Program-made: the position numbers and the translations under genes
Part shown: positions 1 to 64,000 of the stretch, in pieces
How positions within the stretch are numbered: position 1 is the first letter of the stretch
Layout of the letters: each line of letters starts with the position of its first letter
Notes under the pieces: generated by a model
Told to the model about the DNA's origin: nothing
The model's input: only the letters and a program-made list of their open reading frames with translations
The model's database searches: none
Origin: Bradyrhizobium zhengyangense
GTDB lineage: Bacteria; Pseudomonadota; Alphaproteobacteria; Rhizobiales; Xanthobacteraceae
Assembly (NCBI RefSeq): GCF_022012435.1
Contig: NZ_JAKLUA010000004.1
Location: forward strand, 496,001-560,000
Reading direction: 5' to 3'
DNA: 64,000 nt

Positions 1-70
1 ACACCTGAACTCAACGTTCGCTCCGCGTGTAGCCGATCCTTATGCGAGCTGTACGCAACGGATACTTTAT

Positions 71-577
71 TTGCCCTTCCCCCACCGCCTCCCCGACCAA
101 CTCCGCCCCAACCTCCGCCTCGTCTTCGTCGGCACCGCGGCCAGCACGCGCTCGGCCGAACTCGGGCACTACTACGCTCATCCCGGCAACCGCTTCTGGC
201 GCGCGATCCAAGAGGCCGGGATCACGCCGCGGCGCTATCAGCCGGGCGAGTTCGCATCGCTGATCGAGCTCGGGATCGGCTTCACCGATCTCTCCAAGTC
301 GGGCGCGGGGATGGATCACCAGATCGCGGCGGAGACGATCGACGTGCCCGGCTTCAGGGCGAAGATCGAGAAGTACCGGCCGAGGACGATTGCGTTCACG
401 AGCAAGAAGGCGGCGAGCTTGTTTTATGGCAGGCCGTCAGCTGCGATTGCGCTGGGACGGCAGAAGCGGGATGAGAGCTTGCCGGAGATCTTCGTGCTGC
501 CCTCGCCATCCGGTGCGGCGTCGGGGCATTGGACGCTGGAGCCGTGGCGGGAGCTGGCGAGGTGGATTGCTGCGTAG
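71..577 (+). CDS. Uracil-DNA-glycosylase superfamily protein
   Basis: Predicted base-excision repair glycosylase of 168 aa. The fold is recognised from GTAAS (residues 21-25, motif A position), GHYYAHPGNRFW (32-43) and LPSPSGA (143-149, motif B position). The motif A is not the GINPG of classical Mug; it resembles the broad-specificity UDG class I recall being described from Bradyrhizobium diazoefficiens. The start is uncertain: codon 71 is TTG without a clear ribosome site, and the frame is open to the left edge of the window, so a few N-terminal residues may be missing. The stop codon TAG lies inside the first bases of the following palindromic repeat. Confidence 0.8.
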   Translation: MPFPHRLPDQLRPNLRLVFVGTAASTRSAELGHYYAHPGNRFWRAIQEAGITPRRYQPGEFASLIELGIGFTDLSKSGAGMDHQIAAETIDVPGFRAKIEKYRPRTIAFTSKKAASLFYGRPSAAIALGRQKRDESLPEIFVLPSPSGAASGHWTLEPWRELARWIAA

Positions 578-722
578 GGTGGGTTAGCTGCGCGGCTGCG
601 CGAAGCGCGGGCCGCCCGGCGTAACCCACCGCTTCTGTTGCCGCGGCGGCGCACGCGGTGGGTTACGCCTTGCACCGTTTCGTGTTGAACGACTGCGCTT
701 GTGAGCGGCTAACCCACCCTAC
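574..722. repeat. Palindromic intergenic repeat, GTGGGTTA family (copy B1)
   Basis: Ends are GTAGGGTGGGTTAGC and its inverted counterpart GCTAACCCACCCTAC. Internal segments repeat GTAACCCACCG and CGGTGGGTTACG, so the element is a compound palindrome. It sits between convergent genes, and its two termini provide the TAG stop of each gene. Related copies are at 27640-27723 and 32520-32633. Confidence 0.85.
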
Positions 723-1273
723 GCACCGACGCCCAGCGCCGCCACTTCACGCGCGAGATTTGCTCGGGCGGGGCGGTCGTACATCGCGGCGAAGTCAGGA
801 TCGGGAAAGATGACCTCGCGTGCGGCGAAACGGCGGAGCACCCGGGCGCGGCCGATGCGATAGTCGTCCTCACTGACGTGGCTGAATTCCTGGCGGATCG
901 CGGCGGCATAGGCGTCATAGCGCGCGGGATCGGTGCCGAGAATGCTGAGGTCGATCGAAATCAGGATCGCCCCTAAGCGATCGCCGGCGCTAACGTCGTG
1001 CGTCTTGGTCAGGCGGATCAGGCGGCCGACGTCCTGACGAAGATCAGTGCGGACGTACTGCTCGGCGAGCTCCGCGCTGCGCTCCTCGTTGTCGGACCTA
1101 GCAGGATCGTACACGACATCATGCCACCAGATCGCCTCCGTCACCGTCTCGCGCTCGGCCGCGGAAAGACCGTCGACCCGCGCGAGTGCAGCCAGGCAAT
1201 CCTCGATATGCGCCAGATTGTGATAGTGGCGGCCAGGTGCCGCGTAGGCGGCAGCTAGCTGTTCGCGGTTCAT
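719..1273 (-). CDS. HD-superfamily metal-dependent phosphohydrolase (COG4339-like)
   Basis: 184 aa. N-terminal RHYHNLAHI followed by IWWHDVVYD gives the His/Asp ligands of an HD metal site; members of this family are often misnamed NMDA receptor subunit. A cytoplasmic phosphohydrolase is expected, with unknown substrate. The ATG at 1273 was chosen because the longer frame runs into the preceding gene. It lies 7 nt downstream of the DUF6429 gene, so the two are probably co-transcribed. The stop codon is formed by the end of repeat B1. Confidence 0.8.
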   Translation of the reverse strand: MNREQLAAAYAAPGRHYHNLAHIEDCLAALARVDGLSAAERETVTEAIWWHDVVYDPARSDNEERSAELAEQYVRTDLRQDVGRLIRLTKTHDVSAGDRLGAILISIDLSILGTDPARYDAYAAAIRQEFSHVSEDDYRIGRARVLRRFAAREVIFPDPDFAAMYDRPARANLAREVAALGVGA

Positions 1274-1280
1274 CGAGGCA

Positions 1281-1505
1281 TCACTCCTCGAACAATTCCT
1301 TGAACAGCGCCTTCGCACGCTCGAGGCCTTCGGGGGTGAACACCACCGACTTCACCTTGCCGACGGGATCATCAATCATGCCCTTGTCGTGGAGGCGGCC
1401 AAGCACATCCCAGTCGAAACCCTTCCACGCCCGACAACCATCGTGCAGGGTCAGGCGAAGTAAGGCGAGCGCCGCGTCGTCGATCTTGTCGGTGTTGATG
1501 GCCAT
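1281..1505 (-). CDS. DUF6429 family small protein
   Basis: 74 aa beginning MAINTDKIDDAAL. The core RAWKGFDWDVLGRLHDKG and a final KSVVFTPEG segment match the DUF6429 family, which has no known function. A GGGGAG ribosome site lies 6-11 nt before the ATG. First gene of a two-gene unit with the HD hydrolase. A longer reading frame reaches 1814 but runs through repeat A1 and is not credible. Confidence 0.8.
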   Translation of the reverse strand: MAINTDKIDDAALALLRLTLHDGCRAWKGFDWDVLGRLHDKGMIDDPVGKVKSVVFTPEGLERAKALFKELFEE

Positions 1506-1583
1506 TGTGATCTCCCCGTGCGGTATTGGCACTATCCTAATGCACATCAGGCAATCCGCAACGCTCCCCAAGGGCACCGCTTT

Positions 1584-1685
1584 GTAGGGTGGGCAAAGGC
1601 GCTCTTGCGCCGTGCCCACCACCGCTCCATGAGTCCGACAGAACGTGGGCACGTCGCGCGAAGGGCGCGCCTTTGCCCACCCTAC
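1584..1685. repeat. Palindromic intergenic repeat, GTGGGCAAAGG family (copy A1)
   Basis: Outer arms are GTAGGGTGGGCAAAGGCGC and its complement at the right end; inner arms are CGTGCCCAC and GTGGGCACG. Nearly the same sequence recurs at 2451-2553 and 5431-5531. The outermost ten bases are identical to those of the GTGGGTTA family. Confidence 0.9.
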
Positions 1686-1752
1686 GGCATTGTCGGAATT
1701 CGCTCCGCTCGTTCGTCCTAGAGACAGAGTTACATTCACCCGGAGACCCCAC

Positions 1753-2400
1753 ATGCCCACCATCACCGCCTTCGAAAGCTCGCCCGACCGCGGCCGGGGG
1801 CAGGCGCGGGACATGCGGGTGCGCTGGGCGCTCGAGGAGGTCGGCCAGGCTTACGACGTGCGCCTGCTGTCGTTCGAGGCCATGAAGCAGCCGGCCCATC
1901 TGGCGCTGCATCCGTTCGGGCAGATACCGACCTATGAGGACGGCGATCTCGCCCTGTTCGAGACCGGCGCGATCGTGCTGCACATCGCCGAGCGTCATGA
2001 CGGATTGCTGCCGAACGACGCGAATGCGAGGTGCCGCGCGATCGCCTGGATGTTTGCCGCGCTCAACACGATCGAGCCGCCGATCGTCGAGCTCGGAATG
2101 GCGGTGCTGCTCGAACGCGACGAGAGCTGGTATGAGGAGCGGCTGCCAATCCTGAGGAATCGCGTCGGTATCAGGCTCGACGAACTCTCCCGTCATCTCG
2201 GCGGCGCCGACTGGCTCGACGGCGCCTTCAGCGCCGGCGATCTCCTGATGGTGACGGTGCTGCGCCGGTTGAATGCATCGAACATGCTCGAGGCCTATCC
2301 GACGCTCTCGTCCTATGTGGCCCGCGGTGAAGCGCGGCCTGCCTTTCGACGCGCGTTCGATGCGCAGCTGGCGGTGTTCACGGCGGCATCGGCCAGCTAG
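1753..2400 (+). CDS. Glutathione S-transferase family protein
   Basis: 215 aa. An N-terminal thioredoxin-like domain (about residues 1-80, with HPFGQIPTYEDG and the ETGAIVLHIAE segment that normally contacts the glutathione gamma-glutamyl group) precedes an all-helical C-terminal domain. Predicted cytoplasmic detoxification enzyme, substrate unknown. The start at 1753 follows a GGAGA site; the frame upstream only crosses repeat A1. One of four GST-type genes in the window. Stands alone between two copies of repeat family A. Confidence 0.85.
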   Translation: MPTITAFESSPDRGRGQARDMRVRWALEEVGQAYDVRLLSFEAMKQPAHLALHPFGQIPTYEDGDLALFETGAIVLHIAERHDGLLPNDANARCRAIAWMFAALNTIEPPIVELGMAVLLERDESWYEERLPILRNRVGIRLDELSRHLGGADWLDGAFSAGDLLMVTVLRRLNASNMLEAYPTLSSYVARGEARPAFRRAFDAQLAVFTAASAS

Positions 2401-2450
2401 GCACAAGGCCGTAGTGTTCACGACAACGTCGGGCGGCTAGGCACGGTGCC

Positions 2451-2553
2451 GTAGGGTGGGTAAAGGCGCTCTTGCGCCGTGCCCACGATCTCTCCATGAG
2501 TCCAACAGAACGTGGGCACGTCGCGCGAAGACGCGCGCCTTTGCCCACCCTAC
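2451..2553. repeat. Palindromic intergenic repeat, GTGGGCAAAGG family (copy A2)
   Basis: Same arms as copy A1 with a few substitutions, such as GGGTAAAGG for GGGCAAAGG in the left arm. It occupies nearly all of the interval between convergent genes ending at 2400 and 2564. Confidence 0.9.
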
Positions 2554-2563
2554 GAGAACATGC

Positions 2564-3292
2564 CTAGAGATCGAAATTCGTCGGCATCATCACGACGTCG
2601 CGGATGGTCATGCCGCGCGGCCGGGTCAGCATGAACATCACGACTTCAGCGACTTCGCTGGCCTCCAGCAGGCTGCCCGAAGCCCTCGCTTCCTGCAGCT
2701 TCTCGGGCGGCCAGTCGGCGAGCAACGAAGTGACAACAGGACCGGGCGAGATCGAGCCGACGCGAATGCCGTGCTTGAAGACCTGGCGCCGCACCGTCTG
2801 GACGAAGCAGTTAATCGCCCATTTGGACGAGGCATAGACCGGCTCCCACGGCGTCGGAAAATGCGCCGCCAGCGAGCTCGTCACGATGATGTCGCCGCTC
2901 CCGCGCGCGATCATGTGCGGCAGCACGTCGTGCACGTTCTTCATCACGACGTTGACGTTCAGGTTCAGCATCCGGTCGATCGCCATGGTGTCGGCATCGA
3001 TGAGGTCGCCGCCAACATAGGTGCCCGCATTGGCATGGAAGATGTCGAGCTGGCCTGCCTTCTCCAGCACGCGCGGCAACAGCGTCGCGCAATCCTTGGG
3101 ATCGAGCAGGTCGACGACCAGCGGGATCATCGCGTCGCCGTGCTTGTTGCGGAGCGTGTTGAGCGCGGCCTCGTCGCGGTCGACCATCACCACGCGCGCG
3201 CCCGCGGCCAGCATGGCTTCAGTGCTCGCAAGCCCAATGCCCGATGCCGCCCCGGTCACTGCCGCAACCTTGCCTTCCAATTCTCTTGCCAT
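2564..3292 (-). CDS. Short-chain dehydrogenase/reductase (ribitol dehydrogenase-like)
   Basis: 242 aa Rossmann-fold oxidoreductase. TGAASGIG near residue 13 binds the nucleotide, HANAG is the structural NAG motif, and a Ser (VTSSLAAH) with YASSK supplies the catalytic Ser-Tyr-Lys. Sequence around PTPWEPVYASSKWA resembles ribitol 2-dehydrogenases, but the substrate cannot be fixed from sequence. ATG at 3292 gives the usual N-terminus MARELEGKVAAVTG. Monocistronic, convergent with the GST gene. Confidence 0.85.
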   Translation of the reverse strand: MARELEGKVAAVTGAASGIGLASTEAMLAAGARVVMVDRDEAALNTLRNKHGDAMIPLVVDLLDPKDCATLLPRVLEKAGQLDIFHANAGTYVGGDLIDADTMAIDRMLNLNVNVVMKNVHDVLPHMIARGSGDIIVTSSLAAHFPTPWEPVYASSKWAINCFVQTVRRQVFKHGIRVGSISPGPVVTSLLADWPPEKLQEARASGSLLEASEVAEVVMFMLTRPRGMTIRDVVMMPTNFDL

Positions 3293-3398
3293 GAGATCAC
3301 CATCCAACCGAGCTCGGCAGTATAGCGGCTCCACGCGAATTGGCGATGTGGATCACAGGCCTCGTCGGGTGGATCAACGCTAGCGTCCCACACTCAGC

Positions 3399-3548
3399 CG
3401 TCGTCCCGGCCTAGTGCGCAATTGCGCACGGGGGGCCGGGACCCATGACCACAGGCGGCGATTTGGCGAAGACTCGTCGTTCGGTACTTCTATTGACCGC
3501 AACCGATAAATCACGCGGTATGGGTCCCGGCCTTCGCCGAGACGACAC
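3399..3548. repeat. Compound palindromic repeat, TCCCGGCC family
   Basis: The 303-base gap between 3292 and 3596 contains no gene. It holds paired inverted segments: TCGTCCCGGC near the left end, CCGGGACCCATG, then ATGGGTCCCGG and a closing GACGAC, with TGCGCAATTGCGCA as an internal perfect palindrome. This resembles a dispersed intergenic repeat, but only one copy is in the window. Confidence 0.6.
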
Positions 3549-3595
3549 TATGGGTTTGGATACGACATGACACCAAACCGCGAACCGTCAGCGCC

Positions 3596-4033
3596 TCACC
3601 CAGCGTAGGCTCTATCCAGATCCGCAATCACGATCTTCCGCATCCCCATCATCGCCTGCATGACGCGGTTGGCCTTGGTCCGGTCGGCATCGCCGAGATA
3701 GCGGCCGAGCGCCGCCGGAATGACCTGCCACGACAGGCCGAACTTGTCCTTGAGCCAGCCGCAGCGGGATTCCTCGCCGCCGTCGGCGGTGAGCGCTTTC
3801 CAAAAATAGTCGACCTCCTCCTGCGTCTCGACGCTGATGAAGAACGACACCGCCTCGTTGAAGCGATATTGCGGCCCGCCGTTGAGCGCGTGGAAACGCT
3901 GTCCCTCGAGCTCGAACACCGCCATGAAGTCGCTGACGGTCTCGACCCTGGCATTGGGGAACACCGATTTGTAGAAGGCGACGGCTTCCGGAACGTTGTT
4001 GTCGAACCAGAGAAACGGCGTGATGGAGGTCAT
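3596..4033 (-). CDS. VOC superfamily protein, PhnB/3-demethylubiquinone methyltransferase-domain type
   Basis: 145 aa beginning MTSITPFLWFDNNVPEAV. The opening segment and the FYKSVFPNA element are typical of PhnB-like vicinal-oxygen-chelate proteins, whose Pfam name refers to 3-demethylubiquinone-9 methyltransferase although enzymatic proof is usually lacking. SFFISVETQEEVDYFW and RCGWLKDKFGLSWQVIP form the second half of the fold. No partner gene. Start chosen at the family-typical MTSITPFLWF. Confidence 0.8.
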   Translation of the reverse strand: MTSITPFLWFDNNVPEAVAFYKSVFPNARVETVSDFMAVFELEGQRFHALNGGPQYRFNEAVSFFISVETQEEVDYFWKALTADGGEESRCGWLKDKFGLSWQVIPAALGRYLGDADRTKANRVMQAMMGMRKIVIADLDRAYAG

Positions 4034-4310
4034 ATGCGCTATCCTTTGCGTCGAACCGGACGCACGCGGGTGCGCCGTCACCCGAAGGACGAACGAGCGG
4101 GCGATCATCCGACAGGCGGAATAGCGCTTTTTTGCCCCTGAGCGGCACCGGACTACACCGAACGGATGAGGCCGCGCATCCCGCGACCCATGGACGTCGC
4201 GTGCGGACACTTGCAAGCGCGGAACCGGGGCGATACGACTTTGGGTGGAAGAACGTGGGACGGAAAAGCCGGGCCTCAACCGGCGCACATCATATCGAGG
4301 AAGCCGCCGC

Positions 4311-4706
4311 ATGAGCGACGATCTCTCCGGTGTCTGGGACGGCACTTACATCCAACCCGGCACGGGAATGGTCACGTTCACGGCAACACTGATCGAGGCC
4401 GGCGGCGCGCTCTCAGGCCACGTCACCGAGCCGTGCTCCAATCCGCACTGCCCGCTACGGACGCACAACGCCTCGATCACGGGCCATCGTGCCGGCAGCG
4501 TGGTGTCGTTCGTCAAGCGCTACGAGCCGCCGGGCTACGGCTTCGACATCGTCCACTATGACGGCATCATGAACGGAGAGGCGACCGAGATCGACGGACG
4601 CTGGCGGCTGCCGGGCACGTCAGGATCGTTCCTGATGATCCGCTCCGGCAAACGCGCGCAGGCCGCCACCACTGACAAGCGAGCCACGACGCCCGCCCGC
4701 GAGTAA
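4311..4706 (+). CDS. Conserved protein of unknown function
   Basis: 131 aa. No family recognised with certainty. The pattern LSGVWDGTY, then a beta-strand-rich stretch with GGALSGHVTEP and a Cys-Pro-containing CSNPHCPL loop, suggests a small beta-barrel. No signal peptide. The ATG at 4311 follows a GAGGAAGC site. It ends 11 nt before the next GST gene, so the two are probably one operon. Confidence 0.65.
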   Translation: MSDDLSGVWDGTYIQPGTGMVTFTATLIEAGGALSGHVTEPCSNPHCPLRTHNASITGHRAGSVVSFVKRYEPPGYGFDIVHYDGIMNGEATEIDGRWRLPGTSGSFLMIRSGKRAQAATTDKRATTPARE

Positions 4707-4717
4707 AGGGAGCCATC

Positions 4718-5413
4718 ATGCTCACACTCTATTCGTATCCGGAACTCTTCGGCGTCGCCGACAACAACGGCTACGGGCTCAAGGTCTACGCCTTCTTGAA
4801 GCTCGCCGGCGTTCCCTTCGTGCACGAGCACATCTTCGATGCCTCCGCGGCACCGCGCGGGCAACTGCCTTATGTCGTCGACGACGGCGAGACCATCGGC
4901 GACAGCGAACCCATCATCGCGCACGCGATCGCGAAATATCACCTGACCATCGATGCCGCGCTGTCACCGGCGCAGCGCCGCAGCCATCATCTCATCACGC
5001 GCATGCTGGATGATCTCTACTGGGTGATGTCCTATTCGCGCTGGAAGGACGAGCGCTATTACCCCGCGTTTCGCGACGGCTTCATCGCGCAGCATCAGCA
5101 GATCAATGCTGAAGGCTTCGAGAAGGCGAAGGCCTACAACGCACAGCGCTATCACTACCAGGGCATCGGCCGCTACACGCCGGAGCAGGCTTATGCGCGG
5201 GGACTTGCCGATCTGCAGGTGCTGGCCGAGATCGTGCCGGCGTCCGGTTTCGTCGAGGGCGAGCGGCCCACCAGCGTAGATGCCGGCATCTACGGCTTCA
5301 TCGCGAATATCTTTTACTTCCCGATCCCGACACCGCTGAAGGCGTTCGTCGATGCGCACAAGAATCTCGTCGCGCATTGCGAGCGGGTGCATGGGATGGT
5401 GAGTGGAGCGTAG
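4718..5413 (+). CDS. Glutathione S-transferase-like protein (Tom37/metaxin-like N-terminal domain)
   Basis: 231 aa. Begins MLTLYSYPELFGVADNNGYG, a thioredoxin-like N-terminal region, followed by QLPYVVDDGETIGDSEPI (the GST glutathione-binding region) and a helical C-terminal domain containing HHLITRMLDDLYW. This is the divergent GST subgroup sometimes annotated as Tom37 or metaxin-like. ATG at 4718 has an AAAGGGAG site. Downstream partner of the 4311 gene. Confidence 0.75.
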   Translation: MLTLYSYPELFGVADNNGYGLKVYAFLKLAGVPFVHEHIFDASAAPRGQLPYVVDDGETIGDSEPIIAHAIAKYHLTIDAALSPAQRRSHHLITRMLDDLYWVMSYSRWKDERYYPAFRDGFIAQHQQINAEGFEKAKAYNAQRYHYQGIGRYTPEQAYARGLADLQVLAEIVPASGFVEGERPTSVDAGIYGFIANIFYFPIPTPLKAFVDAHKNLVAHCERVHGMVSGA

Positions 5414-5430
5414 ACGCGCTCGAGATCTCA

Positions 5431-5531
5431 TAGGGTGGGCAAAGGCGCTCTTGCGCCGTGCCCACGCTCTCTCTCCGTATCCGGCAGAACGTGGGCACGG
5501 CGCGCGAAGGGCGCGCCATTGCCCACCCTAC
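5431..5531. repeat. Palindromic intergenic repeat, GTGGGCAAAGG family (copy A3)
   Basis: TAGGGTGGGCAAAGGCGC at the left and the complementary arm ending CCCACCCTA at the right, with inner GTGCCCAC/GTGGGCAC arms. Between convergent genes ending at 5413 and 5558. Confidence 0.9.
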
Positions 5532-5557
5532 GGCACCGCGCCCTACGGCACCGTGCT

Positions 5558-5992
5558 CTACTGCATCGTGATCGCGAGGCCGGAGAGATCCGCATTCGCC
5601 ATCAGGCCGGTCTGGGTGCCCGACAGCTCCAGCACCGCGCCCTTCTGGTTGGTCAGCACGATGGCGCGGGCGCCGCGGCCGACGGCGAGGCCGGCACCGG
5701 CGGCGCCATAGACGCCGGCGACGTCGGAGGGCCTGACGATGTTGGAGACGCGGCCGCGCAGCACGGTCTTGGAGCCGCCGAAGACGAGGCCGTAATCGAG
5801 CCCGCCGGTCGAGAGCGCATAGGAGCGGCCGCGGAAGTTCAAAACGCCCGAGCCGCCGGAGCCGCCGATGATCCAGCCGGCCTTGTAGATCGTCAGCACC
5901 ACGGTGCCGCCGTCGGCCTGCGCCGCGGTCGAAAGGCCGGCCAGCGCGGCAATGGCGACGAGCGCGGCACGCAAGGTGGAAGCAATCTTCAT
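5558..5992 (-). CDS. Exported protein of unknown function
   Basis: 144 aa with a clear N-terminal signal peptide (MKIASTLRAALVAIAALAG, cleavage likely after AQA near residue 25). The mature part is Gly-rich and beta-strand-like (GGSGGSGVLNFRGRSYALSTG, GVYGAAGAGLAVGRGARAIV). Ends LSGLAITMQ. I do not recognise the family; the Gly-rich strand pattern recalls small periplasmic lipid-binding or YSC84-like proteins, but this is not established. Confidence 0.7.
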   Translation of the reverse strand: MKIASTLRAALVAIAALAGLSTAAQADGGTVVLTIYKAGWIIGGSGGSGVLNFRGRSYALSTGGLDYGLVFGGSKTVLRGRVSNIVRPSDVAGVYGAAGAGLAVGRGARAIVLTNQKGAVLELSGTQTGLMANADLSGLAITMQ

Positions 5993-6117
5993 GGGGCGTC
6001 TCCGGGGGCTATTTTTCTCGAGAGGAAAAGCGAATCAGACGCCGCAATCTATCCGATCGATCGCGGCGGCAACATGATGGGGGGTGGGTGAGGCGCGAGC
6101 CGTCAGCCATACACTCA

Positions 6118-6237
6118 GCTGTCATCGCCCGGCTCGACCGGGCGATCCAGTATTCGAGAGACCAGCGTCGAAGAGCTCGCTCTCACCACATCCGCCGCGG
6201 CGTACTGGATCGCCCGGTCAAGCCGGGCGATGACAGC
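6118..6237. repeat. Palindromic repeat, GTCATCGCCCGG family (E1)
   Basis: Left half GCTGTCATCGCCCGGCT...CCGGGCGATCCAG; right half CTGGATCGCCCGG...AGCCGGGCGATGACAGC. Both halves are themselves hairpins and the whole is an inverted repeat with GTCAT/ATGAC ends. Confidence 0.8.
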
Positions 6238-6272
6238 GGAGTTCGAGGCTGCAAGGCGCGCGCACCCGCATC

Positions 6273-6383
6273 ACCCCATCATGCCATCCTGCCACTGTTT
6301 TGCCCGACGGGTCAACCCAAATTTCTGTCTTCCCGAATTTCCGTTTCGCCCATCAGTCCTACTGTGCATGGGGTTGTTTTCGC
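6273..6383. repeat. Dispersed repeat G, copy 1
   Basis: Contains CCCCATCATGCCAT, TTTTGCCCGACGG and CTACTGTGCATGGGGTTG in this order. The same three blocks occur in reverse orientation at 61273-61384, and a diverged fragment sits at the right edge of the window. Lies just upstream of the RidA gene. Confidence 0.7.
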
Positions 6384-6454
6384 GTTTTGTGTTGGAGCAG
6401 GCCGCCCATCCCGCTACGCTTCGTCCAACTCACCTCGCATCCTCGGAGGCTCCC

Positions 6455-6838
6455 ATGCCGATCCAGCATTTCGCTGCCCCGCCGCACGTCAAGGCGCCGC
6501 CGCTCTCCTTCGCGACCCGTGTCGGCGACCTGCTGTTCGTGTCGGGCATTCCGGGCTTCGACACCCACGGCGCGCTGCCTGACGGGTTCGAGGCGCAGTT
6601 CGCCAACGTCGTCGTCAACATCAAGCGCGTGCTGGACGAGGCCGGCGCCACGACGCGCGACCTCGTCAAGGTCAACGTGCTCCTGACCCGCCCCACTGAC
6701 GTCGCCGCGATGAATGCGCTCTATGCCGGCGCGTTCGGCCCGCCGCCGTTCCCTGCACGCACCACCTGCGTGGTGCAGGCGCTGCCCGATCCGAAAATGC
6801 TGATCGAGATCGAGGCGGTGGCGTCGCTGGCGAAGTGA
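6455..6838 (+). CDS. RidA family enamine/imine deaminase
   Basis: 127 aa, the usual size for RidA/YjgF/YER057c proteins, which hydrolyse reactive enamine/imine intermediates of amino-acid enzymes in the cytoplasm. VGDLLFVSGIPGFD, a central LDEAGATTRDLVKVNVLLT segment and PARTTCVVQALP (the Arg normally contacts the substrate carboxylate) are all present. ATG at 6455 follows GGAGG. The gene has a short leader overlapping the end of repeat G. No obvious partner gene. Confidence 0.9.
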   Translation: MPIQHFAAPPHVKAPPLSFATRVGDLLFVSGIPGFDTHGALPDGFEAQFANVVVNIKRVLDEAGATTRDLVKVNVLLTRPTDVAAMNALYAGAFGPPPFPARTTCVVQALPDPKMLIEIEAVASLAK

Positions 6839-6983
6839 GCGTGTGTGTCTTGCAGGGCACGCAGCCAAACCAAGTGGCCGCGCCGGTCTGACATATCCGT
6901 GAAGGCGGGCTCCCCGGCTTGCAAAGCCGCTGTTTTTACCGCACGAATTTTCGGATCACCCGCCCAGACCAAGGAGATTTTCC

Positions 6984-7244
6984 ATGCGTCGCGTTTTCGC
7001 CCTTTGTGCCGTTGCCGGCATCGCCAGCTCCGTCTTTGCAGTGCCCGCCTCCGCGAAGGTCGGCTATTACGTGATCCGCTGGGACAACACGGGTATCTGC
7101 CAGGTCTGGAACGAGGACCTGCAGTACAAGCCGCCCCAGTGGGGCGTCTCGACCTACAAGGTCGTCAGCAAGCCGTTCCCGACTTTCACCCAGGCCTCGG
7201 ACCTCCAGATCAAGCTGCGTGGCGAGCGTCGCTGCACGCTCTGA
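6984..7244 (+). CDS. Small exported protein, tandem paralogue 1
   Basis: 86 aa with a signal peptide (hydrophobic to about residue 20, AxA site before KVGYY). The mature protein has GYYVIRWDNTGICQVWNEDL and a C-terminal Cys (ERRCTL); the two Cys may form a disulphide. The next gene at 7476 encodes a clear paralogue sharing the motif GY-x2-IRW-x3-G-x-CQ-x-W. Function unknown. A good ribosome site (AAGGAG) precedes the ATG, and a strong terminator follows at 7266-7302. Confidence 0.8.
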   Translation: MRRVFALCAVAGIASSVFAVPASAKVGYYVIRWDNTGICQVWNEDLQYKPPQWGVSTYKVVSKPFPTFTQASDLQIKLRGERRCTL

Positions 7245-7265
7245 GCCATCGGGCCGTTTCTGTTT

Positions 7266-7302
7266 GAGGGCGGGTTGCGCGAGCAGCCCGCCCTCTTCTT
7301 TT
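7266..7302 (+). terminator. Rho-independent terminator after the 6984 gene
   Basis: Stem GAGGGCGGG.../...CCCGCCCTC with a short loop, immediately followed by TTCTTTT. It lies 21 nt after the stop codon and isolates the first small paralogue from the second. Confidence 0.85.
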
Positions 7303-7475
7303 GGCAGGTCTTTTGGCAAGCGAATTCCGCGATTTCCCGCGTTTTCGCTTTGAACCTGATCAGCGCACGGAACTACTCACCTCTTGTCCGGGGCGCAGGC
7401 TGAGGAAGCGCCCCGCACCCCCTCCCCGTCATTGTCGGGAGGCGCATCACATCTTTCAATTTGAGGAGCTGATCC

Positions 7476-7730
7476 ATGCGTCGTCGTATTTCCATGCTCT
7501 GCGCTGCCGCCGGTCTCGCCGCTGCCGCTTTCGTCGCTGCGAGCCCGGCCGAAGCCGGTTATCACCTGATCCGCTGGCAGGACAGCGGCTTCTGCCAGAT
7601 CTGGGACGAGAGCATTCCGACCACGCCGTGGCCCGCCGGCTATCATCGCGCCAGCGCGAGCGTTCCGACCTTCGTCGACGCGCTCGTCATGAAGGACAGC
7701 GCGCTCAAGGCCGGTCACTGCAGCTGGTAA
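7476..7730 (+). CDS. Small exported protein, tandem paralogue 2
   Basis: 84 aa. Signal peptide (MRRRISMLCAAAGLAAAAF, AEA cleavage region) followed by GYHLIRWQDSGFCQIWDE and a terminal GHCSW, matching the preceding gene at the aromatic and cysteine positions. A periplasmic or secreted disulphide-bonded peptide is inferred. GAGGAG ribosome site precedes the ATG. It is followed by its own terminator, so each paralogue is a separate transcription unit. Confidence 0.8.
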   Translation: MRRRISMLCAAAGLAAAAFVAASPAEAGYHLIRWQDSGFCQIWDESIPTTPWPAGYHRASASVPTFVDALVMKDSALKAGHCSW

Positions 7731-7754
7731 GACTTCGATCGGCGGACGACAGGG

Positions 7755-7798
7755 CCGGGCAAGGATGCGACGCTAGCATCCTTGCCCGGTCGTTTTTT
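7755..7798 (+). terminator. Rho-independent terminator after the 7476 gene
   Basis: Perfect 14-bp stem CCGGGCAAGGATGC / GCATCCTTGCCCGG with a 7-base loop, followed by TCGTTTTTT. Confidence 0.9.
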
Positions 7799-7822
7799 CA
7801 CCTCGCCGACAGGAGCAGGTCG

Positions 7823-8461
7823 ATGCGCGCACGGACCACGCGGCTGGCCGCCCTCGCCGCTTCGCTTCTGCTCACTGCTGCGGCTGCGGCGCAGGCCCCG
7901 CAATCCTTCCGCGTGATCTCGCCGATCTTCGGCCAGCTCGTCGCCTTCGCGATGCCGTCTGACTTCGCGGCCGTGTTCGAGAACACCAAGGGCGGCCACT
8001 ACATCCGCGAAGCCGTGCTCAAGGGTGAGACGCCCGAGCGCTGGACGCAGATGATCACGGTCACCGGCGAGAAGGGCATGACGCTGACGCCGGGCAGCTC
8101 GCCGGAGATGTTCGCGGGCACCATCGCCGGCGGCTTCAAATCGGCCTGCCCCGACAGCTTTGCGGCAAGGCCTTTGGGCGCGACCATGTTCGGCCGCTTC
8201 GAGGGCTTTGTCGCGGTGATCGGTTGCGGTCGCATCGACAGCGGCCCGACGCGGCACAGCGAGACCGCGCTGCTGATCACGCTCAAGGGCGCGAGCGACT
8301 ATTACACCATCCAATGGGCCGAGCGCGGCCCCGAAAGCGACGAGCCGCCGGTCAACGACGAGCGCTGGCAAACGCGCCTACGCGATCTCAACCCGATCGA
8401 TCTCTGCCCGATCGTCTCAGGCGAAGCCGCGCCCTATCCGAGCTGCGTCAACAAGAGCTGA
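7823..8461 (+). CDS. Exported protein of unknown function
   Basis: 212 aa. Signal peptide ends near AAAQA (residues 20-25). The mature part has no family I recognise; it includes FGQLVAFAMPSDF, WTQMITVTGEKGM and four cysteines (ACPDS, VIGCG, DLCPI, SCVNKS) that could form two disulphides in the periplasm. ATG at 7823 is preceded by AGGAG. The reading frame is open far upstream but crosses the preceding gene and terminator, so the longer start is rejected. Convergent with the J-protein gene, 6 nt between stops. Confidence 0.7.
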   Translation: MRARTTRLAALAASLLLTAAAAAQAPQSFRVISPIFGQLVAFAMPSDFAAVFENTKGGHYIREAVLKGETPERWTQMITVTGEKGMTLTPGSSPEMFAGTIAGGFKSACPDSFAARPLGATMFGRFEGFVAVIGCGRIDSGPTRHSETALLITLKGASDYYTIQWAERGPESDEPPVNDERWQTRLRDLNPIDLCPIVSGEAAPYPSCVNKS

Positions 8462-8467
8462 GCGCTC

Positions 8468-8953
8468 TCAGGCGTCCTTGTGCGCGCCGGGATGAATCAA
8501 GACATCGCGGGCGGCCGACAAGTCGATGAAGGCCTGCGCGCTGCCGCCCTGGTCGGGATGCATGCCCTTGGCGGCGCGACGATAGGCCTGGTTGATGTCC
8601 TCGCAAGTGAGCTGCACTGCGAGCGGCAGGCCCAGCATCTTGCGGGCGCGATCCTCGCTCGACAGTTTCTTTGGCGCCGCGTTGCGACGGCCGAAGCGCG
8701 GCGCGGTCAGATCATGGACGACATCGAGGATCACGCGGACGCGGCGCCGGGCGGCGAGCGTCACGCCCTGATCGTCATTGTCCGCGGCCTGACGCAGCAC
8801 GGGGAGCGCTTGCTCGGCGGCCTGCCGCAGCGTGGCATCCGTGCTCATCCGCACGATCTCGGCCACCAGCCGGCCAGCCTCGGCCCAGTCCGCAAATTCC
8901 GCCGACCGCAGGCGCTCGAGCGCCAATTTCCAGGATTCGAGTCGTTCCATCAT
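8468..8953 (-). CDS. J-domain protein (DnaJ-like co-chaperone)
   Basis: 161 aa with the J-domain at the C-terminus: INQAYRRAAKGMHPDQGG contains the invariant HPD tripeptide needed to stimulate Hsp70 ATPase, followed by AFIDLSAARDVL. The N-terminal two thirds is helical and unrecognised. A class III-type J-protein with J-domain last is inferred; client unknown. Start is either of two adjacent ATGs at 8953 and 8950; a longer TTG start at 8989 is less likely. No strong ribosome site for either. Confidence 0.75.
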   Translation of the reverse strand: MMERLESWKLALERLRSAEFADWAEAGRLVAEIVRMSTDATLRQAAEQALPVLRQAADNDDQGVTLAARRRVRVILDVVHDLTAPRFGRRNAAPKKLSSEDRARKMLGLPLAVQLTCEDINQAYRRAAKGMHPDQGGSAQAFIDLSAARDVLIHPGAHKDA

Positions 8954-9064
8954 GCGCGCAACGTTTAGCAACGCGGACGAGTATGCCAAGGCCGCCGTTT
9001 CCGACCCCTTAATTTCGGGTTAGCCTTTCATGAAACTTAGAAACGAATCCGGGAGGAAATTGCC

Positions 9065-9832
9065 ATGGCATTGCTCGCAAACCACATCGCTGTCGTCACG
9101 GGCGCCGGTTCCGGCATCGGCCGGGCGATCGCCGCCGGCTATGCCCGTGAGGGCGCGCAAGTGGTGCTGCTCGACGTCAACGCCGCCACGGTCGCGGAGG
9201 CCGCCGAAGAGATCAGCAAGGCCGGCGGTAAGGCTACGAGCTTTGCGCTCGACGTGACCAGGCGTGACGACTGCTTCGCCCTGGCCAAGCAGGTCGCCGA
9301 AAAGGTCGGTCAGGTCTCGATCCTCGTCAACAATGCCGGCATCACCCGCCGCAACGCCATCACTGCGGAGACCGAGGCGGTGGCGAAGGACTGGAACGAC
9401 ATCATCTCACTCAACCTCAACGGCGTCTTCAACACGACGCAGGCTTTCCTCGCGCCGCTGCGTGCAGCCAAGGGCCGCATCGTCAATATCGCGTCGATCC
9501 AGTCTTTCGTGCATCTGCGCACGCCGAGCTCGGCCGCCTACACCACTTCGAAACACGGCGTGCTCGGCTTCACCAAGGCGCTCGCGGTCGAGCTCGGCAA
9601 GGAAGGCGTGCGCGTCAACGCGATCGGGCCAGGCTTCATCGAGACCAACATCAATGCCCATGTACGCGCCACCAATCCTGCTTTGGTGCAGGCCTTCGTC
9701 GACCACACCCCGCTCGCACGTACCGGTAAGCCGGAGGACATCGTCGGCCCCGCGATCTTCCTTGCGTCAGACCTGTCGTCGTTCGTCACAGGATCGATCG
9801 TCATGGTGGACGGCGGATATCGCACGGTGTGA
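9065..9832 (+). CDS. Short-chain dehydrogenase/reductase, gluconate-5-dehydrogenase/FabG-like
   Basis: 255 aa. TGAGSGIG (about residues 13-20), LVNNAGITRR, the Ser-Tyr-Lys catalytic set (IASIQSF, AAYTTSKHG) and the C-terminal VDGGY are all intact. Related to sugar-acid dehydrogenases and 3-oxoacyl-ACP reductases; the exact substrate is undetermined. GGGAGGAAATTGCC ribosome site leads into ATG 9065. Monocistronic, with a 9-bp inverted repeat (9844-9852 and 9875-9883) after the stop. Confidence 0.85.
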   Translation: MALLANHIAVVTGAGSGIGRAIAAGYAREGAQVVLLDVNAATVAEAAEEISKAGGKATSFALDVTRRDDCFALAKQVAEKVGQVSILVNNAGITRRNAITAETEAVAKDWNDIISLNLNGVFNTTQAFLAPLRAAKGRIVNIASIQSFVHLRTPSSAAYTTSKHGVLGFTKALAVELGKEGVRVNAIGPGFIETNINAHVRATNPALVQAFVDHTPLARTGKPEDIVGPAIFLASDLSSFVTGSIVMVDGGYRTV

Positions 9833-9919
9833 GTGAGATCGGTCCGCGTTGCTATGCATCTCGTGCCAATCGCGGCAACGCGGCGGCATTCCCAAGGTCA
9901 TCTCGTGCGATAGATCGAA

Positions 9920-9937
9920 ATTAACCTTTGATTAACC
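9920..9937. promoter_or_regulatory. CtrA-type box upstream of FlbD-like gene
   Basis: ATTAACCTTTGATTAACC contains TTAA-N7-TTAAC, the full consensus of the cell-cycle regulator CtrA in alphaproteobacteria. It is 107 nt before the start of the FlbD-like gene at 10044. Binding is inferred from the match only. Confidence 0.6.
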
Positions 9938-9948
9938 AAACCCGCCCA

Positions 9949-9962
9949 CCGTAGATCTACGG
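9949..9962. promoter_or_regulatory. Perfect 14-bp palindrome CCGTAGATCTACGG
   Basis: Uninterrupted palindrome 12 bases after the CtrA-type box and 82 before the FlbD-like start. Could be an operator, possibly for the Fis-type protein itself; no direct evidence. Confidence 0.4.
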
Positions 9963-10043
9963 CTTAGGATATACGGCTTGGGGGTCGTTTGTTCTCGATC
10001 CGCTTCCAACGATGGAGGCGGGCGTTGATCGGGGAGTGTGTTG

Positions 10044-10292
10044 ATGACCACTGTTCATGTCGCGGCGCCCGAGCAGGGCGCGCAATTCCTTGCACCCAAT
10101 GAGATCGTTCCACTGTTGATCGGCGCGACCGTCGGCGAGGTCGAGCGCGAGCTCGTGCTGCAGACGCTCGCGCGCTGCGACGGCAACCGCACGCGTGCCT
10201 CGCGTGTGCTCGGCCTGTCGGTGCGCACGCTGCGCAACAAAATCAGGATTTATGCCGCCTCCGGCATCGAGGTGCCGGCCTATCACGACTAG
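10044..10292 (+). CDS. FlbD-like Fis-type DNA-binding protein (HTH domain only)
   Basis: 82 aa. Residues about 25-80 carry GATVGEVERELVLQTLARC, GNRTRASRVLGLSVRTLRNK and IRIYAASGIEVP, the C-terminal Fis-type helix-turn-helix of the flagellar regulator FlbD. The receiver and AAA+ domains of FlbD are absent, so this is an orphan DNA-binding module unable to activate sigma-54 by itself. GGGGAG site 7 nt before ATG; an in-frame GTG lies two codons earlier. A CtrA-type box lies upstream. Its TAG stop overlaps the stop of the convergent 10289 gene in a shared CTAG. Confidence 0.8.
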   Translation: MTTVHVAAPEQGAQFLAPNEIVPLLIGATVGEVERELVLQTLARCDGNRTRASRVLGLSVRTLRNKIRIYAASGIEVPAYHD

Positions 10293-10540
10293 CGCGTGAC
10301 GGCGCCGGAGAGCGTCCGGTACAGCTTCGTGCCGACAAGCAGTGACACCGTGATGATCGCGACCCAGGCCGCGGTCAACGCGATGGCGCGCAGCGCGAAG
10401 GCCGTCAGTATAGCCCATGACGGCTGCAGCTCCTCGGCATAGCCAACCGGGACGACGTCCGGCACGAGCAGATGGGCAAGGCCGAGCGTCGCTGCGAGAA
10501 CGACCGCGGACAGGCAGAAGACTTTCCAGGCTGCACGCAT
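10289..10540 (-). CDS. Small inner-membrane protein, two TM segments
   Basis: 83 aa. Two hydrophobic segments (about residues 7-28 and 45-70) linked by a periplasmic or cytoplasmic loop PDVVPVGYAEELQPSW. No family recognised. ATG at 10540 has a GAGGAACG site; the longer upstream frame is antisense to the collagen-like gene start and is rejected. A perfect FixK/FNR-type box is centred 70 nt upstream, suggesting low-oxygen control. Confidence 0.7.
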   Translation of the reverse strand: MRAAWKVFCLSAVVLAATLGLAHLLVPDVVPVGYAEELQPSWAILTAFALRAIALTAAWVAIITVSLLVGTKLYRTLSGAVTR

Positions 10541-10603
10541 CGGTCGTTCCTCGCAAGGATTGTGGCCGCGCGTCATCAATGACACGGCGCCCTGCGGCGC
10601 CGA

Positions 10604-10617
10604 TTGATGTTGATCAA
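10604..10617. promoter_or_regulatory. FixK/FNR-type box between divergent genes
   Basis: TTGATGTTGATCAA is an exact TTGAT-N4-ATCAA palindrome, the consensus for FNR and FixK2 proteins. It lies 63 nt from the start of the membrane protein (10540, minus) and 79 nt from the collagen-like gene (10697, plus). If the box is centred at -41.5, the leaders would be about 29 and 44 nt. Which gene it controls is not decided; the -10 match is weak on both sides. Confidence 0.6.
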
Positions 10618-10696
10618 GCCGCCACGACGCCCGAGCGGAATTGCTGCTGTCGTCAAACGCCGCTAAGTAGCAAGCTTGCCAAGAGGGAGTAGCGGC

Positions 10697-11215
10697 GTGG
10701 CAGACGATCAGGGACGGCCGGGACCACAGGGTCCGCGCGGGCGGCAGGGCGAACCGGGGCGACCGGGGCCGCAGGGTCATCCGGGCAAGCGAGGCCCGGA
10801 CGGTGCACGCGGCAAGCCGGGACCACAGGGTAAACCGGGACCGGCCGGAAAGGCAGGCGCACAGGGCAAGGCTGGTTTGCCGGGCAAGCCGGGCGAAGCC
10901 GGTCCGCGGGGCGCCGCAGGACCGCAGGGCTCCTCAGGACCTCAGGGCCCAGCCGGCCCCCAGGGCCCGCGCGGCGAGCCAGGCCCTCCCGGTCAATTAC
11001 CGTCCATCGAACAAGTGCTGCCGTGGCTAGATCAGCTCTTCGACGCCTGGGATGAACGTCGCCGCCAGCGCGAGCAGGAGGCCGCCGAGCACGCCGCGCT
11101 CGAAGCTGCAGTGCACGAGGCTGAAGATGCGTCCTCGGATGACGAGAGCGACGAGGGCGAAGGCGACGAGCCCAAGAGAAAGAAGAAAAAGAAGAAGCAC
11201 GGCCACAAGGACTAG
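10697..11215 (+). CDS. Collagen-like Gly-X-Y repeat protein
   Basis: 172 aa from GTG at 10697, chosen because AAGAGGGAG lies 7 nt before it. Residues 6-101 are 32 uninterrupted Gly-X-Y triplets rich in Pro, Gln, Lys and Arg, able to form a collagen triple helix. A helical segment ([20 protein letters not shown], about 103-122) probably trimerises or anchors; then an acidic stretch ([13 protein letters not shown]) and a basic tail with six consecutive Lys. There is no signal peptide or membrane segment, so the protein may be cytoplasmic or exported by another route. Function unknown. Confidence 0.85.
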
Positions 11216-11224
11216 CGGGCGCAG

Positions 11225-11440
11225 CTACTGCGCCTGGTCGTCCCGCCGCGGCACCATGCCCATGCGCTCGAACTGCCAGCGCATGGCGCGGTACCAGAGA
11301 TAGCCGACTGCCGCGCCGCAAACCGCCAGGATCACCACGTTTGCGCTTGAGAACGATCCGCTCCACCACATCATCCACGCGGTCCACAACAGCGTGAATA
11401 TGATGGCACCTGCTTTCAGCGGAAGAAGGGGACGGCTCAT
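11225..11440 (-). CDS. Small inner-membrane protein, two TM segments
   Basis: 71 aa with hydrophobic segments at about 8-28 (AGAIIFTLLWTAWMMWWSG) and 33-50 (NVVILAVCGAAVGYLWY) and a basic C-terminal tail. No family recognised. GGAGCAGGAACC precedes the ATG at 11440. Convergent with the collagen-like gene, 9 nt between stops. Confidence 0.65.
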   Translation of the reverse strand: MSRPLLPLKAGAIIFTLLWTAWMMWWSGSFSSANVVILAVCGAAVGYLWYRAMRWQFERMGMVPRRDDQAQ

Positions 11441-11498
11441 GGTTCCTGCTCCGGGTTGTCAGAACCCCGGCAGGCATCATCGCGCGTCACGGCCAACG

Positions 11499-11522
11499 CC
11501 ACCGTGAGGCAGGTCACGGTGG
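11499..11522 (-). terminator. Possible terminator hairpin after the DUF2277 gene
   Basis: 8-bp perfect arms CCACCGTG/CACGGTGG separated by 8 bases, 16 nt past the stop of the 11538 gene on the minus strand. No U-run follows, so an intrinsic terminator is uncertain. Confidence 0.3.
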
Positions 11523-11537
11523 GACCTTGCGGAACCT

Positions 11538-11804
11538 CTAACCGAAGCGCAGCCGCGAACGCTCCTTGGCTTTCTCCGCCTCGACCTCTCGGTCGCGCGC
11601 CGGTGCGTGGGTGTGCAGCGAGGTCAGCAGTCTTCGCGCAGCATCCGAAACCTCCGCCACCGCGCGGTCGAAGGCCGCCTCGTTGGCCTGTGACGGCTTG
11701 TTGAAGCCGGAGAGCTTTCGAACGAACTGGAGTGCACTGGCGTGGATCTCCTCCTCTGTCGCCGGCGGCTCGAAATTGAACAGCGTCCTGATGTTGCGGC
11801 ACAT
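11538..11804 (-). CDS. DUF2277 domain protein
   Basis: 88 aa. MCRNIRTLFNFEPPATEEEI at the N-terminus is the signature of DUF2277, small proteins of unknown function common in bacteria and actinomycetes, with AALQFVRKLSGF-like and SDAARRLLTSL helices. Cytoplasmic, predicted helical. ATG at 11804 follows GGGAGAAACGGC. 98 nt upstream of the 11225 gene on the same strand. Confidence 0.85.
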   Translation of the reverse strand: MCRNIRTLFNFEPPATEEEIHASALQFVRKLSGFNKPSQANEAAFDRAVAEVSDAARRLLTSLHTHAPARDREVEAEKAKERSRLRFG

Positions 11805-11930
11805 GCCGTTTCTCCCGGTGGTTTCCCCTTAAGACGATCGGCTGAGCCGAAATCCTACATCGTTCCGCCCTCTTCTGGTAAGGTCCACGCCAACGCGGCC
11901 GCCGGATATGAGCCGCCTGGGGAGAGGAAC

Positions 11931-12992
11931 ATGAAAGCATATTTTGCAGCGCTGTCGGCCATTCTGCTGTCCGTTTCCGCATCGGCATACGCGGCGGACT
12001 ACCCGGCGCCGAAGCAGGGCGATTGGGTCGCGCGGGATTTCAAATTCCACACCGGCGAGGTCATGCCGGAACTGAAGCTGCATTACACCACGGTCGGCGA
12101 ACCGACTGGACAGCCGGTGCTGGTGCTGCACGGCACCGGCGGCTCGGGCGCAAGCATGCTGACGCCAGCCTTCGCCGGCGAATTGTTCGGCGCCGGCCAA
12201 CCACTCGACGCGTCCAAATATTACATCATCCTCCCAGATGCGATCGGCCACGGTAAATCGTCGAAGCCCTCCGATGGCATGAAGACGAGCTTTCCGAAAT
12301 ACGATTACGACGACATGGTCGAGGCGCAGCATCGCCTCGTGACTGAAGGCCTCGGCGTCAAGCACCTGCGGCTCGTGATCGGCAATTCCATGGGCGGCAT
12401 GCAAACTTGGCTGTGGGGCGAGAAGTATCCGAAGGACATGGACGCGCTGGTACCGATGGCCTCGCAACCGACCGAGATGGCGTCACGCAACTGGATGCTG
12501 CGACGGATCATGCTCGACACCATCAGGAACGATCCCGACTACAACGGCGGCAACTACACCAGCCAGCCACGGATGATGAAGTACGCGATCACCGCCTATG
12601 GCATTGCCAGCATCGGCGGCACGCTCGCCTATCAGCAACAAGCGCCGACCGCGGCGAAGGCCGACAAGATCGTCGACGAGCGACTGGCGACGCCGATTAC
12701 TGCTGACGCGAACGACTACGTCTATCAATGGGACTCCTCACATGACTACAACGCTGCCGAGAAGCTCGAGGCTATCGAGGCCTCGCTGCTGCTGATCAAT
12801 TCCGCCGACGACGAGCGCAATCCGCCCGAGACAGGGATCACGGATGCCGCGATGAAGCGGGTCAAGAACGGCAAGCTGTACCTCATCCCCGCGAGCACCG
12901 AGACGCGCGGCCACGGCACCACCGGCAACGCAAAATTCTACAGCGAGCAGGTCCGACAATTGCTGCAAACCGCACCGCAGCGGACGATGTAG
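11931..12992 (+). CDS. Exported alpha/beta hydrolase, homoserine O-acetyltransferase-like
   Basis: 353 aa. A signal peptide (to about ASAYA, residue 21) precedes an alpha/beta-hydrolase fold. LVLHGTGG supplies the oxyanion region, GNSMGGMQ the nucleophile elbow Ser, and the C-terminal DDERNPPE and ETRGHGTTG the Asp and His. The overall layout resembles MetX-type acetyltransferases, but a periplasmic location argues for a hydrolase with unknown substrate. GGGGAGAGGAAC leads to ATG 11931. A strong terminator follows at 13028. Confidence 0.8.
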   Translation: MKAYFAALSAILLSVSASAYAADYPAPKQGDWVARDFKFHTGEVMPELKLHYTTVGEPTGQPVLVLHGTGGSGASMLTPAFAGELFGAGQPLDASKYYIILPDAIGHGKSSKPSDGMKTSFPKYDYDDMVEAQHRLVTEGLGVKHLRLVIGNSMGGMQTWLWGEKYPKDMDALVPMASQPTEMASRNWMLRRIMLDTIRNDPDYNGGNYTSQPRMMKYAITAYGIASIGGTLAYQQQAPTAAKADKIVDERLATPITADANDYVYQWDSSHDYNAAEKLEAIEASLLLINSADDERNPPETGITDAAMKRVKNGKLYLIPASTETRGHGTTGNAKFYSEQVRQLLQTAPQRTM

Positions 12993-13027
12993 ACATCGTC
13001 GGAGCAACCTCGATATCGCAACGCATC

Positions 13028-13058
13028 ATATGCGGCGCCTCGGCGCCGCATATTATTT
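13028..13058 (+). terminator. Rho-independent terminator after the hydrolase gene
   Basis: Perfect 12-bp arms ATATGCGGCGCC / GGCGCCGCATAT with a 2-base loop, followed by TATTT. Confidence 0.75.
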
Positions 13059-13134
13059 GAGCATGCAATGAGCCGGCGGCTCGGGCTTAATCGCATCAAC
13101 GATACGAATCGAAAACGCGATGAGGAGGATTTGC

Positions 13135-13479
13135 ATGCACAGGCTTGCGCTGTGCGTTTGGCTCGCCGCGATGACGAGCACCGCGCTCGCGTTCGACAAT
13201 GGTCAGTACGACAGCGTTCCGCCCGACATCCGCGCGTGGTTCAAGAGCGTGATCGCGCCGAACGGCGTACCCTGCTGCGACATTTCGGATGGCCACCGCA
13301 CCGACTACGACGTGCGCAAAGGTGCTTACTGGGTGCCGATCGAGGGACAATGGATGGAGGTGCCTGAGCGCGCCATCATCCGTGATCGCGGCAATCCGGT
13401 CGGTCAAGCCGTGGTGTGGTACGTCCATCACCGCGGCGCCATCATCATCAGCTGCTTCGTACCGGCCGACGCGGTCTGA
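13135..13479 (+). CDS. Small exported protein of unknown function
   Basis: 114 aa. Signal peptide MHRLALCVWLAAMTSTALA; the mature part contains PPDIRAWFKSV, a CC pair (VPCCDISDGH) and AYWVPIEGQWMEVPE, ending with a hydrophobic strand and a third Cys. This is a common small periplasmic family without known function. ATG 13135 was chosen over 13120 because GAGGAGGA lies 5 nt before it. Confidence 0.7.
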   Translation: MHRLALCVWLAAMTSTALAFDNGQYDSVPPDIRAWFKSVIAPNGVPCCDISDGHRTDYDVRKGAYWVPIEGQWMEVPERAIIRDRGNPVGQAVVWYVHHRGAIIISCFVPADAV

Positions 13480-13555
13480 CGTCTCAAGATGGAATTCGTT
13501 GGCGGACGTAAAGCAATCAAGTAGTTTGACGCCGAGCTCATCCGGAGGCACACCG

Positions 13556-14158
13556 TTGACCTACCTTTGCGCCGAAGACCTCGCCACCATCTATGCGAAG
13601 CCAACCCCGCGCGTGATCGCCAAAGCGCGTCCCGCGATCGATGCGCATGCGAAGAAGTTCATCGAGATGTCGCCGTTCTGCGTGCTCGCGACATCGGGAC
13701 TCGACGGCAGCGTCGATGCCTCACCGCGCGGTGGCGGCGTCGGCTTCGTCCATGTCGCTGGCCCAAACCAGTTGCTCATGCCCGACCGCGCCGGCAACAA
13801 CCGCATCGACAGTTTTCGCAATGTCGTCGAGGGCTCGGGGTTCGTGCATCTGCTGTTCTTCGTGCCTGGGATCGACGAGACGCTGCGCGTCGGGGGACGC
13901 GGCACGCTCTCGACCGATCCGGATCTGCTCGCCGCGATGGTGGAGTTCGGCAAGCCGCCGCGCGCGGTGCTGAACGTCGCCGTCAGCGAAGTCTATTTCC
14001 ACTGCGGCAAGGCTCTTATGCGCTCCAAGCTGTGGTCGCCGGAGAAGGTGGCGCGCTCGGTGATGCCGAGCATCAGCCAGGTCATCCACGATCAGACCAG
14101 CCTTGGCGAGCCCGAGAGCCAGGAGATCGTGGAAGAGCGTTACAAGGCGCAGCTGTAG
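13556..14158 (+). CDS. FMN-dependent PPOX-type flavoprotein (MSMEG_1061-like)
   Basis: 200 aa split-barrel flavoprotein related to pyridoxamine 5'-phosphate oxidase. FCVLATSGLDGSVDASPRGG and the FMN-contacting PDRAGNNRIDSFRNVV region are characteristic. The likely start is TTG at 13556 (MTYLCAEDL), seven nt after a GGAGG; no ATG is available in frame before the conserved region. Acts in the cytoplasm on an unknown oxidant. Lies 76 nt after the exported-protein gene and may share its promoter. Confidence 0.8.
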   Translation: MTYLCAEDLATIYAKPTPRVIAKARPAIDAHAKKFIEMSPFCVLATSGLDGSVDASPRGGGVGFVHVAGPNQLLMPDRAGNNRIDSFRNVVEGSGFVHLLFFVPGIDETLRVGGRGTLSTDPDLLAAMVEFGKPPRAVLNVAVSEVYFHCGKALMRSKLWSPEKVARSVMPSISQVIHDQTSLGEPESQEIVEERYKAQL

Positions 14159-14174
14159 CTGGGGCCCTGGAACG

Positions 14175-14207
14175 AAAAAGGCCGTCCCCGCAAAAGCCGG
14201 GACGGCC
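14175..14207 (-). terminator. Terminator for bfr
   Basis: Inverted repeat GGCCGTCCC / GGGACGGCC; on the minus strand the stem is followed by TTTTT, 28 nt after the bfr stop. The plus side lacks a T-run, so it serves mainly bfr. Confidence 0.8.
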
Positions 14208-14234
14208 TCGCAACTGTGTGACTAACGTCGGAGC

Positions 14235-14723
14235 CTAATGCCCTTCGCCCTCGAGCCCGCCGACGTGCTTCTGGGTGTAGAGCTCGAGGCCGATACGGCC
14301 GATCAGGTCGAGCTGGGTCTCGAGGAAGTCGATGTGGTGCTCCTCGTCGCTCATCAGCTTCTCGAACAGGTCACGCGTGACGTAGTCCTTGACGCCGTGG
14401 CAGTAGGTCGCCGCTTCCTGGTAAAGCGCCCGTGCGCTCATCTCTGCGGCGAGATCGCACTCGATGATCTCCTTGACGTTCTGGCCAATGCGCAGGGGAT
14501 CGAGCACCTGCATGTTCGGGAAGCCGTCGAAGAAAAGGATGCGCGCAGTCAGCTTGTCGGCGTGCTCCATCTCCTCGATGGACTCCTTGCGCCAGACCTT
14601 GGCCATATCCAGCAGGCCCCAATTATCGAGAAAGCGATAGTGCAGCCAGTACTGGTTGATCGCAGTCAGTTCGTGACGCAGCGCCTTGTTGAGATAGTCG
14701 ATGACTTTTGCGTCGCCCTGCAT
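14235..14723 (-). CDS. bfr: Bacterioferritin
   Basis: 162 aa, normal length. All di-iron ferroxidase ligands are present at canonical positions (E18, E51, H54, E94, E127, H130), as is the haem-ligating M52. It forms a 24-subunit shell that oxidises Fe(II) and stores iron in the cytoplasm. It is downstream of bfd, whose ferredoxin releases the stored iron. An exact Irr-type box lies 44 nt upstream, so the gene has its own iron-responsive promoter and is expected to be repressed by Irr when iron is short. Terminator follows. Confidence 0.95.
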   Translation of the reverse strand: MQGDAKVIDYLNKALRHELTAINQYWLHYRFLDNWGLLDMAKVWRKESIEEMEHADKLTARILFFDGFPNMQVLDPLRIGQNVKEIIECDLAAEMSARALYQEAATYCHGVKDYVTRDLFEKLMSDEEHHIDFLETQLDLIGRIGLELYTQKHVGGLEGEGH

Positions 14724-14766
14724 GGTCCACTCCAGCTCTTGCAGTCCAAATCGGCGCTACACCGAT

Positions 14767-14783
14767 TTTAGAATGCTTCTAAA
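14767..14783. promoter_or_regulatory. Irr box (iron control element) of bfr
   Basis: TTTAGAATGCTTCTAAA is a perfect inverted repeat TTTAGAA-N3-TTCTAAA, matching the Irr box of rhizobia as I recall it. Located 44-60 nt before the bfr start, overlapping the expected promoter, which fits repression. Confidence 0.85.
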
Positions 14784-14856
14784 TGAGATCAAACATGAGA
14801 GCAACCGGCTACCGGAACGCGGCCAGGGAAAAGCTCAGATGAGATGGCAAAAGAAT

Positions 14857-15129
14857 TCAGCAGGCGGCTAGGGCGAACTGGGCGGGTTCGGCGATCTCGT
14901 CATTCGCAGCCACTGTGTGGCTGTGCGGGCAACCGGCGCAGCAGGATTGCGCACATGGGCCAAGTGCTTCGTCGATGATCGTCTTGATCGTTCGGGCGCA
15001 GCGACCGCATTCGGCGCTGCAGCCGAGGCATCCATAGACCTGCTTGGCATGACGCACAGCATCGTCGGACTCGGCGACGGCGGCGCGGATGTCGTCATCG
15101 CTCAGCACGTTACAGGAACAAACGATCAT
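14857..15129 (-). CDS. bfd: Bacterioferritin-associated ferredoxin
   Basis: 90 aa. The [2Fe-2S] ligands are C4, C6, C41 and C44 (MIVCSC... and ECGRC), as in E. coli Bfd, which docks on bacterioferritin and reduces stored Fe(III) for release. Compared with E. coli Bfd it has extra Cys at 34 and 37 and a longer C-terminal tail with a CAQSCCAGC cluster. Followed by bfr after 133 nt on the same strand. A degenerate Irr box lies about 110 nt upstream. Confidence 0.9.
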   Translation of the reverse strand: MIVCSCNVLSDDDIRAAVAESDDAVRHAKQVYGCLGCSAECGRCARTIKTIIDEALGPCAQSCCAGCPHSHTVAANDEIAEPAQFALAAC

Positions 15130-15238
15130 GGAAGCGGTAGGCCCTTCGGTGATGCGCCATCATCGATATTTAAGGGGCCGGCCGGATGCAAAAGGAAAAA
15201 CCGGTATTTCAAGCTATTCCAAACTGGCCTGGATAGAG

Positions 15239-15255
15239 CCTAGAACGGCTCTAAA
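15239..15255. promoter_or_regulatory. Degenerate Irr box upstream of bfd
   Basis: On the minus strand TTTAGAG-CCG-TTCTAGG, agreeing with TTTAGAA-N3-TTCTAAA at 11 of 14 specified positions. Positioned about 110 nt before bfd. Weaker than the bfr box, so affinity may be lower. Confidence 0.55.
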
Positions 15256-15295
15256 ATAGCGAGTTGCGCTGGATCAAGAAGATGCCGGACCGGGC

Positions 15296-15601
15296 TTAAT
15301 CGCTGCTCCCGCCGCCTCCACCATCGCCACCGCCACCGCCTCCGCAATCTCCGCCACTGCTGCCACCATCGCTGGCGGAGCAGCTGCCGCTGTCGGTCGA
15401 GCTTCCGGAACTGTCGCTGGAGAACCAGCTTCCCAGCGAGAAGCCCTCATTCGTCGTATCCGAATAGCTGTCGCTGCCGCCGCCATCGCCACCCGTCCTG
15501 GCGCGCGGCCGCGGAGCGCGGTTCTGCAGATGGGTCATCAGGGCATAACCCACCACGCCAACGGCGCCGAGGGCGATCAGGGCATTGGTCAGGGCGTTCA
15601 T
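15296..15601 (-). CDS. Small membrane protein with Ser/Gly-rich tail
   Basis: 101 aa. One N-terminal membrane segment (ALTNALIALGAVGVVGYALM, about residues 3-22), a short basic linker (PRPRARTG), then a low-complexity tail of Ser, Asp and Gly ending in poly-Gly blocks. Two Cys lie in the tail. ATG at 15601 follows GGGAGACAACG. Function unknown; the tail is probably disordered. Confidence 0.6.
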   Translation of the reverse strand: MNALTNALIALGAVGVVGYALMTHLQNRAPRPRARTGGDGGGSDSYSDTTNEGFSLGSWFSSDSSGSSTDSGSCSASDGGSSGGDCGGGGGGDGGGGGSSD

Positions 15602-15737
15602 CGTTGTCTCCCGGGCTTGCAAGCCTCTGTCTCAACCAATTGGTCGCATCCGCCCAACGCGCCGTTCATTGATCATTCAAGCGAAATATGGAACTTTGGC
15701 TCGAAGAGTTTATGCGGTCCTGTGAAAGGTCGAGCCG

Positions 15738-16064
15738 ATGAAGAAGACGCTATTGGCAGTCGCTGCTGCCGCCACCCTGGTCCTGACCGCTGGAACGCCG
15801 GCTCATGCGCAGCGCGGTGTCGCGGCGGGCGTCGCCGCCGGCATCATTGGTGGCGCTATCGTCGGTGGCGCCCTGGCGTCTCCGTATTATTACGGACCTG
15901 GCCCGGGTTACGGCTATGGCCCCGGCTACTATCCGCCCCGTTATTACGCGCCGGGTCCCGGCTACGTCGCCGACGACTATTACGGCAATGGCTGCGTCTG
16001 GCAGAAGCAGCGCTTCTGGGACGGCTACGCCTGGCGCGTCCGCCGCGTCCGAGTCTGTGGCTGA
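15738..16064 (+). CDS. Small exported glycine-zipper protein, paralogue 1
   Basis: 108 aa. Signal peptide (MKKTLLAVAAAATLVLTAG, AHA site near residue 24), a glycine-zipper-like stretch (GVAAGVAAGIIGGAIVGGALA, about 27-47) and a Tyr/Pro/Gly-rich region, then the conserved end CVWQKQRFWDGYAWRVRRV with a final Cys. The two Cys bracket the aromatic module and probably pair. The 16304 gene encodes a paralogue. An outer-membrane or periplasmic role is inferred. Confidence 0.75.
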   Translation: MKKTLLAVAAAATLVLTAGTPAHAQRGVAAGVAAGIIGGAIVGGALASPYYYGPGPGYGYGPGYYPPRYYAPGPGYVADDYYGNGCVWQKQRFWDGYAWRVRRVRVCG

Positions 16065-16303
16065 GGCGCATTAGACCGGATCGCTTGAGCGGTTTCGGTC
16101 GGGCCGGTTCACTACGGATGCGCCGTTCATCTCAAGGCCCGAAAAAGACCGCTTTTTCTCGTCACAGCTCCGTGTGCGTTTACCGTGGATTGACCATTTG
16201 CGCGCTTCCTAGCTGCAAGGCCAATTCCATCAGCGTGTGCGTGAACCTTTGAACCCCGGACGCTCCTAACAAGGGACGTCCTTCTCCCAGGAGAGCCAAG
16301 AGC

Positions 16304-16588
16304 ATGAAGAAGACTATTGTTGCCGCCCTCACGGTTGCGACGATCGCCGGTTCGCTGGTGACCGCCACGCCGTCCGCCCAGGCCCATGACGGTGTCGGCG
16401 TCGGCATTGCTGCCGGCCTGCTCGGCGGCGCGATCATCGGCGGCGCCATCGCGTCGAGCCGTCCCGCCTATGGTGGTCCGGTTTACGTCGCCGAGCCGGG
16501 CCCGCCCCCGCCGCCCTGCTACTGGCAGCGTCAACGCTATTGGGACGGCTACGGCTGGGTCATTCGCCCGGTTCGCGTTTGCTACTGA
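16304..16588 (+). CDS. Small exported glycine-zipper protein, paralogue 2
   Basis: 94 aa, same architecture as the 15738 gene: signal peptide ending near AQA, glycine zipper (GVGVGIAAGLLGGAIIGGAIA), short Pro-rich linker, then CYWQRQRYWDGYGWVIRPV and a final Cys. The Tyr-rich region of paralogue 1 is shortened here. AGGAG site precedes the ATG. A strong terminator follows. Unknown function. Confidence 0.75.
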   Translation: MKKTIVAALTVATIAGSLVTATPSAQAHDGVGVGIAAGLLGGAIIGGAIASSRPAYGGPVYVAEPGPPPPPCYWQRQRYWDGYGWVIRPVRVCY

Positions 16589-16625
16589 TCTGATCGCTCG
16601 GCGCTGACCAAGCGCTGCGATCGAA

Positions 16626-16656
16626 GCCCGGCCGAGACCATCGGCCGGGCTTTTTC
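16626..16656 (+). terminator. Rho-independent terminator after the 16304 gene
   Basis: Perfect stem GCCCGGCCGA / TCGGCCGGGC with a 5-base loop followed by TTTTTC. It also separates the convergent MltB-type gene. Confidence 0.9.
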
Positions 16657-16664
16657 TTTGGTTG

Positions 16665-17891
16665 CTAGCGTGCTGCCTGGATCGAGCGCAGCACCTCTTC
16701 GCTCGGCCAGCAATCGACCTTGAGCCCCGCCGATTTCTGATAAGCGCCGAGCGCGGCGCGCGTCTGCATGCCGGCCTTGCCGTCGATCTTGTCCTTGTAC
16801 AAACCAACGCGGGTGAGCCCGCGCTGCATCGCCTCCACATCCCTCGTGCGCAATTGCTTCGACGCCGACCAAGGCGTCGCGAACGGCAATGGGCTCGTCA
16901 TGCGGTCGCTGAGATGGCCGACGAACAGCACGTAGAGGTCGGAGAAATTGTATTCCTTGATGACGAAGTAATTCTTCGTCGTCAGGAATGCCGGACCATA
17001 GATACCCTCCGGCTGAAGCAGCGAGGCCGGCTGGGCCTGCTCTGCGGCACTCAGTTTCTGTCCGCGCACCGGCACAAAGCCTTCACGCAACCACTGGCCG
17101 ATCGGCTTGGTCACCTCAGGCACACCGACGGTGCAATCCACCTTCGCCGGTGCCTGCACCTCGTAGGCCCAGCGCACGCCGCTCTGCCAGCCCTTGTTAA
17201 CGAGCTGCTGCGCAGCCGAGGCCAGCGCATCCGGCACCGAGTGCCAGATGTCGATGCGGCCATCGCCGTCGAAATCGACGCCGTGCTTGTAATATTCGGA
17301 CGGCAGGAACTGCGTCAGTCCCGTGGCACCGGCCCAGGACGAGGTCATGTCCTTGCGCGCGACCACGCCCTCGCCGAGGATCTTCAGCGCGAGGATGAAC
17401 TCGTTGCGATAGGTATCCTTGCGCCGGCCGACATAGGCCTGCGTCGCCAGCACGCGGACGAGATCGTAAGGCAATTTATAGCGGCCGTAATCGGTCTCGC
17501 GTCCCCAGATCGCGAGCATGACGGTCGCAGGCACGCCGGAGCTCTTCTCGATTTTCGCCAGCGCAGCACTGTATTTTTGCAGCAGCCGCCGCCCCTCGCC
17601 CGCAAGATTGGCAATCGAGGCTTCCCTGACGTAGTCGGCCGGCACCTGCACGAACTCGGCCTGCGACGGCGCGCCGGTCGCGGGGCGTCCCGGCAGGATC
17701 AAGTCAGGCAGCTTGTAGTCCGGTTCGAGCCCGCGCGTCTGTTGATCGAACGTTGCGCGCGACACGCCGGCCTCTTGCGCTTCCGGCCAGAGCGAAGCGA
17801 TGAACTGCGTGAACGCAGCGTCGGCGGCGTGGGCGGACGACCATCCGCAGGTGAGCACAGTCACAGCAGCGATGAGCGCCCGCCACATCAT
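16665..17891 (-). CDS. Lytic murein transglycosylase (MltB family) with peptidoglycan-binding domain
   Basis: 408 aa. Signal peptide to about AHA (22), then the SLT2/MltB catalytic domain with the catalytic Glu E132 in AIWGRETDYG, the TGLTQFLPSEYYK loop and DFDGDGRIDIW. The last 70 residues (about 340-405, VEAMQRGLTRVGLYKDKIDG) form a PG_binding_1 domain. It cleaves glycan strands in the periplasm to give 1,6-anhydro ends. There is no lipobox, so it is soluble rather than lipid-anchored. Starts 7 nt after ettA on the same strand, an operon arrangement. Confidence 0.9.
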   Translation of the reverse strand: MMWRALIAAVTVLTCGWSSAHAADAAFTQFIASLWPEAQEAGVSRATFDQQTRGLEPDYKLPDLILPGRPATGAPSQAEFVQVPADYVREASIANLAGEGRRLLQKYSAALAKIEKSSGVPATVMLAIWGRETDYGRYKLPYDLVRVLATQAYVGRRKDTYRNEFILALKILGEGVVARKDMTSSWAGATGLTQFLPSEYYKHGVDFDGDGRIDIWHSVPDALASAAQQLVNKGWQSGVRWAYEVQAPAKVDCTVGVPEVTKPIGQWLREGFVPVRGQKLSAAEQAQPASLLQPEGIYGPAFLTTKNYFVIKEYNFSDLYVLFVGHLSDRMTSPLPFATPWSASKQLRTRDVEAMQRGLTRVGLYKDKIDGKAGMQTRAALGAYQKSAGLKVDCWPSEEVLRSIQAAR

Positions 17892-17898
17892 GCCGAGA

Positions 17899-19548
<1,650 letters not shown>

Positions 19549-19784
19549 CGGTCCCGTGAAACCTTCAATTTGAGGAGATTTGCTTAGCCAGCGATGTAGC
19601 GATCCCGCCTCCAAAGGGCAATGTTTTCCCTCCGTTCACCACGGATGAATACTGGTCGGACACCATCCGGACCCATATCCGGACAATTGAAACCATCTTT
19701 TAATCAATCAGGCCAAAGCTCGGTTTCGCGCGGTAACAGCGCCCCCTGCTCAGAATGAACGGGGAGTACAGCGAGGCCCACATC

Positions 19785-19994
19785 ATGGCTCTGATCGAGA
19801 CTCATTCCCTTCCCGTTCCGGCAGAAGCCGGTCGCGCCAACGCGCTCGTCCTGGAGATCAAGGGTTTCTGGAAGCGCTTCTTCGCCACCGCCTTCAACCC
19901 CTACCGGCCCGAATTGCATTACATGCGCGGCCCCGGTCCCGCCTGGCGGGCCAAGCACGGCATGGATGCGCCGATCCGGTTGAAGCCGCGCTGA
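19785..19994 (+). CDS. Small protein of unknown function
   Basis: 69 aa beginning MALIETHSLPVPAEAGR. No domain recognised; a central aromatic-basic segment GFWKRFFATAFNPYRPELHY and a basic C-terminus are the notable parts. Starts at 19785 (GAGG about 9 nt upstream) or 30 nt earlier at 19755. Codon use looks like that of its neighbours, so it is probably real. Confidence 0.5.
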   Translation: MALIETHSLPVPAEAGRANALVLEIKGFWKRFFATAFNPYRPELHYMRGPGPAWRAKHGMDAPIRLKPR

Positions 19995-20126
19995 ATCGCC
20001 CCGTCCCTGTCGGATTTTTGAAGACCCAGACTGCTTGCGCGCGAGGCTGATTGCGCGCAACCATGGCCCGGTTCCGACAATGGCGCCCCGCCCGGCGCTG
20101 TCACCTCTCGCCATGGATTGACGCTG

Positions 20127-21089
20127 ATGACGCGGCTGCGCTGTGCAATTCTCGACGACTATTTCAACCTCGCCCTCGACGTCGCCGACTGGTCGAAACT
20201 ATCCGACCGGATCGACACCACTGTGTTCAGCCATCCCTTCGCCTCGGAGCAGGCCGCGGCCAGCGCGCTCGCTGACTTCGAGATCATCTGCGCGATGCGC
20301 GAGCGCACGGCGTTCCCCAGAAGCCTGTTCGACAAGCTGCCCAAGCTGAAGCTGCTGCTCACGTCGGGCATGCGCAATGCCGCGATCGACATGGAGGCCG
20401 TGAAGGCGAAGGGCATAGCGCTCGCAGGCACGCAATATTCGCGCGACCCGACCGCGCCGCTCACCATGGGCCTGATCCTCGAACTGACTCGCGGCATCGG
20501 CCGCGAGAATGCGCGCATGCATGCGGGCGAGCCCTGGCAGACCTTTGCCGGCGTCGAGATCGAAGGCCTGACGCTCGGCGTCGTTGGGCTGGGCAAGCTC
20601 GGCACCAAGATGGCCGGCATTGCCAAGGCGTTCGGCATGAACGTGATCGCCTGGAGCCCGAACCTCACCCCGGAGAAGTGCGCGGCCGCCGGCGTCGGCT
20701 ACGCCACCAAGGAGGAGCTGTTTGCCAAGGCCGACATCATCACCATCCATGTGGTGCTGAGCGATCGCTCGCGCGGCCTCGTCAGCCGCGCAGATCTTGC
20801 ACGGATGAAGCCAACCGCGTTCCTCGTCAACACCGCGCGCGGACCCATTGTTGATGAAGCTGCGCTGTTGGAGGCGTTGCAGCAGCGCAGGATCGCCGGT
20901 GCCGGCCTTGACGTGTTCTCGGTCGAGCCATTGCCGCTCGATCATCCCTTCCGCAAGCTCGACAATCTCGTGCTGACGCCGCATCTCGGCTACGCCACCG
21001 AGGACGGATTGCGCATCCATTATGGCCAGATGGTCGAGGCGATCGACGCTTTCACCAAGGGCAACGAGATGCCGCGGAAGCTGGCCTGA
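20127..21089 (+). CDS. D-2-hydroxyacid dehydrogenase family protein
   Basis: 320 aa NAD-dependent D-isomer 2-hydroxyacid dehydrogenase. GVVGLGKLGTKMA (about 152-164) is the dinucleotide-binding loop; the catalytic Arg is in VNTARGPIVDE, the Glu in the GLDVFSVEPL region and the His in TPHLGYAT. Reduces a 2-oxo acid, or the reverse; the substrate is not deducible. The ATG at 20127 is preferred over TTG 20118. Monocistronic, followed by a hairpin. Confidence 0.85.
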   Translation: MTRLRCAILDDYFNLALDVADWSKLSDRIDTTVFSHPFASEQAAASALADFEIICAMRERTAFPRSLFDKLPKLKLLLTSGMRNAAIDMEAVKAKGIALAGTQYSRDPTAPLTMGLILELTRGIGRENARMHAGEPWQTFAGVEIEGLTLGVVGLGKLGTKMAGIAKAFGMNVIAWSPNLTPEKCAAAGVGYATKEELFAKADIITIHVVLSDRSRGLVSRADLARMKPTAFLVNTARGPIVDEAALLEALQQRRIAGAGLDVFSVEPLPLDHPFRKLDNLVLTPHLGYATEDGLRIHYGQMVEAIDAFTKGNEMPRKLA

Positions 21090-21110
21090 TCGACGCAGAT
21101 CTCAAACGAC

Positions 21111-21140
21111 GAAGGGCGTGCCGATGGCACGCCCTTCTCA
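21111..21140 (+). terminator. Hairpin between convergent dehydrogenase and L,D-transpeptidase genes
   Basis: 12-bp perfect arms GAAGGGCGTGCC / GGCACGCCCTTC with a 3-base loop. A short T-poor tail (TCAATTCC) follows, so termination is likely but not certain. Confidence 0.6.
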
Positions 21141-21161
21141 ATTCCAGTTGTCTTGAAGCGC

Positions 21162-22322
21162 TTAGCGCACGGTGACAGGCGCGGGCAGCGGCGGCACGAC
21201 CGTCGGCTGCGTGCCGGGGACCGGGCCAGCCTGGGCAGCCATCGGAGCCGGACCGGGCGCGGCCGACGCGGTTGCCTGCGGCGGATTGCCCGGCATCACC
21301 ACCACGCGGGTGCCGACCTTGGCGCGGTCGAAGAGGTCAGACACGTCCTCGTTCAGCATGCCGATGCAGCCGGAGGAGACGAACTTGCCGATCGTCGAGG
21401 GCTGGTTGGTGCCGTGGATGCGGTACACGGTCGAGCCGAGATACATCGCGCGGGCACCGAGCGGATTGCCTTCGCCGCCGGCCATGAAGCGCGGCAGATA
21501 GGGCTGGCGCTCGATCATTTCCGCCGGCGGATGCCAATCCGGCCACTCGGCCTTGCGGGTGATCTTCTGCACGCCGGTCCAGGTGAAGCCGTCGCGGCCG
21601 ACGCGAACGCCGTAGCGGATCGCCCGGCCATTGCCGAGGACGTAATAGAGATAGGTGTTCGGCGTATCGACCACGATAGTGCCGGCCGGCTCCTTGGTCT
21701 GGAACGCGACCTCCTGGCGGCGCAGGTTCGGCGCCAGCTGCGCCGGGGCCGCGTCAGGCTGCTCCTCGGGCGGCAGCGCGGCGACCGACATCGGCCGGCC
21801 ATCGGCGCCCTGCTGCGGGACCGCGCCAGTCGCGGCGGGGCCACTGACGGCTTCCGGCGGACGCATGCCATCGCTGGCGGGCGCCTGGCCCGGGCGATCA
21901 GCGTAGATCACTGCCGGCGGAGCGGCGGGACGGCCGTAGCGGGGGTCGTCGGGCGACATCACCGGCCCCTGCGGCGGAGCGGCGGAATAAACCGGCGGAG
22001 CACCGGCCGGACGGCCGTAACGCGGATCATCCGGCGACATCACCGGGCCCTGCGGCGGGGCTGCAGAGTAGACCGGCGGGCCTGCAGGGCGAGCGTAGCG
22101 CGGATCGTCAGCCGGACCGGGCGGCGGCAGCGAGGCCTGCGGCATCGCGTCGTCGTCTTCCAGAGAGTCGAAATTCGGGGTGCGGTCACCGGGCCGGTAT
22201 TCGGCCGGGGCGCCGTAGCTTGGCGCCTGCTGAACCGGATAGCTCTGGGCCTGTGCAAGCGAGGTTCCCGCCGCAGCGACTGTTGCGGCAGCGCATATCG
22301 TCAGAAAATGTTTGATCATCAT
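21162..22322 (-). CDS. L,D-transpeptidase (ErfK/YbiS/YcfS family) with proline-rich repeat linker
   Basis: 386 aa. Signal peptide MMIKHFLTICAAATVAAAG, then a long Pro/Ala-rich linker with imperfect tandem repeats of DDPRYGRPAG and PPVYSAAPPQGPVMSP (about residues 65-135), then the YkuD catalytic domain (about 210-345). The catalytic motif is HGTNQPSTIGKFVSSGCIGM with Cys319. It makes 3-3 peptidoglycan cross-links or attaches proteins to the wall. A second Pro-rich tail follows. Two adjacent ATGs (22322, 22319). Confidence 0.9.
   Translation of the reverse strand: MMIKHFLTICAAATVAAAGTSLAQAQSYPVQQAPSYGAPAEYRPGDRTPNFDSLEDDDAMPQASLPPPGPADDPRYARPAGPPVYSAAPPQGPVMSPDDPRYGRPAGAPPVYSAAPPQGPVMSPDDPRYGRPAAPPAVIYADRPGQAPASDGMRPPEAVSGPAATGAVPQQGADGRPMSVAALPPEEQPDAAPAQLAPNLRRQEVAFQTKEPAGTIVVDTPNTYLYYVLGNGRAIRYGVRVGRDGFTWTGVQKITRKAEWPDWHPPAEMIERQPYLPRFMAGGEGNPLGARAMYLGSTVYRIHGTNQPSTIGKFVSSGCIGMLNEDVSDLFDRAKVGTRVVVMPGNPPQATASAAPGPAPMAAQAGPVPGTQPTVVPPLPAPVTVR
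21928..22112. repeat. Coding tandem repeat in the L,D-transpeptidase linker
   Basis: Two nearly identical units of about 80 bp plus a partial third encode alternating DDPRYGRPAG and PPVYSAAPPQGPVMSP. The DNA units differ mainly at third positions, so the expansion is not very recent. Copy number may vary between strains. Confidence 0.7.
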
Positions 22323-22683
22323 CGCTCTTGTGGTGTCCCGGGCCCCGTCCGAGCCGTCGACGGCCAGATGACCGAAGATAGCGGCACATTCAAGACATAA
22401 CAGGCTGATATGTGCCGATTGTGCGATTTGTGATGCAATCGCACACAGTTGCTCCGTTGCATCACGGGGTGAAAATCGCATTGCGCCGTAGATTGCCGGA
22501 GTCAACACCCCGATTTTTACGGAACGGCGCGAAGACGTTGCGATATGGTCGAATCAGCCTGATTCGCCACGATTTGAGCTCGAATCCCCGCGTGGCGAAG
22601 GCGGCGTTCAGTACCGTCACCGCGTTCAGATGGCTCATGGGCCCTGGCCACACGCTGCCGGGGCGGAAATTCGCAACCCGTCA
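22323..22683. other. 361-base gap between divergent genes
   Basis: No credible coding region, repeat family or terminator seen. It must hold the promoters of the L,D-transpeptidase (minus) and of the 22684 gene (plus). The stretch 22405-22520 is relatively AT-rich (for example TGCGATTTGTGATGCAATCGCAC), consistent with promoter DNA, but no clear -35/-10 pair is claimed. Confidence 0.5.
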
Positions 22684-23484
22684 ATGCTTCCCGGCTTTCG
22701 CTTCCTGCTTGCCGCGATCCTGCTGTCTACCTCCATCCTGGTGTTCGGCCTAGGCGCCGCCGCACTCGTGCGGGCGAGCCACGAGCAGTATGTCAGCAAC
22801 CCCTCCTGGCGGAACGGCCCGCAGGAGCAAGTGTTCGCACAAAGCCCCGAGCCGGCCCAGCCAGTGCTCGCGGCCCTGCGCGTCGAGCCCGCCGCGCCCG
22901 TCGCCAACGAGGCGGCGCCGGCGATGCCGGACCAGGTCTCGAGCAATCAGGTTCTGACCAATCAGGTACCGAGCATTGGGCAGCCCGCGGTCGAGACCGG
23001 GCCCGAGCAGATGGCCGCGGTGACGCTACAAGCCCAGCCTGAGCCTCAGCTCGTCGCCGTCGCGCCGGCTGTCGAGACGGCTCCGTCCGCCACCGAAGCG
23101 CCGGCTGTTGAGCCGGCCAGGAGCGAGGCCGCGGCACCCGCGCCAACCGACACGCTCACGCCGGCCGACACGACCGTTTCAATTACCACCCCGCCGTCGG
23201 CTCCGGCGACGTCCGCCACCGATGTGCCGCGAACTGCAACGCCGGCACTGGCCTCGCGCGTGAGCGACATCGCAGCCGCCCGGGTGGCGGCGCTGAACGA
23301 GCTTGCGCCGGCGAAGCCCAAGGCGGGCCGCGCGACGCAAGACAGCAAGCCGCGCGCGCACAAGCCGAGGAAGCGTCACCGCATCGTGCGGCGCGCGCCG
23401 CCGCCTCAGCAGGTCAACCAGGCGCTCGATCCGTTCGGCCAGCAACAGCAGACGCTCGCCACGACGGCTGCGCGAACGCGCTGA
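22684..23484 (+). CDS. Membrane-anchored Pro/Ala-rich protein of unknown function
   Basis: 266 aa. One N-terminal membrane segment (MLPGFRFLLAAILLSTSILV and on to about residue 30), then about 200 residues dominated by Ala, Pro, Val, Glu and Thr without clear fold, and a basic end (KPRAHKPRKRHRIVRRAPPP). Probably an anchored periplasmic disordered linker protein; divergent from the L,D-transpeptidase, so a cell-envelope role is plausible. ATG 22684 is chosen as the start of the conserved hydrophobic segment; an ATG at 22630 is the alternative. Confidence 0.65.
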   Translation: MLPGFRFLLAAILLSTSILVFGLGAAALVRASHEQYVSNPSWRNGPQEQVFAQSPEPAQPVLAALRVEPAAPVANEAAPAMPDQVSSNQVLTNQVPSIGQPAVETGPEQMAAVTLQAQPEPQLVAVAPAVETAPSATEAPAVEPARSEAAAPAPTDTLTPADTTVSITTPPSAPATSATDVPRTATPALASRVSDIAAARVAALNELAPAKPKAGRATQDSKPRAHKPRKRHRIVRRAPPPQQVNQALDPFGQQQQTLATTAARTR

Positions 23485-23502
23485 GACTTACTCCAACTCT
23501 CT

Positions 23503-24354
23503 TTACGCCGGCCCGCTCGCGATCGCCGGGCCGCCCTCCTGGCCCCATTCCGACCACGAGCCGTCATAGAGCGCGGTGTCGGTGATCCCGAGGCGATAGA
23601 GCGCGAGCGTCAGCACGCCGGCGGAGACGCCGGAGCCGCAGCTGGTCACGATCGGGGCGTCGAGCTTCACACCGGCACCAGTGAAGGCAGCGCGCAGGTC
23701 TTCGAGCGGCTTCATCACGCCGGTCGCGGCATCGAACAGTTTGACGTATGGCACGTTGCGCGCGCCGGGGATGTGGCCCGAGCGGATACCCTCGCGCGGC
23801 TCGGGGGCGCGGCCTTCGAAGCGGTCGGCAGCGCGGGCGTCGATCACCTGCTCGGCGCGGCTTTCAACGTTCGCGACCAGCTGCTGCATGCTGCGCACGC
23901 GCTTCGGATCGTAGCTCGCCTTGAAGGTCGCGGCCTTCGGCTTGACCTCGCCGCTCTCCACAGAGCGTCCCTCGGCGCGCCACTTCTTCAGGCCGCCATT
24001 GAGGATGCGGACATTGCTGTGGCCGAAGGCCAGGAACATCCACCAAGCGCGGGGCGCCGCGACCCAACCGCCGGCGTCGTAGAGCACCACCGTGTCGCTG
24101 TTTCCGATGCCGAGATTACCGACGTCGCGGCCGAACTGCTCGGCGCTGGGATACATATGCGGCAACGGATTGGAATGGTCGGACACCGCGTCGACGTCGA
24201 AGAACACCGCGCCCGGCAGATGCGCGGCGAGATAATCATCCTTCGGCAGGGGCAGCACGCCCGGGAGCTTGAAGCTGGCGTCGAGCACCTTGACGTTGGC
24301 GTCGTTGATATGGGCGGCGAGCCATTCGGTGGAGACGAGGGGATCGGTGGCCAT
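23503..24354 (-). CDS. sseA: 3-mercaptopyruvate sulfurtransferase (two-rhodanese)
   Basis: 283 aa with two rhodanese domains (about 1-140 inactive, 150-280 active). The catalytic Cys239 lies in CGSGVSA, the loop type of mercaptopyruvate sulfurtransferases rather than the CRKGVTA of thiosulfate enzymes. It transfers sulfur from 3-mercaptopyruvate to thiols or cyanide. VSTEWLAAHI at the N-terminus is typical. Lies downstream of another rhodanese gene on the same strand, separated by repeat C1. Confidence 0.9.
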   Translation of the reverse strand: MATDPLVSTEWLAAHINDANVKVLDASFKLPGVLPLPKDDYLAAHLPGAVFFDVDAVSDHSNPLPHMYPSAEQFGRDVGNLGIGNSDTVVLYDAGGWVAAPRAWWMFLAFGHSNVRILNGGLKKWRAEGRSVESGEVKPKAATFKASYDPKRVRSMQQLVANVESRAEQVIDARAADRFEGRAPEPREGIRSGHIPGARNVPYVKLFDAATGVMKPLEDLRAAFTGAGVKLDAPIVTSCGSGVSAGVLTLALYRLGITDTALYDGSWSEWGQEGGPAIASGPA

Positions 24355-24368
24355 ACGGAGTATTCCTT

Positions 24369-24471
24369 GTCATTCCGGGGCGTGCGCAGCACGAATCCAG
24401 ATTTCATCGTGCAGCGGGGGCGGTGGATGAATGGATTCCGGGTTCGCGACTTCGTCGCGCCCCGGAATGAC
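24369..24471. repeat. Palindromic repeat, GTCATTCCGGGGCG family (C1)
   Basis: Begins GTCATTCCGGGGCG and ends CGCCCCGGAATGAC, enclosing GAATCCAG and TGGATTCC inner arms. A second copy lies at 24912-25015; the single-domain rhodanese gene is bracketed by the two. Confidence 0.9.
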
Positions 24472-24479
24472 GAGAAGGG

Positions 24480-24893
24480 TTACCCCTTCTTCTTCGGCTC
24501 CCACGCTTCCGTCGGGCCGCCGGCATCGCGCCAGGCGGCGTAGCCGCCGGCGATGTGGGCGACGGGCTTCAGGCCCATATCCTGCGCGGTCTTGGCCGCG
24601 AGCGCAGAGCGCAGTCCGCCGGCGCAATGGAAGACGAACTTCTTGTCCTCCTGGAAGATCGGCTTTGCGTACGGGCTCTGCGGATCGATCCAGAACTCGA
24701 GCATGCCGCGGGTGCAGGAGAACGCGCCGGGGATGCGGCCCTCGCGCTCGATCTCGCGGGGATCTCTGATGTCGACGATGACGACGTCGCCGTTCTTGGA
24801 GATCTCGATGGCGTCCTTGGCCGAGAGTGTCTCGATCTCGGCATTGGCCTCGTCGATCAGCGCCTTGATTCCGCGGGTGATGGTCTGAGGCAT
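24480..24893 (-). CDS. Single-domain rhodanese-like protein
   Basis: 137 aa. One rhodanese domain with VVIVDIRDPREIEREGRIPG (the family DVRxxxE motif) and an active-site loop starting at Cys90 (HCAGGLRSA). The persulfide-carrying Cys is present, so it is potentially active; acceptor unknown. ATG at 24893 has a GAGGGAG ribosome site, so the longer frame reaching 25367 through repeat C2 is rejected. Bracketed by repeats C1 and C2. Confidence 0.85.
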   Translation of the reverse strand: MPQTITRGIKALIDEANAEIETLSAKDAIEISKNGDVVIVDIRDPREIEREGRIPGAFSCTRGMLEFWIDPQSPYAKPIFQEDKKFVFHCAGGLRSALAAKTAQDMGLKPVAHIAGGYAAWRDAGGPTEAWEPKKKG

Positions 24894-24911
24894 ATGGGTC
24901 TCCCTCTTGTT

Positions 24912-25015
24912 GTCATTCCGGGGCGCGCGTAGCGCGAGCCCGGAATCCATTTCTCTACACGCACTGCGGCCCGATGGATTCCCGGGCTCGATGCTTCGCA
25001 TCGCCCCGGAATGAC
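24912..25015. repeat. Palindromic repeat, GTCATTCCGGGGCG family (C2)
   Basis: Same outer arms as C1 (GTCATTCCGGGGCG / CGCCCCGGAATGAC) with inner arms GCGAGCCCGGAATCCAT and ATGGATTCCCGGGCTCG. Lies between the rhodanese gene and the VWA gene. Confidence 0.9.
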
Positions 25016-25021
25016 AAGAAG

Positions 25022-26197
25022 CTAGTGCGTCAGTTCCTTCATCGCATGTTCCAGACCCTCGATCGTGATCGGATACATGCGGTTTGCAAAAATGCGTTTG
25101 ATGATGGTGGTCGATTCCGAATAGTCCCAGTGCTTCTGCGCGACCGGATTGAGCCACACCGTATGCGGATAGGTGCGGATGATGCGGTCGAGCCAGACCG
25201 AGCCGGGTTCCTCGTTGACGTGCTCGACCGAGCCGCCGGGCACCATGATCTCGTAAGGCGACATCGAGGCGTCGCCGACGAACACGACCTTGTAGTCGTG
25301 CGGATATTTGTGCAGCACGTCCCAAGTCGGCGTGCGATCGGTAAAGCGGCGCTTGTTCTGCTTCCACACGCCTTCATAGAGGCAGTTGTGGAAGTAGAAA
25401 TACTCCATGTGCTTGAACTCGCTCTTCGCCGCCGAGAACAGCTCCTCGACCTGCTCGATATGCGAGTCCATGGAGCCGCCGATGTCGAAGAACACCAGGA
25501 GCTTCACCGCATTGCGCCGCTCGGGCCGCATGTGGACGTCGAGATAGCCGTGATTGGCGGTCTCGCGAATGGTGGCGTCGAGATCGAGCTCATCGGGCGC
25601 GCCGGTGCGCGCGAATTTGCGCAGGCGCCGCAGCGCCACCTTGATGTTGCGGATACCGAGCTCGACATTGCCGTCGAGGTCCTTGAACTCGCGCTTGTCC
25701 CATACCTTCACGGCGCGGTTGTTGCGGTTCTTCTCCTGGCCGATGCGGACGCCTTCAGGATTGTAGCCGTGCGCGCCAAACGGCGAGGTGCCGGCAGTGC
25801 CGATCCATTTCGAGCCGCCCTGATGTCGGCCCTTCTGTTCCTCGAGGCGCTTCTTCAAGGTCTCCATGAGCTTGTCCCAGCCCATGGCCTCGATCTGCTT
25901 CTTCTCTTCCTCGCTGAGATATTTCTCGGCGAGCTTCTTCAGCCACTCCTCGGGAATCTCCGCCTTCTCCATGGCGTCGAGCAGGCTTTCCAGCCCCTTG
26001 AACACCGTGCCGAAGACGCGGTCGAACTTGTCGAGATTTCGCTCGTCCTTCACCAACGAGGTGCGCGACAGATAGTAGAAATTCTCGACCGAATAGTCCG
26101 ACAGGTCAGCGTCGAGCGCCTCCAGCAGCGTGAGGTATTCGCGCAGCGTCACAGGGACCTGCGCATCGCGCAGAGACGTAAAGAATTGCAGGAACAT
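25022..26197 (-). CDS. VWA domain protein, CoxE-like (MoxR partner)
   Basis: 391 aa. The C-terminal half is a von Willebrand factor A domain with a MIDAS metal site: D238-x-G-x-S242 in FFDIGGSMD. The N-terminal half contains long charged helices (about 50-125) as in CoxE-type proteins, which act with MoxR AAA+ ATPases as chaperones for metalloenzyme maturation or stress. The cognate MoxR is at 26672 on the other strand. Start at 26197 gives MFLQFFTSLRDAQVPVTLRE, a conserved beginning; the same frame runs on to 27667 across other genes and is rejected. Confidence 0.85.
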   Translation of the reverse strand: MFLQFFTSLRDAQVPVTLREYLTLLEALDADLSDYSVENFYYLSRTSLVKDERNLDKFDRVFGTVFKGLESLLDAMEKAEIPEEWLKKLAEKYLSEEEKKQIEAMGWDKLMETLKKRLEEQKGRHQGGSKWIGTAGTSPFGAHGYNPEGVRIGQEKNRNNRAVKVWDKREFKDLDGNVELGIRNIKVALRRLRKFARTGAPDELDLDATIRETANHGYLDVHMRPERRNAVKLLVFFDIGGSMDSHIEQVEELFSAAKSEFKHMEYFYFHNCLYEGVWKQNKRRFTDRTPTWDVLHKYPHDYKVVFVGDASMSPYEIMVPGGSVEHVNEEPGSVWLDRIIRTYPHTVWLNPVAQKHWDYSESTTIIKRIFANRMYPITIEGLEHAMKELTH

Positions 26198-26320
26198 GGG
26201 TGACAGATTGCCCGTCGGGGGACGGACGTCAAGGGGCGGAGGCCGGCGTGGGACGCTGGACCGGGAGGCTTTTTGCTCTAGAATTGACCGCCTCAACGGG
26301 TTGTTTTGGGGACGTTTGTC

Positions 26321-26566
26321 ATGGGTATTCTCGCGGCGCTCATCATTGGCGCCATCGCCGGCTGGCTTGCCGGCAAGATTGTCCACGGGGCGGGATTTGG
26401 GCTGATCGGCAACATCGTCATCGGCATCATCGGCGCGCTGGTGGCGAGCTGGGTGCTGCCCCAGCTGCACATCGAGCTCGCCACCGGCACGATCGGCGCC
26501 ATCGTGGATGCCACGATCGGCGCGGTGATTGTGCTGGTCATCCTTTCGCTGATAAGACGGGCCTGA
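26321..26566 (+). CDS. GlsB/YeaQ/YmgE family stress-response membrane protein
   Basis: 81 aa, three hydrophobic segments with the GlsB/YeaQ pattern: ALIIGAIAGWLAGKIV, FGLIGNIVIGIIGALVASWV and GAIVDATIGAVIVLVIL. These proteins, once called transglycosylase-associated, are small inner-membrane proteins induced by stress; the mechanism is unknown. GGGGAC lies upstream of ATG 26321. It sits between the divergent VWA gene and MoxR and may share a transcript with MoxR, but a hairpin (26583-26609) lies between. Confidence 0.85.
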   Translation: MGILAALIIGAIAGWLAGKIVHGAGFGLIGNIVIGIIGALVASWVLPQLHIELATGTIGAIVDATIGAVIVLVILSLIRRA

Positions 26567-26582
26567 AAGCCTGACCGAACCA

Positions 26583-26609
26583 GGAACGGCCGCCATGCGC
26601 GGCCGTTCC
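26583..26609 (+). terminator. Possible terminator hairpin after the GlsB-type gene
   Basis: Inverted repeat GGAACGGCCGC / GCGGCCGTTCC with a 5-base loop, 17 nt after the stop. No T-run follows. Confidence 0.45.
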
Positions 26610-26671
26610 CATGTCGCGACCAGAGCCAAGAAATTGGCAATGCCTGGGATGACGACCAACAAGGACGCGCA

Positions 26672-27514
26672 ATGAAATTTACCGGCACCAAGGACTATGT
26701 TGCGACCGACGATCTCAAGGTCGCCGTCAATGCCTCGATCGTGCTGGAGCGCCCGCTCCTCATCAAGGGCGAGCCCGGCACCGGCAAGACGGTGCTGGCG
26801 GAGGAAGTGGCGAAGGCGTTGAACGCACCGCTGCTGACCTGGCACATCAAGTCCACTACCAAGGCGCAGCAGGGCCTCTACGAGTACGATGCGGTGTCGC
26901 GCCTGCGCGACAGCCAGCTCGGCGACGCGCGCGTCTCCGACATCAAGAACTACATCAAGCGCGGCAAGTTGTGGGAGGCCTTCACCGCCGAGCAGCGCCC
27001 GGTGCTCTTGATCGACGAGATCGACAAGGCCGACATCGAATTCCCGAACGATCTCCTGCTCGAGCTCGACCGCATGGAATTCCATGTCTACGAGACCGGC
27101 GAGGCGATCAAGGCCAAGCAGCGCCCGATCATGATGATCACCTCCAACAACGAGAAGGAGCTGCCGGACGCCTTCCTGCGCCGCTGCTTCTTCCATTACA
27201 TCAAGTTTCCCGACGCCGACACGATGGGCCGCATCGTCGACGTCCACTTCCCCGGCATCAAGAAGCGCCTGGTCGAGGAAGCGCTGCGCATCTTCTTCGA
27301 GGTGCGCGAGGTGCCCGGCTTGAAGAAGAAGCCGTCGACGTCGGAGCTTCTGGACTGGCTCAAGCTGCTGCTCAACGAGGACATGAGCGTCGAGCAGCTG
27401 CGCGAACGCGACCCGCGCAAGCTGATCCCGCCGCTGCACGGCGCGCTGCTCAAGAACGAGCAGGACGTGCATCTGTTCGAGCGGTTGGCGTTCTTGAGCC
27501 GGCGGGAAGTGTAA
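26672..27514 (+). CDS. MoxR family AAA+ ATPase
   Basis: 280 aa. Walker A GEPGTGKT (33-40), Walker B LLIDEID (112-118), sensor 1 in MMITSNNEKELPDAF and arginine fingers in LRRCFF. MoxR proteins couple ATP hydrolysis to remodelling of metalloprotein complexes together with a VWA partner; the partner here is the divergent VWA gene at 25022-26197. Cytoplasmic. Single gene after the GlsB-type gene. Confidence 0.9.
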   Translation: MKFTGTKDYVATDDLKVAVNASIVLERPLLIKGEPGTGKTVLAEEVAKALNAPLLTWHIKSTTKAQQGLYEYDAVSRLRDSQLGDARVSDIKNYIKRGKLWEAFTAEQRPVLLIDEIDKADIEFPNDLLLELDRMEFHVYETGEAIKAKQRPIMMITSNNEKELPDAFLRRCFFHYIKFPDADTMGRIVDVHFPGIKKRLVEEALRIFFEVREVPGLKKKPSTSELLDWLKLLLNEDMSVEQLRERDPRKLIPPLHGALLKNEQDVHLFERLAFLSRREV

Positions 27515-27528
27515 GCCACTGCCTCTCC

Positions 27529-27600
27529 CGTCATCCTGAGGTGCGAGCAGTGTGGGGCACAGCACCGCACCGCAGGCCTCGAAGGATGGAGGGCCAAGAT
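27529..27600. repeat. Repeat, GTCATCCTGAGG family (H1, partial)
   Basis: CGTCATCCTGAGGTGCGAGC followed by GCCTCGAAGGATGG: a common rhizobial intergenic repeat whose other half would be the inverse (CCATCCTTCGAGGC...CTCAGGATGAC). Here the right half is not recognisable, so the copy looks truncated. Confidence 0.55.
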
Positions 27601-27639
27601 GTAGAGGGGCGATCGCCCTTCGAGGGCCGCTAATGCTCG

Positions 27640-27723
27640 GAGGGTGGGTCAGCGTAGCGTAACTCACTCTTTCGTTTCCGCATCGGCAGCAGTGGTGGGT
27701 TACGCTACGCTAACCCACCCTAC
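27640..27723. repeat. Palindromic intergenic repeat, GTGGGTTA family (copy B2)
   Basis: AGGGTGGGTCAGCGTAGCGT on the left and ACGCTACGCTAACCCACCCT on the right, with inner GTAACTCAC / GTGGGTTAC arms. Shorter than B1. Confidence 0.85.
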
Positions 27724-27733
27724 GCGGATCGCC

Positions 27734-28039
27734 CTAGGGAACACCAAGAACCTCTTGCAGAGTATTGAGAACCTCGGTCACAAAACGCTCGTAGGCGATA
27801 CGATCACCACCTCTCTCAGAGATCCGTTTGGTCTGCCAAACCAGAAAGGACGGCAGATACCAAAGCAAGGATACCAAGCGCTTTGGTACCGTCTCTTCAT
27901 CGCCAATACTGATCATACGCAGGGTTGCGAGGACGGCTTGCCGCCGGACGGCGTCATAATCACCGTTGCGGACACGATCGAAGAAGCCATTCGTATCCCA
28001 TTCGGTTTCCAGCTGTTCGACGATCGCACCGATGTCCAT
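27734..28039 (-). CDS. Protein of unknown function, lower GC than neighbours
   Basis: 101 aa starting MDIGAIVEQLETEWDTNGFF. Predicted all-alpha; a Trp-rich hydrophobic segment (VSLLWYLPSFLVW) and C-terminal helices. No family recognised; size and helical make-up recall small immunity-type proteins, which is only a guess. The DNA is near 52% GC over 27781-27840, against about 65% around it, and the gene is bracketed by repeats B2/H1 and the 28045-28122 element, suggesting later acquisition. Confidence 0.6.
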   Translation of the reverse strand: MDIGAIVEQLETEWDTNGFFDRVRNGDYDAVRRQAVLATLRMISIGDEETVPKRLVSLLWYLPSFLVWQTKRISERGGDRIAYERFVTEVLNTLQEVLGVP

Positions 28040-28044
28040 CGGCT

Positions 28045-28122
28045 GTCTCCCGACTCGCGGAGACTCGCCCTCACCCGGATCGCATCTCCGATGCGATCCG
28101 GCCTTTCCCGGCAAGTGGGGAG
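28045..28122. repeat. Palindromic intergenic repeat with 11-bp hairpin
   Basis: Perfect arms CCGGATCGCAT (28075-28085) and ATGCGATCCGG (28091-28101), flanked by TGTCTCCC on the left and GGGGAGAGGC on the right. It fills the gap between the 27734 gene and the GMC gene end. Confidence 0.6.
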
Positions 28123-28136
28123 AGGCGAAGACACCC

Positions 28137-29783
28137 TCACGCCACCGCCGCGTCCGGAATCCGCGCGGCTTCCATCGGCGCCTTGCCGCGGATGAGGTCC
28201 GAGGCACGATCCGCGATCATCATCGTGGCTGCGTTCAAATTCGCCGAAATCATGCGCGGCATCACCGAGGCGTCGATGACGCGGAGGCCCTCCAGCCCGT
28301 GAACGCGGAGCTGGTCGTCGACCACTGCCCACGTGCTGTCGGCCGGGCCCATGCGGCAGGTGCAGCCGGGGTGGAAGGTGGTGGTGCCACGCTCGGTCGC
28401 CGCATGCAAAAATTCGTCGTCGGTGTTAACGTTCGGGCCGGGGAAATCCTCGTAGGCGTAGTAAGGCGAGAGTGGCGCGCTCTTCAAAAGGCGCCGGGCG
28501 AGCTTCATGCCGCCGACGATGACGCGGCGGTCGAGCTCGTCGTCGAGATAGTTGGTCTGGATGATCGGCGGCGCGAACGGATCATTGGAGCGGATGCGGA
28601 CATAGCCGCGGCTCTCCGGGCGCTGCTGCCAGGAGGCCACCGTCATGCCGGGCTCGTCTTCGAGCTGGCCCTGCACACCTTCCTTGTAGCTTGCCGGCGT
28701 GAAGGTGAGCTGGAGGTCGGATGAGTCAGCGCTCTCGCCGGAGTGCCAGAAGCAATAGACCATGGTCGGCGACAGCGAGAGCAGGCCCTTGCGCGCCGTC
28801 GCCCATTTCAGCGCTTCGATCCAGAGCGAGAAGCCACGACGAAGCTCGTTGATGGTCTTGATGTCCTTGACGCGCGCGACCGTGCGTGGGGCGTAATGAT
28901 CCTGCAGGCCTTCGCCGACCGGCAGCGCGTGGCGCACTTGGATGCCATGGGCGTTCAGCAGATCGGGCGACCCGATGCCGGAGAGCTGCAGGAGCTGCGG
29001 CGAATTATAGGTGCCGCCGGAGAGGATCACTTCCTTGTTGGCACGCACCTCCACCGGCGTGCCGCCGCGGCCGCCCCTGGTGTAGCGCACGCCGACGGCG
29101 CGCTTGCCTTCGAAGATGATCTCGGTCGCATGCGCATGGGTGTGCACATGCACGTTGGGCCGCTTCATCGCGGGCTTGAGGAACGCGGTCGAGCCTGACA
29201 CGCGCAGGCCCTTGTCGATGGTGCGCTGGCAGTAGGAGACGCCTTCCTGCTTGGCGCCGTTATAGTCGGGGTTGCGGGGAATGCCGAGCGAGACCGCGCC
29301 TTCCATGAAGGCTTCGCAAAGCGGATCGCGCCAGTCCATGGTGGTGACGGTGAGATTGCCGTCGCGCCCGCGAAAATTGTTGTCGCCCTCGCCGACCCGC
29401 TTCTCCAGGCGCTTGAAGTAGGGCAGCACGTCGGCATAGCCCCAGCCGCGATTGCCCATCTGCGCCCAGGTGTCGAAATCCATGCGCTGGCCGCGGTTGT
29501 AGATGTGGCCGTTGATCGAGGACGAGCCGCCCAGCGTCTTGCCGCGCGGCGCGTAGATGCTGCGCCCGCCGGTGTAGGGCCCGACCTCCTGCTGGTAGGC
29601 CCAGTTGATGCTCTTCATGTGGAAGGTCTTGATGAAACCCGCCGGCAGATGGATGTAGGGGTGCCAGTCGTTCGGGCCCGCCTCGAGCACGCAGACGCTG
29701 ATATCAGGATCTTCGCTGAGCCTGGAGGTAAGGATGCAACCGGCCGAGCCCGCGCCGATGATCACGTAGTCAAATCTATCCAT
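28137..29783 (-). CDS. GMC family FAD-dependent oxidoreductase (choline/alcohol dehydrogenase-like)
   Basis: 548 aa. GAGSAGCILTSRLSE near the N-terminus binds FAD ADP; the GMC signatures RGKTLGGSSSINGHIYNRG and SGGTYNSPQLLQLSGIG are present. The catalytic His is in TTTFHPGCTCRMG and the second position is Asn in SANLNAATMMIAD. It oxidises an alcohol, substrate unknown; polyethylene-glycol and choline dehydrogenases are relatives. Begins 16 nt after the GNAT gene on the same strand, so they form one operon. Confidence 0.9.
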   Translation of the reverse strand: MDRFDYVIIGAGSAGCILTSRLSEDPDISVCVLEAGPNDWHPYIHLPAGFIKTFHMKSINWAYQQEVGPYTGGRSIYAPRGKTLGGSSSINGHIYNRGQRMDFDTWAQMGNRGWGYADVLPYFKRLEKRVGEGDNNFRGRDGNLTVTTMDWRDPLCEAFMEGAVSLGIPRNPDYNGAKQEGVSYCQRTIDKGLRVSGSTAFLKPAMKRPNVHVHTHAHATEIIFEGKRAVGVRYTRGGRGGTPVEVRANKEVILSGGTYNSPQLLQLSGIGSPDLLNAHGIQVRHALPVGEGLQDHYAPRTVARVKDIKTINELRRGFSLWIEALKWATARKGLLSLSPTMVYCFWHSGESADSSDLQLTFTPASYKEGVQGQLEDEPGMTVASWQQRPESRGYVRIRSNDPFAPPIIQTNYLDDELDRRVIVGGMKLARRLLKSAPLSPYYAYEDFPGPNVNTDDEFLHAATERGTTTFHPGCTCRMGPADSTWAVVDDQLRVHGLEGLRVIDASVMPRMISANLNAATMMIADRASDLIRGKAPMEAARIPDAAVA

Positions 29784-29799
29784 GGTGCCCCGGCCGCCC

Positions 29800-30393
29800 C
29801 TAGCGCGGCTTTTCGTTGAGTTGGTAGTTGAGATGCGCCTTCACCGTCGGCCATTCTGCCGCCGTGATGCTGTACACGACGGTGTCGCGCAGCGTGCCGT
29901 TCGGCGCGACTTGATGGCTGCGCAAGATGCCGTCCTGCTTGGCGCCGAGACGCTCGATGGCGCGGCGGCTCTGGTGGTTGAAGAAATGCGTGCGGAATTC
30001 GACCGCAATGCAGTTCAGCGTCTCGAAGGCGTGCTGGAGCAGGAGCAGCTTGCACTGGGTGTTGAGTGGGCCGCGCTGCGCGCTCTTGCCATACCAGGTC
30101 GAGCCGATCTCGACGCGACGGTTGTTGGCATCGATGTTCATGTAGGTCGTCATGCCGACGATGTTGCCGCCGGCATCGAACACCGTGAACGGCAGCATCG
30201 AGCCTGCGGCCTGAAGGCCGAGGCGGCGGTCGATCTCCTTGCCCATGTTCTCAGGCAACGGGATCGCGGTGTACCAGAGCTTCGACAGCTCGCCGTCCTT
30301 CACGGCCTCCGTCAGTGCCGGAAGATGTTCTTTCGCCAGCGGCTCCAGACGGGCGTGCTGTCCACGCAGGGTGATGGGATCAGGCCAGGGCAT
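29800..30393 (-). CDS. GNAT family N-acetyltransferase (RimJ/RimL-like)
   Basis: 197 aa. PITLRGQHARLEPLAKEHLP at the start, the acyl-CoA region after VEIGSTWYGKSAQRGPLNTQ and FETLNCIAVEFRTHFFNHQS with SRRAIERLGAKQDGILR are typical of RimJ/RimL-type acetyltransferases. It acetylates an amino group on a small molecule or protein N-terminus; target unknown. First gene of the pair with the GMC oxidoreductase; preceded by repeat D1. Confidence 0.85.
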   Translation of the reverse strand: MPWPDPITLRGQHARLEPLAKEHLPALTEAVKDGELSKLWYTAIPLPENMGKEIDRRLGLQAAGSMLPFTVFDAGGNIVGMTTYMNIDANNRRVEIGSTWYGKSAQRGPLNTQCKLLLLQHAFETLNCIAVEFRTHFFNHQSRRAIERLGAKQDGILRSHQVAPNGTLRDTVVYSITAAEWPTVKAHLNYQLNEKPR

Positions 30394-30410
30394 TTGAGAG
30401 ACTCTCCGTT

Positions 30411-30489
30411 GTCATTGCGAGCGCAGCGAAGCAATCCAGATTGTCACCGCGGACGCATTCCTGGATTGCTTCGCTGCGCTCGCAATGAC
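30411..30489. repeat. Palindromic repeat, GTCATTGCGAGCG family (D1)
   Basis: GTCATTGCGAGCGCAGCGAA, then GCAATCCAGA, and the inverse GGATTGCTTCGCTGCGCTCG with CAATGAC at the right end. Identical arms occur at 61427. Lies between two minus-strand genes. Confidence 0.95.
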
Positions 30490-30504
30490 GGTCACTAGCA
30501 CCGT

Positions 30505-31431
30505 TTACTTGTTTAGGAAATTGAGGGGCAAACCGCCGCGCGGCCAGTCCATGGCGATCAGCTCGCCCTTGCCGGACAGCGTGACATAGGCGGTCTTCAG
30601 CTCGGGGCCGCCGAAGGCGATGTTGGTGGTGACGCGGTCGCCGGTCGGGACCTGCTCGACCAGGGTCCCATCGGGCGCGATCACCGAGATGCACCCCGAA
30701 ACCAGGGTGGCGACACAGACATTGCCATTCGCCTCCACCGCGAGCGAGTCGAACATCTGGTAGCCGCCAAGGCCGCAGATCGGCTTGCCGCGCTCGCCGC
30801 GATAGATCACCTCGCGCGGCTTCAGCATGCCGGGCGCCGAGAGCTCATAGGCCCAGAGCCGGGCCGTCGGCGTCTCCGCGATGTAGACGGTGTTCTCGTC
30901 CGGCGACAGGCCGATGCCGTTGGCCGGCAGCACGCCGTGCACGACTTCGACGATCTCCTTCATGCCGGGCTTGAGATAATACATGCCGCCGACATCCATC
31001 TCGCGGGGACGGCGCTTGCCGAGATCGGAGAACCAGAGGCCGCCGTGCTTGTCGAATACAAGATCGTTCGGCCCGCGCAGATCGTGCTCGCCGCATTTGG
31101 TGACGACGGTCTCGATCTTGCCCGTTTGCAGATCGACGCGCTGGATCGAGCCACCGAGATAATCCTCGGGCTGCGGCCCCGGCATGATCATCTTGCCGGT
31201 CGGAATCCAGGAGAAGCCGCCATTGTTGCAGACGTAGATCTTGCCGTCGGGGCCGAGCGCGGCGCCGTTCGGGCCGCCGGGGACCTTCGCGACGATCTCC
31301 TTGCGGCCATCGGGATAGACGCGGGTCAGACGCTGGCCACGGATTTCCACCAACACGACCGAACCATCCGGCATCACCACGGGGCCTTCGGGAAATTCGA
31401 GGTCGGTGGCGAGAACGCGGATGTTGGACAT
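30505..31431 (-). CDS. SMP-30/gluconolactonase/LRE family protein
   Basis: 308 aa six-bladed beta-propeller. LEFPEGPVV carries the first metal-binding Glu, GGPNGAALGPDGKIYVCNNGG and LRGPNDLVFD are blade motifs, and PANGIGLSPDENTVYIAET supplies the other ligands. The family hydrolyses lactones of sugar acids using a divalent metal. MSNIRVLATD start at 31431; a ten-base-arm palindrome lies 55 nt upstream. No sugar genes adjacent. Confidence 0.85.
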   Translation of the reverse strand: MSNIRVLATDLEFPEGPVVMPDGSVVLVEIRGQRLTRVYPDGRKEIVAKVPGGPNGAALGPDGKIYVCNNGGFSWIPTGKMIMPGPQPEDYLGGSIQRVDLQTGKIETVVTKCGEHDLRGPNDLVFDKHGGLWFSDLGKRRPREMDVGGMYYLKPGMKEIVEVVHGVLPANGIGLSPDENTVYIAETPTARLWAYELSAPGMLKPREVIYRGERGKPICGLGGYQMFDSLAVEANGNVCVATLVSGCISVIAPDGTLVEQVPTGDRVTTNIAFGGPELKTAYVTLSGKGELIAMDWPRGGLPLNFLNK

Positions 31432-31485
31432 GGTGGGACCTCCCGGCAGCTTGTTATGGCTTGCTCGGGATGTCCGGCACGGGCC

Positions 31486-31508
31486 CCGCTGGCAAGTTTT
31501 GCCAGCGG
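31486..31508. promoter_or_regulatory. Perfect 10-bp-arm palindrome upstream of the SMP-30 gene
   Basis: Arms CCGCTGGCAA and TTGCCAGCGG separated by GTT, 55-77 nt before the start codon. Position and symmetry suggest an operator. A terminator for the AraC/GyrI gene is the alternative, but no U-run follows on the minus strand. Confidence 0.5.
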
Positions 31509-31567
31509 TTATGACAAAGTAGGTCCCCCTTGCCAAGCAAGCGGGATGGTATGCCAGCGTTGCAGCG

Positions 31568-32425
31568 TTACTCCTTCACCGGCACCCAAATCTCGAAGCC
31601 GCCATTGCCGGTGACGGGATCGAACTTCTCGTCATAGCGCTCGAAATTCGGGGCGTCCGCGGCCTTGTAGCTAGATGCCGGCAGCCATTGATTCCAGATC
31701 GCGTTGACGGTGCGACGGATCGAGGCGACGTGGTCGCTGTGGGTGAACACCGCATAGCGCTGCTCGGGTATGCGGATGCGGCCGAAGCCGCGTGGCAGAT
31801 CGGAAAAATCGCGAACCTCGACGCCGGCGATGTAATCGAAGTTGCCGGAATCGTCGCCGTTGCAGCAGACGCCGTAGGCGACTCGATTTTTCTCTTCATT
31901 TTTCCCTTGGCCGACGCGCTCGGGAATGTCGGCGACCTGCTGGTGGAAGCGCGCCCACATGCCGGGGATGATGGCGCCATTGTCGCAGGAGATGCGCTCG
32001 GCAATGCCGGCCACGAGGAAGGCCTTGGCGGTTTCGAAACGCGGAGCTTTGAGATTGCTTGAGATCGTGGAGTCCATGAGGATCGGCTCCTGAAGCCTGA
32101 GCTGGTGGGTGCACGTCGCCGCTCGCACCGTTTCGGGCGTGGTGCCGAACTGGTCGCGGAACGCGCGGGTGAATGCTTCGTGCGAGCCGTAGTCTGCCTC
32201 CAGCGCGACGCTGAGAATGTCCGGCGCGCCCTTCGCGAGACTGCGCGCCGCCTCACTCAGCCGCCGCGCGCGCACGTAGCGCATCACCGGGAAGCCGGTG
32301 GCTGCGGCAAACGCGCGCACCATGTGGAACCGCGACACGCCGCCGATCGCAGCGATCTCGTCGAGCGTCATCGGCTCGGCCAGATGGCTTTCGATGTACC
32401 AGAGCGCGCGCTGGGCTGGGTTCAC
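31568..32425 (-). CDS. AraC family regulator with GyrI-like effector domain
   Basis: 285 aa. N-terminal AraC/XylS double helix-turn-helix (about 1-105: TLDEIAAIGGVSRFHMVRAF and ADYGSHEAFTRAFRDQFG), then a GyrI-like small-molecule-binding domain (about 120-285, FDYIAGVEVRDFSDLPRGF). This HTH-first layout is that of Rob-type transcription factors. Start is GTG at 32425 (protein MNPAQRALWYIE). Target genes unknown; the SMP-30 gene follows on the same strand after 136 nt. Confidence 0.85.
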   Translation of the reverse strand: MNPAQRALWYIESHLAEPMTLDEIAAIGGVSRFHMVRAFAAATGFPVMRYVRARRLSEAARSLAKGAPDILSVALEADYGSHEAFTRAFRDQFGTTPETVRAATCTHQLRLQEPILMDSTISSNLKAPRFETAKAFLVAGIAERISCDNGAIIPGMWARFHQQVADIPERVGQGKNEEKNRVAYGVCCNGDDSGNFDYIAGVEVRDFSDLPRGFGRIRIPEQRYAVFTHSDHVASIRRTVNAIWNQWLPASSYKAADAPNFERYDEKFDPVTGNGGFEIWVPVKE

Positions 32426-32519
32426 GGGTTAAGGCTCTCGTTCGAAGCGGGGGGATGATGCGTCTTCGCCCCGCGCCTTGCTTGATCAGGATTGCGGTCG
32501 GGCCGCAGGCGCTGAACTC

Positions 32520-32633
32520 GTAGGGTGGATTAGCCGAAGGCGTAATCCACCACTTCTGTCTCCTCGGAAACGATAGAGGTGGGTTACGCCGGGCAGATGC
32601 GCTTTGTGCATCTGCTCAGCTAACCCACCCTAC
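32520..32633. repeat. Palindromic intergenic repeat, GTGGGTTA family (copy B3)
   Basis: GTAGGGTGGATTAGCCGAAGG at left with inner AATCCACCAC; right part GGTGGGTTACGCC... ending GCTAACCCACCCTAC. The stop codon of the next minus-strand gene lies just beyond its right end. Confidence 0.85.
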
Positions 32634-32638
32634 GGCAC

Positions 32639-32986
32639 CTACTTCGCATCCTTCGGCGGCGGCGCATCCTGCTTCTTCTTCAGATCCTCCGCCTGCCTTG
32701 CCTGCGCGGCCTGGAGATCGCCGATGGTTTTCTGCAAGCCGGCGAGCGTCACCTTCAGCGCATCGATCTGCCTGATGGCGGCATCCAGCTTCTGCTGATG
32801 ATCGAGATTGAGCTTGGTGATGGTCTTCTGCAGGAAATCGACATTGCTCTGCAGACAGCTGGTTCGCCGCTCCATGGTCTTCTCGACGGTGCAGATCTCG
32901 ATGCCGGGAACGTCCTGCGCCGCGACCTGCGTGTGCGCGACGAGCGGTAACACGACGAAAGAGACGGCAGCGATCCGGCGCAACAT
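32639..32986 (-). CDS. Exported coiled-coil protein of unknown function
   Basis: 115 aa. Signal peptide MLRRIAAVSFVVLPLVAHTQ, then two Cys (EICTVEK, TSCLQSN) and a long heptad-like helix from about 45 to 100 (DFLQKTITKLNLDHQQKLDA onward), ending in a Lys/Pro-rich tail. A periplasmic helical protein, function unknown. ATG at 32986 is the first within the signal peptide frame. Confidence 0.65.
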   Translation of the reverse strand: MLRRIAAVSFVVLPLVAHTQVAAQDVPGIEICTVEKTMERRTSCLQSNVDFLQKTITKLNLDHQQKLDAAIRQIDALKVTLAGLQKTIGDLQAAQARQAEDLKKKQDAPPPKDAK

Positions 32987-33172
32987 CAAGGTTCCTCATT
33001 AAAATCGATCACGGCAATGTGCGCCGATTGCGCAGAGCCGCGTGAGGCTACCACACTCGCACCGCATTCTCGCGTTGAGCTTGGCGTGTTCCCTTTGGAC
33101 AGGGGAGCACTAAACCGCGCGCGGAAGAAGTGGGCGCTCTTTCCGCGGCTTTGATTAGGGGAGATTTTTGGA

Positions 33173-33397
33173 ATGGCAACGCGCGATAGACGTCTGGCGG
33201 AATTCGATGGCACCGGAGAACCGCCACCTGGCGTGCCCGTCGAAGTGCTGTGTGAGGACCACAGCGGAACGTATCAGTTGCCCTTTGCCTGCCGCTACGT
33301 CGAGGGACGCTGGCAGAACCACGCGGCCGGCGTTCCGGTAGAGGCCACCGTCATCGGCTGGCGCGTGCCGCGCGTGAAGCATTCCGGCGCGGCCTGA
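33173..33397 (+). CDS. Small protein of unknown function
   Basis: 74 aa. MATRDRRLAEFDGTGEPPPG, a Cys-containing centre (EVLCEDHSGTYQLPFACRY) and WRVPRVKHSGAA. No signal peptide. GGGGAG lies about 9 nt before the ATG. Common in Bradyrhizobium-type genomes as a short orphan; function not deducible. Confidence 0.55.
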   Translation: MATRDRRLAEFDGTGEPPPGVPVEVLCEDHSGTYQLPFACRYVEGRWQNHAAGVPVEATVIGWRVPRVKHSGAA

Positions 33398-33423
33398 CGG
33401 CGCGCGTGTCTCAAAATGCAACG

Positions 33424-33459
33424 GGGCCGCGCTCTGCCTTAACGAACGGAACGCGGCCC
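33424..33459 (+). terminator. Possible terminator hairpin after the 33173 gene
   Basis: Outer arms GGGCCGCG / CGCGGCCC with a 20-base loop that has some internal pairing (GTTCGTTAAGG). No T-run. The remaining 33460-33675 shows no further feature. Confidence 0.3.
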
Positions 33460-33675
33460 GAACGAATCACGTCCGAATCAGCCCGATAGCTTCGTACGCT
33501 GCTGTTCACGGCTAGATGTCGACATGGTTGCGCCGGCACGCACAATATCTGCGCAGCGCGCAAGATCGCGCTGCCGATGACCGGCTTCAAAAGTTAATAT
33601 TCGCAAAGAGATAGAGGCAGGTGCGGGCGCTGGCCGCGTCCGCTCCGGAAACAGGCAAGGCCTGACGGCGCCTGC

Positions 33676-34332
33676 CTAATATTCGACCTCGAGCTCCTCG
33701 ATCTCGGCCGGCTCGTCCTTGGCGGCCGCGATCCATTCCTTCATCTCGGGCATGCCCATGATGGTGTCGGCATAGGTCTTCAGAAGCGGGTCGAGCTTGA
33801 CGTCGTAGGTGACGAAGCGCGTCACCACGGGAGCGTACATCGCATCGGCCATGGTGCGCTTGTCGCCGAACAGGAACGGGCCGCCCGACTTCTCCAGGCA
33901 ATCGCGCCAGATGAACCAGACCCGGTCGATGTCGGCCTGTGCGCGCGACCAGATCTTGAAACCGGGGAAGTGCCCCTTCAGGTTCACCGGCAGCGAGGCG
34001 CGCAGCGTGGTGAAGCCGGAATGGATTTCGCCTGAGATCGAGCGGCAATGCGCACGCTGGACGCGATCATCAGGCAGCAGCCCGGCTGACGGCATCACCT
34101 CGTTGAGATATTCGGCGATGGCGAGCGTATCCCAGACCGTCGCGCCCTCGTGCCGCAGGCAGGGCACTAGGATCGAGGACGACAGCAAGAGGATTTCGGC
34201 GCGCGCCGACGCGTCATCAGGCGCGGTGATGATCTCCTCGAAATCGAGCCCGGAGAACTTCGCCAGCAGCCAGCCACGCAGCGACCAGGACGAGTAGTTC
34301 TTGCTGCTGATGGTCAGTGTCGCCTTCGCCAT
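33676..34332 (-). CDS. Glutathione S-transferase family protein
   Basis: 218 aa. SSKNYSSWSLRGWLLAKFSG (thioredoxin-like N-terminal domain with SWS in the active-site region), ILVPCLRHEGATVWDTLAIAEYL (cis-Pro and glutathione-carboxylate region), and a helical C-terminal domain with KRTMADAMYAPVV. Cytoplasmic, substrate unknown. Divergent from phaZ across a 121-nt interval that must carry both promoters. Confidence 0.85.
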   Translation of the reverse strand: MAKATLTISSKNYSSWSLRGWLLAKFSGLDFEEIITAPDDASARAEILLLSSSILVPCLRHEGATVWDTLAIAEYLNEVMPSAGLLPDDRVQRAHCRSISGEIHSGFTTLRASLPVNLKGHFPGFKIWSRAQADIDRVWFIWRDCLEKSGGPFLFGDKRTMADAMYAPVVTRFVTYDVKLDPLLKTYADTIMGMPEMKEWIAAAKDEPAEIEELEVEY

Positions 34333-34453
34333 AGGGCCCTTCCCTCACGTTTCCGACCAAGTGCGCAGCAAGCGACGTGCCAATTCCAAGGACGGGCCGC
34401 TCTCGTCTGGCTCCGATATTGCATGGCGGCAGCGGATAGGCGGGCGCTTAAGT

Positions 34454-35677
34454 ATGATGTCGATGTATTATCAGGCTTTTCAGAACCAGATGGATTTGAC
34501 GGCACCGTTGCGGGCGGGCGCCTCCTCCGCGCTCAAATTCCTCCATCTGGTACCGCAGGGCATGTCGGACCAGGTGGTCGGCCGGCTCTCCGCGGCGCTG
34601 GAGCTGATCTCGCGCTCCACCCTCACCTATGACCGCCCGGCTTACGGCATCAACAGTGTCACGATGGGCAATCGCGAGGTCGGCGTGACCGAGGAGATCG
34701 CCTACGCCACGCCGTTCGGCTCGCTGCTGCATTTCAAGAAGGACGGCGTGAGCGAGCAGCCGCGCATGCTGCTGGTGGCGCCGATGTCCGGCCATTTCGC
34801 CACGCTCTTGCGCGGCACGGTGAAGACGCTGCTGCAGGACCACGATGTCTATATCACCGATTGGCACAATCCGCGCGACATCCCGCGCAGCGAGGGTCGT
34901 TTCGGGCTCGACGACTACACCGAGCATCTGATCGACTTCCTGGGGCAGCTCGGCCCGCGGCCGCACATGGTGGCGATCTGTCAGCCGTCGGTCTCGGCGC
35001 TCGCGGCCGCGGCGATCATGTGCGAGGGCAACCATCCCTCGCGCCCCGCGACGCTGACGCTGATGGCGGGGCCGATCGACACGCGGATCCAGCCGACCAA
35101 GGTCAACGAGTTCGCCAAGAGCAAGCCGATCGAATGGTTCGAGCGCAACTTGATCAACTACGTGCCGGTGCAGTGCCGCGGTGCGTTCCGCAAAGTCTAT
35201 CCCGGCTTCGTGCAGCTCACGGCCTTCGTCTCGATGAATCTCGAGCGACACATCAAGCAGCACATGGATCTCGCCAACCACATTGCCAAGGGCGAGAAGG
35301 AGAAGGCTGCGACCATCAAGACCTTCTACGACGAATATTTCGCGGTGATGGATCTGCCGGCCGAATTCTACATCGAGACCGTGCGCGACGTATTCCAGGA
35401 GCACCTGCTGCCACTGGGCAAGCTGATGCATCGCGGCCGCCCCGTCGACACCAGGGCCGTCAGCCGCATGGGTCTGATGACGGTCGAGGGCGAGAGGGAC
35501 GACATCTGCTCGATCGGCCAGACGCTTGCCGCGCAAGACCTCTGCACCGGCGTGCGCGCCTATCGCCGCGTCCACCACATGCAGGCCGGCGTCGGCCATT
35601 ACGGCGTATTCTCCGGCAAGCGCTGGAACAACGAGATCTATCCGCTGCTGCGGGATTTCGTGCACGTGAATGCGTGA
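34454..35677 (+). CDS. phaZ: Intracellular poly(3-hydroxybutyrate) depolymerase
   Basis: 407 aa. Acts in the cytoplasm on native PHB granules. The lipase-box equivalent is MVAICQPSVSA with Cys176 as nucleophile, as in Cupriavidus PhaZ1; the His is in HHMQAGVGHYGVFSG near residue 385-395, the Asp upstream. N-terminus YYQAFQNQMDL and the ITDWHNPRDIP segment are typical. ATG doublet at 34454/34457. No phasin or PHB synthase gene is adjacent, so it is a solitary mobilisation gene. Confidence 0.9.
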   Translation: MMSMYYQAFQNQMDLTAPLRAGASSALKFLHLVPQGMSDQVVGRLSAALELISRSTLTYDRPAYGINSVTMGNREVGVTEEIAYATPFGSLLHFKKDGVSEQPRMLLVAPMSGHFATLLRGTVKTLLQDHDVYITDWHNPRDIPRSEGRFGLDDYTEHLIDFLGQLGPRPHMVAICQPSVSALAAAAIMCEGNHPSRPATLTLMAGPIDTRIQPTKVNEFAKSKPIEWFERNLINYVPVQCRGAFRKVYPGFVQLTAFVSMNLERHIKQHMDLANHIAKGEKEKAATIKTFYDEYFAVMDLPAEFYIETVRDVFQEHLLPLGKLMHRGRPVDTRAVSRMGLMTVEGERDDICSIGQTLAAQDLCTGVRAYRRVHHMQAGVGHYGVFSGKRWNNEIYPLLRDFVHVNA

Positions 35678-35718
35678 GGCGCCTGGCCGCGCTACCGGCT
35701 CGCCGACAAATGCGCTGA

Positions 35719-36705
35719 TCAGGCCTCCGTCGCCGGCCCGCCAGACGTCTCGCGGCGCCACGCGCCCGGGCTGACGCCGACCATTTGCGAGAAAACCCGC
35801 GTGAAATGGCTTTGATTGGCAAAGCCCGCCGAGATCGCGATCTCGGACAACGGAAGGCCGCGAACCGCCATCATCTGCTTGGCGGCCTCCACGCGCTGGC
35901 GCAGCAGCCATTGGTGCGGCGGCAGGCCGGTGGAGATCCGGAAGGCGCGCGAGAAGTGACTGACTGAAAGACCGAGCTCCGCCGCAATCTGCTGCAGCAT
36001 GAGGCCGCCTGAGAGATCGGAGTCGAGCCGCTCGCATGCGCGCTTCACCTGCCATGGCGCGAGGCCGCCCCGGCCGGGCTCGACGACAGGCTTCAGCCCA
36101 CCATAAGTCAGACCGACATGCGCGGTAAACGCGAGCAACATGTGATCGACGAAAAGCTGATTGGGCTCGTCAGGCCGGCGGAAACCCGCCAGCAAGGTTG
36201 CGCCGATATGGCGGACAACCTCATCATCATGGCCGACACCGGGGCTGTAGTTGAGCTCTTCAACGCGCGATGCGCCGGGCTGCGTTGCTATGTCATTGAG
36301 CGCGGAGCGCGGCAGATAGAAGAACAGCGAGTGAAATGGCTTGTCGATCACATAGCGCGGATCGCGTTTGAGGTCATAGAGATAGGTGGCACCTGCACGG
36401 ACATTCGCCTTGGTGACGAAGCGACCATTCTCCCAGCATTCGCAATCCGGGTAATCGCGGATCTTCAGGCTGACGAGATAGGCATCTTCCGCAGGCAGCG
36501 AGCCCGAAAATTTCGGCACCGGGGCGTCGTTGCGCACCTCCGTGACCGCGAGTGCTGCGCTGCGCAGCGAACGCGTGACAAGCACCGGCGCGTCCCTCAC
36601 ATGAAGGCCACGCCCGAGCCTCTGCCCGTAGACGCCAGCTTGTGTCATCTCAGAAAATCCACCCGCGGAAGGCGTGTCTTCGCCAGCCTCTGCGCGTCGA
36701 TGCAT
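35719..36705 (-). CDS. AraC family transcriptional regulator
   Basis: 328 aa. N-terminal ligand/cupin-like region, then two HTHs: LMLQQIAAELGLSVSHFSRA and PLSEIAISAGFANQSHFTRV, the latter the AraC signature. Start not certain: ATG 36705 is used, ATG 36648 (MTQAGVYG) is possible. Upstream lie two perfect 9-bp direct repeats, suggesting autoregulation. Convergent with phaZ, 41 nt between stops. Confidence 0.85.
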   Translation of the reverse strand: MHRRAEAGEDTPSAGGFSEMTQAGVYGQRLGRGLHVRDAPVLVTRSLRSAALAVTEVRNDAPVPKFSGSLPAEDAYLVSLKIRDYPDCECWENGRFVTKANVRAGATYLYDLKRDPRYVIDKPFHSLFFYLPRSALNDIATQPGASRVEELNYSPGVGHDDEVVRHIGATLLAGFRRPDEPNQLFVDHMLLAFTAHVGLTYGGLKPVVEPGRGGLAPWQVKRACERLDSDLSGGLMLQQIAAELGLSVSHFSRAFRISTGLPPHQWLLRQRVEAAKQMMAVRGLPLSEIAISAGFANQSHFTRVFSQMVGVSPGAWRRETSGGPATEA

Positions 36706-36763
36706 TATCAAGATCGACCGCCCGCGGTCCAGCTAGCAGGCGGTCACGCTCAATCGCTTTGCG

Positions 36764-36783
36764 GTGAATTCATTGTGAATTCA
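36764..36783. promoter_or_regulatory. Direct-repeat operator upstream of AraC gene
   Basis: Two perfect copies of GTGAATTCA separated by TT, giving an 11-bp period (one helical turn), 59-78 nt before the AraC start. Paired direct half-sites are the typical binding mode of AraC-family proteins, so this is likely its own operator. Confidence 0.55.
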
Positions 36784-36871
36784 GCGCGATCTGCCCGGAA
36801 GGTATCACGAACAGCAGCGGCAGGAACGTGTAGGCACGTCATCGTCGTGCGTTCTCGAAAAGCCTTCGAAG

Positions 36872-38740
36872 CTACGCCGACCATTCCTCGCCCCAGACCT
36901 GCACGACATGGCCGGGTGAGACCTCGCGATATTGCCGGGCCGGCGGCTGGTAGTCCGGCGCGCGCACCGGGCTCCTGATCTCGTCGTTGGCGACCTCGCG
37001 CTTGCTTCCGCGGCGGGACGGATCAGGGACAGGGACGGCGGCCATCAGCTTCTTCGTATAGGGGTGCTGCGGATCGCCGAACACGGACGCGCGCGGACCG
37101 ATCTCGACGATCTCGCCGAGATACATCACGGCAACGCGGTGGCTCATGCGCTCGACCACGGCGATGTCGTGGGAAATGAAGAGATAGGCGAGGCCCATGC
37201 TGGCCTGGAGATCGAGCATCAAGTTCACGACCTGCGCCTTGACCGAGACGTCGAGCGCGGAGACGGCCTCGTCCGCGACGATCAGTTTCGGTCCGAGCGC
37301 GAGCGCGCGCGCGATGCAGATACGCTGGCGCTGGCCGCCGGAGAATTCGTGCGGAAAGCGCGCGGCCATATCGGCGGAGAGGCCAACACGCACGAGCAGG
37401 TCCGCAACCTTGTCGCGCGCTTGCGGGGCCGTGGCGAGGCCGTTGGCCAGCAGCGGCGCGGCAATCGCCGTGCCCACCGACATGCGCGGATTGAGGCTGG
37501 CGAAAGGATCCTGAAACACGATCTGCATGTGCTTGCGGAAATCGCGCAATGTGCGGCCACTCATGGCGAGCACGTCCTGGCCGTCGATCAGAACGGTGCC
37601 GCTGTCGGGCTCGGTGAGCTTGAGAATGGAGCGGCCGGTGGTCGACTTGCCGCAACCGGACTCGCCAACCAGCGCCAGCGTTTCGCCGGCACGTAAAGTG
37701 AAGGAGATATTCTCGACCGCATGGACCCGGCCCGAGACCTTGCCGAACAGGCCTGAGCGGATCGGAAAGCGCGTGGTGAGGTTTGACACCTCCAGCAACG
37801 GACGTTCCGCGGTCGAGACGGTATCGGGTGTTTCAGCCGGCTCGTCCGAGGTGCCCGTGACCTTGTCGACGATGGGGAAGCGCATCGGCCGCGGACGCCC
37901 GTCCATCGAACCGAGCCGCGGCACGGCCGCGAGCAGCGCGCGGGTGTAGGGATGCGAGGGCGCGGCAAAGATGCGCGCGGTCGCATCCGTCTCCACGGCC
38001 TGCCCGCCATACATCACGACTGTGCGGTCGGCGATCTCAGCGACCACGCCCATGTCGTGGGTAATGAAGAGGATCGACATCCCCTCCTCCTGCTGAAGCT
38101 CCTTCAACAATTCCAGGATCTGGGCCTGGATGGTGACGTCGAGCGCGGTGGTCGGCTCGTCCGCGATCAGAAGCCTGGGCTTGCAGGCAAGCGCCATCGC
38201 GATCATGACGCGCTGGCGCATGCCGCCGGAGAAGCGGTGCGGATGCTCGTGGAAACGCGACTTTGCCGCAGGAATGCGGACGCGATCGAGCAAGCGGATG
38301 GTCTCGGCCTCGGCCGCAGCACGCGACAAGCCGCGATGCTGGATCAACGCCTCCGCGATCTGGAAACCGATGGTGAGCACCGGATTGAGACTCATCATCG
38401 GCTCCTGGAAGATCATCGCGACGTCATTGCCGCGGATGTCCTTCATGCTCGTTTCAGGGAGTGTCAGCAGATCGCGGCCGGCAAGCGCGATGCGGCCCTC
38501 GATGCGGCCGCTCTCTTTGGGAATGAGCCGCATGATCGAGAGCGCGGTGACGCTCTTGCCGGAGCCTGACTCGCCGACGATTGCCACGGTCTCGCGCGGC
38601 GCGATGTCGAAGGAGACGCTGCGGACGACCGGGATCCATTCCCGCTCGCGCAGGAACGACGTGGTCAGGCCCGCGACCGACAGCACCGGCGTCTGTGCGT
38701 CCGCGACGACTCGATCAGATCTCGTTGCACCGATGCTCAT
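36872..38740 (-). CDS. Peptide-type ABC transporter, fused double ATP-binding protein (DppD-DppF/GsiA-like)
   Basis: 622 aa with two complete ABC cassettes in one chain: Walker A GESGSGKS (56-63) and a second GESGCGKS near 360; signatures FSGGMRQR and FSGGQRQR; both Walker B regions with ADE. The oligopeptide-transporter extension (HPYTRALLAAVP, HPYTKKLMAAVP) follows each. Energises uptake through the DppB/DppC-type permeases of the same operon. Last gene of the six; starts 8 nt after the reductase gene. Confidence 0.9.
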   Translation of the reverse strand: MSIGATRSDRVVADAQTPVLSVAGLTTSFLREREWIPVVRSVSFDIAPRETVAIVGESGSGKSVTALSIMRLIPKESGRIEGRIALAGRDLLTLPETSMKDIRGNDVAMIFQEPMMSLNPVLTIGFQIAEALIQHRGLSRAAAEAETIRLLDRVRIPAAKSRFHEHPHRFSGGMRQRVMIAMALACKPRLLIADEPTTALDVTIQAQILELLKELQQEEGMSILFITHDMGVVAEIADRTVVMYGGQAVETDATARIFAAPSHPYTRALLAAVPRLGSMDGRPRPMRFPIVDKVTGTSDEPAETPDTVSTAERPLLEVSNLTTRFPIRSGLFGKVSGRVHAVENISFTLRAGETLALVGESGCGKSTTGRSILKLTEPDSGTVLIDGQDVLAMSGRTLRDFRKHMQIVFQDPFASLNPRMSVGTAIAAPLLANGLATAPQARDKVADLLVRVGLSADMAARFPHEFSGGQRQRICIARALALGPKLIVADEAVSALDVSVKAQVVNLMLDLQASMGLAYLFISHDIAVVERMSHRVAVMYLGEIVEIGPRASVFGDPQHPYTKKLMAAVPVPDPSRRGSKREVANDEIRSPVRAPDYQPPARQYREVSPGHVVQVWGEEWSA

Positions 38741-38748
38741 GCGAATCC

Positions 38749-39675
38749 CTAGTAACCGCGGCTACGGTCGACCAGCCCCGGCAGCGCTTCGCCGCGGCGG
38801 TGGCGCGCTATGACGTCGAGCACGAAATCGACAGCGGAATCCGGGCTCGTCATGCTGGCATTGTGCGGCGTCAGCAGGATGCGTGGATGGCTCCAAAACG
38901 GATGCTTCGCCGGCAGCGGCTCGGGATCGGTAACGTCGAGCACGGCGCCGGACAACGCACCGTTGTCGAGCGCGGCGAGGAAATCGGTCTCAACCAGATG
39001 CGGGCCGCGCCCGACATTGACGAGCCCTGCCCCACGCGGCAGGCGCGCGAACAAATCCGCGTTGAGGATGCCGCGGGTTTCGTCAGTTAGTGGCAGCAGA
39101 CAGACGAGAATGTCGGCCCGCGAGAGGAAGTCTGGCAGAGTGTCGGCGCCGGCGTAACAGGTGACCCCCTCGATCTCGCGCGGCGAACGATTCCAGCCGA
39201 GCAGCGGAAAGCCGAATGCCTTGAGGCGATCGAGCACAGCCTGACCAAGCTGGCCGAGTCCCATCACGCCGACACGACGACGCTTCGCCGGCGTGATCCG
39301 GATCTCGCGCCAGACCTGCTCCTTCTGCTGGTTGATGAAGTGCAGGAGATCGCGATGCAAGCTGAGCACGGCGATGGTGACGTATTCCACCATGGTCTCG
39401 GCGATGCCGGGCTCCAGCATGCGGACCAGCGGAATGTGTGCCGGAACCTTTGTGGTGTCGAACTGGTCGACGCCCGCGCCGACCGAGAACACCAGTTCGA
39501 GATTGGGAAACGTCGTTGCGATATTATCGGGCGGCACCCATGCCACGAGATAGCGAACCTCAGAGGGATTGCCTATGTCGGGCCACAGCCGGAACGGCAC
39601 GTCAGGGGCGCGCTCCGTGAAGAGGCGCGCCCACTCCGCGCCGCGCAACAGATTGGCCTTGTAGAGAACCGTCAT
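38749..39675 (-). CDS. Glyoxylate/hydroxypyruvate reductase A-like 2-hydroxyacid dehydrogenase
   Basis: 308 aa, GhrA-type member of the D-2-hydroxyacid dehydrogenases. VGVMGLGQLGQAVLDRL binds NADPH; catalytic residues are in VNVGRGPHLVE, VLDVTDPEPL and LTPHNA. GhrA enzymes reduce glyoxylate and hydroxypyruvate to glycolate and glycerate. Here it follows an FAD amino-acid-oxidase-like gene by 7 nt, so it may reduce the 2-oxo acid made by that enzyme. Start MTVLYKANLL at 39675. Confidence 0.8.
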   Translation of the reverse strand: MTVLYKANLLRGAEWARLFTERAPDVPFRLWPDIGNPSEVRYLVAWVPPDNIATTFPNLELVFSVGAGVDQFDTTKVPAHIPLVRMLEPGIAETMVEYVTIAVLSLHRDLLHFINQQKEQVWREIRITPAKRRRVGVMGLGQLGQAVLDRLKAFGFPLLGWNRSPREIEGVTCYAGADTLPDFLSRADILVCLLPLTDETRGILNADLFARLPRGAGLVNVGRGPHLVETDFLAALDNGALSGAVLDVTDPEPLPAKHPFWSHPRILLTPHNASMTSPDSAVDFVLDVIARHRRGEALPGLVDRSRGY

Positions 39676-39682
39676 GCCGCCC

Positions 39683-41011
39683 TCAGAATGGGCTGACCGG
39701 CGCGAGCCGCCGGCCATCGATCATGCGCTTGTGGCTGTAGGCGGCGGGATCGACCAGCGGCGTCGCATTGGTGACGATGTCGGCGGCGAGCTTGCCGGCG
39801 GCGGGGCCGATGCCGAAGCCATGGCCGGAGAAGCCCGTGGCAAGGAAGAAGCCCGGTAATGCGTCGATCGGCGAGATCACCGGGATCGTATCCGGCGTGC
39901 AGTCGATGGTGCCGCCCCAGGCCTCCGCAATCTCGATGTCCTTCAATTCCGGATTCGCCTTGATCAGCGAGGCCAGGGCCGCGTTGACCAGCGACATGTC
40001 GGGCGCGGGATCGCGCACGCGCTCGGTCTCGAACGGCGACGGCTTGTCAAAGCTCCAGCCGGTGCCGCGCATGATCTGGTCGAAGAACGACTTGCCGAAC
40101 GACAGCTTCAGCCCGCCCTTGCGATGCTGATAAGTCGGCCAGAAAGTGCGCGCATAGCGGAACAAATCGGGCGACAGCTCCACCGTGCCGCGGTTGCGCA
40201 GGGCCAGCGTGAACCCGCCGTCGAGGCGGCGGCGGATGCAGTAGAGATCGGTGCCCAGCGCGCCGGACGTGATCTCCGGCGCCGGCGTGGTCCGGCATGC
40301 CGTAGCGTTGACGAGACCGATCGGCAGCTCGATGCCGTGGCGGCGGCAGAATAGCGATGACCACGCGCCGCCCGACAGCAGCACGGCGTGCGCTTTGATC
40401 GTGCCCTTCTCGGTGACGACGGCGCTGACCTTTCCGCCTGTCGTCTCCAGCCCGCGCGCGGCGCAGCCCTGGTGAATTGTGACGCCATGCTTGCGCGCGG
40501 CGGTGGCCAGCGCAGGCACCGCCATCGACGGCTCGGCGCGGCCGTCGCTCGGCGTATGCAGACCGCCGACCCATTTGTCGGTATTCCCCGGCATACGCTC
40601 GGCGACCTCAGCCGGCGTCAACACTGTCGAATGCACCTGCATCTCGCGTGCGACCGCGGCCCAGCGCTCCCAACTTGCAAGTTCGTCCTTGTTCTTGGTC
40701 AGAAACAGCACGCCGGTGCGGCGGAAGCCGGCATCGACGCCGGCGTCGTTCTGCATGTCTTCCCACAGCCGCAGCGCTTCGCGTGCGAGCGGAATTTCCT
40801 CGCGCGCGCGGCCCTGCTGGCGGCACCAGCCCCAATTGCGGCTCGACTGCTCGCCGCCGACATGCCCCTTCTCGACCAACGCGACCGACAGGCCCTTCTT
40901 GGCCAGATGATAAGCCGCAGAGACGCCGATAACGCCGCCGCCGATGACGACGACATCCGCCTGCGGCGGCAGGCGTTCGTCGCTGTTTATACGGTTGAGC
41001 GGCGGGGACAT
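39683..41011 (-). CDS. FAD-dependent oxidoreductase, DadA/glycine-oxidase family
   Basis: 442 aa DAO-fold flavoenzyme. VVVIGGGVIGVSAAYHLAKK binds FAD; SSRNWGWCRQQGR marks a subgroup common in rhizobia; the C-terminal part (GTIDCTPDTIPVIS, ATGFSGHGFGIGPAAGK) is conserved for flavin contact. Likely oxidises an amino acid or N-substituted glycine to a 2-oxo acid plus amine. Cytoplasmic; in an operon with a peptide-type importer and a GhrA-like reductase. Confidence 0.8.
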   Translation of the reverse strand: MSPPLNRINSDERLPPQADVVVIGGGVIGVSAAYHLAKKGLSVALVEKGHVGGEQSSRNWGWCRQQGRAREEIPLAREALRLWEDMQNDAGVDAGFRRTGVLFLTKNKDELASWERWAAVAREMQVHSTVLTPAEVAERMPGNTDKWVGGLHTPSDGRAEPSMAVPALATAARKHGVTIHQGCAARGLETTGGKVSAVVTEKGTIKAHAVLLSGGAWSSLFCRRHGIELPIGLVNATACRTTPAPEITSGALGTDLYCIRRRLDGGFTLALRNRGTVELSPDLFRYARTFWPTYQHRKGGLKLSFGKSFFDQIMRGTGWSFDKPSPFETERVRDPAPDMSLVNAALASLIKANPELKDIEIAEAWGGTIDCTPDTIPVISPIDALPGFFLATGFSGHGFGIGPAAGKLAADIVTNATPLVDPAAYSHKRMIDGRRLAPVSPF

Positions 41012-41045
41012 GAGGCACTCCTGGGCGTCGGTTCGTGTCTTTTGG

Positions 41046-41921
41046 TCATGAGATATTCATCCGCGGATCGAGCGCATCGCGCAGGCCGTCACCGAGGAAG
41101 TTGAAGCTCGTCACCGCCAGCGTGATGACGACACCGGGCGCGATCGCAAGCCAAGGCGCGCTGGTGAGATAGATCTGCGCATTGTTGAGCATGTTGCCGA
41201 GGCTCGCGGCCGGCGGCTGAATGCCGTAGCCGAGATAGCTGAGATAGGATTCCAGCAGGATCGCCTTGGCGACGTTAAGCGTCGCAGCCACCAGGATCGG
41301 CGCCATCGCATTGGGCACGAGCTCGCGGAACATGATCCGCAGGTTCGACGAGCCGAAGGCGAGCGCGGCCACCGCGAACTCGCGCTCCCGCAGCGAGCGC
41401 ACCTGGGCCTCGACGACGCGGGCCACCCACATCCAGGCGGTTGCCGCGATCAGCGCGGTGGTGGTGACGAAACCCGGTTCGGTGAGCGCCGCCAGCGCCA
41501 GCAGCAGGAAGATGGTCGGAAAGCACAGCACGGCGTCGACCAGCCGCATCAGCACCGCGCCGACGACGCCGCCATAGAAGCCGGCAAAGGCGCCGACGAC
41601 GATGCCGACGACCATCGCGATCACCATCGCGACGAAGCCGATCGACAGCGAGACTCGTGCGCCCATCATCAACCGCGCCAGCACGTCGCGTCCGAGTTCG
41701 TCGGTGCCGAGGATATGCGCGCCCGAGAGCGGCGGCGCGAACCGCTTCAAGATGTCGATATAGGTGTCATCGAACGGGAGCAGATAGGGGCCGAACGCCG
41801 AGCCGAGGACGAGCACCAGAATGGTCACCCCGCCTGCCAGCGCAAGCCGGTGCCGGCGGAAGCGTCGCCACGCGCCCTGGCCGGGTGTGGGATGAGCGGT
41901 GGACAAGACTGCAGTCGCCAT
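41046..41921 (-). CDS. Peptide-type ABC transporter permease (DppC/OppC-like)
   Basis: 291 aa. N-terminal cytoplasmic region then a TM helix (LALAGGVTILVLVLGSAFGP), the HILGTDELGRDVLARLMMG signature of OppC-type permeases, and further TM helices ending FNFLGDGLRDALDPRMN. Second permease of the importer; start MATAVLSTAHP at 41921, 4 nt past the stop of the partner permease, so translation is probably coupled. Confidence 0.9.
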   Translation of the reverse strand: MATAVLSTAHPTPGQGAWRRFRRHRLALAGGVTILVLVLGSAFGPYLLPFDDTYIDILKRFAPPLSGAHILGTDELGRDVLARLMMGARVSLSIGFVAMVIAMVVGIVVGAFAGFYGGVVGAVLMRLVDAVLCFPTIFLLLALAALTEPGFVTTTALIAATAWMWVARVVEAQVRSLREREFAVAALAFGSSNLRIMFRELVPNAMAPILVAATLNVAKAILLESYLSYLGYGIQPPAASLGNMLNNAQIYLTSAPWLAIAPGVVITLAVTSFNFLGDGLRDALDPRMNIS

Positions 41922-41925
41922 CGCT

Positions 41926-42876
41926 TCAGCCCACCCGGATGCGCGGATCGACGACGGCATAGAGGATGTCGGCAATCAGCGAGCCGATCAGCACCATGAT
42001 CGCCGAGAACATCAGGATGCCCATCACCACGGGATAATCGCGATAGCCGATGGAATCCAGGAACAGCCGGCCCATGCCAGGCCAGGTGAACACGGTCTCG
42101 GCCACCAGCGCGCCGCCGAGCAGCGTCGGGAATTGCAGGCCCGCGACCGTGATCATCGGCAGCAGCGCGTTGCGCAAGGCGTGGACGGTGAGGATGCGCC
42201 ATTCCGGCATGCCCTTGGCGCGCGCGGTGCGGATGTAATCCTGGTTGATCACCTCGAGCATGGAGGAGCGCATGAAGCGGCCCCACATCGCGGTCTCGAC
42301 CAGTCCCAGCACCAACGCCGGCGCGATCAGATGATGCAGCAGGTCGAGGAAAGAGCCATCGCCGACGGTCTCGCGATTGCCCGCCGGCAGCCAGCCAAGA
42401 GTCACCGAGAAGACGTAGATGGTGACGAGACCGAACCAGAAAGTCGGGATCGACAGCGCGATCATGGCGCCGACAGTCGCGAGCGAATCGAACAGCGAGT
42501 AGCGCCGGAGCGCGCCCAATATCCCGATCCAGCAGCCGAGTAGCACGGCGACAATCGTCGCCGTGACCATCAGCTCCAGCGTCGCGCCGAGATGGGAGGA
42601 GATCACCGACAGCACCGCCTCGCCGTCGCGATAGGACTTGCCCCAATCGCCCCTGAGCATGCGGAGGAACCAGTCGAGATACTGGATCGGCAGCGGGCGA
42701 TCGAGCCCGAGCTGCTTGGAGACGCGGTCGAGATCCTCCTGCGTCATCTGCGCGGAGGCTGCGAATTGCGACAGCGGACCGCCCGGCGCCAGATGCAGCA
42801 GAGCGAAGCCGATCGCGGAGACGATCACCAGCAGCATCACTGCCTGCGCCAGCCGGTTGAGGACGTAACGGGCCAT
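41926..42876 (-). CDS. Peptide-type ABC transporter permease (DppB/OppB-like)
   Basis: 316 aa, six TM helices. MARYVLNRLAQAVMLLVIVS N-terminal helix, LGLDRPLPIQYLDWF and GDWGKSYRDGEAV periplasmic loops typical of the family, and the cytoplasmic EAA-type loop YIRTARAKGMPEWRILTVHALRNAL. 27 nt after the binding protein gene and 4 nt before the DppC gene. Confidence 0.9.
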   Translation of the reverse strand: MARYVLNRLAQAVMLLVIVSAIGFALLHLAPGGPLSQFAASAQMTQEDLDRVSKQLGLDRPLPIQYLDWFLRMLRGDWGKSYRDGEAVLSVISSHLGATLELMVTATIVAVLLGCWIGILGALRRYSLFDSLATVGAMIALSIPTFWFGLVTIYVFSVTLGWLPAGNRETVGDGSFLDLLHHLIAPALVLGLVETAMWGRFMRSSMLEVINQDYIRTARAKGMPEWRILTVHALRNALLPMITVAGLQFPTLLGGALVAETVFTWPGMGRLFLDSIGYRDYPVVMGILMFSAIMVLIGSLIADILYAVVDPRIRVG

Positions 42877-42903
42877 CTCAGGCGATCCAGCCAGCCTGAG
42901 GCG

Positions 42904-44595
42904 TCAGGCCCAGTACCATTCGCGGATGTTCCAGCAATTGGTCGACGTGTTGATGTTGGGACGGAAGCCTTGCAGCCCCTCCTTCACGCCCTCGGCGATG
43001 AAGCCCTGGAACAGCGGCAGGATCGCAAGGTCGTTACGGATCAGCTTCTGCAGGTCGCCATAGGTCTTCTTGCGCTGTTCGAGATCGAACTGCCTGGCGC
43101 CTTCGGCAAGAAGACGATCAGCCTCAGCGCTCTGGTATTGGTAGGTGTTGTAACCACGGCCGCCCTTGGCCGGAATCGCACCGGAGCCGAACCGCGGCGT
43201 CACATCGGGATCGCTGCCCAGCATGAAGTTCACGCCGACGATCACCGAGTTGAACTTCGACTGCTGCCAGAAATCGCCCCAGATCACGGCGGCCGGCATG
43301 TTGTTGACGCGCATGCTGGCGCCGATCGCGCGCCAGTCCTGGATCAGGAGCTGCTGGGTCTGCTCGCGCACGGCATTGCCTGATGTGGTCGAATTGGTGA
43401 ATTCGAGCTTCACGCCGCCCTTCTCGCGGACGCCGCCGGAGCCGCGCACCCAGCCTGCCGCATCGAGCAACGCATTGGCCTTGGCCGGATCGTATTTATG
43501 CTGCGGCAGGCCCTGCTGGAACGACCAGGCCTCCTGCGGCACGAAACTCTCGGTCGGCATCGGCAGGCCGTAGTTCAGCGCATCGATGATCGCCTGCTTG
43601 TTGATGGCGAGATAGAGCGCCTCGCGCACCGCGTGGTCGGCGAAGGGACCGAACTCCAGATTGGGCGCGATGTGCTCCACTGACGACGTCGACGAGACGA
43701 AGATCTTGCTCGCTTTCAGCGCTTTCGCCTCCTGCACGAAGTTCGGCAGGATGCCCTGCAGGCCGGTGTAATCGACCTGGCCGGTGCGGAACTGGGTATA
43801 GAGGACAGTCAGGCTAGGAATGTACTTGAAGACCACGCGTTCGACGTAAGGCCCTTTGCCGTGATAGCCGGCATAGGCGTTGACCTGAATGTGGTCGCCG
43901 GGCACGCGCTCGCCCCAGCGGAACGGCCCGGTGCCGACGGGCGCGTTGTGGAACGGCGACGAATTCGGATCGGGCACCTTCTCCAGGATGTGCTTGGGCA
44001 CGATGAAGGTGAGCGACAGGATCGACATGTAGGGCGAATAGGGAGCTTCCATTCGCCAGTGGATCTCGTCAGGCGCGATGATCATGACGTCCTTGACGAG
44101 GCTGTGGCCGACACGGTTGCGAACACGGAAGTCGGGATTGTTGATCAGGTCGAGCGAGAACTTGACGTCGTCGGCCGTGAAGACCGTGCCGTCGTGCCAT
44201 TTCACGTCCTTGCGCAGCTTGATCTTCCAGGTCAGGCCATCGGCCGAAAGGCCGCCATTCTCGACCGTCGGGACTTCGCGCGCGAGGTCGGGCACGAACT
44301 TGCCGTCGGGATCGATGAACCAGAGCGGCGAGAAAACCTGCCACCAGACGCCCTGGTCGACTTCGATGCCGGGCATCAGGGGATGAAAGACGGTCGGTTC
44401 CTGCGACAGCGCGGCGATCACCTGCCCGCGCGGCTTGTCCGGCGGAGTGCCCGGGCGTTCGGTCTGCGCAAAGGCGCTGCCTGACAGCGTCCATCCCGCC
44501 GCGGCGCCTACGCTGAGCTGGAAGAATTGCCGGCGATTTGCAAGGCCGAGATGATGCAATCCGCCAACGCCGAACTTGCCGGTGCTGTCTGCCAT
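42904..44595 (-). CDS. Peptide/amino-compound ABC transporter substrate-binding protein (family 5)
   Basis: 563 aa. Twin Arg (NRRQFFQ, R21-R22) before a hydrophobic stretch suggests Tat export to the periplasm. The SBP family 5 fold is shown by GGLSADGLTWKIKLRKDVKW, HDGTVFTADDVKFSLDLI and the C-terminal YNTYQYQSAEADRLLAEG. Ligand unknown; family 5 covers oligopeptides, opines, nickel and some sugars. First gene of the operon; divergent regulator upstream with an inverted repeat in between. Confidence 0.85.
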   Translation of the reverse strand: MADSTGKFGVGGLHHLGLANRRQFFQLSVGAAAGWTLSGSAFAQTERPGTPPDKPRGQVIAALSQEPTVFHPLMPGIEVDQGVWWQVFSPLWFIDPDGKFVPDLAREVPTVENGGLSADGLTWKIKLRKDVKWHDGTVFTADDVKFSLDLINNPDFRVRNRVGHSLVKDVMIIAPDEIHWRMEAPYSPYMSILSLTFIVPKHILEKVPDPNSSPFHNAPVGTGPFRWGERVPGDHIQVNAYAGYHGKGPYVERVVFKYIPSLTVLYTQFRTGQVDYTGLQGILPNFVQEAKALKASKIFVSSTSSVEHIAPNLEFGPFADHAVREALYLAINKQAIIDALNYGLPMPTESFVPQEAWSFQQGLPQHKYDPAKANALLDAAGWVRGSGGVREKGGVKLEFTNSTTSGNAVREQTQQLLIQDWRAIGASMRVNNMPAAVIWGDFWQQSKFNSVIVGVNFMLGSDPDVTPRFGSGAIPAKGGRGYNTYQYQSAEADRLLAEGARQFDLEQRKKTYGDLQKLIRNDLAILPLFQGFIAEGVKEGLQGFRPNINTSTNCWNIREWYWA

Positions 44596-44676
44596 GACCA
44601 GTCTCCGTTCCCGCACGCGGCACCTCTCCCGCGCCCCAGACCCCGGCAAGGGACAGGAGTGGGCTTTAGTGCTTCT

Positions 44677-44696
44677 AAATTTTTCAGCTAAAATTT
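44677..44696. promoter_or_regulatory. Inverted repeat in the divergent promoter region of the importer operon
   Basis: Arms AAATTTT and AAAATTT separated by TCAGCT, in an AT-rich stretch (44670-44720) of otherwise GC-rich DNA. It is 82 nt from the binding-protein start and 104 nt from the regulator start. Candidate operator for the XRE-cupin protein. Confidence 0.5.
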
Positions 44697-44799
44697 CATC
44701 ATGACTAAATACAGCTGTCAATCGCATTGCTAGGATGCGCGACCTTTTCACATCGCAGCCGGCCATGCCGGCAGCGCGGGAATGCTTGGAGAGAGCGAC

Positions 44800-45432
44800 A
44801 TGGATGGTCGCGGCGAAACTGATCGCCCGAAGGACGCCCCGGCGGTCGGGACCGATGATGCGATCGATGCGCGTCTCGGCGAGACCGTGCGGCTGCTGCG
44901 CCAGCGCGCCGGTCTCTCGATCCAGGACGTCGCCAACAAGACCGGTCTCTCCAATGGCATGATCAGCCAGCTCGAACGCGCACGCGCGATGCCCTCGATC
45001 CGCACGCTGCGCCTGCTCTCGATCGCGCTCGACGTGCCGATCTCCTATTTCTTCGAGACCAGCGATCCCGCTGATGTGCAGCGCTACATCGTGCGCAAGT
45101 ACAACCGCCGCCTGCTGCGCCTCACCGCGAGCGGCGTCGTCAAGGAGGCGCTGACGCCGGAAGGCAAGGGTCAGATGGAGCTCTACGAGCTCACGCTCAA
45201 TCCCGGCGCCTCCTCAGGGACCGACTTCCTCCAGCATATCGGCGAGAAGGCGGGCTACGTCCTCTCCGGCAGCCTGCGGCTCTGGCTCGACAACCAGGCC
45301 CATGTGCTGGAAGCCGGCGACAGCTTTCGCTTTCCGAGCGTCGTGCCGCACATGTTCGACAACCCGACCCAGCAGGCGGCGCGCGTGATCTGGGTCACGA
45401 CGCTACGCCAGACCGATCCCCCGGCCGGCTGA
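44800..45432 (+). CDS. XRE-family regulator with C-terminal cupin domain
   Basis: 210 aa. HTH_XRE at about 32-88 (LGETVRLLRQRAGLSIQDVA, TGLSNGMISQLERARAMPS) and a cupin at about 130-205 (GEKAGYVLSGSLRLWLDNQA, PSVVPHMFDNP), the ligand sensor. This arrangement typifies PuuR-like regulators of amine and amino-acid uptake genes. Divergent from the six-gene importer operon, so it probably controls it. ATG 44800 with GGAGAG, preferred over 44782. Confidence 0.85.
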   Translation: MDGRGETDRPKDAPAVGTDDAIDARLGETVRLLRQRAGLSIQDVANKTGLSNGMISQLERARAMPSIRTLRLLSIALDVPISYFFETSDPADVQRYIVRKYNRRLLRLTASGVVKEALTPEGKGQMELYELTLNPGASSGTDFLQHIGEKAGYVLSGSLRLWLDNQAHVLEAGDSFRFPSVVPHMFDNPTQQAARVIWVTTLRQTDPPAG

Positions 45433-45598
45433 AGCAGGCCCGCGCCCCATACCGCCGGAAAATGCCCTCGACGCCGCCGCAGGGAGTCTGTAGCTCACAG
45501 GGAGTCGGACTCCTTTGACAGGGCGGACTTGGAGACCCCTTGGCAGGCCCGGTGGCGGCCTCTTGGGGGTCCGCGGCAGACGTCGGTGGTGTGAGAGC

Positions 45599-47461
45599 AT
45601 GAAACTCAGGGGGCTTCTGACTCTTGCGATGGCCGCGCAGGCCGTCGTGACCGCCGTGGCTCTCTTCGTAGCGCATGCGATGGCCGGCAACGGCTTCGGC
45701 GCTGCTCAGATTATTGCCCTGCTTGCGAGCGGCGCCGTTGCGGTGCTGCTCGCGCACATCTGCGCGCGCAGCATCGCGAAGTCACAGCAGAAAAGCGACA
45801 CCGACCAACTGGCCGAGCAGGCACAGGCGCGCGCGGACAGCGCGCAGATGACGCAAGCCGTCATCAGGACCGCGCTCGACGCCTTCGTGCAGACCGACGA
45901 AACCGGCATTGTCCTGGAGTGGAGCCTGCAGGCCGAGGCCCTGACCGGCTGGTCGCGGACGGAAGCCCTCGGCGCCGACGTCGTCGAGTTGCTCGTCGCC
46001 GAGCCGCTCCGCGCCGGGTTCCGGCAGCGCATGATGCGCATCCTGCCGGAACTGTCCGATACACCGATCGGCATTCGTTTCGAGGCGACCATCCTGCACC
46101 GGACCGGCGACGAGATCCTGATCGAGGCGTCGAGCACCGCGCTCCGCATTGGCGACCGCACCGTCATCAACGTTTTCGTCAAGGACGTGACGCAGAGGCG
46201 CGCAGCCGAGGAGCAGCTGATCCAGTCCCAGAAGATGGAGGCGGTCGGCCAGCTCACCGGCGGCATCGCGCACGAGTTCAACAACATGCTCACTGTCATC
46301 ACGGGCACGATCGAGATCCTGGCCGAGGCCGTGAAGGACAATCCGCCGCTCGCCACCATCACCAAGCTGATCAGCGAGGCCGCCGACCGCGGCGCCGCGC
46401 TGACCTCGAGCCTGCTGTCGTTTGCGCGCAAGCAGGCGCTGCAGCCGGCCGAGATCGACGTCAACGATTTGCTCGAAGAGCTCTCCAAGCTGCTGCTGGC
46501 GACGTTCGACAAGAAGATCGAGATCATCAGGAAGCTCGACGGCAATATTTGGCTCGCCTACGCCGACCGCGGGCAGCTCAGCGCGGCGCTGCTCAATCTC
46601 GCGATCAACGCCCGCGATGCGATGCCGGAGGGTGGCCGCCTGACGCTGACGACGCGCAATGTGGTGTTCGGCGTGCGCGAGGCCGTTGCGGTCGGCGCCG
46701 GCTACGCCGGCGACTATGTCGAGATCGAGATCACCGATACCGGCACGGGGATTTCGCAGGCGCACGTCGAGCGGATCTTCGATCCGTTCTTCTCGACCAA
46801 GGAGGTCGGCAAAGGCACCGGTCTCGGGCTCAGCATGGTGTTCGGCTTCGTCAAGCAGTCCGGTGGCGGCATCAAGGTCAAATCCGAGGAAGGCCGCGGC
46901 ACGACCTTCACGATCTATCTGCCGAAGGCAGAGACCAGCGCATTGCGTCCCGCAAGCTATGACGCGCGCAAGGTCGTGGGCGGAACGGAGACCATTCTCT
47001 GCGTCGAGGACGACCGCGACGTCCGCCAATACGTCACTGTCCAGCTCGAAAGCCTGGGCTACAAGGTCATTCCCGCCGCCAGCGCGACCGAAGCCCTTGC
47101 AATTGCGGCCAGCGGCACGCCGTTCGACCTGCTGTTCACCGACATCGTGATGGCCGGCGGCATCAACGGTCGCGAGCTCGCGGACCAGATGGTGGCTGCA
47201 CGGCCCTCGCTGCGGGTGCTGTTCACCTCAGGCTATGCCCAGGAGGCCCAGCACGCGCCGGGAAGCGCCACCACGGGCGCGCCACTCCTGACAAAGCCCT
47301 ACCGCAAGGCCGAGCTCGCACGCATGCTGCGCCGCTCGCTCGACACCGCCGTCGATGCCGTGGGCGATGCGATCCCGACACCTTATTCGGTGCAGGCTGA
47401 CGTCGAGGGGTTCTTGCGCAGGCAGGCCGCCGAAGACAGCGCCACGCGATCACGAAAATAG
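45599..47461 (+). CDS. Hybrid sensor histidine kinase/response regulator
   Basis: 620 aa. Two N-terminal membrane segments (about 5-27 and 35-58), a PAS domain (about 85-195), HisKA with phospho-acceptor H225 in GGIAHEFNNML, HATPase_c (N-box NLAINARDA, G-boxes DTGTGIS and GKGTGLGLS) and a C-terminal receiver with acceptor D515 (LLFTDIVM) and KPYRKAEL. Hybrid kinases pass phosphate to a separate HPt or regulator, none of which is adjacent. Signal unknown. The 166 nt before the gene hold no clear feature. Confidence 0.9.
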   Translation: MKLRGLLTLAMAAQAVVTAVALFVAHAMAGNGFGAAQIIALLASGAVAVLLAHICARSIAKSQQKSDTDQLAEQAQARADSAQMTQAVIRTALDAFVQTDETGIVLEWSLQAEALTGWSRTEALGADVVELLVAEPLRAGFRQRMMRILPELSDTPIGIRFEATILHRTGDEILIEASSTALRIGDRTVINVFVKDVTQRRAAEEQLIQSQKMEAVGQLTGGIAHEFNNMLTVITGTIEILAEAVKDNPPLATITKLISEAADRGAALTSSLLSFARKQALQPAEIDVNDLLEELSKLLLATFDKKIEIIRKLDGNIWLAYADRGQLSAALLNLAINARDAMPEGGRLTLTTRNVVFGVREAVAVGAGYAGDYVEIEITDTGTGISQAHVERIFDPFFSTKEVGKGTGLGLSMVFGFVKQSGGGIKVKSEEGRGTTFTIYLPKAETSALRPASYDARKVVGGTETILCVEDDRDVRQYVTVQLESLGYKVIPAASATEALAIAASGTPFDLLFTDIVMAGGINGRELADQMVAARPSLRVLFTSGYAQEAQHAPGSATTGAPLLTKPYRKAELARMLRRSLDTAVDAVGDAIPTPYSVQADVEGFLRRQAAEDSATRSRK

Positions 47462-47479
47462 ATCACCCGGCACCTCTCG

Positions 47480-48508
47480 CTAGCTCATCCGCCGCCGCAG
47501 CCTTGCCGACGGAGTCTCGCCGAATTTTTCGCGATAGGCTCCGGCCATGCGGCCGAGATGGGTGAAGCCGAGATCGAAGGCGATGTCGGTGATGGATGCA
47601 TCCGGCGACGCCTGCGCGAGCCGGGTGTGAAGACCGGCGAGCCTGATATCGAGCAGCATCTCCGAGATCGACATCCCGAAGTGACGGCGGAAGCCGAGTT
47701 GAAGCGCACGGATGCCGATGCCGGACACACAGGCCAGCTGCGCAAGATCGAGCGGCTCGCCGGCATTGTCCGCAAGATAGTCCCGCGCAGCGCGAAGCGC
47801 GCGCGGCAGACGCTCGGCTTGACCCGAGAACGTTGTGATCGAATCCGACAGGCCATGCCGCTGGCCATTGAGCAGATGATCGAGCAGCAGCTCGCGCCAA
47901 TCAGCCATCGCCAGCGGTGAAAGCCTGCCGGACGGCCCCAGCCGTTCGGCAAGCATCATCAGCTCGGCCAGGCTGGCTTGCAGATGGCGGCCCGAGGGCC
48001 CGCCCAGGTCGATCACGGGATCGAACTCGACCGCAGCGGCCGCCCTGCCCGACAGCGCCGCGGCACGCTGCTCCACCATGCGGCGATCGAGCAGCAAGAT
48101 CGCTTGCGCACAGTCACGCCACGTCATCTGCGTCGCGATGGTCGGCGACAGCAGCGAGGCAGTCTTGCCAGGCGCGGCGTCGAATCCGCTGGCACCAGCA
48201 TGAATATGGGCGCTTCCCGTGAGCGGGATCTGGACAAGGAAGAAGCGATCGAGACAGCCGGGATCGATGCTGACGGTCCCACCATAGGCCACGTAGTTGA
48301 TGGAAAAGCCGTCGAACGCGGCGCAATTGTGCCGGGCCGAAAATCCGGAAGCGCGGGCTTGCGCCGGCTTCAGATCATGCGGGCAGAAGATGCGACCGAT
48401 CTGCTCGGCCGCTTCATCGACATCATCAGTGGTGACGCGGGCGAAGGCCGCAAGCCGTTCGGTTGCGGGTGGCCTGGCGCTCATTTCCAGCACGGCTGCG
48501 GACATCAT
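47480..48508 (-). CDS. AraC family regulator (AraC_binding_2 type)
   Basis: 342 aa. N-terminal cupin-like binding domain (about 50-200, SINYVAYGGTVSIDPGCLDR and VQIPLTGSAHI) and a C-terminal pair of HTHs (DLAQLACVSGIGIRALQLGF, SITDIAFDLGFTHLGRMAGA). The end RMAGAYREKFGETPS departs from the usual HFSR pattern only slightly. ATG 48508 is taken; an ATG at 48598 would add 30 residues. Convergent with the histidine kinase. Confidence 0.8.
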   Translation of the reverse strand: MMSAAVLEMSARPPATERLAAFARVTTDDVDEAAEQIGRIFCPHDLKPAQARASGFSARHNCAAFDGFSINYVAYGGTVSIDPGCLDRFFLVQIPLTGSAHIHAGASGFDAAPGKTASLLSPTIATQMTWRDCAQAILLLDRRMVEQRAAALSGRAAAAVEFDPVIDLGGPSGRHLQASLAELMMLAERLGPSGRLSPLAMADWRELLLDHLLNGQRHGLSDSITTFSGQAERLPRALRAARDYLADNAGEPLDLAQLACVSGIGIRALQLGFRRHFGMSISEMLLDIRLAGLHTRLAQASPDASITDIAFDLGFTHLGRMAGAYREKFGETPSARLRRRMS

Positions 48509-48691
48509 CGACCACGCTTCGCGTCGCGGAATTGCTTTAAGCCTATAATAGTTCCCGGGGTGCGAAAAGGGCCGTGTCGCAAAATCGTCGTGCTGCATGG
48601 CAACAGCCGTGCCGGATTCGTTTAGCGGATAGACAGGTGCTTGCGCGTGGCTGAAGCTCCACCCTTGCCGGTATCCAACAGGAGGCGAGCC

Positions 48692-49141
48692 ATGACTGCA
48701 CTCGAAAAGGGCATTACCGCGAACGGCACGGGCTATGGCGGGAAAACCTGGAACATCCTTGGCCAGGTCTACTTCCCCAAGGCCGTCACCGACTCCACCT
48801 TCGCCTTCGAAACCAACAGCGATCCCGGCCAGTTCGTGCCGGTGCACATCCACCCGACCCAGGACGAATTCATCCTGGTGCAGGAAGGCACGCTCGACCT
48901 CAAGCTCGACGGCGTCTGGGTCAAGGCCCATGCCGGCGACCTCGTGCGCATGCCCCGCGGCATCCCGCACGGCTATTTCAACAAGTCCGACAAGCCGTGT
49001 CGCGCGCTGTTCTGGGTCTCGCCGATGCAGAAGCTGGAGGCGCTGTTCAACCAGCTCCACAATCTGACTGACCCGGCCGAGGTCGTGCGCATCTCGGCGC
49101 TACACGAGGTCGACTTCCTGCCGCCCGAGGCCAACGACTAG
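48692..49141 (+). CDS. Cupin domain protein (quercetin-dioxygenase-like)
   Basis: 149 aa single cupin. Motif 1 VPVHIHPTQDEFILVQEG supplies His-His-Glu metal ligands, motif 2 ends MPRGIPHGYFNKS with the last His. Enzymatic activity is not proven; relatives are annotated quercetin 2,3-dioxygenase. ATG 48692 follows AGGAGG. The flavin monooxygenase follows after 106 nt, so co-transcription is possible. Confidence 0.8.
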   Translation: MTALEKGITANGTGYGGKTWNILGQVYFPKAVTDSTFAFETNSDPGQFVPVHIHPTQDEFILVQEGTLDLKLDGVWVKAHAGDLVRMPRGIPHGYFNKSDKPCRALFWVSPMQKLEALFNQLHNLTDPAEVVRISALHEVDFLPPEAND

Positions 49142-49247
49142 GCGCCCGCCTTCTCGTCCGCTTTCATCTGCTTGCAGCTCCGCCGGCCACACCTTGCGGC
49201 CGAACGAAGTTGCTCGCGCGCAAAACACATCGATTGCGAGCCATCCC

Positions 49248-50741
49248 ATGGTCAGCCCCAAGCATGTCTGCGTGATCGGCGCCGGCGTCTCCGGCCTCGC
49301 CACAGCGAAAGCCTTCTCAGCCCGCGGCCACCGCGTCACCATCGTCGAACGCAGTGCCGATCTCGGCGGCGTCTGGGAGCCGGCGCGCTCCTATCCGGAG
49401 GTGCAGACGCAAAGCCCCAAGGATCTCTACCGCTACACCGATCGCGCCATGCCGGAAGCCTATCCGGAATGGCCGACCGGGCCGCAGGTCCATGCTTATC
49501 TCGCCGACTATGCGAAAAGCTTCGGTCTCGACCGCATGCTGCGCGTCAATACGTCGGTTTCCGGCATGGCGCGGCGCGCCGACGGCCGACCGGGTTGGAC
49601 GCTCGCGCTATCGGGCAAGGATGCCGCTGCCACCAGCGAGGACTTCGATTTCATCGCTGTTTGCACCGGGCAGTTCAACGAGCCGCGCGAACTGCATTGC
49701 CCGGGCGAGGACGGCTTTCTGGCACGGGGCGGGAAAATCCTGCACTCGTCGAAATACGGCGATCCCGCGCTGGCGAAAGGCCGCCGCGTCGTCGTGCTCG
49801 GCGGCTCGAAATCGGCGACCGACATTGCCGTGAACGCGGTGAAATCAGGCGCGCGCGAGGTCACCATCGTGATGCGCGAGCCGGTCTGGCGCATCCCCTA
49901 TTTCATCGGCGGGCTCGTGAACTTCAAGCGCATCCTCTACATCCGCGCGCAGGAGGAGATGTTTCCGGGCTGGGGCATCGGTGCGATGTCACGGCTCGGG
50001 TACCGTCTCGCCGCCCCGCTGATCTGGGCGAACTGGCGCGGGCTCGAGAGCCTGTTGAAGGCGCAGCTCAAGCTGAACAAGTGCAAGATGGTGCCGAAAG
50101 AACGGATCGAGGATGGCGTCAACTGCTCGGTGCCGATCGCAACGCCGGGCTTCTACCCAATGGTCGCCGATGGCCGGATCAAGGCGGTGTTCGGCACGTT
50201 CGATCATTATGACGGCGACAACATCGTGATGAGCGGCGGCGAGCGCATCGGTGCCGATGTCGCCGTGCTCGCGATCGGCTACAAGCTCGGCGTGCCCTTC
50301 CTCCCCGAGGCCTATCAGCAGAAGCTGGTCGATGCGGATGGGCAGTATCGGCTCTATCGCCTGATCGCCAACCCCGATTTGCCCGACCTCGGCTTCGTCG
50401 GCTTCAATTCGTCGTTCTGCACCGTGCTGTGTGCCGATCTCGCCGCCAACTGGCTGGTGCGCTATGCCGACGGGCAACTGGCGCGGCAGCCGACGGAGCG
50501 AGAGATGCGCGACAACATCGAGATGATGCTGCACTTCAAGCGCGTGGAGCGGCCGGCCGCCGCCGTCTATGGCGGCCTGTGCGTTGCGCCCTATCACTAC
50601 CGCCATTTCGACGAGCTGATGGCCGACATCGGGGCAAAGACGCAGAAGCGCGGCGGGCTCAAGGGACACTTCCAGCCGCCCGACGCTGATGCCTATGCCA
50701 AATTCCTGACGTCAGCGCCGGAGTACCGGGCGGCGGGATGA
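49248..50741 (+). CDS. Flavin-containing monooxygenase
   Basis: 497 aa. FAD-binding GAGVSGLATAKAF (about 11-23), NADPH-binding GGSKSATDIA near 183-192, and the region FIAVCTGQFNEPRELHCPGE between. Class B monooxygenase of the FMO/Baeyer-Villiger type, oxidising a soft nucleophile or a ketone; substrate unknown. The FMO fingerprint FxGxxxHxxx appears as ILHSSKYGDPALAKG, so it is divergent. ATG 49248 gives MVSPKHVCVIGAGVSG. Confidence 0.85.
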   Translation: MVSPKHVCVIGAGVSGLATAKAFSARGHRVTIVERSADLGGVWEPARSYPEVQTQSPKDLYRYTDRAMPEAYPEWPTGPQVHAYLADYAKSFGLDRMLRVNTSVSGMARRADGRPGWTLALSGKDAAATSEDFDFIAVCTGQFNEPRELHCPGEDGFLARGGKILHSSKYGDPALAKGRRVVVLGGSKSATDIAVNAVKSGAREVTIVMREPVWRIPYFIGGLVNFKRILYIRAQEEMFPGWGIGAMSRLGYRLAAPLIWANWRGLESLLKAQLKLNKCKMVPKERIEDGVNCSVPIATPGFYPMVADGRIKAVFGTFDHYDGDNIVMSGGERIGADVAVLAIGYKLGVPFLPEAYQQKLVDADGQYRLYRLIANPDLPDLGFVGFNSSFCTVLCADLAANWLVRYADGQLARQPTEREMRDNIEMMLHFKRVERPAAAVYGGLCVAPYHYRHFDELMADIGAKTQKRGGLKGHFQPPDADAYAKFLTSAPEYRAAG

Positions 50742-50833
50742 GATCGGAGGGCCCGATTTGCGGGCTCGCCAGATCGCGGGTTTGACGTTTACGATCCCAT
50801 GGCCGACGAATCTCCTGCGCATGGGAACCCGCC

Positions 50834-51907
50834 ATGGGACGACAATGTCACGCCGCGACAGCCGTGGCGGTGCTTGGGCTGATCCTCGCGACACCCATCG
50901 CGAGCCAGGCGCAAGCACCGACGCCGGCGCAGTCGGAGGCGCTCGCCGCCTACGAGCACGCGCTCGGCGATTTCAAGTCGATCCTGGCCGAGCGGCGCCA
51001 CCAGATCGAGACGAAGCAGCCACTGCCGAACCTGCCGGGCCAGGCGCTCTATCTTGCGCGCGTCGCGGTCATCAGCACCTATAAGGATCTGACCGACGCC
51101 ATGCCGTCGCGGATCGGCAAGCCGAACAAGTTCGGGATCCCCCCGGCCTATTTCGACGCCGCGATCGAGCCGCTGGTCGACGAATATGCCGACGTCTTCG
51201 AGATCATGGAGGCGCCACCCGCGAGCGCTCAGAATTCGCCGACACCGTTCAAGGACGTCGTTGATCTCGGCGCCGCGATTGCACGCGCCAAAGGGCTCGC
51301 ACCCGCTGACGCCGAGGCCGCGGGCCGCATCAGCCTGGGGCTCTTCTATGCCGAGACCAACGGCAAGCAAAACGTCCGCAACGCACGCTCGAACACATAT
51401 ATGGGAAGCCTGCAGACCGGCCCGTCCGAGGACCGCAACGGCCAGCGCAAATGGGAGGCGATCAAGGGCACGATCGCGGCCGCCGATCCCGCATTGAACG
51501 CGCGCGACGACAAGGAAGAGGCGCGATCCCGCGGCACCGACCGCCGTTTCAATCATTGGACCAACGTCCGCAACGGCCTCATGAACGCGCATGCGGAGCT
51601 ATTTGCCGAAATCCCAGCGATCGTGAAGACGCTGCCCGATCCGATCGAGCAGATGAAGCTGTTCGAGCTGATCCAGATCATCCCGACACCGACGCGGTCC
51701 GCACTGAAGTCGGGCGACCTGTTGAACTATAGGGTGTCCAATTCCACCATCATGAAACACTTACGCAACAACAGCATCTTCGCCATCGGCAAGGTCGACC
51801 GGGCGCGAAGCTCGGCCAGCTTCCGCGAGATCTTGGGCGCGATGTGGCTGTTCAAGCGGAAGTTCGACAAGGCTATGGTGAAATATGCGGAGATCAGACC
51901 CCGCTAG
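50834..51907 (+). CDS. Exported protein of unknown function
   Basis: 357 aa. Signal peptide (MGRQCHAATAVAVLGLILAT, cleavage after SQA near 26). The mature part is mostly helical. A central segment (SLGLFYAETNGKQNVRNARS, then NTYMGSLQTG) has a Glu followed by a Tyr/Met-Gly-Ser-Leu-Gln loop that is reminiscent of lysozyme/SLT active-site arrangements, but no family is certain. ATG at 50834; the preceding interval contains no other gene. Stands before a GST gene, 47 nt apart. Confidence 0.6.
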   Translation: MGRQCHAATAVAVLGLILATPIASQAQAPTPAQSEALAAYEHALGDFKSILAERRHQIETKQPLPNLPGQALYLARVAVISTYKDLTDAMPSRIGKPNKFGIPPAYFDAAIEPLVDEYADVFEIMEAPPASAQNSPTPFKDVVDLGAAIARAKGLAPADAEAAGRISLGLFYAETNGKQNVRNARSNTYMGSLQTGPSEDRNGQRKWEAIKGTIAAADPALNARDDKEEARSRGTDRRFNHWTNVRNGLMNAHAELFAEIPAIVKTLPDPIEQMKLFELIQIIPTPTRSALKSGDLLNYRVSNSTIMKHLRNNSIFAIGKVDRARSSASFREILGAMWLFKRKFDKAMVKYAEIRPR

Positions 51908-51954
51908 GTCGTCTGCGAGCTAGTATATCCAGCCCAATCCAGGAACGTTCAACC

Positions 51955-52596
51955 ATGCTCACCGTCTATGGCGAAGGTCGTGGCTTCCGTGTTGTTTGGC
52001 TGCTTGAGGAACTAGGATTGGCTTATCGGCTGCGCCCGGTCGATCTGCTCGCAGTCGAGAACGATCGCGATTTCCTCGCCATCAACCCCGCCGGCTTCAT
52101 TCCCGCACTGCAGGACGGCGAGACGATCATGGTCGAATCGATTGCGATTCTTGAATATCTGCTCGCCCGCCACGGCTCGGCTTCGCTTGCCGTCGCCCCT
52201 GATGATCCCGCCTTCGCGGCCTATCTGCAATTTCTCCATATGGGCGAGGCCGGGCTCGCAGGGCCGATGAATACAGTCCTCGTCGGTCGCAACCTGGCGC
52301 CCGAAGCCGAGCGAAATGCCCGGGTGACCCGCTGGGCAGCCGAAACCTTCGAGACCCGGCTGGGGTTGGTCATCCGCCGCCTCGCAGATTGCCCCTATCT
52401 GGCCGGCGACCGATTCACTGCGGCCGATATCTCGGTGAGCTACGCCCTCCTGCTCGGCCTGCGAACGGGCAACTACGTCCCCGGTCCGGTCGAGCGGGAC
52501 TATCTCGCCCGCACGACGGCACGCCCTGCCTACGCCCGAGCAATGGAAAGCTGCCAGGCCACCAAGGCTTGGGCGGCGAGATCACCGGGATTATAG
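51955..52596 (+). CDS. Glutathione S-transferase family protein
   Basis: 213 aa. MLTVYGEGRGFRVVWLLEEL, INPAGFIPALQDGETIMVES (glutathione-binding region with cis-Pro and ESxAI) and AGDRFTAADISVSYALLLG in the C-terminal domain. Cytoplasmic; substrate unknown. CAGGAACG precedes ATG 51955. Convergent with the peroxidase gene. Confidence 0.85.
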   Translation: MLTVYGEGRGFRVVWLLEELGLAYRLRPVDLLAVENDRDFLAINPAGFIPALQDGETIMVESIAILEYLLARHGSASLAVAPDDPAFAAYLQFLHMGEAGLAGPMNTVLVGRNLAPEAERNARVTRWAAETFETRLGLVIRRLADCPYLAGDRFTAADISVSYALLLGLRTGNYVPGPVERDYLARTTARPAYARAMESCQATKAWAARSPGL

Positions 52597-52616
52597 TCGC
52601 GCCATCGGGAAGAGCG

Positions 52617-53960
52617 CTAGTTCTCCACCTTGTAGCCGTCCGTCAGCGTTTTCAGGAACGCGATGATGTCGGCCTCGTCCTGCTCTGTCATCGCCGGCTT
52701 GTCGCCGAGATGGCGATCGAAGGGCGGATCGGTGACATCGACATTGGCGTGATATCTTTCAGGCAGGTCATCATATTTCCGCACTGTGCCGTCGACAGCG
52801 CGCGGAAATACCTTCTCCGGATTTGTGTCGCGGAAATTGTAGAAATCGAGCACCTGCTCGAGTGTCTTGAAGACGCCATTATGGAAGAAGGCGCGACGTG
52901 TCGCGGTGTTGCGCAACGTCGGCGTCAGGAACATGCCGCAATATTGCGTCTGCTCGGCCATATCTGTGCGATGCGGGCCGCAGACACCGAGGTCGAAATA
53001 GCCGGGATCCCCGTTGCCGGCCAGCGCGGCATTGCGCGGCGCGCCGAGCACCTCGTATTGGTGATCGGTGAAGAGCGGCGGCAGGCCATCGCGGGACGGC
53101 GCCGAGGTGTGGCAACCGGCACAATTCGCCTTGTCGGGATCGTTGAACAATTGCAGGCCACGCAACTCACTCTCAGAGAGCCGCGTCTTGCCCTCGAGCC
53201 AGTCATCATACTTGCTGCTGTACGGATGGAAGCTCTGCTCTTCCACCTGATAGCGCGCGACGGCGAACATCGCCTCCGCAATCAGCAGCCGCTGATTTCT
53301 CATCACGCCGGCGCCGAACAACTCGACGAAGCGCTGGGCGTAAGGCGCGTTGCGCAGCTTGTCGGCCACGATCTCGACACTACCGCCGTCCATCTCGTTG
53401 GGATCGAGCAGCGGGAAGAGCGCCTGCTCCTGCAACGTGTCGGCGCGACCGTCCCAGAACAGCCCCCCTTGCGGCACAATGTTCGCCGACGCGCCGGTAC
53501 CGCCCGCGGTCTTGGTCGTGCGCACGGCACTCTGGCCGAGCGCCGCCATCTGCGCGAGATCAACCACGTTGTCGTCGTCGGCTTTTTCGGGGCCGATGCT
53601 GAAATTCGGGTGGCGCTCCAGATAGGTCAGCGACGGAACGGCGCGTGCGCCTTGCCGCGACAGGTTGGCGCCGCCGAGCATCACCGGACCGTCATTGGGC
53701 GGGCCGTAAGCGTGGTCCGGGCTGTGGCAGGATGCACAGGACAGCGCGCCGGACGAGGACAACGATGCGTCGAAGAAAATCGCCTTGCCGAGCTGCGCCA
53801 TCGCTGAGAGCGGCTCGACAGGAGGGCGGTAGAGATGAACCGGATTCGGGTTGAGGCCCGATGGTGTCGCCTCGGCCGGTCCATGCGGCTCGGCCGCAAT
53901 GACGGCGCCGGCCAGCGAGAGCAGGCCGGCGCCGAGGAGCCACAAAGTGCGGCGGTTCAT
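52617..53960 (-). CDS. Di-haem cytochrome c peroxidase (CcpA/MauG family)
   Basis: 447 aa. Signal peptide to about residue 22. Two c-type haem sites: CASCH (C75, C78, H79) and CAGCH (C280, C283, H284), with LFTDHQYEVLG and LRNTATRRAFFHNGVFKTLE in the second half. It reduces H2O2 in the periplasm using cytochrome c, or performs MauG-type oxidation. It begins 17 nt downstream of the phosphoesterase gene on the same strand, so expression probably depends on that promoter and its PHO-type box. Confidence 0.9.
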   Translation of the reverse strand: MNRRTLWLLGAGLLSLAGAVIAAEPHGPAEATPSGLNPNPVHLYRPPVEPLSAMAQLGKAIFFDASLSSSGALSCASCHSPDHAYGPPNDGPVMLGGANLSRQGARAVPSLTYLERHPNFSIGPEKADDDNVVDLAQMAALGQSAVRTTKTAGGTGASANIVPQGGLFWDGRADTLQEQALFPLLDPNEMDGGSVEIVADKLRNAPYAQRFVELFGAGVMRNQRLLIAEAMFAVARYQVEEQSFHPYSSKYDDWLEGKTRLSESELRGLQLFNDPDKANCAGCHTSAPSRDGLPPLFTDHQYEVLGAPRNAALAGNGDPGYFDLGVCGPHRTDMAEQTQYCGMFLTPTLRNTATRRAFFHNGVFKTLEQVLDFYNFRDTNPEKVFPRAVDGTVRKYDDLPERYHANVDVTDPPFDRHLGDKPAMTEQDEADIIAFLKTLTDGYKVEN

Positions 53961-53977
53961 TCTGACGTCCCGTCAGA

Positions 53978-55681
53978 CTAGTGGTGGTGGTGTTCGTCCG
54001 GCGGGCTGACGATGACCGTGCCGGCGGTCGGATCGAGGAACAGCGCGTCGTTGCGGAAGTCGTGGCTATGATCCTGATCGAAGTCGAACAGGTCCATGAT
54101 CGATCCCGAGGTCGCATCGAACGAGCCGCCACCCAGACGCTTGCCGTGCAGCCAGTTATCCTCGATGAACCGCACGACGGAAGCCTGCGAGATGTAAGTG
54201 CGGCTCACGTGGTTGGTCTTGGCGTAGGGCGAGACCACGATGAAGGGAATGCGGGTGCCCGGACCGCAGCGACCGTTCACCGGCTTGCCGTTGAGGCCGT
54301 TCGGTGCCGGCTGCTTGGCCGAGCCGAGGCCGCACAGGCCCGGACCGTTGACCTGATCGGCAGTCGGATCATAGGAGGCGCTCTTCGGCGTGAGGTATTG
54401 GTGGTCGTACCAGCCGTCGGAGTCGTCATAGGTGATGATGACGGCAGTCTCGCGCCATTCCGGCTGCTTCTGCAGGAAGTTGATCAACTCGACATTGCCG
54501 GCCTGCTCGTCGAGCGGGTCGGAATATCCGGCATGACCGTCCTGATAGGCCGGCATCTTGATGTAGGAGACGGCCGGGAGATGACCCGCCTTCACCGCAG
54601 CAAAGAAGTCCTCGAGATCGTAGGCGTGGTTGGCCGGATCGAGGGTCTTGTGGGCATCCGCATAGGTATGACCGATCGCGTGCACCGAGCTCGGCCGCGC
54701 ATGAGTCCAGTTGGCGGTCGACTTGTAGTACTGAAACCAGGCGTGGTGCGGGATGTAATCCGCAGTGGCGGCGCCCACGACGGTGGTCAAGGTGCTGCGG
54801 GCACAACCAGTCGTACCGTTGGCGTTCTTGAGCGTCAGATCGAAGCCGCCCATGAAGCTGCCCCAGCTGATGTGCTCGTCATTGAGCAGATCGCCGATGT
54901 TCTTGCCATTCATCAGGACCGTGCTGGTCGTGCTCGAGCAGACGTCGTTGCCGGGATCGGTGTCGCCGATCAGAGTCAAGCCGCCCTGACCATCGGGAAC
55001 GGTCTGCGTCGACGTGCCGACGATGTTCACGGCACCGTTGGTCTGACCCGCGACCACTTCGAGCGCACCCGGGGTCGACGGGCCAAACGTGTCAGTCCAG
55101 GCATTGTCGCTCATGGCGAAATGCTGGGCGTAGTTCCAGAGAGCCGTGGTGGTGTTGCCGTCGAAATATCCCATCACCTGCCCGTTGGTGCCGAATGCGC
55201 CGGCGCCGCCGGCGGTGCCGCGGCCGGTGAATTTCGGGAACAGGTCTTCCTTGCCGTTGTCGACGGCCTGCTGCTCGGGCGTATAGGCGTGATTCTGCGA
55301 GCGCGTATTGGCCTGGGTGCGATCGAGCCGGAACGGATCGGTTGCGCCGGTGCCGTTGGCCGGATTGGTGTTCGGATTGTTCACCAGGAGATTGGCGTTG
55401 ACGAGGTTGTTGACCTTCGGCGTATGCGGCTTTGGCACAAAGGGAATCGAGCCCGACGGATTGGCCGCATTCGGATAAGTCGCGAAATAATGGTCGAAGG
55501 AGCGGTTCTCGTTGAAGATGATCACGAGATGCTTGATCGGCGTTTCCGTATGGATGTGATGCGGATGGCGATGATCGCCATCGTGATCCCGGTCGAAGTC
55601 GTCGGCGAACACCGGAATGCTGCACGCAAGTGTCGTCGCGGCCGCGAAAATCGCAGCCGTCGTCAAAAATCTGGTTTTCAT
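53978..55681 (-). CDS. Exported phospholipase C/acid phosphatase-type phosphoesterase
   Basis: 567 aa. Signal peptide (MKTRFLTTAAIFAAATTLAC, cleavage near VFA-DD). ENRSFDHYF (58-66) is the phosphoesterase/AcpA signature; MSDNAWTDTFGPSTPGAL and the C-terminal RIPFIVVSPYAK follow. It hydrolyses phosphomonoesters or phospholipids in the periplasm or outside. The mature N-terminus is His/Asp-rich (DRDHDGDHRHPHHIHTE) and the protein ends in five His-containing residues (DEHHHH), possibly binding metal. A PHO box lies 44 nt upstream. First gene of an operon with the peroxidase. Confidence 0.85.
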   Translation of the reverse strand: MKTRFLTTAAIFAAATTLACSIPVFADDFDRDHDGDHRHPHHIHTETPIKHLVIIFNENRSFDHYFATYPNAANPSGSIPFVPKPHTPKVNNLVNANLLVNNPNTNPANGTGATDPFRLDRTQANTRSQNHAYTPEQQAVDNGKEDLFPKFTGRGTAGGAGAFGTNGQVMGYFDGNTTTALWNYAQHFAMSDNAWTDTFGPSTPGALEVVAGQTNGAVNIVGTSTQTVPDGQGGLTLIGDTDPGNDVCSSTTSTVLMNGKNIGDLLNDEHISWGSFMGGFDLTLKNANGTTGCARSTLTTVVGAATADYIPHHAWFQYYKSTANWTHARPSSVHAIGHTYADAHKTLDPANHAYDLEDFFAAVKAGHLPAVSYIKMPAYQDGHAGYSDPLDEQAGNVELINFLQKQPEWRETAVIITYDDSDGWYDHQYLTPKSASYDPTADQVNGPGLCGLGSAKQPAPNGLNGKPVNGRCGPGTRIPFIVVSPYAKTNHVSRTYISQASVVRFIEDNWLHGKRLGGGSFDATSGSIMDLFDFDQDHSHDFRNDALFLDPTAGTVIVSPPDEHHHH

Positions 55682-55724
55682 TTTTGTGCCCCGAAGGAGT
55701 GACGGGCGACCCTAACGATCACGA

Positions 55725-55742
55725 GTGACAGAGCTGTGTCAG
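55725..55742 (-). promoter_or_regulatory. PHO box (PhoB site) of the phosphoesterase operon
   Basis: Minus strand CTGACACAGCTCTGTCAC: two 7-bp units (CTGACAC, CTGTCAC) separated by 4 bases, matching the PhoB consensus CTGTCAT-N4-CTGTCAT closely. It ends 44 nt before the ATG; TAGGGT, 10 bases further on, is a possible -10. Confidence 0.75.
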
Positions 55743-55867
55743 TTTGACGCAAGAGACGCGTCGGGTAGGAACTGGGACAAAAAAGCGGACGGGACCAGGA
55801 AAGATTTGGCAGTTGTAATCCAAGGTCCAACAACGAGGCGCCGGGTCGAAATCCAATGTGGCCGGGC

Positions 55868-56659
55868 CTATTCGGTGCGGATCGGCGTGTCCTTCAGCCC
55901 GTTATTATCGTAGGCCTTGCGCAGGGTGCCGTTCGTCACCGCCTCGTTCATGAATTTGGTGGCGAACGCCAGAGCCTGGCTATGGCCGAGCGGGACGGCA
56001 ACGGCGGTGACCGTCTTCTTGAACGTCTCGTCCAGCACCTTTGTCCCCGGGAGCTTTTGCGCCATCTTGTTGAGCTGGTCGCGCGATAGCGCGAAGGCAT
56101 CGATCTCGCCGCTCTTCAGAAGGCCGAAGATTTCGTCGTAGGTCTGATAACCCGTGACCTTCGCATTCTTCAGATGCGCAACAGCGCCGCGCATCGTCGT
56201 CGTCGCGTTGACCGCTGCGACCTTGATGCCGGGTTGGTCGAGCGTGGCGAAATTGGTGACCGCCGAACCCACCTTGACGATGTATGTGGCGTCCGCGACC
56301 TCGTAGATCGGACCGAACATCATCCGGATCTCGCGCTCGGGATCTTTCGGCAACCAGGTGACGTCCCAGGCACCCTTGCCAGCCGCATCGGTGATCTGTC
56401 CGGAATTCTGGTATGCGACGTAGTCGACGGGCACGCCGAGCTGCGCGGCCATCTCCTTGCCGAGATCGACGGGCACGCCGGCATAGCCGGCTTCGGTCTT
56501 GGTCGACCAGGACGCTCCACCCGCCGGGCTGATCGCGATCGCGACCCGCAGCTTGCCGGTCGGCGCGATCTCGTCTTTCAGGCCATCGGCTAGCGCGGGC
56601 ACAGCGACCACAGCGGCAAGAGCAAGGACCGCGCAGGCCGACCAGAATGGCGTTGGCAT
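55868..56659 (-). CDS. ABC transporter substrate-binding protein, family 3 (amino-acid type)
   Basis: 263 aa. Signal peptide (to about ALA, residue 24), then TGKLRVAIAISPAGG, YAGVPVDLGKEMAAQLGVPV and a C-terminal KSGEIDAFALSRDQL, typical of periplasmic polar-amino-acid binding proteins. No permease or ATPase gene is adjacent, so it is an orphan binding protein working with a distant transporter or as a sensor domain. The Arg that usually binds the carboxylate is not evident in the expected place. Confidence 0.8.
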   Translation of the reverse strand: MPTPFWSACAVLALAAVVAVPALADGLKDEIAPTGKLRVAIAISPAGGASWSTKTEAGYAGVPVDLGKEMAAQLGVPVDYVAYQNSGQITDAAGKGAWDVTWLPKDPEREIRMMFGPIYEVADATYIVKVGSAVTNFATLDQPGIKVAAVNATTTMRGAVAHLKNAKVTGYQTYDEIFGLLKSGEIDAFALSRDQLNKMAQKLPGTKVLDETFKKTVTAVAVPLGHSQALAFATKFMNEAVTNGTLRKAYDNNGLKDTPIRTE

Positions 56660-56729
56660 GTCATTGTCTCCTCGCGTTTCCTCTTGTGTCGCCCGATTGC
56701 CTGAAGTCGGTCCTCGCGCCTGGGCGTGC

Positions 56730-56802
56730 GGCCTTTGACATAATTCTGGTCGATCATGCGCTCGGTGAAAAGCGATTTGTCATGGCAGAACTGTCAAAGG
56801 CC
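56730..56802. promoter_or_regulatory. 11-bp inverted repeat upstream of the RND operon
   Basis: GGCCTTTGACA at 56730-56740 and its exact inverse TGTCAAAGGCC at 56792-56802, 51 bases apart, in the 253-nt interval between the divergent binding-protein and efflux genes. Could bind a regulator as a loop or mark a stem; no local regulator gene is present. Confidence 0.4.
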
Positions 56803-56912
56803 TCGCCGCTGTTTGCAGTGCAAGGGCTGTGACTACCATGGCTATGGTGTTCCACGGCCGGGCATTTGTTGGTAGCCTGCCGCACCGACAGACAATCATC
56901 GGGGACCACCGA

Positions 56913-58106
56913 ATGACCTCAGCGAATCCCGCTCTTCCCGCAAGATTTCATCGCGCGTGGAGACATATCGGGCGGGCCCTGGCCGCCTCGGCGGCCGTGA
57001 TTGCGTTGGCCGGCTGCGAGGACAAGAACGCCTACGTGGCGCCGCCGCCGCCGAAGGTGGACGTCGCCACACCCATACAGCGCCCCGTCACGCGCTATGT
57101 CGAAGCCACCGGCAACACCGCGCCGATCAAGAGCGTCGATCTCGTCGCGCGCGTGCAGGGTTTTCTGCAAACGATCGACTACACCGATGGCACCTTCGTC
57201 AAGCAGGGCACCCAGCTGTTCACGATCGAGCCCGAGACCTACAAGCTGAAGCTGGAGCAGGCACAGGCAGCCGAGGCCGGCGCGCAGGCCTCGCTCAAGC
57301 AGGCTGAGGCCGACTACAAGCGGCAGGTCGACCTCGTGCAGCGCCAGGCAGTCTCGCAGGCGACGCTCGACACCTCGACATCGACTCGCGACAACGCCCA
57401 GGCCAACCTCCAGCAGGCCCAGGCCAACACCAAGATCGCGGAGCTCAACTACAGCTACACTAAAGTGAGCGCGCCTTTCGACGGCATCGTCAGCGCGCAT
57501 CTGGTCTCGATCGGGGAGCTCGTCGGCGCCTCCTCCCCGACGCAGCTTGCGACCATTGTTGCCATGGACCCGATCTGGGTCAACTTCACCGTCAACGAGC
57601 AAGACGTGCTGCGCATTCGCGCCGAGGCGCAACGCCGCGGACTGACCCCCGCCGACCTCAAGCAATTTCCGATCGAGGTCGGCCTCCAGACCGAGACCGG
57701 CTATCCGCATGAGGGCAAGCTCGACTATGTCGCGCCGACCCTCAACACATCGACCGGCACGCTCGCCGTGCGCGGCGTCGTCCCCAACGACAAGCGGGTG
57801 CTGCTCCCCGGCTATTTCGTCCGGGTCCGCGTCCCCTTCGACCAGGACAAGAACGCCCTGCTCGTCCCCGACACCGCGCTCGGCAGCGACCAGGGCGGCC
57901 GCTATCTGCTGGTGGTCAACAAGGACAACGTCGTCGAACAGCGCAAGGTGCAGATCGGCCCGACCGACAATGGCCTGCGCGTGATCGAGAGCGGCCTGCA
58001 GCCCGACGACCGCGTGGTCATTTCGGGGCTGCTGCGCGTGATCCCGGGCCAGAAGATCGACCCGCAACAGACCAAGATCGAGCAGCCGCAGGCGTCTGCC
58101 AAGTAG
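56913..58106 (+). CDS. RND efflux periplasmic adaptor (membrane fusion protein)
   Basis: 397 aa lipoprotein of the AcrA/MexA type. Lipobox LAGC with C35; biotinyl-lipoyl-like barrel (VARVQGFLQTIDYTDGTFVK), coiled-coil hairpin (about 105-170) and beta-barrel. Links the transporter at 58119 to an outer-membrane channel. GGGGACC before ATG 56913; the longer frame from 56829 is less likely. 12 nt before the transporter, so one operon. No outer-membrane component is present. Confidence 0.9.
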   Translation: MTSANPALPARFHRAWRHIGRALAASAAVIALAGCEDKNAYVAPPPPKVDVATPIQRPVTRYVEATGNTAPIKSVDLVARVQGFLQTIDYTDGTFVKQGTQLFTIEPETYKLKLEQAQAAEAGAQASLKQAEADYKRQVDLVQRQAVSQATLDTSTSTRDNAQANLQQAQANTKIAELNYSYTKVSAPFDGIVSAHLVSIGELVGASSPTQLATIVAMDPIWVNFTVNEQDVLRIRAEAQRRGLTPADLKQFPIEVGLQTETGYPHEGKLDYVAPTLNTSTGTLAVRGVVPNDKRVLLPGYFVRVRVPFDQDKNALLVPDTALGSDQGGRYLLVVNKDNVVEQRKVQIGPTDNGLRVIESGLQPDDRVVISGLLRVIPGQKIDPQQTKIEQPQASAK

Positions 58107-58118
58107 GAGCGCCGGCCC

Positions 58119-61100
58119 ATGATCTCCAAATTCTTCATCGAGCGGCCGGTCCTGTCGAACGTCATCGCGCTCCTGATGATCCTGATCGGCGGCGTGGCGC
58201 TGTTCAACCTCGCGATCGCGCAATATCCTGATGTGGTTCCGCCGACAGTGCAGGTGACGACCCGCTATCCCGGCGCCAGCGCCAAGACCGTGATCGACAC
58301 CGTCGCGCTGCCGATCGAGCAGCAGGTCAACGGCGTCGAGGACATGCTCTACATGCAGTCCTACAGCGGCTCCGACGGCACCTACACGCTGACCGTGACC
58401 TTCAAGATCGGAACGGATCTGAACTTCGCGCAGGTGCTGGTACAGAACCGCGTCTCCAGCGCGCTGTCGCAGCTGCCGCAGTCGGTGCAGAATCAGGGCG
58501 TTACCGTCCAGAAAAAATCGACGTCGATCCTGCTGTTCGTGACGCTGACCTCGCCGGATTCCCGGTTCGACAGCCTTTACCTCAGCAACTACGCCACCAT
58601 CAACATCCGCGACGAGCTGTCCCGCCTGCCCGGCGTCGGCAACGTCACGGTGTTCGGCGCCGGCCAGTATTCGATGCGGATCTGGCTCGATCCGAACAAG
58701 CTGCAGGCGCGCGGGCTCGTGCCGCAGGATGTCATCCAGGCGATCCAGCAGCAGAGCCAGCAGGTCTCGGCCGGACAGGTCGGCGCGCCGCCGACGCCGC
58801 CGGGACAGGCGTTCCAGTACACGCTCAACGTCAACGGCCGGCTCGACGACACCGGCCAGTTCGAGAACATCATCGTCAAGACGGGCGCAAGCGGCGACGT
58901 CACGCGCGTGCGCGACGTCGGCTGGGTCGAGCTCGGCGCGCAGACCTACAGCCAGATCTTCTCCCTCAACAGGCAGCCCGCCACCGGCATCGGCGTGTTC
59001 CAGTCGCCCGGCGCCAACGCGCTTCAAGTCGAACAGGCCGTCGAGAAGAAGATGGTCGAGCTCGCCAAGCGCTTTCCGGAAGGAATCAAGTACGACACGC
59101 CATTCGATACCACCAAATTCGTCGATGCCTCGGTGCATGAGGTCTACATGACCCTGATCGAGGCCGGCCTCCTCGTGCTGGTCGTGATCCTCGTGTTCCT
59201 GCAGGACTGGCGCGCGATGCTGGTGCCGGCGACCACGGTGCCTGTCACCATCATCGGCGCCTTTGCCGCGATGGCGGCTCTCGGTTTCACCATCAACATG
59301 TCGACGCTGTTTGCGATCGTGCTCGCGATCGGCATCGTCGTCGACGATGCTATCGTCGTGGTGGAAGGCGCCGCCCACAATATCGAGCAGGGCATGAACG
59401 GGCACGACGCCGCGATCAGGGCGATGGACCAGCTGTTCGCGCCGATCGTCGGCATCACCCTGGTGCTGATCTCGGTGTTCCTGCCCGCTTCGTTCCTCGC
59501 CGGCCTCACCGGGCGGATCTATTCGCAGTTCGCGCTGGTGATTGCGGCAACCGCGCTGTTGTCCGCCATCAACGCGGCCACCTTGAAGCCGACGCAATGC
59601 GCGCTGTGGCTGCGGCCGACGGTGCCGCCGGAGCAACGCAACTTCTTCTACCGCGGCTTCAACGCCGTCTATGACAGGGTCGAGCGGGGCTACACGCGGC
59701 TGATCACGTTTCTGGTGAAGCACGCAACGATCTCTGTCGCGTTCGCACTCCTTGTGATCGGGCTCAGCGGCTACGGCCTGTCGCGGGTGCCGACCGGCTT
59801 CCTGCCGATCGAGGACCAGGGCTATTTGATCGCAGCCGTGCAGCTGCCCGATGGCGCCTCGCTGGAGCGAACCCAGAAGGTGCTCGACAAGGCAGCCGAC
59901 CTCATCAAGGACACGCCCGGCGTCCAGCAGGTCATCACCATCGCCGGCATCTCCGCCCTCGACAACAGCGCGAGCCTTGCCAATGCGGGCGTCGCCTACA
60001 TCATCCTGAAGGACTGGTCGGCACGCGGCAAAGGCGAGGATCTGCGCTCGCTGGTCTATGGCCTCAATGACAAGGTCGCCAACATCATGGAGGCGCGCAC
60101 GCTGGTGCTGCCGCCGCCGCCGATCCAGGGCATTGGCAATGCGGCCGGCTTCTCGATGCAGGTCGAACTCCGTGACGGCAACAGCGATTTCGCCAAGCTG
60201 CAGGCCATCACCGGCGCGATGGTCTCCAACGCCCAGAGCCAGAGCGCGCTGCAGCGTGTCTCGTCCTCGTTCCGCTCGGCGGTCCCGCAATTCAATGTCG
60301 AGATCGACCGCGTCAAGACCCAGACGCTGCACGTCACGACGGATGCCGTGTTCTCGGCGTTGTCGACCTATCTCGGCTCGTCCTTCGTCAACCAGTTCAA
60401 CAAGTTCGGCCGCGTGTTCCAGGTCTACACCCAGGCCGATCCGGCCTTCCGCGTCACCGAGCGCGACATCGCCAACATGCAGGTGCGCAACCAGAACGGC
60501 GACATGATCCCGATCGGCACCGTCGCCACCATCACGCCCGTGACGGGACCCTCGCTGATCAGCCTCTACAATCTCTATCCGTCCTCCACCATCGTCGGCC
60601 TGCCGGCGCAGGGCTATTCGTCTGGCCAGGCGCTGGAGCTGATGGAGGAGATCGGCGACAAGACGCTGCCGCCGGGTACCGGTTTCGAATGGACCGCGAT
60701 GTCCTACCAGGAGAAGGCGGTCTCCAACCAGATCTACTGGGTGTTCGGCCTTGCCATGCTGCTGGTCTATCTCGTGCTCGCCGGCCAGTATGAGAGCTGG
60801 TACGCGCCGATCTCGGTGATCCTCGCCGTGCCGCTGTCGCTGCTCGGGCCGATGCTGATCCTCTCGGCCCTCAAGATCGACAACAACCTCTATTGCCAGA
60901 TCGGCCTAATCCTCTTGATCGCGCTGTCGGCCAAGAACGCGATCCTGATCGTCGAGGTCGGGCTCGAGCTGCACGGCCGCGACGGCAAGCCGGTCATCGA
61001 ATCCGCGATCGAGGCGGCGCGCGCCCGCTTCCGCCCGATCCTGATGACATCGTTCGCCTTCATCCTCGGCGTGGTGCCGCTGGTGATCGCGACCGGCGCC

Positions 61101-61274
61101 GGCGCCAGCGCGCGCAAGTCTATCGGCATCACCGTGTTCTCGGGCATGCTGGCCTCGACCTGCCTGGCCGTGCTGTTCGTGCCGGCCTTCTTCGTGGTGG
61201 TGCAGCGGTTCGAGAACTGGCGCGCCTCGAAGAAGGCACCGAAGGCGGTGGCCGCGGCGGAGGTGAAGTCCTAA
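58119..61274 (+). CDS. RND multidrug efflux transporter (HAE1 family)
   Basis: 1051 aa, 12 TM helices, typical AcrB/MexB length. ISKFFIERPVLSNVIALLMI at the start, the periplasmic porter domain after TM1, LAIGIVVDDAIVVVEGAAHN with the TM4 Asp residues for proton coupling, and GLILLIALSAKNAILIVEVG with the TM10 Lys. Exports hydrophobic compounds by proton antiport. Second gene of the efflux operon, followed by a hairpin element. Confidence 0.95.
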   Translation: MISKFFIERPVLSNVIALLMILIGGVALFNLAIAQYPDVVPPTVQVTTRYPGASAKTVIDTVALPIEQQVNGVEDMLYMQSYSGSDGTYTLTVTFKIGTDLNFAQVLVQNRVSSALSQLPQSVQNQGVTVQKKSTSILLFVTLTSPDSRFDSLYLSNYATINIRDELSRLPGVGNVTVFGAGQYSMRIWLDPNKLQARGLVPQDVIQAIQQQSQQVSAGQVGAPPTPPGQAFQYTLNVNGRLDDTGQFENIIVKTGASGDVTRVRDVGWVELGAQTYSQIFSLNRQPATGIGVFQSPGANALQVEQAVEKKMVELAKRFPEGIKYDTPFDTTKFVDASVHEVYMTLIEAGLLVLVVILVFLQDWRAMLVPATTVPVTIIGAFAAMAALGFTINMSTLFAIVLAIGIVVDDAIVVVEGAAHNIEQGMNGHDAAIRAMDQLFAPIVGITLVLISVFLPASFLAGLTGRIYSQFALVIAATALLSAINAATLKPTQCALWLRPTVPPEQRNFFYRGFNAVYDRVERGYTRLITFLVKHATISVAFALLVIGLSGYGLSRVPTGFLPIEDQGYLIAAVQLPDGASLERTQKVLDKAADLIKDTPGVQQVITIAGISALDNSASLANAGVAYIILKDWSARGKGEDLRSLVYGLNDKVANIMEARTLVLPPPPIQGIGNAAGFSMQVELRDGNSDFAKLQAITGAMVSNAQSQSALQRVSSSFRSAVPQFNVEIDRVKTQTLHVTTDAVFSALSTYLGSSFVNQFNKFGRVFQVYTQADPAFRVTERDIANMQVRNQNGDMIPIGTVATITPVTGPSLISLYNLYPSSTIVGLPAQGYSSGQALELMEEIGDKTLPPGTGFEWTAMSYQEKAVSNQIYWVFGLAMLLVYLVLAGQYESWYAPISVILAVPLSLLGPMLILSALKIDNNLYCQIGLILLIALSAKNAILIVEVGLELHGRDGKPVIESAIEAARARFRPILMTSFAFILGVVPLVIATGAGASARKSIGITVFSGMLASTCLAVLFVPAFFVVVQRFENWRASKKAPKAVAAAEVKS

Positions 61275-61384
61275 AAACAACCCCATGCACAGTAGACATG
61301 GGGTTGAAAAAGCGCGAGATATTCGATTTTGCCGAAAATTGCTTGCGCCGTCGGGCAAAACACCGGCATAATGGCATCATGGGG
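61273..61384. repeat. Dispersed repeat G, copy 2 (inverted)
   Basis: Opposite orientation to the copy at 6273: CAACCCCATGCACAGTAG, then CCGTCGGGCAAAACA, then CCGGCATAATGGCATCATGGGG. This copy has an extra inverted arm CATGGGGTTG (61297-61306), making a 10-bp hairpin with a T-run on the minus side, so it may also terminate minus-strand transcription. Confidence 0.7.
61278..61306 (-). terminator. Hairpin within repeat G copy 2
   Basis: Arms CAACCCCATG / CATGGGGTTG with a 9-base loop; on the minus strand TTTTT follows the stem. About 245 nt beyond the end of the antiporter gene; also lies just after the RND stop. Confidence 0.5.
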
Positions 61385-61426
61385 GCGTGCGTGAGGTGTC
61401 CCTACCCACTCACCCCGTCATTGCGA

Positions 61427-61531
61427 GCGCAGCGAAGCAATCCAGAGTCTCTCCGTGGAAGCAGTCTGGATTGCTTCGTCGCATCAGCGCAAAATTGCTA
61501 CGCAATTTTGTCGCGAGCTCCTCGTAATGAC
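61427..61531. repeat. Palindromic repeat, GTCATTGCGAGCG family (D2)
   Basis: GTCATTGCGAGCGCAGCGAA and GCAATCCAGA as in copy D1; the right part has TGGATTGCTTCG, then an inserted AAATTGCTACGCAATTTTG hairpin before CGTAATGAC. A variant with an insertion relative to D1. Confidence 0.85.
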
Positions 61532-61549
61532 GGAGGATGCAGTACCCGC

Positions 61550-63817
61550 TCACCCCTTCTCGCTCGGCGCCTGCCGCGCCTCGCCGCTGGAAACCAGCAG
61601 CACCGAGACCTTCGACTGCCTGAGCACGGCGTCCGCAACGCCGCCGAAGGAGAGGTGATCGGCTTGGATACGGTCGACGCCCATGACGACGAGATCGACA
61701 TCGGTGGTGTCGATCTCGCGCAGGATCGCAGCCTGCGGCGCCCGGTTGACGCGCAGCGTCGTAGTGATGTCGACCTCGTAGCGGGCGGCGAGATCGCTGG
61801 CATCCTTGAGGACACCCGCCTCCTGGCCGAGACCACGCGAAGCACCGCGCTGCGCGCCCTTGTCGCGGGTCGTCGCGACATAGATCACCCGGAGCGAGCC
61901 TGATCCGGCCTGCGTCAGCGCGACCGCGACCTCCGCGCCACGCTTGGAGACGCCGCTGCCGGAGACCGGGACGAGGATGTTGAGCCTATCCGGCATCGGC
62001 TGCTTCAGATGCTTGCCTCTGGCCGCGACGATCGCGAGCGGGCCGTCGAATTTTGCTGCGATGTCCTCGATCTTGCGATCAAAGCGGTCTTTGGCAGCAG
62101 TGACCTTGTCGACGCCGACGACGAGAAGATCAAAACCCTTGCGCGCCTCCTCGGTGATGGTCTCGCCGAGCTCGGCGCGCCTGGCGCGGGTGACGACATC
62201 GATGCTGCCCACCTCACCGTCACCATTGGTGGAGACGGTCTCGGCGGCCTTCTTCACCACGGCTTCATGGCTCGCCTCCTCGTCGCGGCCCCTCTCCTGC
62301 TCCCCGGCCCGCTTGCCGATATGCAGCACAGTGATCGGCAGGCCGCGCATGCCGGCGATCAATCCGACGATGTGCGAGGCAAAGGTGGCATTGACGCTTT
62401 CGTCCACGGCAAGCAGCGGACGTTCGAGATTGGCGACGAAGCCGCGCTTCTCGAACTCTTCCCGCTCCAACCGCTCCTTTTCCTCCTTGTTCATCGGAAG
62501 CTTGGCCAGCGCCGCGCGCAGCATCGGCGGCATCGCCATCGTGGTCACGATCGCCATGGTGACGATCATCGTGAATAGGTTCTGGCTGAGCACGCCGATG
62601 GAAAGGCCGATGGTGGCGATGATGACCTCGGTCGAGCCGCGCGCATTCATTCCGCTCGCGAGCGCCAGCGATTCCCGCGTGCTCAGCCCGCCCAGAGTGC
62701 CGCCGACAAAGGCACCGCCGAACTTGCCGACGCTGGCGATCACGACGAGGAGGCCAGTGAGCAGCAAGAGATTGGGATCGCGCAGCACCGAGAGATCGGC
62801 GCTGAGGCCGGCGAGACCAAAAAACACCGGCATGAAGAAGCTCGAGATCAACCCGCGCAGGCGCTCGTCGATCTGTCGGGTCAGGATTGGCGACTCCCCG
62901 ACCAGGATGCCAGCGACGAAGGCCCCGAGCACGGTGTGGACGCCGATCGCATGCGTGATCAGTGCCATCACGCCCATCAGCAGCAGGATCACGGTGATGA
63001 CGGCAGCGACGCTGACGAGGTTGTCATTGGCCCAACGAATGAGCTGGAACACCAGGCGACGGCCGATCGTGAAGCTGACCGCGAGGAAGACGAGCGTGCC
63101 CAGCACCGCTTTCGCCACCGAGGCGAGATCCAGCGTGCCTTGCGAGGCCAGGCTGAAGATGACGGCAATGATGATCCAGCCGATGGTGTCGTCGATCACG
63201 GCGGTCGCGACAATGATCTGTCCGACATTGCGGCGCATGAAGTTCATCTCGCGCACCACCACCGCGACGATCTTCACGGAGGAGATCGACAGCGCCGTGC
63301 CCATGAACAGCGAGGCCACAAGGCGCTGCTCGGGCTTCGGCAGCAGCGCATCGGGCAGGAATTCGCCGAGCGCGAAGCCGCAGGCGAAGGGCACGAGGAT
63401 GCCGGCGATCGAGATCGCGATCGCTGCCTTGCCCACCTTCTTCACCAGCTTGAGATCGGTCTCCATGCCCGTGAGCAGGAGCAGCAGCAAAATGCCGAAC
63501 TGCGCGATGCCGTCGAGCATCGCCTTCTGCTCGGGCATTTTCGGGAAGATCGCGGTTTGCGCGTCCGGCCAGATCCAGCCGAACAGCGATGGCCCGAGCA
63601 GAATGCCCGCGAGCAACTCGCCGATCACCGAGGGCTGGCCGATCCGCTGCATGATCTCGCCGAGGCCTCGCCCCACCGCGATCAGCAGCACGATCTGCGT
63701 CACCAGCAGGAATTCGGAGGGACTTGCCGATTTGCCGCCCTCGGCGCTGGCGGCCATGCTGGTGAGGACAAGCGTCGCGGGGACAAGGCCGACCGGTCGG
63801 AGCAGGCTCCACTGCAT
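61550..63817 (-). CDS. Kef-type cation:proton antiporter fused to universal-stress domains
   Basis: 755 aa. An N-terminal Na+/H+ exchanger domain (about 35-430, twelve or so TM helices; RIGQPSVIGELLAGILLGPS, GMNARGSTEVIIATIGL) is followed by two cytoplasmic alpha/beta domains of UspA type (about 450-590 and 600-750; the second ends DVDLVVMGVDRIQAD and SVLLVSSGE). The KTN domain of KefB/C is replaced by Usp-type domains, so gating probably depends on nucleotide or stress signals. A signal-like N-terminus (to AASA) precedes the first helix. Confidence 0.85.
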   Translation of the reverse strand: MQWSLLRPVGLVPATLVLTSMAASAEGGKSASPSEFLLVTQIVLLIAVGRGLGEIMQRIGQPSVIGELLAGILLGPSLFGWIWPDAQTAIFPKMPEQKAMLDGIAQFGILLLLLLTGMETDLKLVKKVGKAAIAISIAGILVPFACGFALGEFLPDALLPKPEQRLVASLFMGTALSISSVKIVAVVVREMNFMRRNVGQIIVATAVIDDTIGWIIIAVIFSLASQGTLDLASVAKAVLGTLVFLAVSFTIGRRLVFQLIRWANDNLVSVAAVITVILLLMGVMALITHAIGVHTVLGAFVAGILVGESPILTRQIDERLRGLISSFFMPVFFGLAGLSADLSVLRDPNLLLLTGLLVVIASVGKFGGAFVGGTLGGLSTRESLALASGMNARGSTEVIIATIGLSIGVLSQNLFTMIVTMAIVTTMAMPPMLRAALAKLPMNKEEKERLEREEFEKRGFVANLERPLLAVDESVNATFASHIVGLIAGMRGLPITVLHIGKRAGEQERGRDEEASHEAVVKKAAETVSTNGDGEVGSIDVVTRARRAELGETITEEARKGFDLLVVGVDKVTAAKDRFDRKIEDIAAKFDGPLAIVAARGKHLKQPMPDRLNILVPVSGSGVSKRGAEVAVALTQAGSGSLRVIYVATTRDKGAQRGASRGLGQEAGVLKDASDLAARYEVDITTTLRVNRAPQAAILREIDTTDVDLVVMGVDRIQADHLSFGGVADAVLRQSKVSVLLVSSGEARQAPSEKG

Positions 63818-63928
63818 GCAGGCGTCTTCCCCCGTTTGCTGCGCCGGCGAAGTGCCGGGGCGACAAGGTTAAAACCCTCGGAGAGCGAGGCGGGTTCCGC
63901 GGCGGGGTGAGTGGCGGAGACAAAAGAG

Positions 63929-64000
63929 CGAAAACAACCCATCCACTACAACGATTGGCTTGGAAGAATCCGGATAAAATTTTGCTTTGCCGAGAATGAC
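63929..64000. repeat. Possible truncated copy of dispersed repeat G
   Basis: GCGAAAACAACCC repeats the outer end of repeat G (inverted orientation as at 61273); the following bases diverge and the window ends before the rest can be seen. The 183 bases from 63818 carry no gene. Confidence 0.35.

Follow-up and report, generated by a model that had tools for sequence, protein, structure and literature searches.

The collagen-like gene at 10697-11215 of the window (the whole 64-kb stretch of Bradyrhizobium zhengyangense DNA that was analysed) was a real, selected gene, as judged by Gly conservation and dN/dS in its relatives, and it represented a single-copy family found in most Bradyrhizobium and some relatives. 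By sequence its product belonged to the collagen repeat family. The C-terminal domain had no convincing match in the libraries searched; a ladder of five lysines spaced two triplets apart and a tail conforming to the PASK definition are new in this analysis. From these features we infer, tentatively, that the protein may be a homotrimeric cytoplasmic rod binding polyphosphate (polyP) or another polyanion, with trimer, location and ligand all predicted. The gene and its parts were as follows.

10697-11215, + strand: collagen-like gene, 172 aa in translation, GTG start and TAG stop.
10683-10689, + strand: Shine-Dalgarno-like GAGGGAG, 7 nt before the GTG, read from the sequence.
10664-10666, + strand: in-frame TAA, eleven codons before the GTG, barring an upstream signal peptide.
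10712-10999, + strand: the collagen rod, residues 6-101, made of 32 Gly-X-Y triplets and carrying a net charge of +10 per chain.
10814-10888, + strand: lysine ladder, Lys 40, 46, 52, 58 and 64, each at X in alternate triplets.
10997-11140, + strand: C-terminal helix region, residues 101-148, proposed trimerisation helix (AlphaFold2 monomer model and conservation).
11126-11212, + strand: tail of PASK type by residue composition (residues 144-172), with an acidic tract and a run of Lys.

The coordinates and frame given by the first-pass annotation were correct on checking. In order along the protein came 32 triplets (6-101), a helix (104-148 in the monomer model), an acidic region and a run of six Lys. 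Purine-rich stretches lay at the Shine-Dalgarno place in the relatives' upstream regions as printed, and the assigned start codon was GTG in 111/117 and TTG in 6/117 relatives. These 117 distinct relatives were a chosen set rather than a random sample, with most of them from the genus of the window. Left out of it were six loci missed by the motif search (L072, L075, L083, L103, L127 and L133), seven duplicates, L001 and L002 (the window again) and a shortened locus, L073; L003, likewise from the window's genome, was kept as the reference row. A 275-aa antisense ORF (10653-11480), opposite the collagen run, was set aside as a gene; its open frame was explained by the dN/dS and Gly conservation of the sense frame. 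An Rfam scan of 9800-12000 gave no match. The collagen-like gene stood alone in the window, since the nearest gene on each side was on the opposite strand.

All 32 triplets were perfect in translation, as had been claimed for residues 6-101. The protein matched Pfam Collagen (PF01391) with an E-value of 2.6e-17 and 62.8 bits against a cut-off of 27.2, and this was the sole site of Collagen matches in the 8.8-Mb genome, with two overlapping matches there. Through the collagen run, 31 PDB sequences were matched. The rod (residues 6-101, pI 11.8) was composed of G32, P23, Q9, A9, R8, K6, E3, L2, S2, H1 and D1. The description of it as rich in Lys and Gln with few Gly-Pro-Pro therefore held (GPP in 1/32 triplets), with Arg (8) more frequent than Lys (6). 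Six Lys codons in a row occurred at two places genome-wide, the collagen-like gene being one of them; the other was at G000:C12:343831-343848 (-). The Pfam score and this rarity in the genome excluded a chance origin of the triplets and the Lys run.

Strong selection on the triple-helix coding was seen in near-invariant Gly columns and in low dN/dS. Mean column entropy over the 117 relatives was 0.04 bits at Gly, compared with 0.96 bits at X and 1.15 bits at Y, and dN/dS over the triplets was 0.04-0.12 in nine pairwise comparisons. In six of these pairs every aligned Gly was conserved, and in the other three 31/32 were; 8-16 Gly codons per comparison had changed silently. In these alignments selection thus acts on the triple-helix rule itself, keeping Gly at every third residue. 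A survey of repeat number, which had been suggested as a check, found it to vary: the longest uninterrupted run was 21-44 triplets, most commonly 31 (30/117 relatives). One relative, L016, carried a single Gly-to-Ser change mid-triplets that interrupted an otherwise perfect run.

The helix claimed to follow the triplets was present in an AlphaFold2 monomer model as one helix, 104-148, with block-mean pLDDT of 93, 95, 91 and 83 for residues 101-140; mean pLDDT of the whole model was 61.7 and pTM 0.29. L101, P102, P109 and W110 were invariant in the 117 relatives, and P102, P109, W110 and A117 in alignment A1 (34 rows). Hydrophobic residues recurred at 104, 107, 108, 110, 111, 114, 115 and 118 (117 rows), a pattern of two to three heptad turns with a wide face; positions 112 and 113 were variable. 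dN/dS over the helix was 0.02-0.09 (nine pairs). This C-terminal helix, with its wide hydrophobic face at residues 104-118, is proposed to serve as the trimerisation helix that collagens need. A PDB search with the C-terminal domain profile found no sequence at E-values up to 1. Weak matches touching the C-terminal part were to a major capsid protein (NF033847, E 0.038, NCBIfam) and to a DnaD-like helicase loader (phrog_7498, E 0.021, PHROGs).

The best PHROGs match of the whole protein was a tail fibre (phrog_6320, E 1.8e-25), as would be expected of a domesticated phage tail fibre, and the collagen run was common to the phage and prophage tail-fibre collagens of phrog_6320 and phrog_1806. 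This match covered the triplets only (residues 4-100), however, and the C-terminal domain had no match in phage and plasmid records, nor the whole protein in viral contigs. In contrast to phage tail collagens, there was no virion context and no common non-collagen domain, and each genome held one copy. Chromosomal neighbours also recurred in most loci: by tblastn in the fetched flanks, DUF2277 (11538-11804, -) was found in at least 99/118 loci, a Fis/FlbD-type helix-turn-helix protein (10038-10292) in at least 96/118 and a convergent small protein (11225-11440) in at least 87/118, the counts being lower bounds because the flanks were 1.5-3 kb. A phage or plasmid origin was accordingly not supported, and domestication of a tail fibre is extremely improbable.

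At several loci from more distant genera (e.g. L044-L046 and L049-L052), none of six neighbours was found in the 1.5-kb flanks although the collagen-like gene was present. The Fis-type neighbour (10038-10292, +) was a stand-alone 84-aa DNA-binding domain without the ATPase part; NCBIfam matched it best to FlbD, at the C-terminal end of that protein (E 1.6e-19). Elsewhere in the window, a tandem repeat at 21923-22079 had a period of 81 (and 40), with 84% matches for the longer unit.

Searches with the C-terminal domain (profile A1) found it in 153/195 genomes of the genus, in 67/296 genomes of the family sample (11/47 genera) and in 10/397 genomes of the order sample, all 10 of them in the window's family. 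Every genome with a match had exactly one copy. Absence from 42/195 congeners indicated that the domain was dispensable and not essential to the genus. Named holders were Bradyrhizobium (12/16 loci) and, with one locus each, Tardiphaga, Afipia, Nitrobacter and Pseudorhodoplanes, the last of which the motif search did not recover. The protein of one congener, L022, was identical to that in a named Bradyrhizobium record, L060. Rereading of five of the six loci missed by the motif search (all but L072) showed that L075, L127 and L133 encoded the protein with a variant LP-x motif. At L083 (G104) a stop directly followed the triplets, with one TAG inside the match and the domain outside the triplet frame, and at L103 (G046) the triplet run was not found on rereading. 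At the C-terminal domain, G042 and G073 had open frames of only 101 and 82 aa. These four broken or short frames could be pseudogenes, assembly errors or real losses.

No signal peptide was recognised from hydropathy and the number of open upstream codons, in agreement with the first-pass annotation. The window gene had no room for one because of the in-frame TAA (10664-10666), and its sole alternative start, TTG at 10676, would add seven residues at most. Among the 117 relatives, at most 12 codons were open upstream in 85 and at most 20 in 102; more than 20 were open in 15/117, so an earlier start is possible in those. No start was hydrophobic: counted from the assigned start, the first 40 aa of the 117 relatives gave Kyte-Doolittle means over 12 residues of at most 0.53. 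None of the 117 had a membrane-like segment, the highest 19-residue mean anywhere being 0.86.

Prokaryotic collagens were placed at the cell wall or outer membrane in the available part of a review (PMC8968730), which would fit export of the protein without an N-terminal signal, to act as a rod at the surface or in the matrix as other bacterial collagens do; a basic rod could also hold acidic exopolysaccharide. Such export seems unlikely, given that the 117 relatives had neither a hydrophobic N-terminus nor a membrane-like segment and that a Pfam scan of six window neighbours revealed no secretion component (and no phage gene). The same part of the review mentioned neither Bradyrhizobium nor Rhodopseudomonas (PMC8968730), and no paper on this protein was among the open-literature matches listed. 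The first-pass remark that a cytoplasmic triple helix would be unusual thus stood in relation to the wall and outer-membrane collagens in that part of the review (PMC8968730) and to the matches listed, and within that compass only.

The protein resembled the collagen-like adhesins Scl1/Scl2 (SclA/SclB) of streptococci and Lcl of Legionella in its Gly-X-Y run, few GPP and charged triplets. NCBIfam matches were to SclB (E 4.4e-13), Lcl (1.2e-10) and SclA (6.8e-10), covering the triplets alone. Scores were far below the curated cut-offs (48.9/325, 40.6/500 and 39.1/400 bits, respectively). Unlike Scl and Lcl, it had no signal peptide or N-terminal V domain, and its proposed trimerising part was C-terminal. 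Since the scores were far below the cut-offs and the signal was missing, it was not classed as an Scl/Lcl adhesin. A collagen domain of Rhodopseudomonas palustris, a related bacterium, reportedly formed a stable triple helix as a recombinant product in E. coli (Xu et al. 2010, Biomacromolecules).

Ladder positions 40, 46, 52, 58 and 64 were Lys in 116, 111, 111, 99 and 105 of the 117 relatives (542 Lys and 4 Arg among 570 ungapped cells), and 84/117 had a ladder run of five or more. When the window's own triplets were shuffled, a run of five Lys at this spacing arose in 134 of 200,000 shuffles. Rod positions 14, 16, 38, 71 and 92 were opposite to the ladder, with 501 Arg and 2 Lys of 567, and positions 22 and 31 were mixed Arg/Lys among relatives. 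The G+C content of the window was 64%.

Charge was unevenly distributed along the chain: the rod carried +10, the helix -7 and residues 144-172 -1, and the whole protein, including the first five residues, had 27 basic and 27 acidic residues and a net charge of 0. Over the 117 relatives the mean charge was +8.3 for the collagen part, -5.9 for the rest and +2.4 for the whole protein. Such segregation, and the 27/27 balance in the window, would suit a self-assembling filament, with basic rods and acidic helices of adjoining trimers stacking into a cytoplasmic fibre or mesh. Two observations make this assembly quite improbable: across relatives, the charge of the collagen part was not offset by that of the remainder (r = +0.19), and the triplet number ranged from 21 to 44, a variation that a regular stagger would resist.

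An acidic tract followed by six consecutive Lys, as earlier described, was borne out at the C-terminal end, which read K-R-K6-H-G-H-K-D (K160, R161, then Lys 162-167). The PASK motif is defined, in the available part of the source, as 20 residues with at least 75% D/E/S/K and one Lys (PMC12345225). With 16/20 D/E/S/K and Lys, the window tail conformed to it, as did those of 94/117 relatives (at least 15/20); 23/117 missed the threshold. None of 58 other window ORFs reached it, the highest count being 12, in a control set that included spurious ORFs and from which the collagen gene had dropped out, its antisense ORF being longer. At least five consecutive Lys were present in 100/117 relatives. 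Tail columns 161-164 held 440 Lys and 13 Arg in 468 cells, and columns 160 and 166 tolerated Arg (39 and 25 of 117). The tail was fast-evolving (dN/dS 0.12-1.87, nine pairs), which indicated that its composition was kept more than its order.

The suggestion that the basic end could bind polyphosphate fitted a formal PASK motif, a kind reported, in the part of the paper available, to bind polyP (PMC12345225). According to the same part, PASK proteins are rare in bacteria, polyP binding to PASK is suggested by recent work to be non-covalent and through Lys, and a Lys-to-Arg change abolished the polyP shift in the cases tested (PMC12345225). Longer Lys runs favour non-covalent binding in the accessible text of a second report, where polyP was bound by two P. 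aeruginosa proteins containing nine Lys per 20 residues (four consecutive) but not by two containing five and seven (PMC12077175); the window tail had eight Lys in 20 residues, six of them consecutive. From what was available of these sources, the formal PASK motif at the C-terminus of E. coli YihI was not its polyP-binding site (PMC12345225) and the Lys-rich InfC and FadB did not bind polyP (PMC12345225, PMC12077175), so the motif is a weak predictor. The acidic, Ser- and Lys-rich tail was like those of PASK-type polyP binders (yeast Nsr1 and Top1; E. coli YihI, PASK-like), with the difference that this putative binder was attached to a collagen rod. The acidic tract could also simply neutralise the Lys run.

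Polyphosphate was taken as the first candidate ligand because Lys rather than Arg was kept in the ladder and the tail core. Against it, the preference for Lys was not general (columns 160 and 166; positions 22 and 31). Nucleic-acid binding usually tolerates an exchange between Lys and Arg at the basic positions. The same cytoplasmic trimer could have DNA or RNA as its ligand, as a nucleoid- or ribosome-associated rod; the basic rod (+10 per chain, pI 11.8), the poly-Lys tail and the very weak PHROGs resemblance of the C-terminal part to the DnaD-like helicase loader (E 0.021) point that way. We consider a nucleic-acid ligand rather unlikely: the ladder and tail columns 161-164 hardly swapped Lys and Arg at 64% G+C, although columns 160 and 166 did, and no DNA- or RNA-binding domain was matched in Pfam or NCBIfam.

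The rise of a collagen triple helix is 0.286 nm per residue. For the preferred polyP-binding trimer, we propose that three identical chains would associate through the C-terminal helix with its wide hydrophobic face (104-118), and that this association would nucleate a triple helix that, over 96 residues, spans about 27 nm. The product would be a strongly basic rod whose middle third has a lysine in every other triplet, with three acidic/poly-Lys tails bundled at one end. Tails and ladder would bind a polyanion, most likely polyphosphate, and the rod would serve as a rigid cytoplasmic cross-linker or tether, e.g. at polyphosphate granules or the nucleoid. That a once-per-genome cytoplasmic collagen with a 27-nm basic rod, a period-six ladder and three PASK tails acts as a polyP scaffold is, on this reading of the sequence, conceivable but doubtful.

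Upstream of the collagen-like gene, three further features were located.

10638-10671, + strand: conserved upstream block, TTGCTG-N17-TAAGTA here, recognised by eye in the upstream regions as printed.
10604-10617, no strand assigned: perfect FNR/FixK2-type box, TTGATGTTGATCAA, between divergent genes and 93 bp upstream of the collagen-like gene.
10289-10540, - strand: divergent small membrane-protein gene, 83 aa, from an inner ATG of an ORF.

The block read, by eye, TTGAAG-N18-TACAAG in distant relatives, and AATTG or ATTTG lay no more than 75 nt from the start in 112/117. The block is probably the core promoter of the collagen-like gene. A sigma-70 promoter, as initially read by eye, was reduced to a conserved upstream block: a consensus promoter scan gave no call at 10638-10671, and the -10 of the window was weak.

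The box was the only perfect FNR-type box in the 64-kb window; the genome had 33 TTGATN4ATCAA sites in all, this one included. It fitted the FixK2 consensus TTG(A/C)-N6-(T/G)CAA as given in the available part of PMC6710368. Control of the collagen-like gene by FixK2, switching it on in microoxia or nodules, was a first strong lead, later demoted by contingency and tree. The perfect box lay 93 bp upstream, and TTGA(T/C)N4ATCAA was found within 180 bp upstream in 48/117 relatives, 11 of them without a detected divergent gene; the remaining 69/117 collagen loci had no box. The divergent gene was detected in 40/117 loci, 37 of them with the box. Both were thus present in 37 loci, neither in 66, the box only in 11 and the gene only in 3 (Fisher p 3.6e-17, overstated because the loci are related). 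On the tree, which was a quick one with 29/114 inner branches starred, box and divergent gene never changed oppositely among independent pairs with support. There were 8 or 9 such pairs, of which 5.5 and 5.9 on average changed in the same direction and the rest showed no difference (sign test, median p 0.06 and 0.03). Near-miss boxes were seen where the divergent gene was missing (e.g. L009, L012, L014, L026 and L031); they look like erosion, loss and gain not being separable by the tree.

Because box and divergent gene co-occurred across loci and tree, the box most likely serves the divergent membrane-protein gene, which is a candidate low-oxygen gene. In Pfam, that 83-aa protein gave an ABA4-like match that scored 17.8 bits, under the cut-off of 27. 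By analogy with nnrS and nnrR, whose divergent promoters have one FixK2 box in common in the part of the source available (PMC6710368), the box may serve both genes. Since it tracked the divergent gene and was absent from 69/117 collagen loci, low-oxygen control of the collagen-like gene itself has only a small probability.

If the collagen-like protein does form a cytoplasmic triple helix, collagen would be used inside a bacterium as an intracellular organiser, as opposed to a surface or extracellular fibre, and the family would offer a simple, deletable model in soil and nodule bacteria with existing genetics. It would also allow a test of whether PASK-type tails bind polyP in bacteria that conserve the motif widely. 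Even if the protein proves to be exported, the extent of the family is now described (domain order, genera and single copy), together with a conserved C-terminal domain that has no convincing match in the libraries searched.
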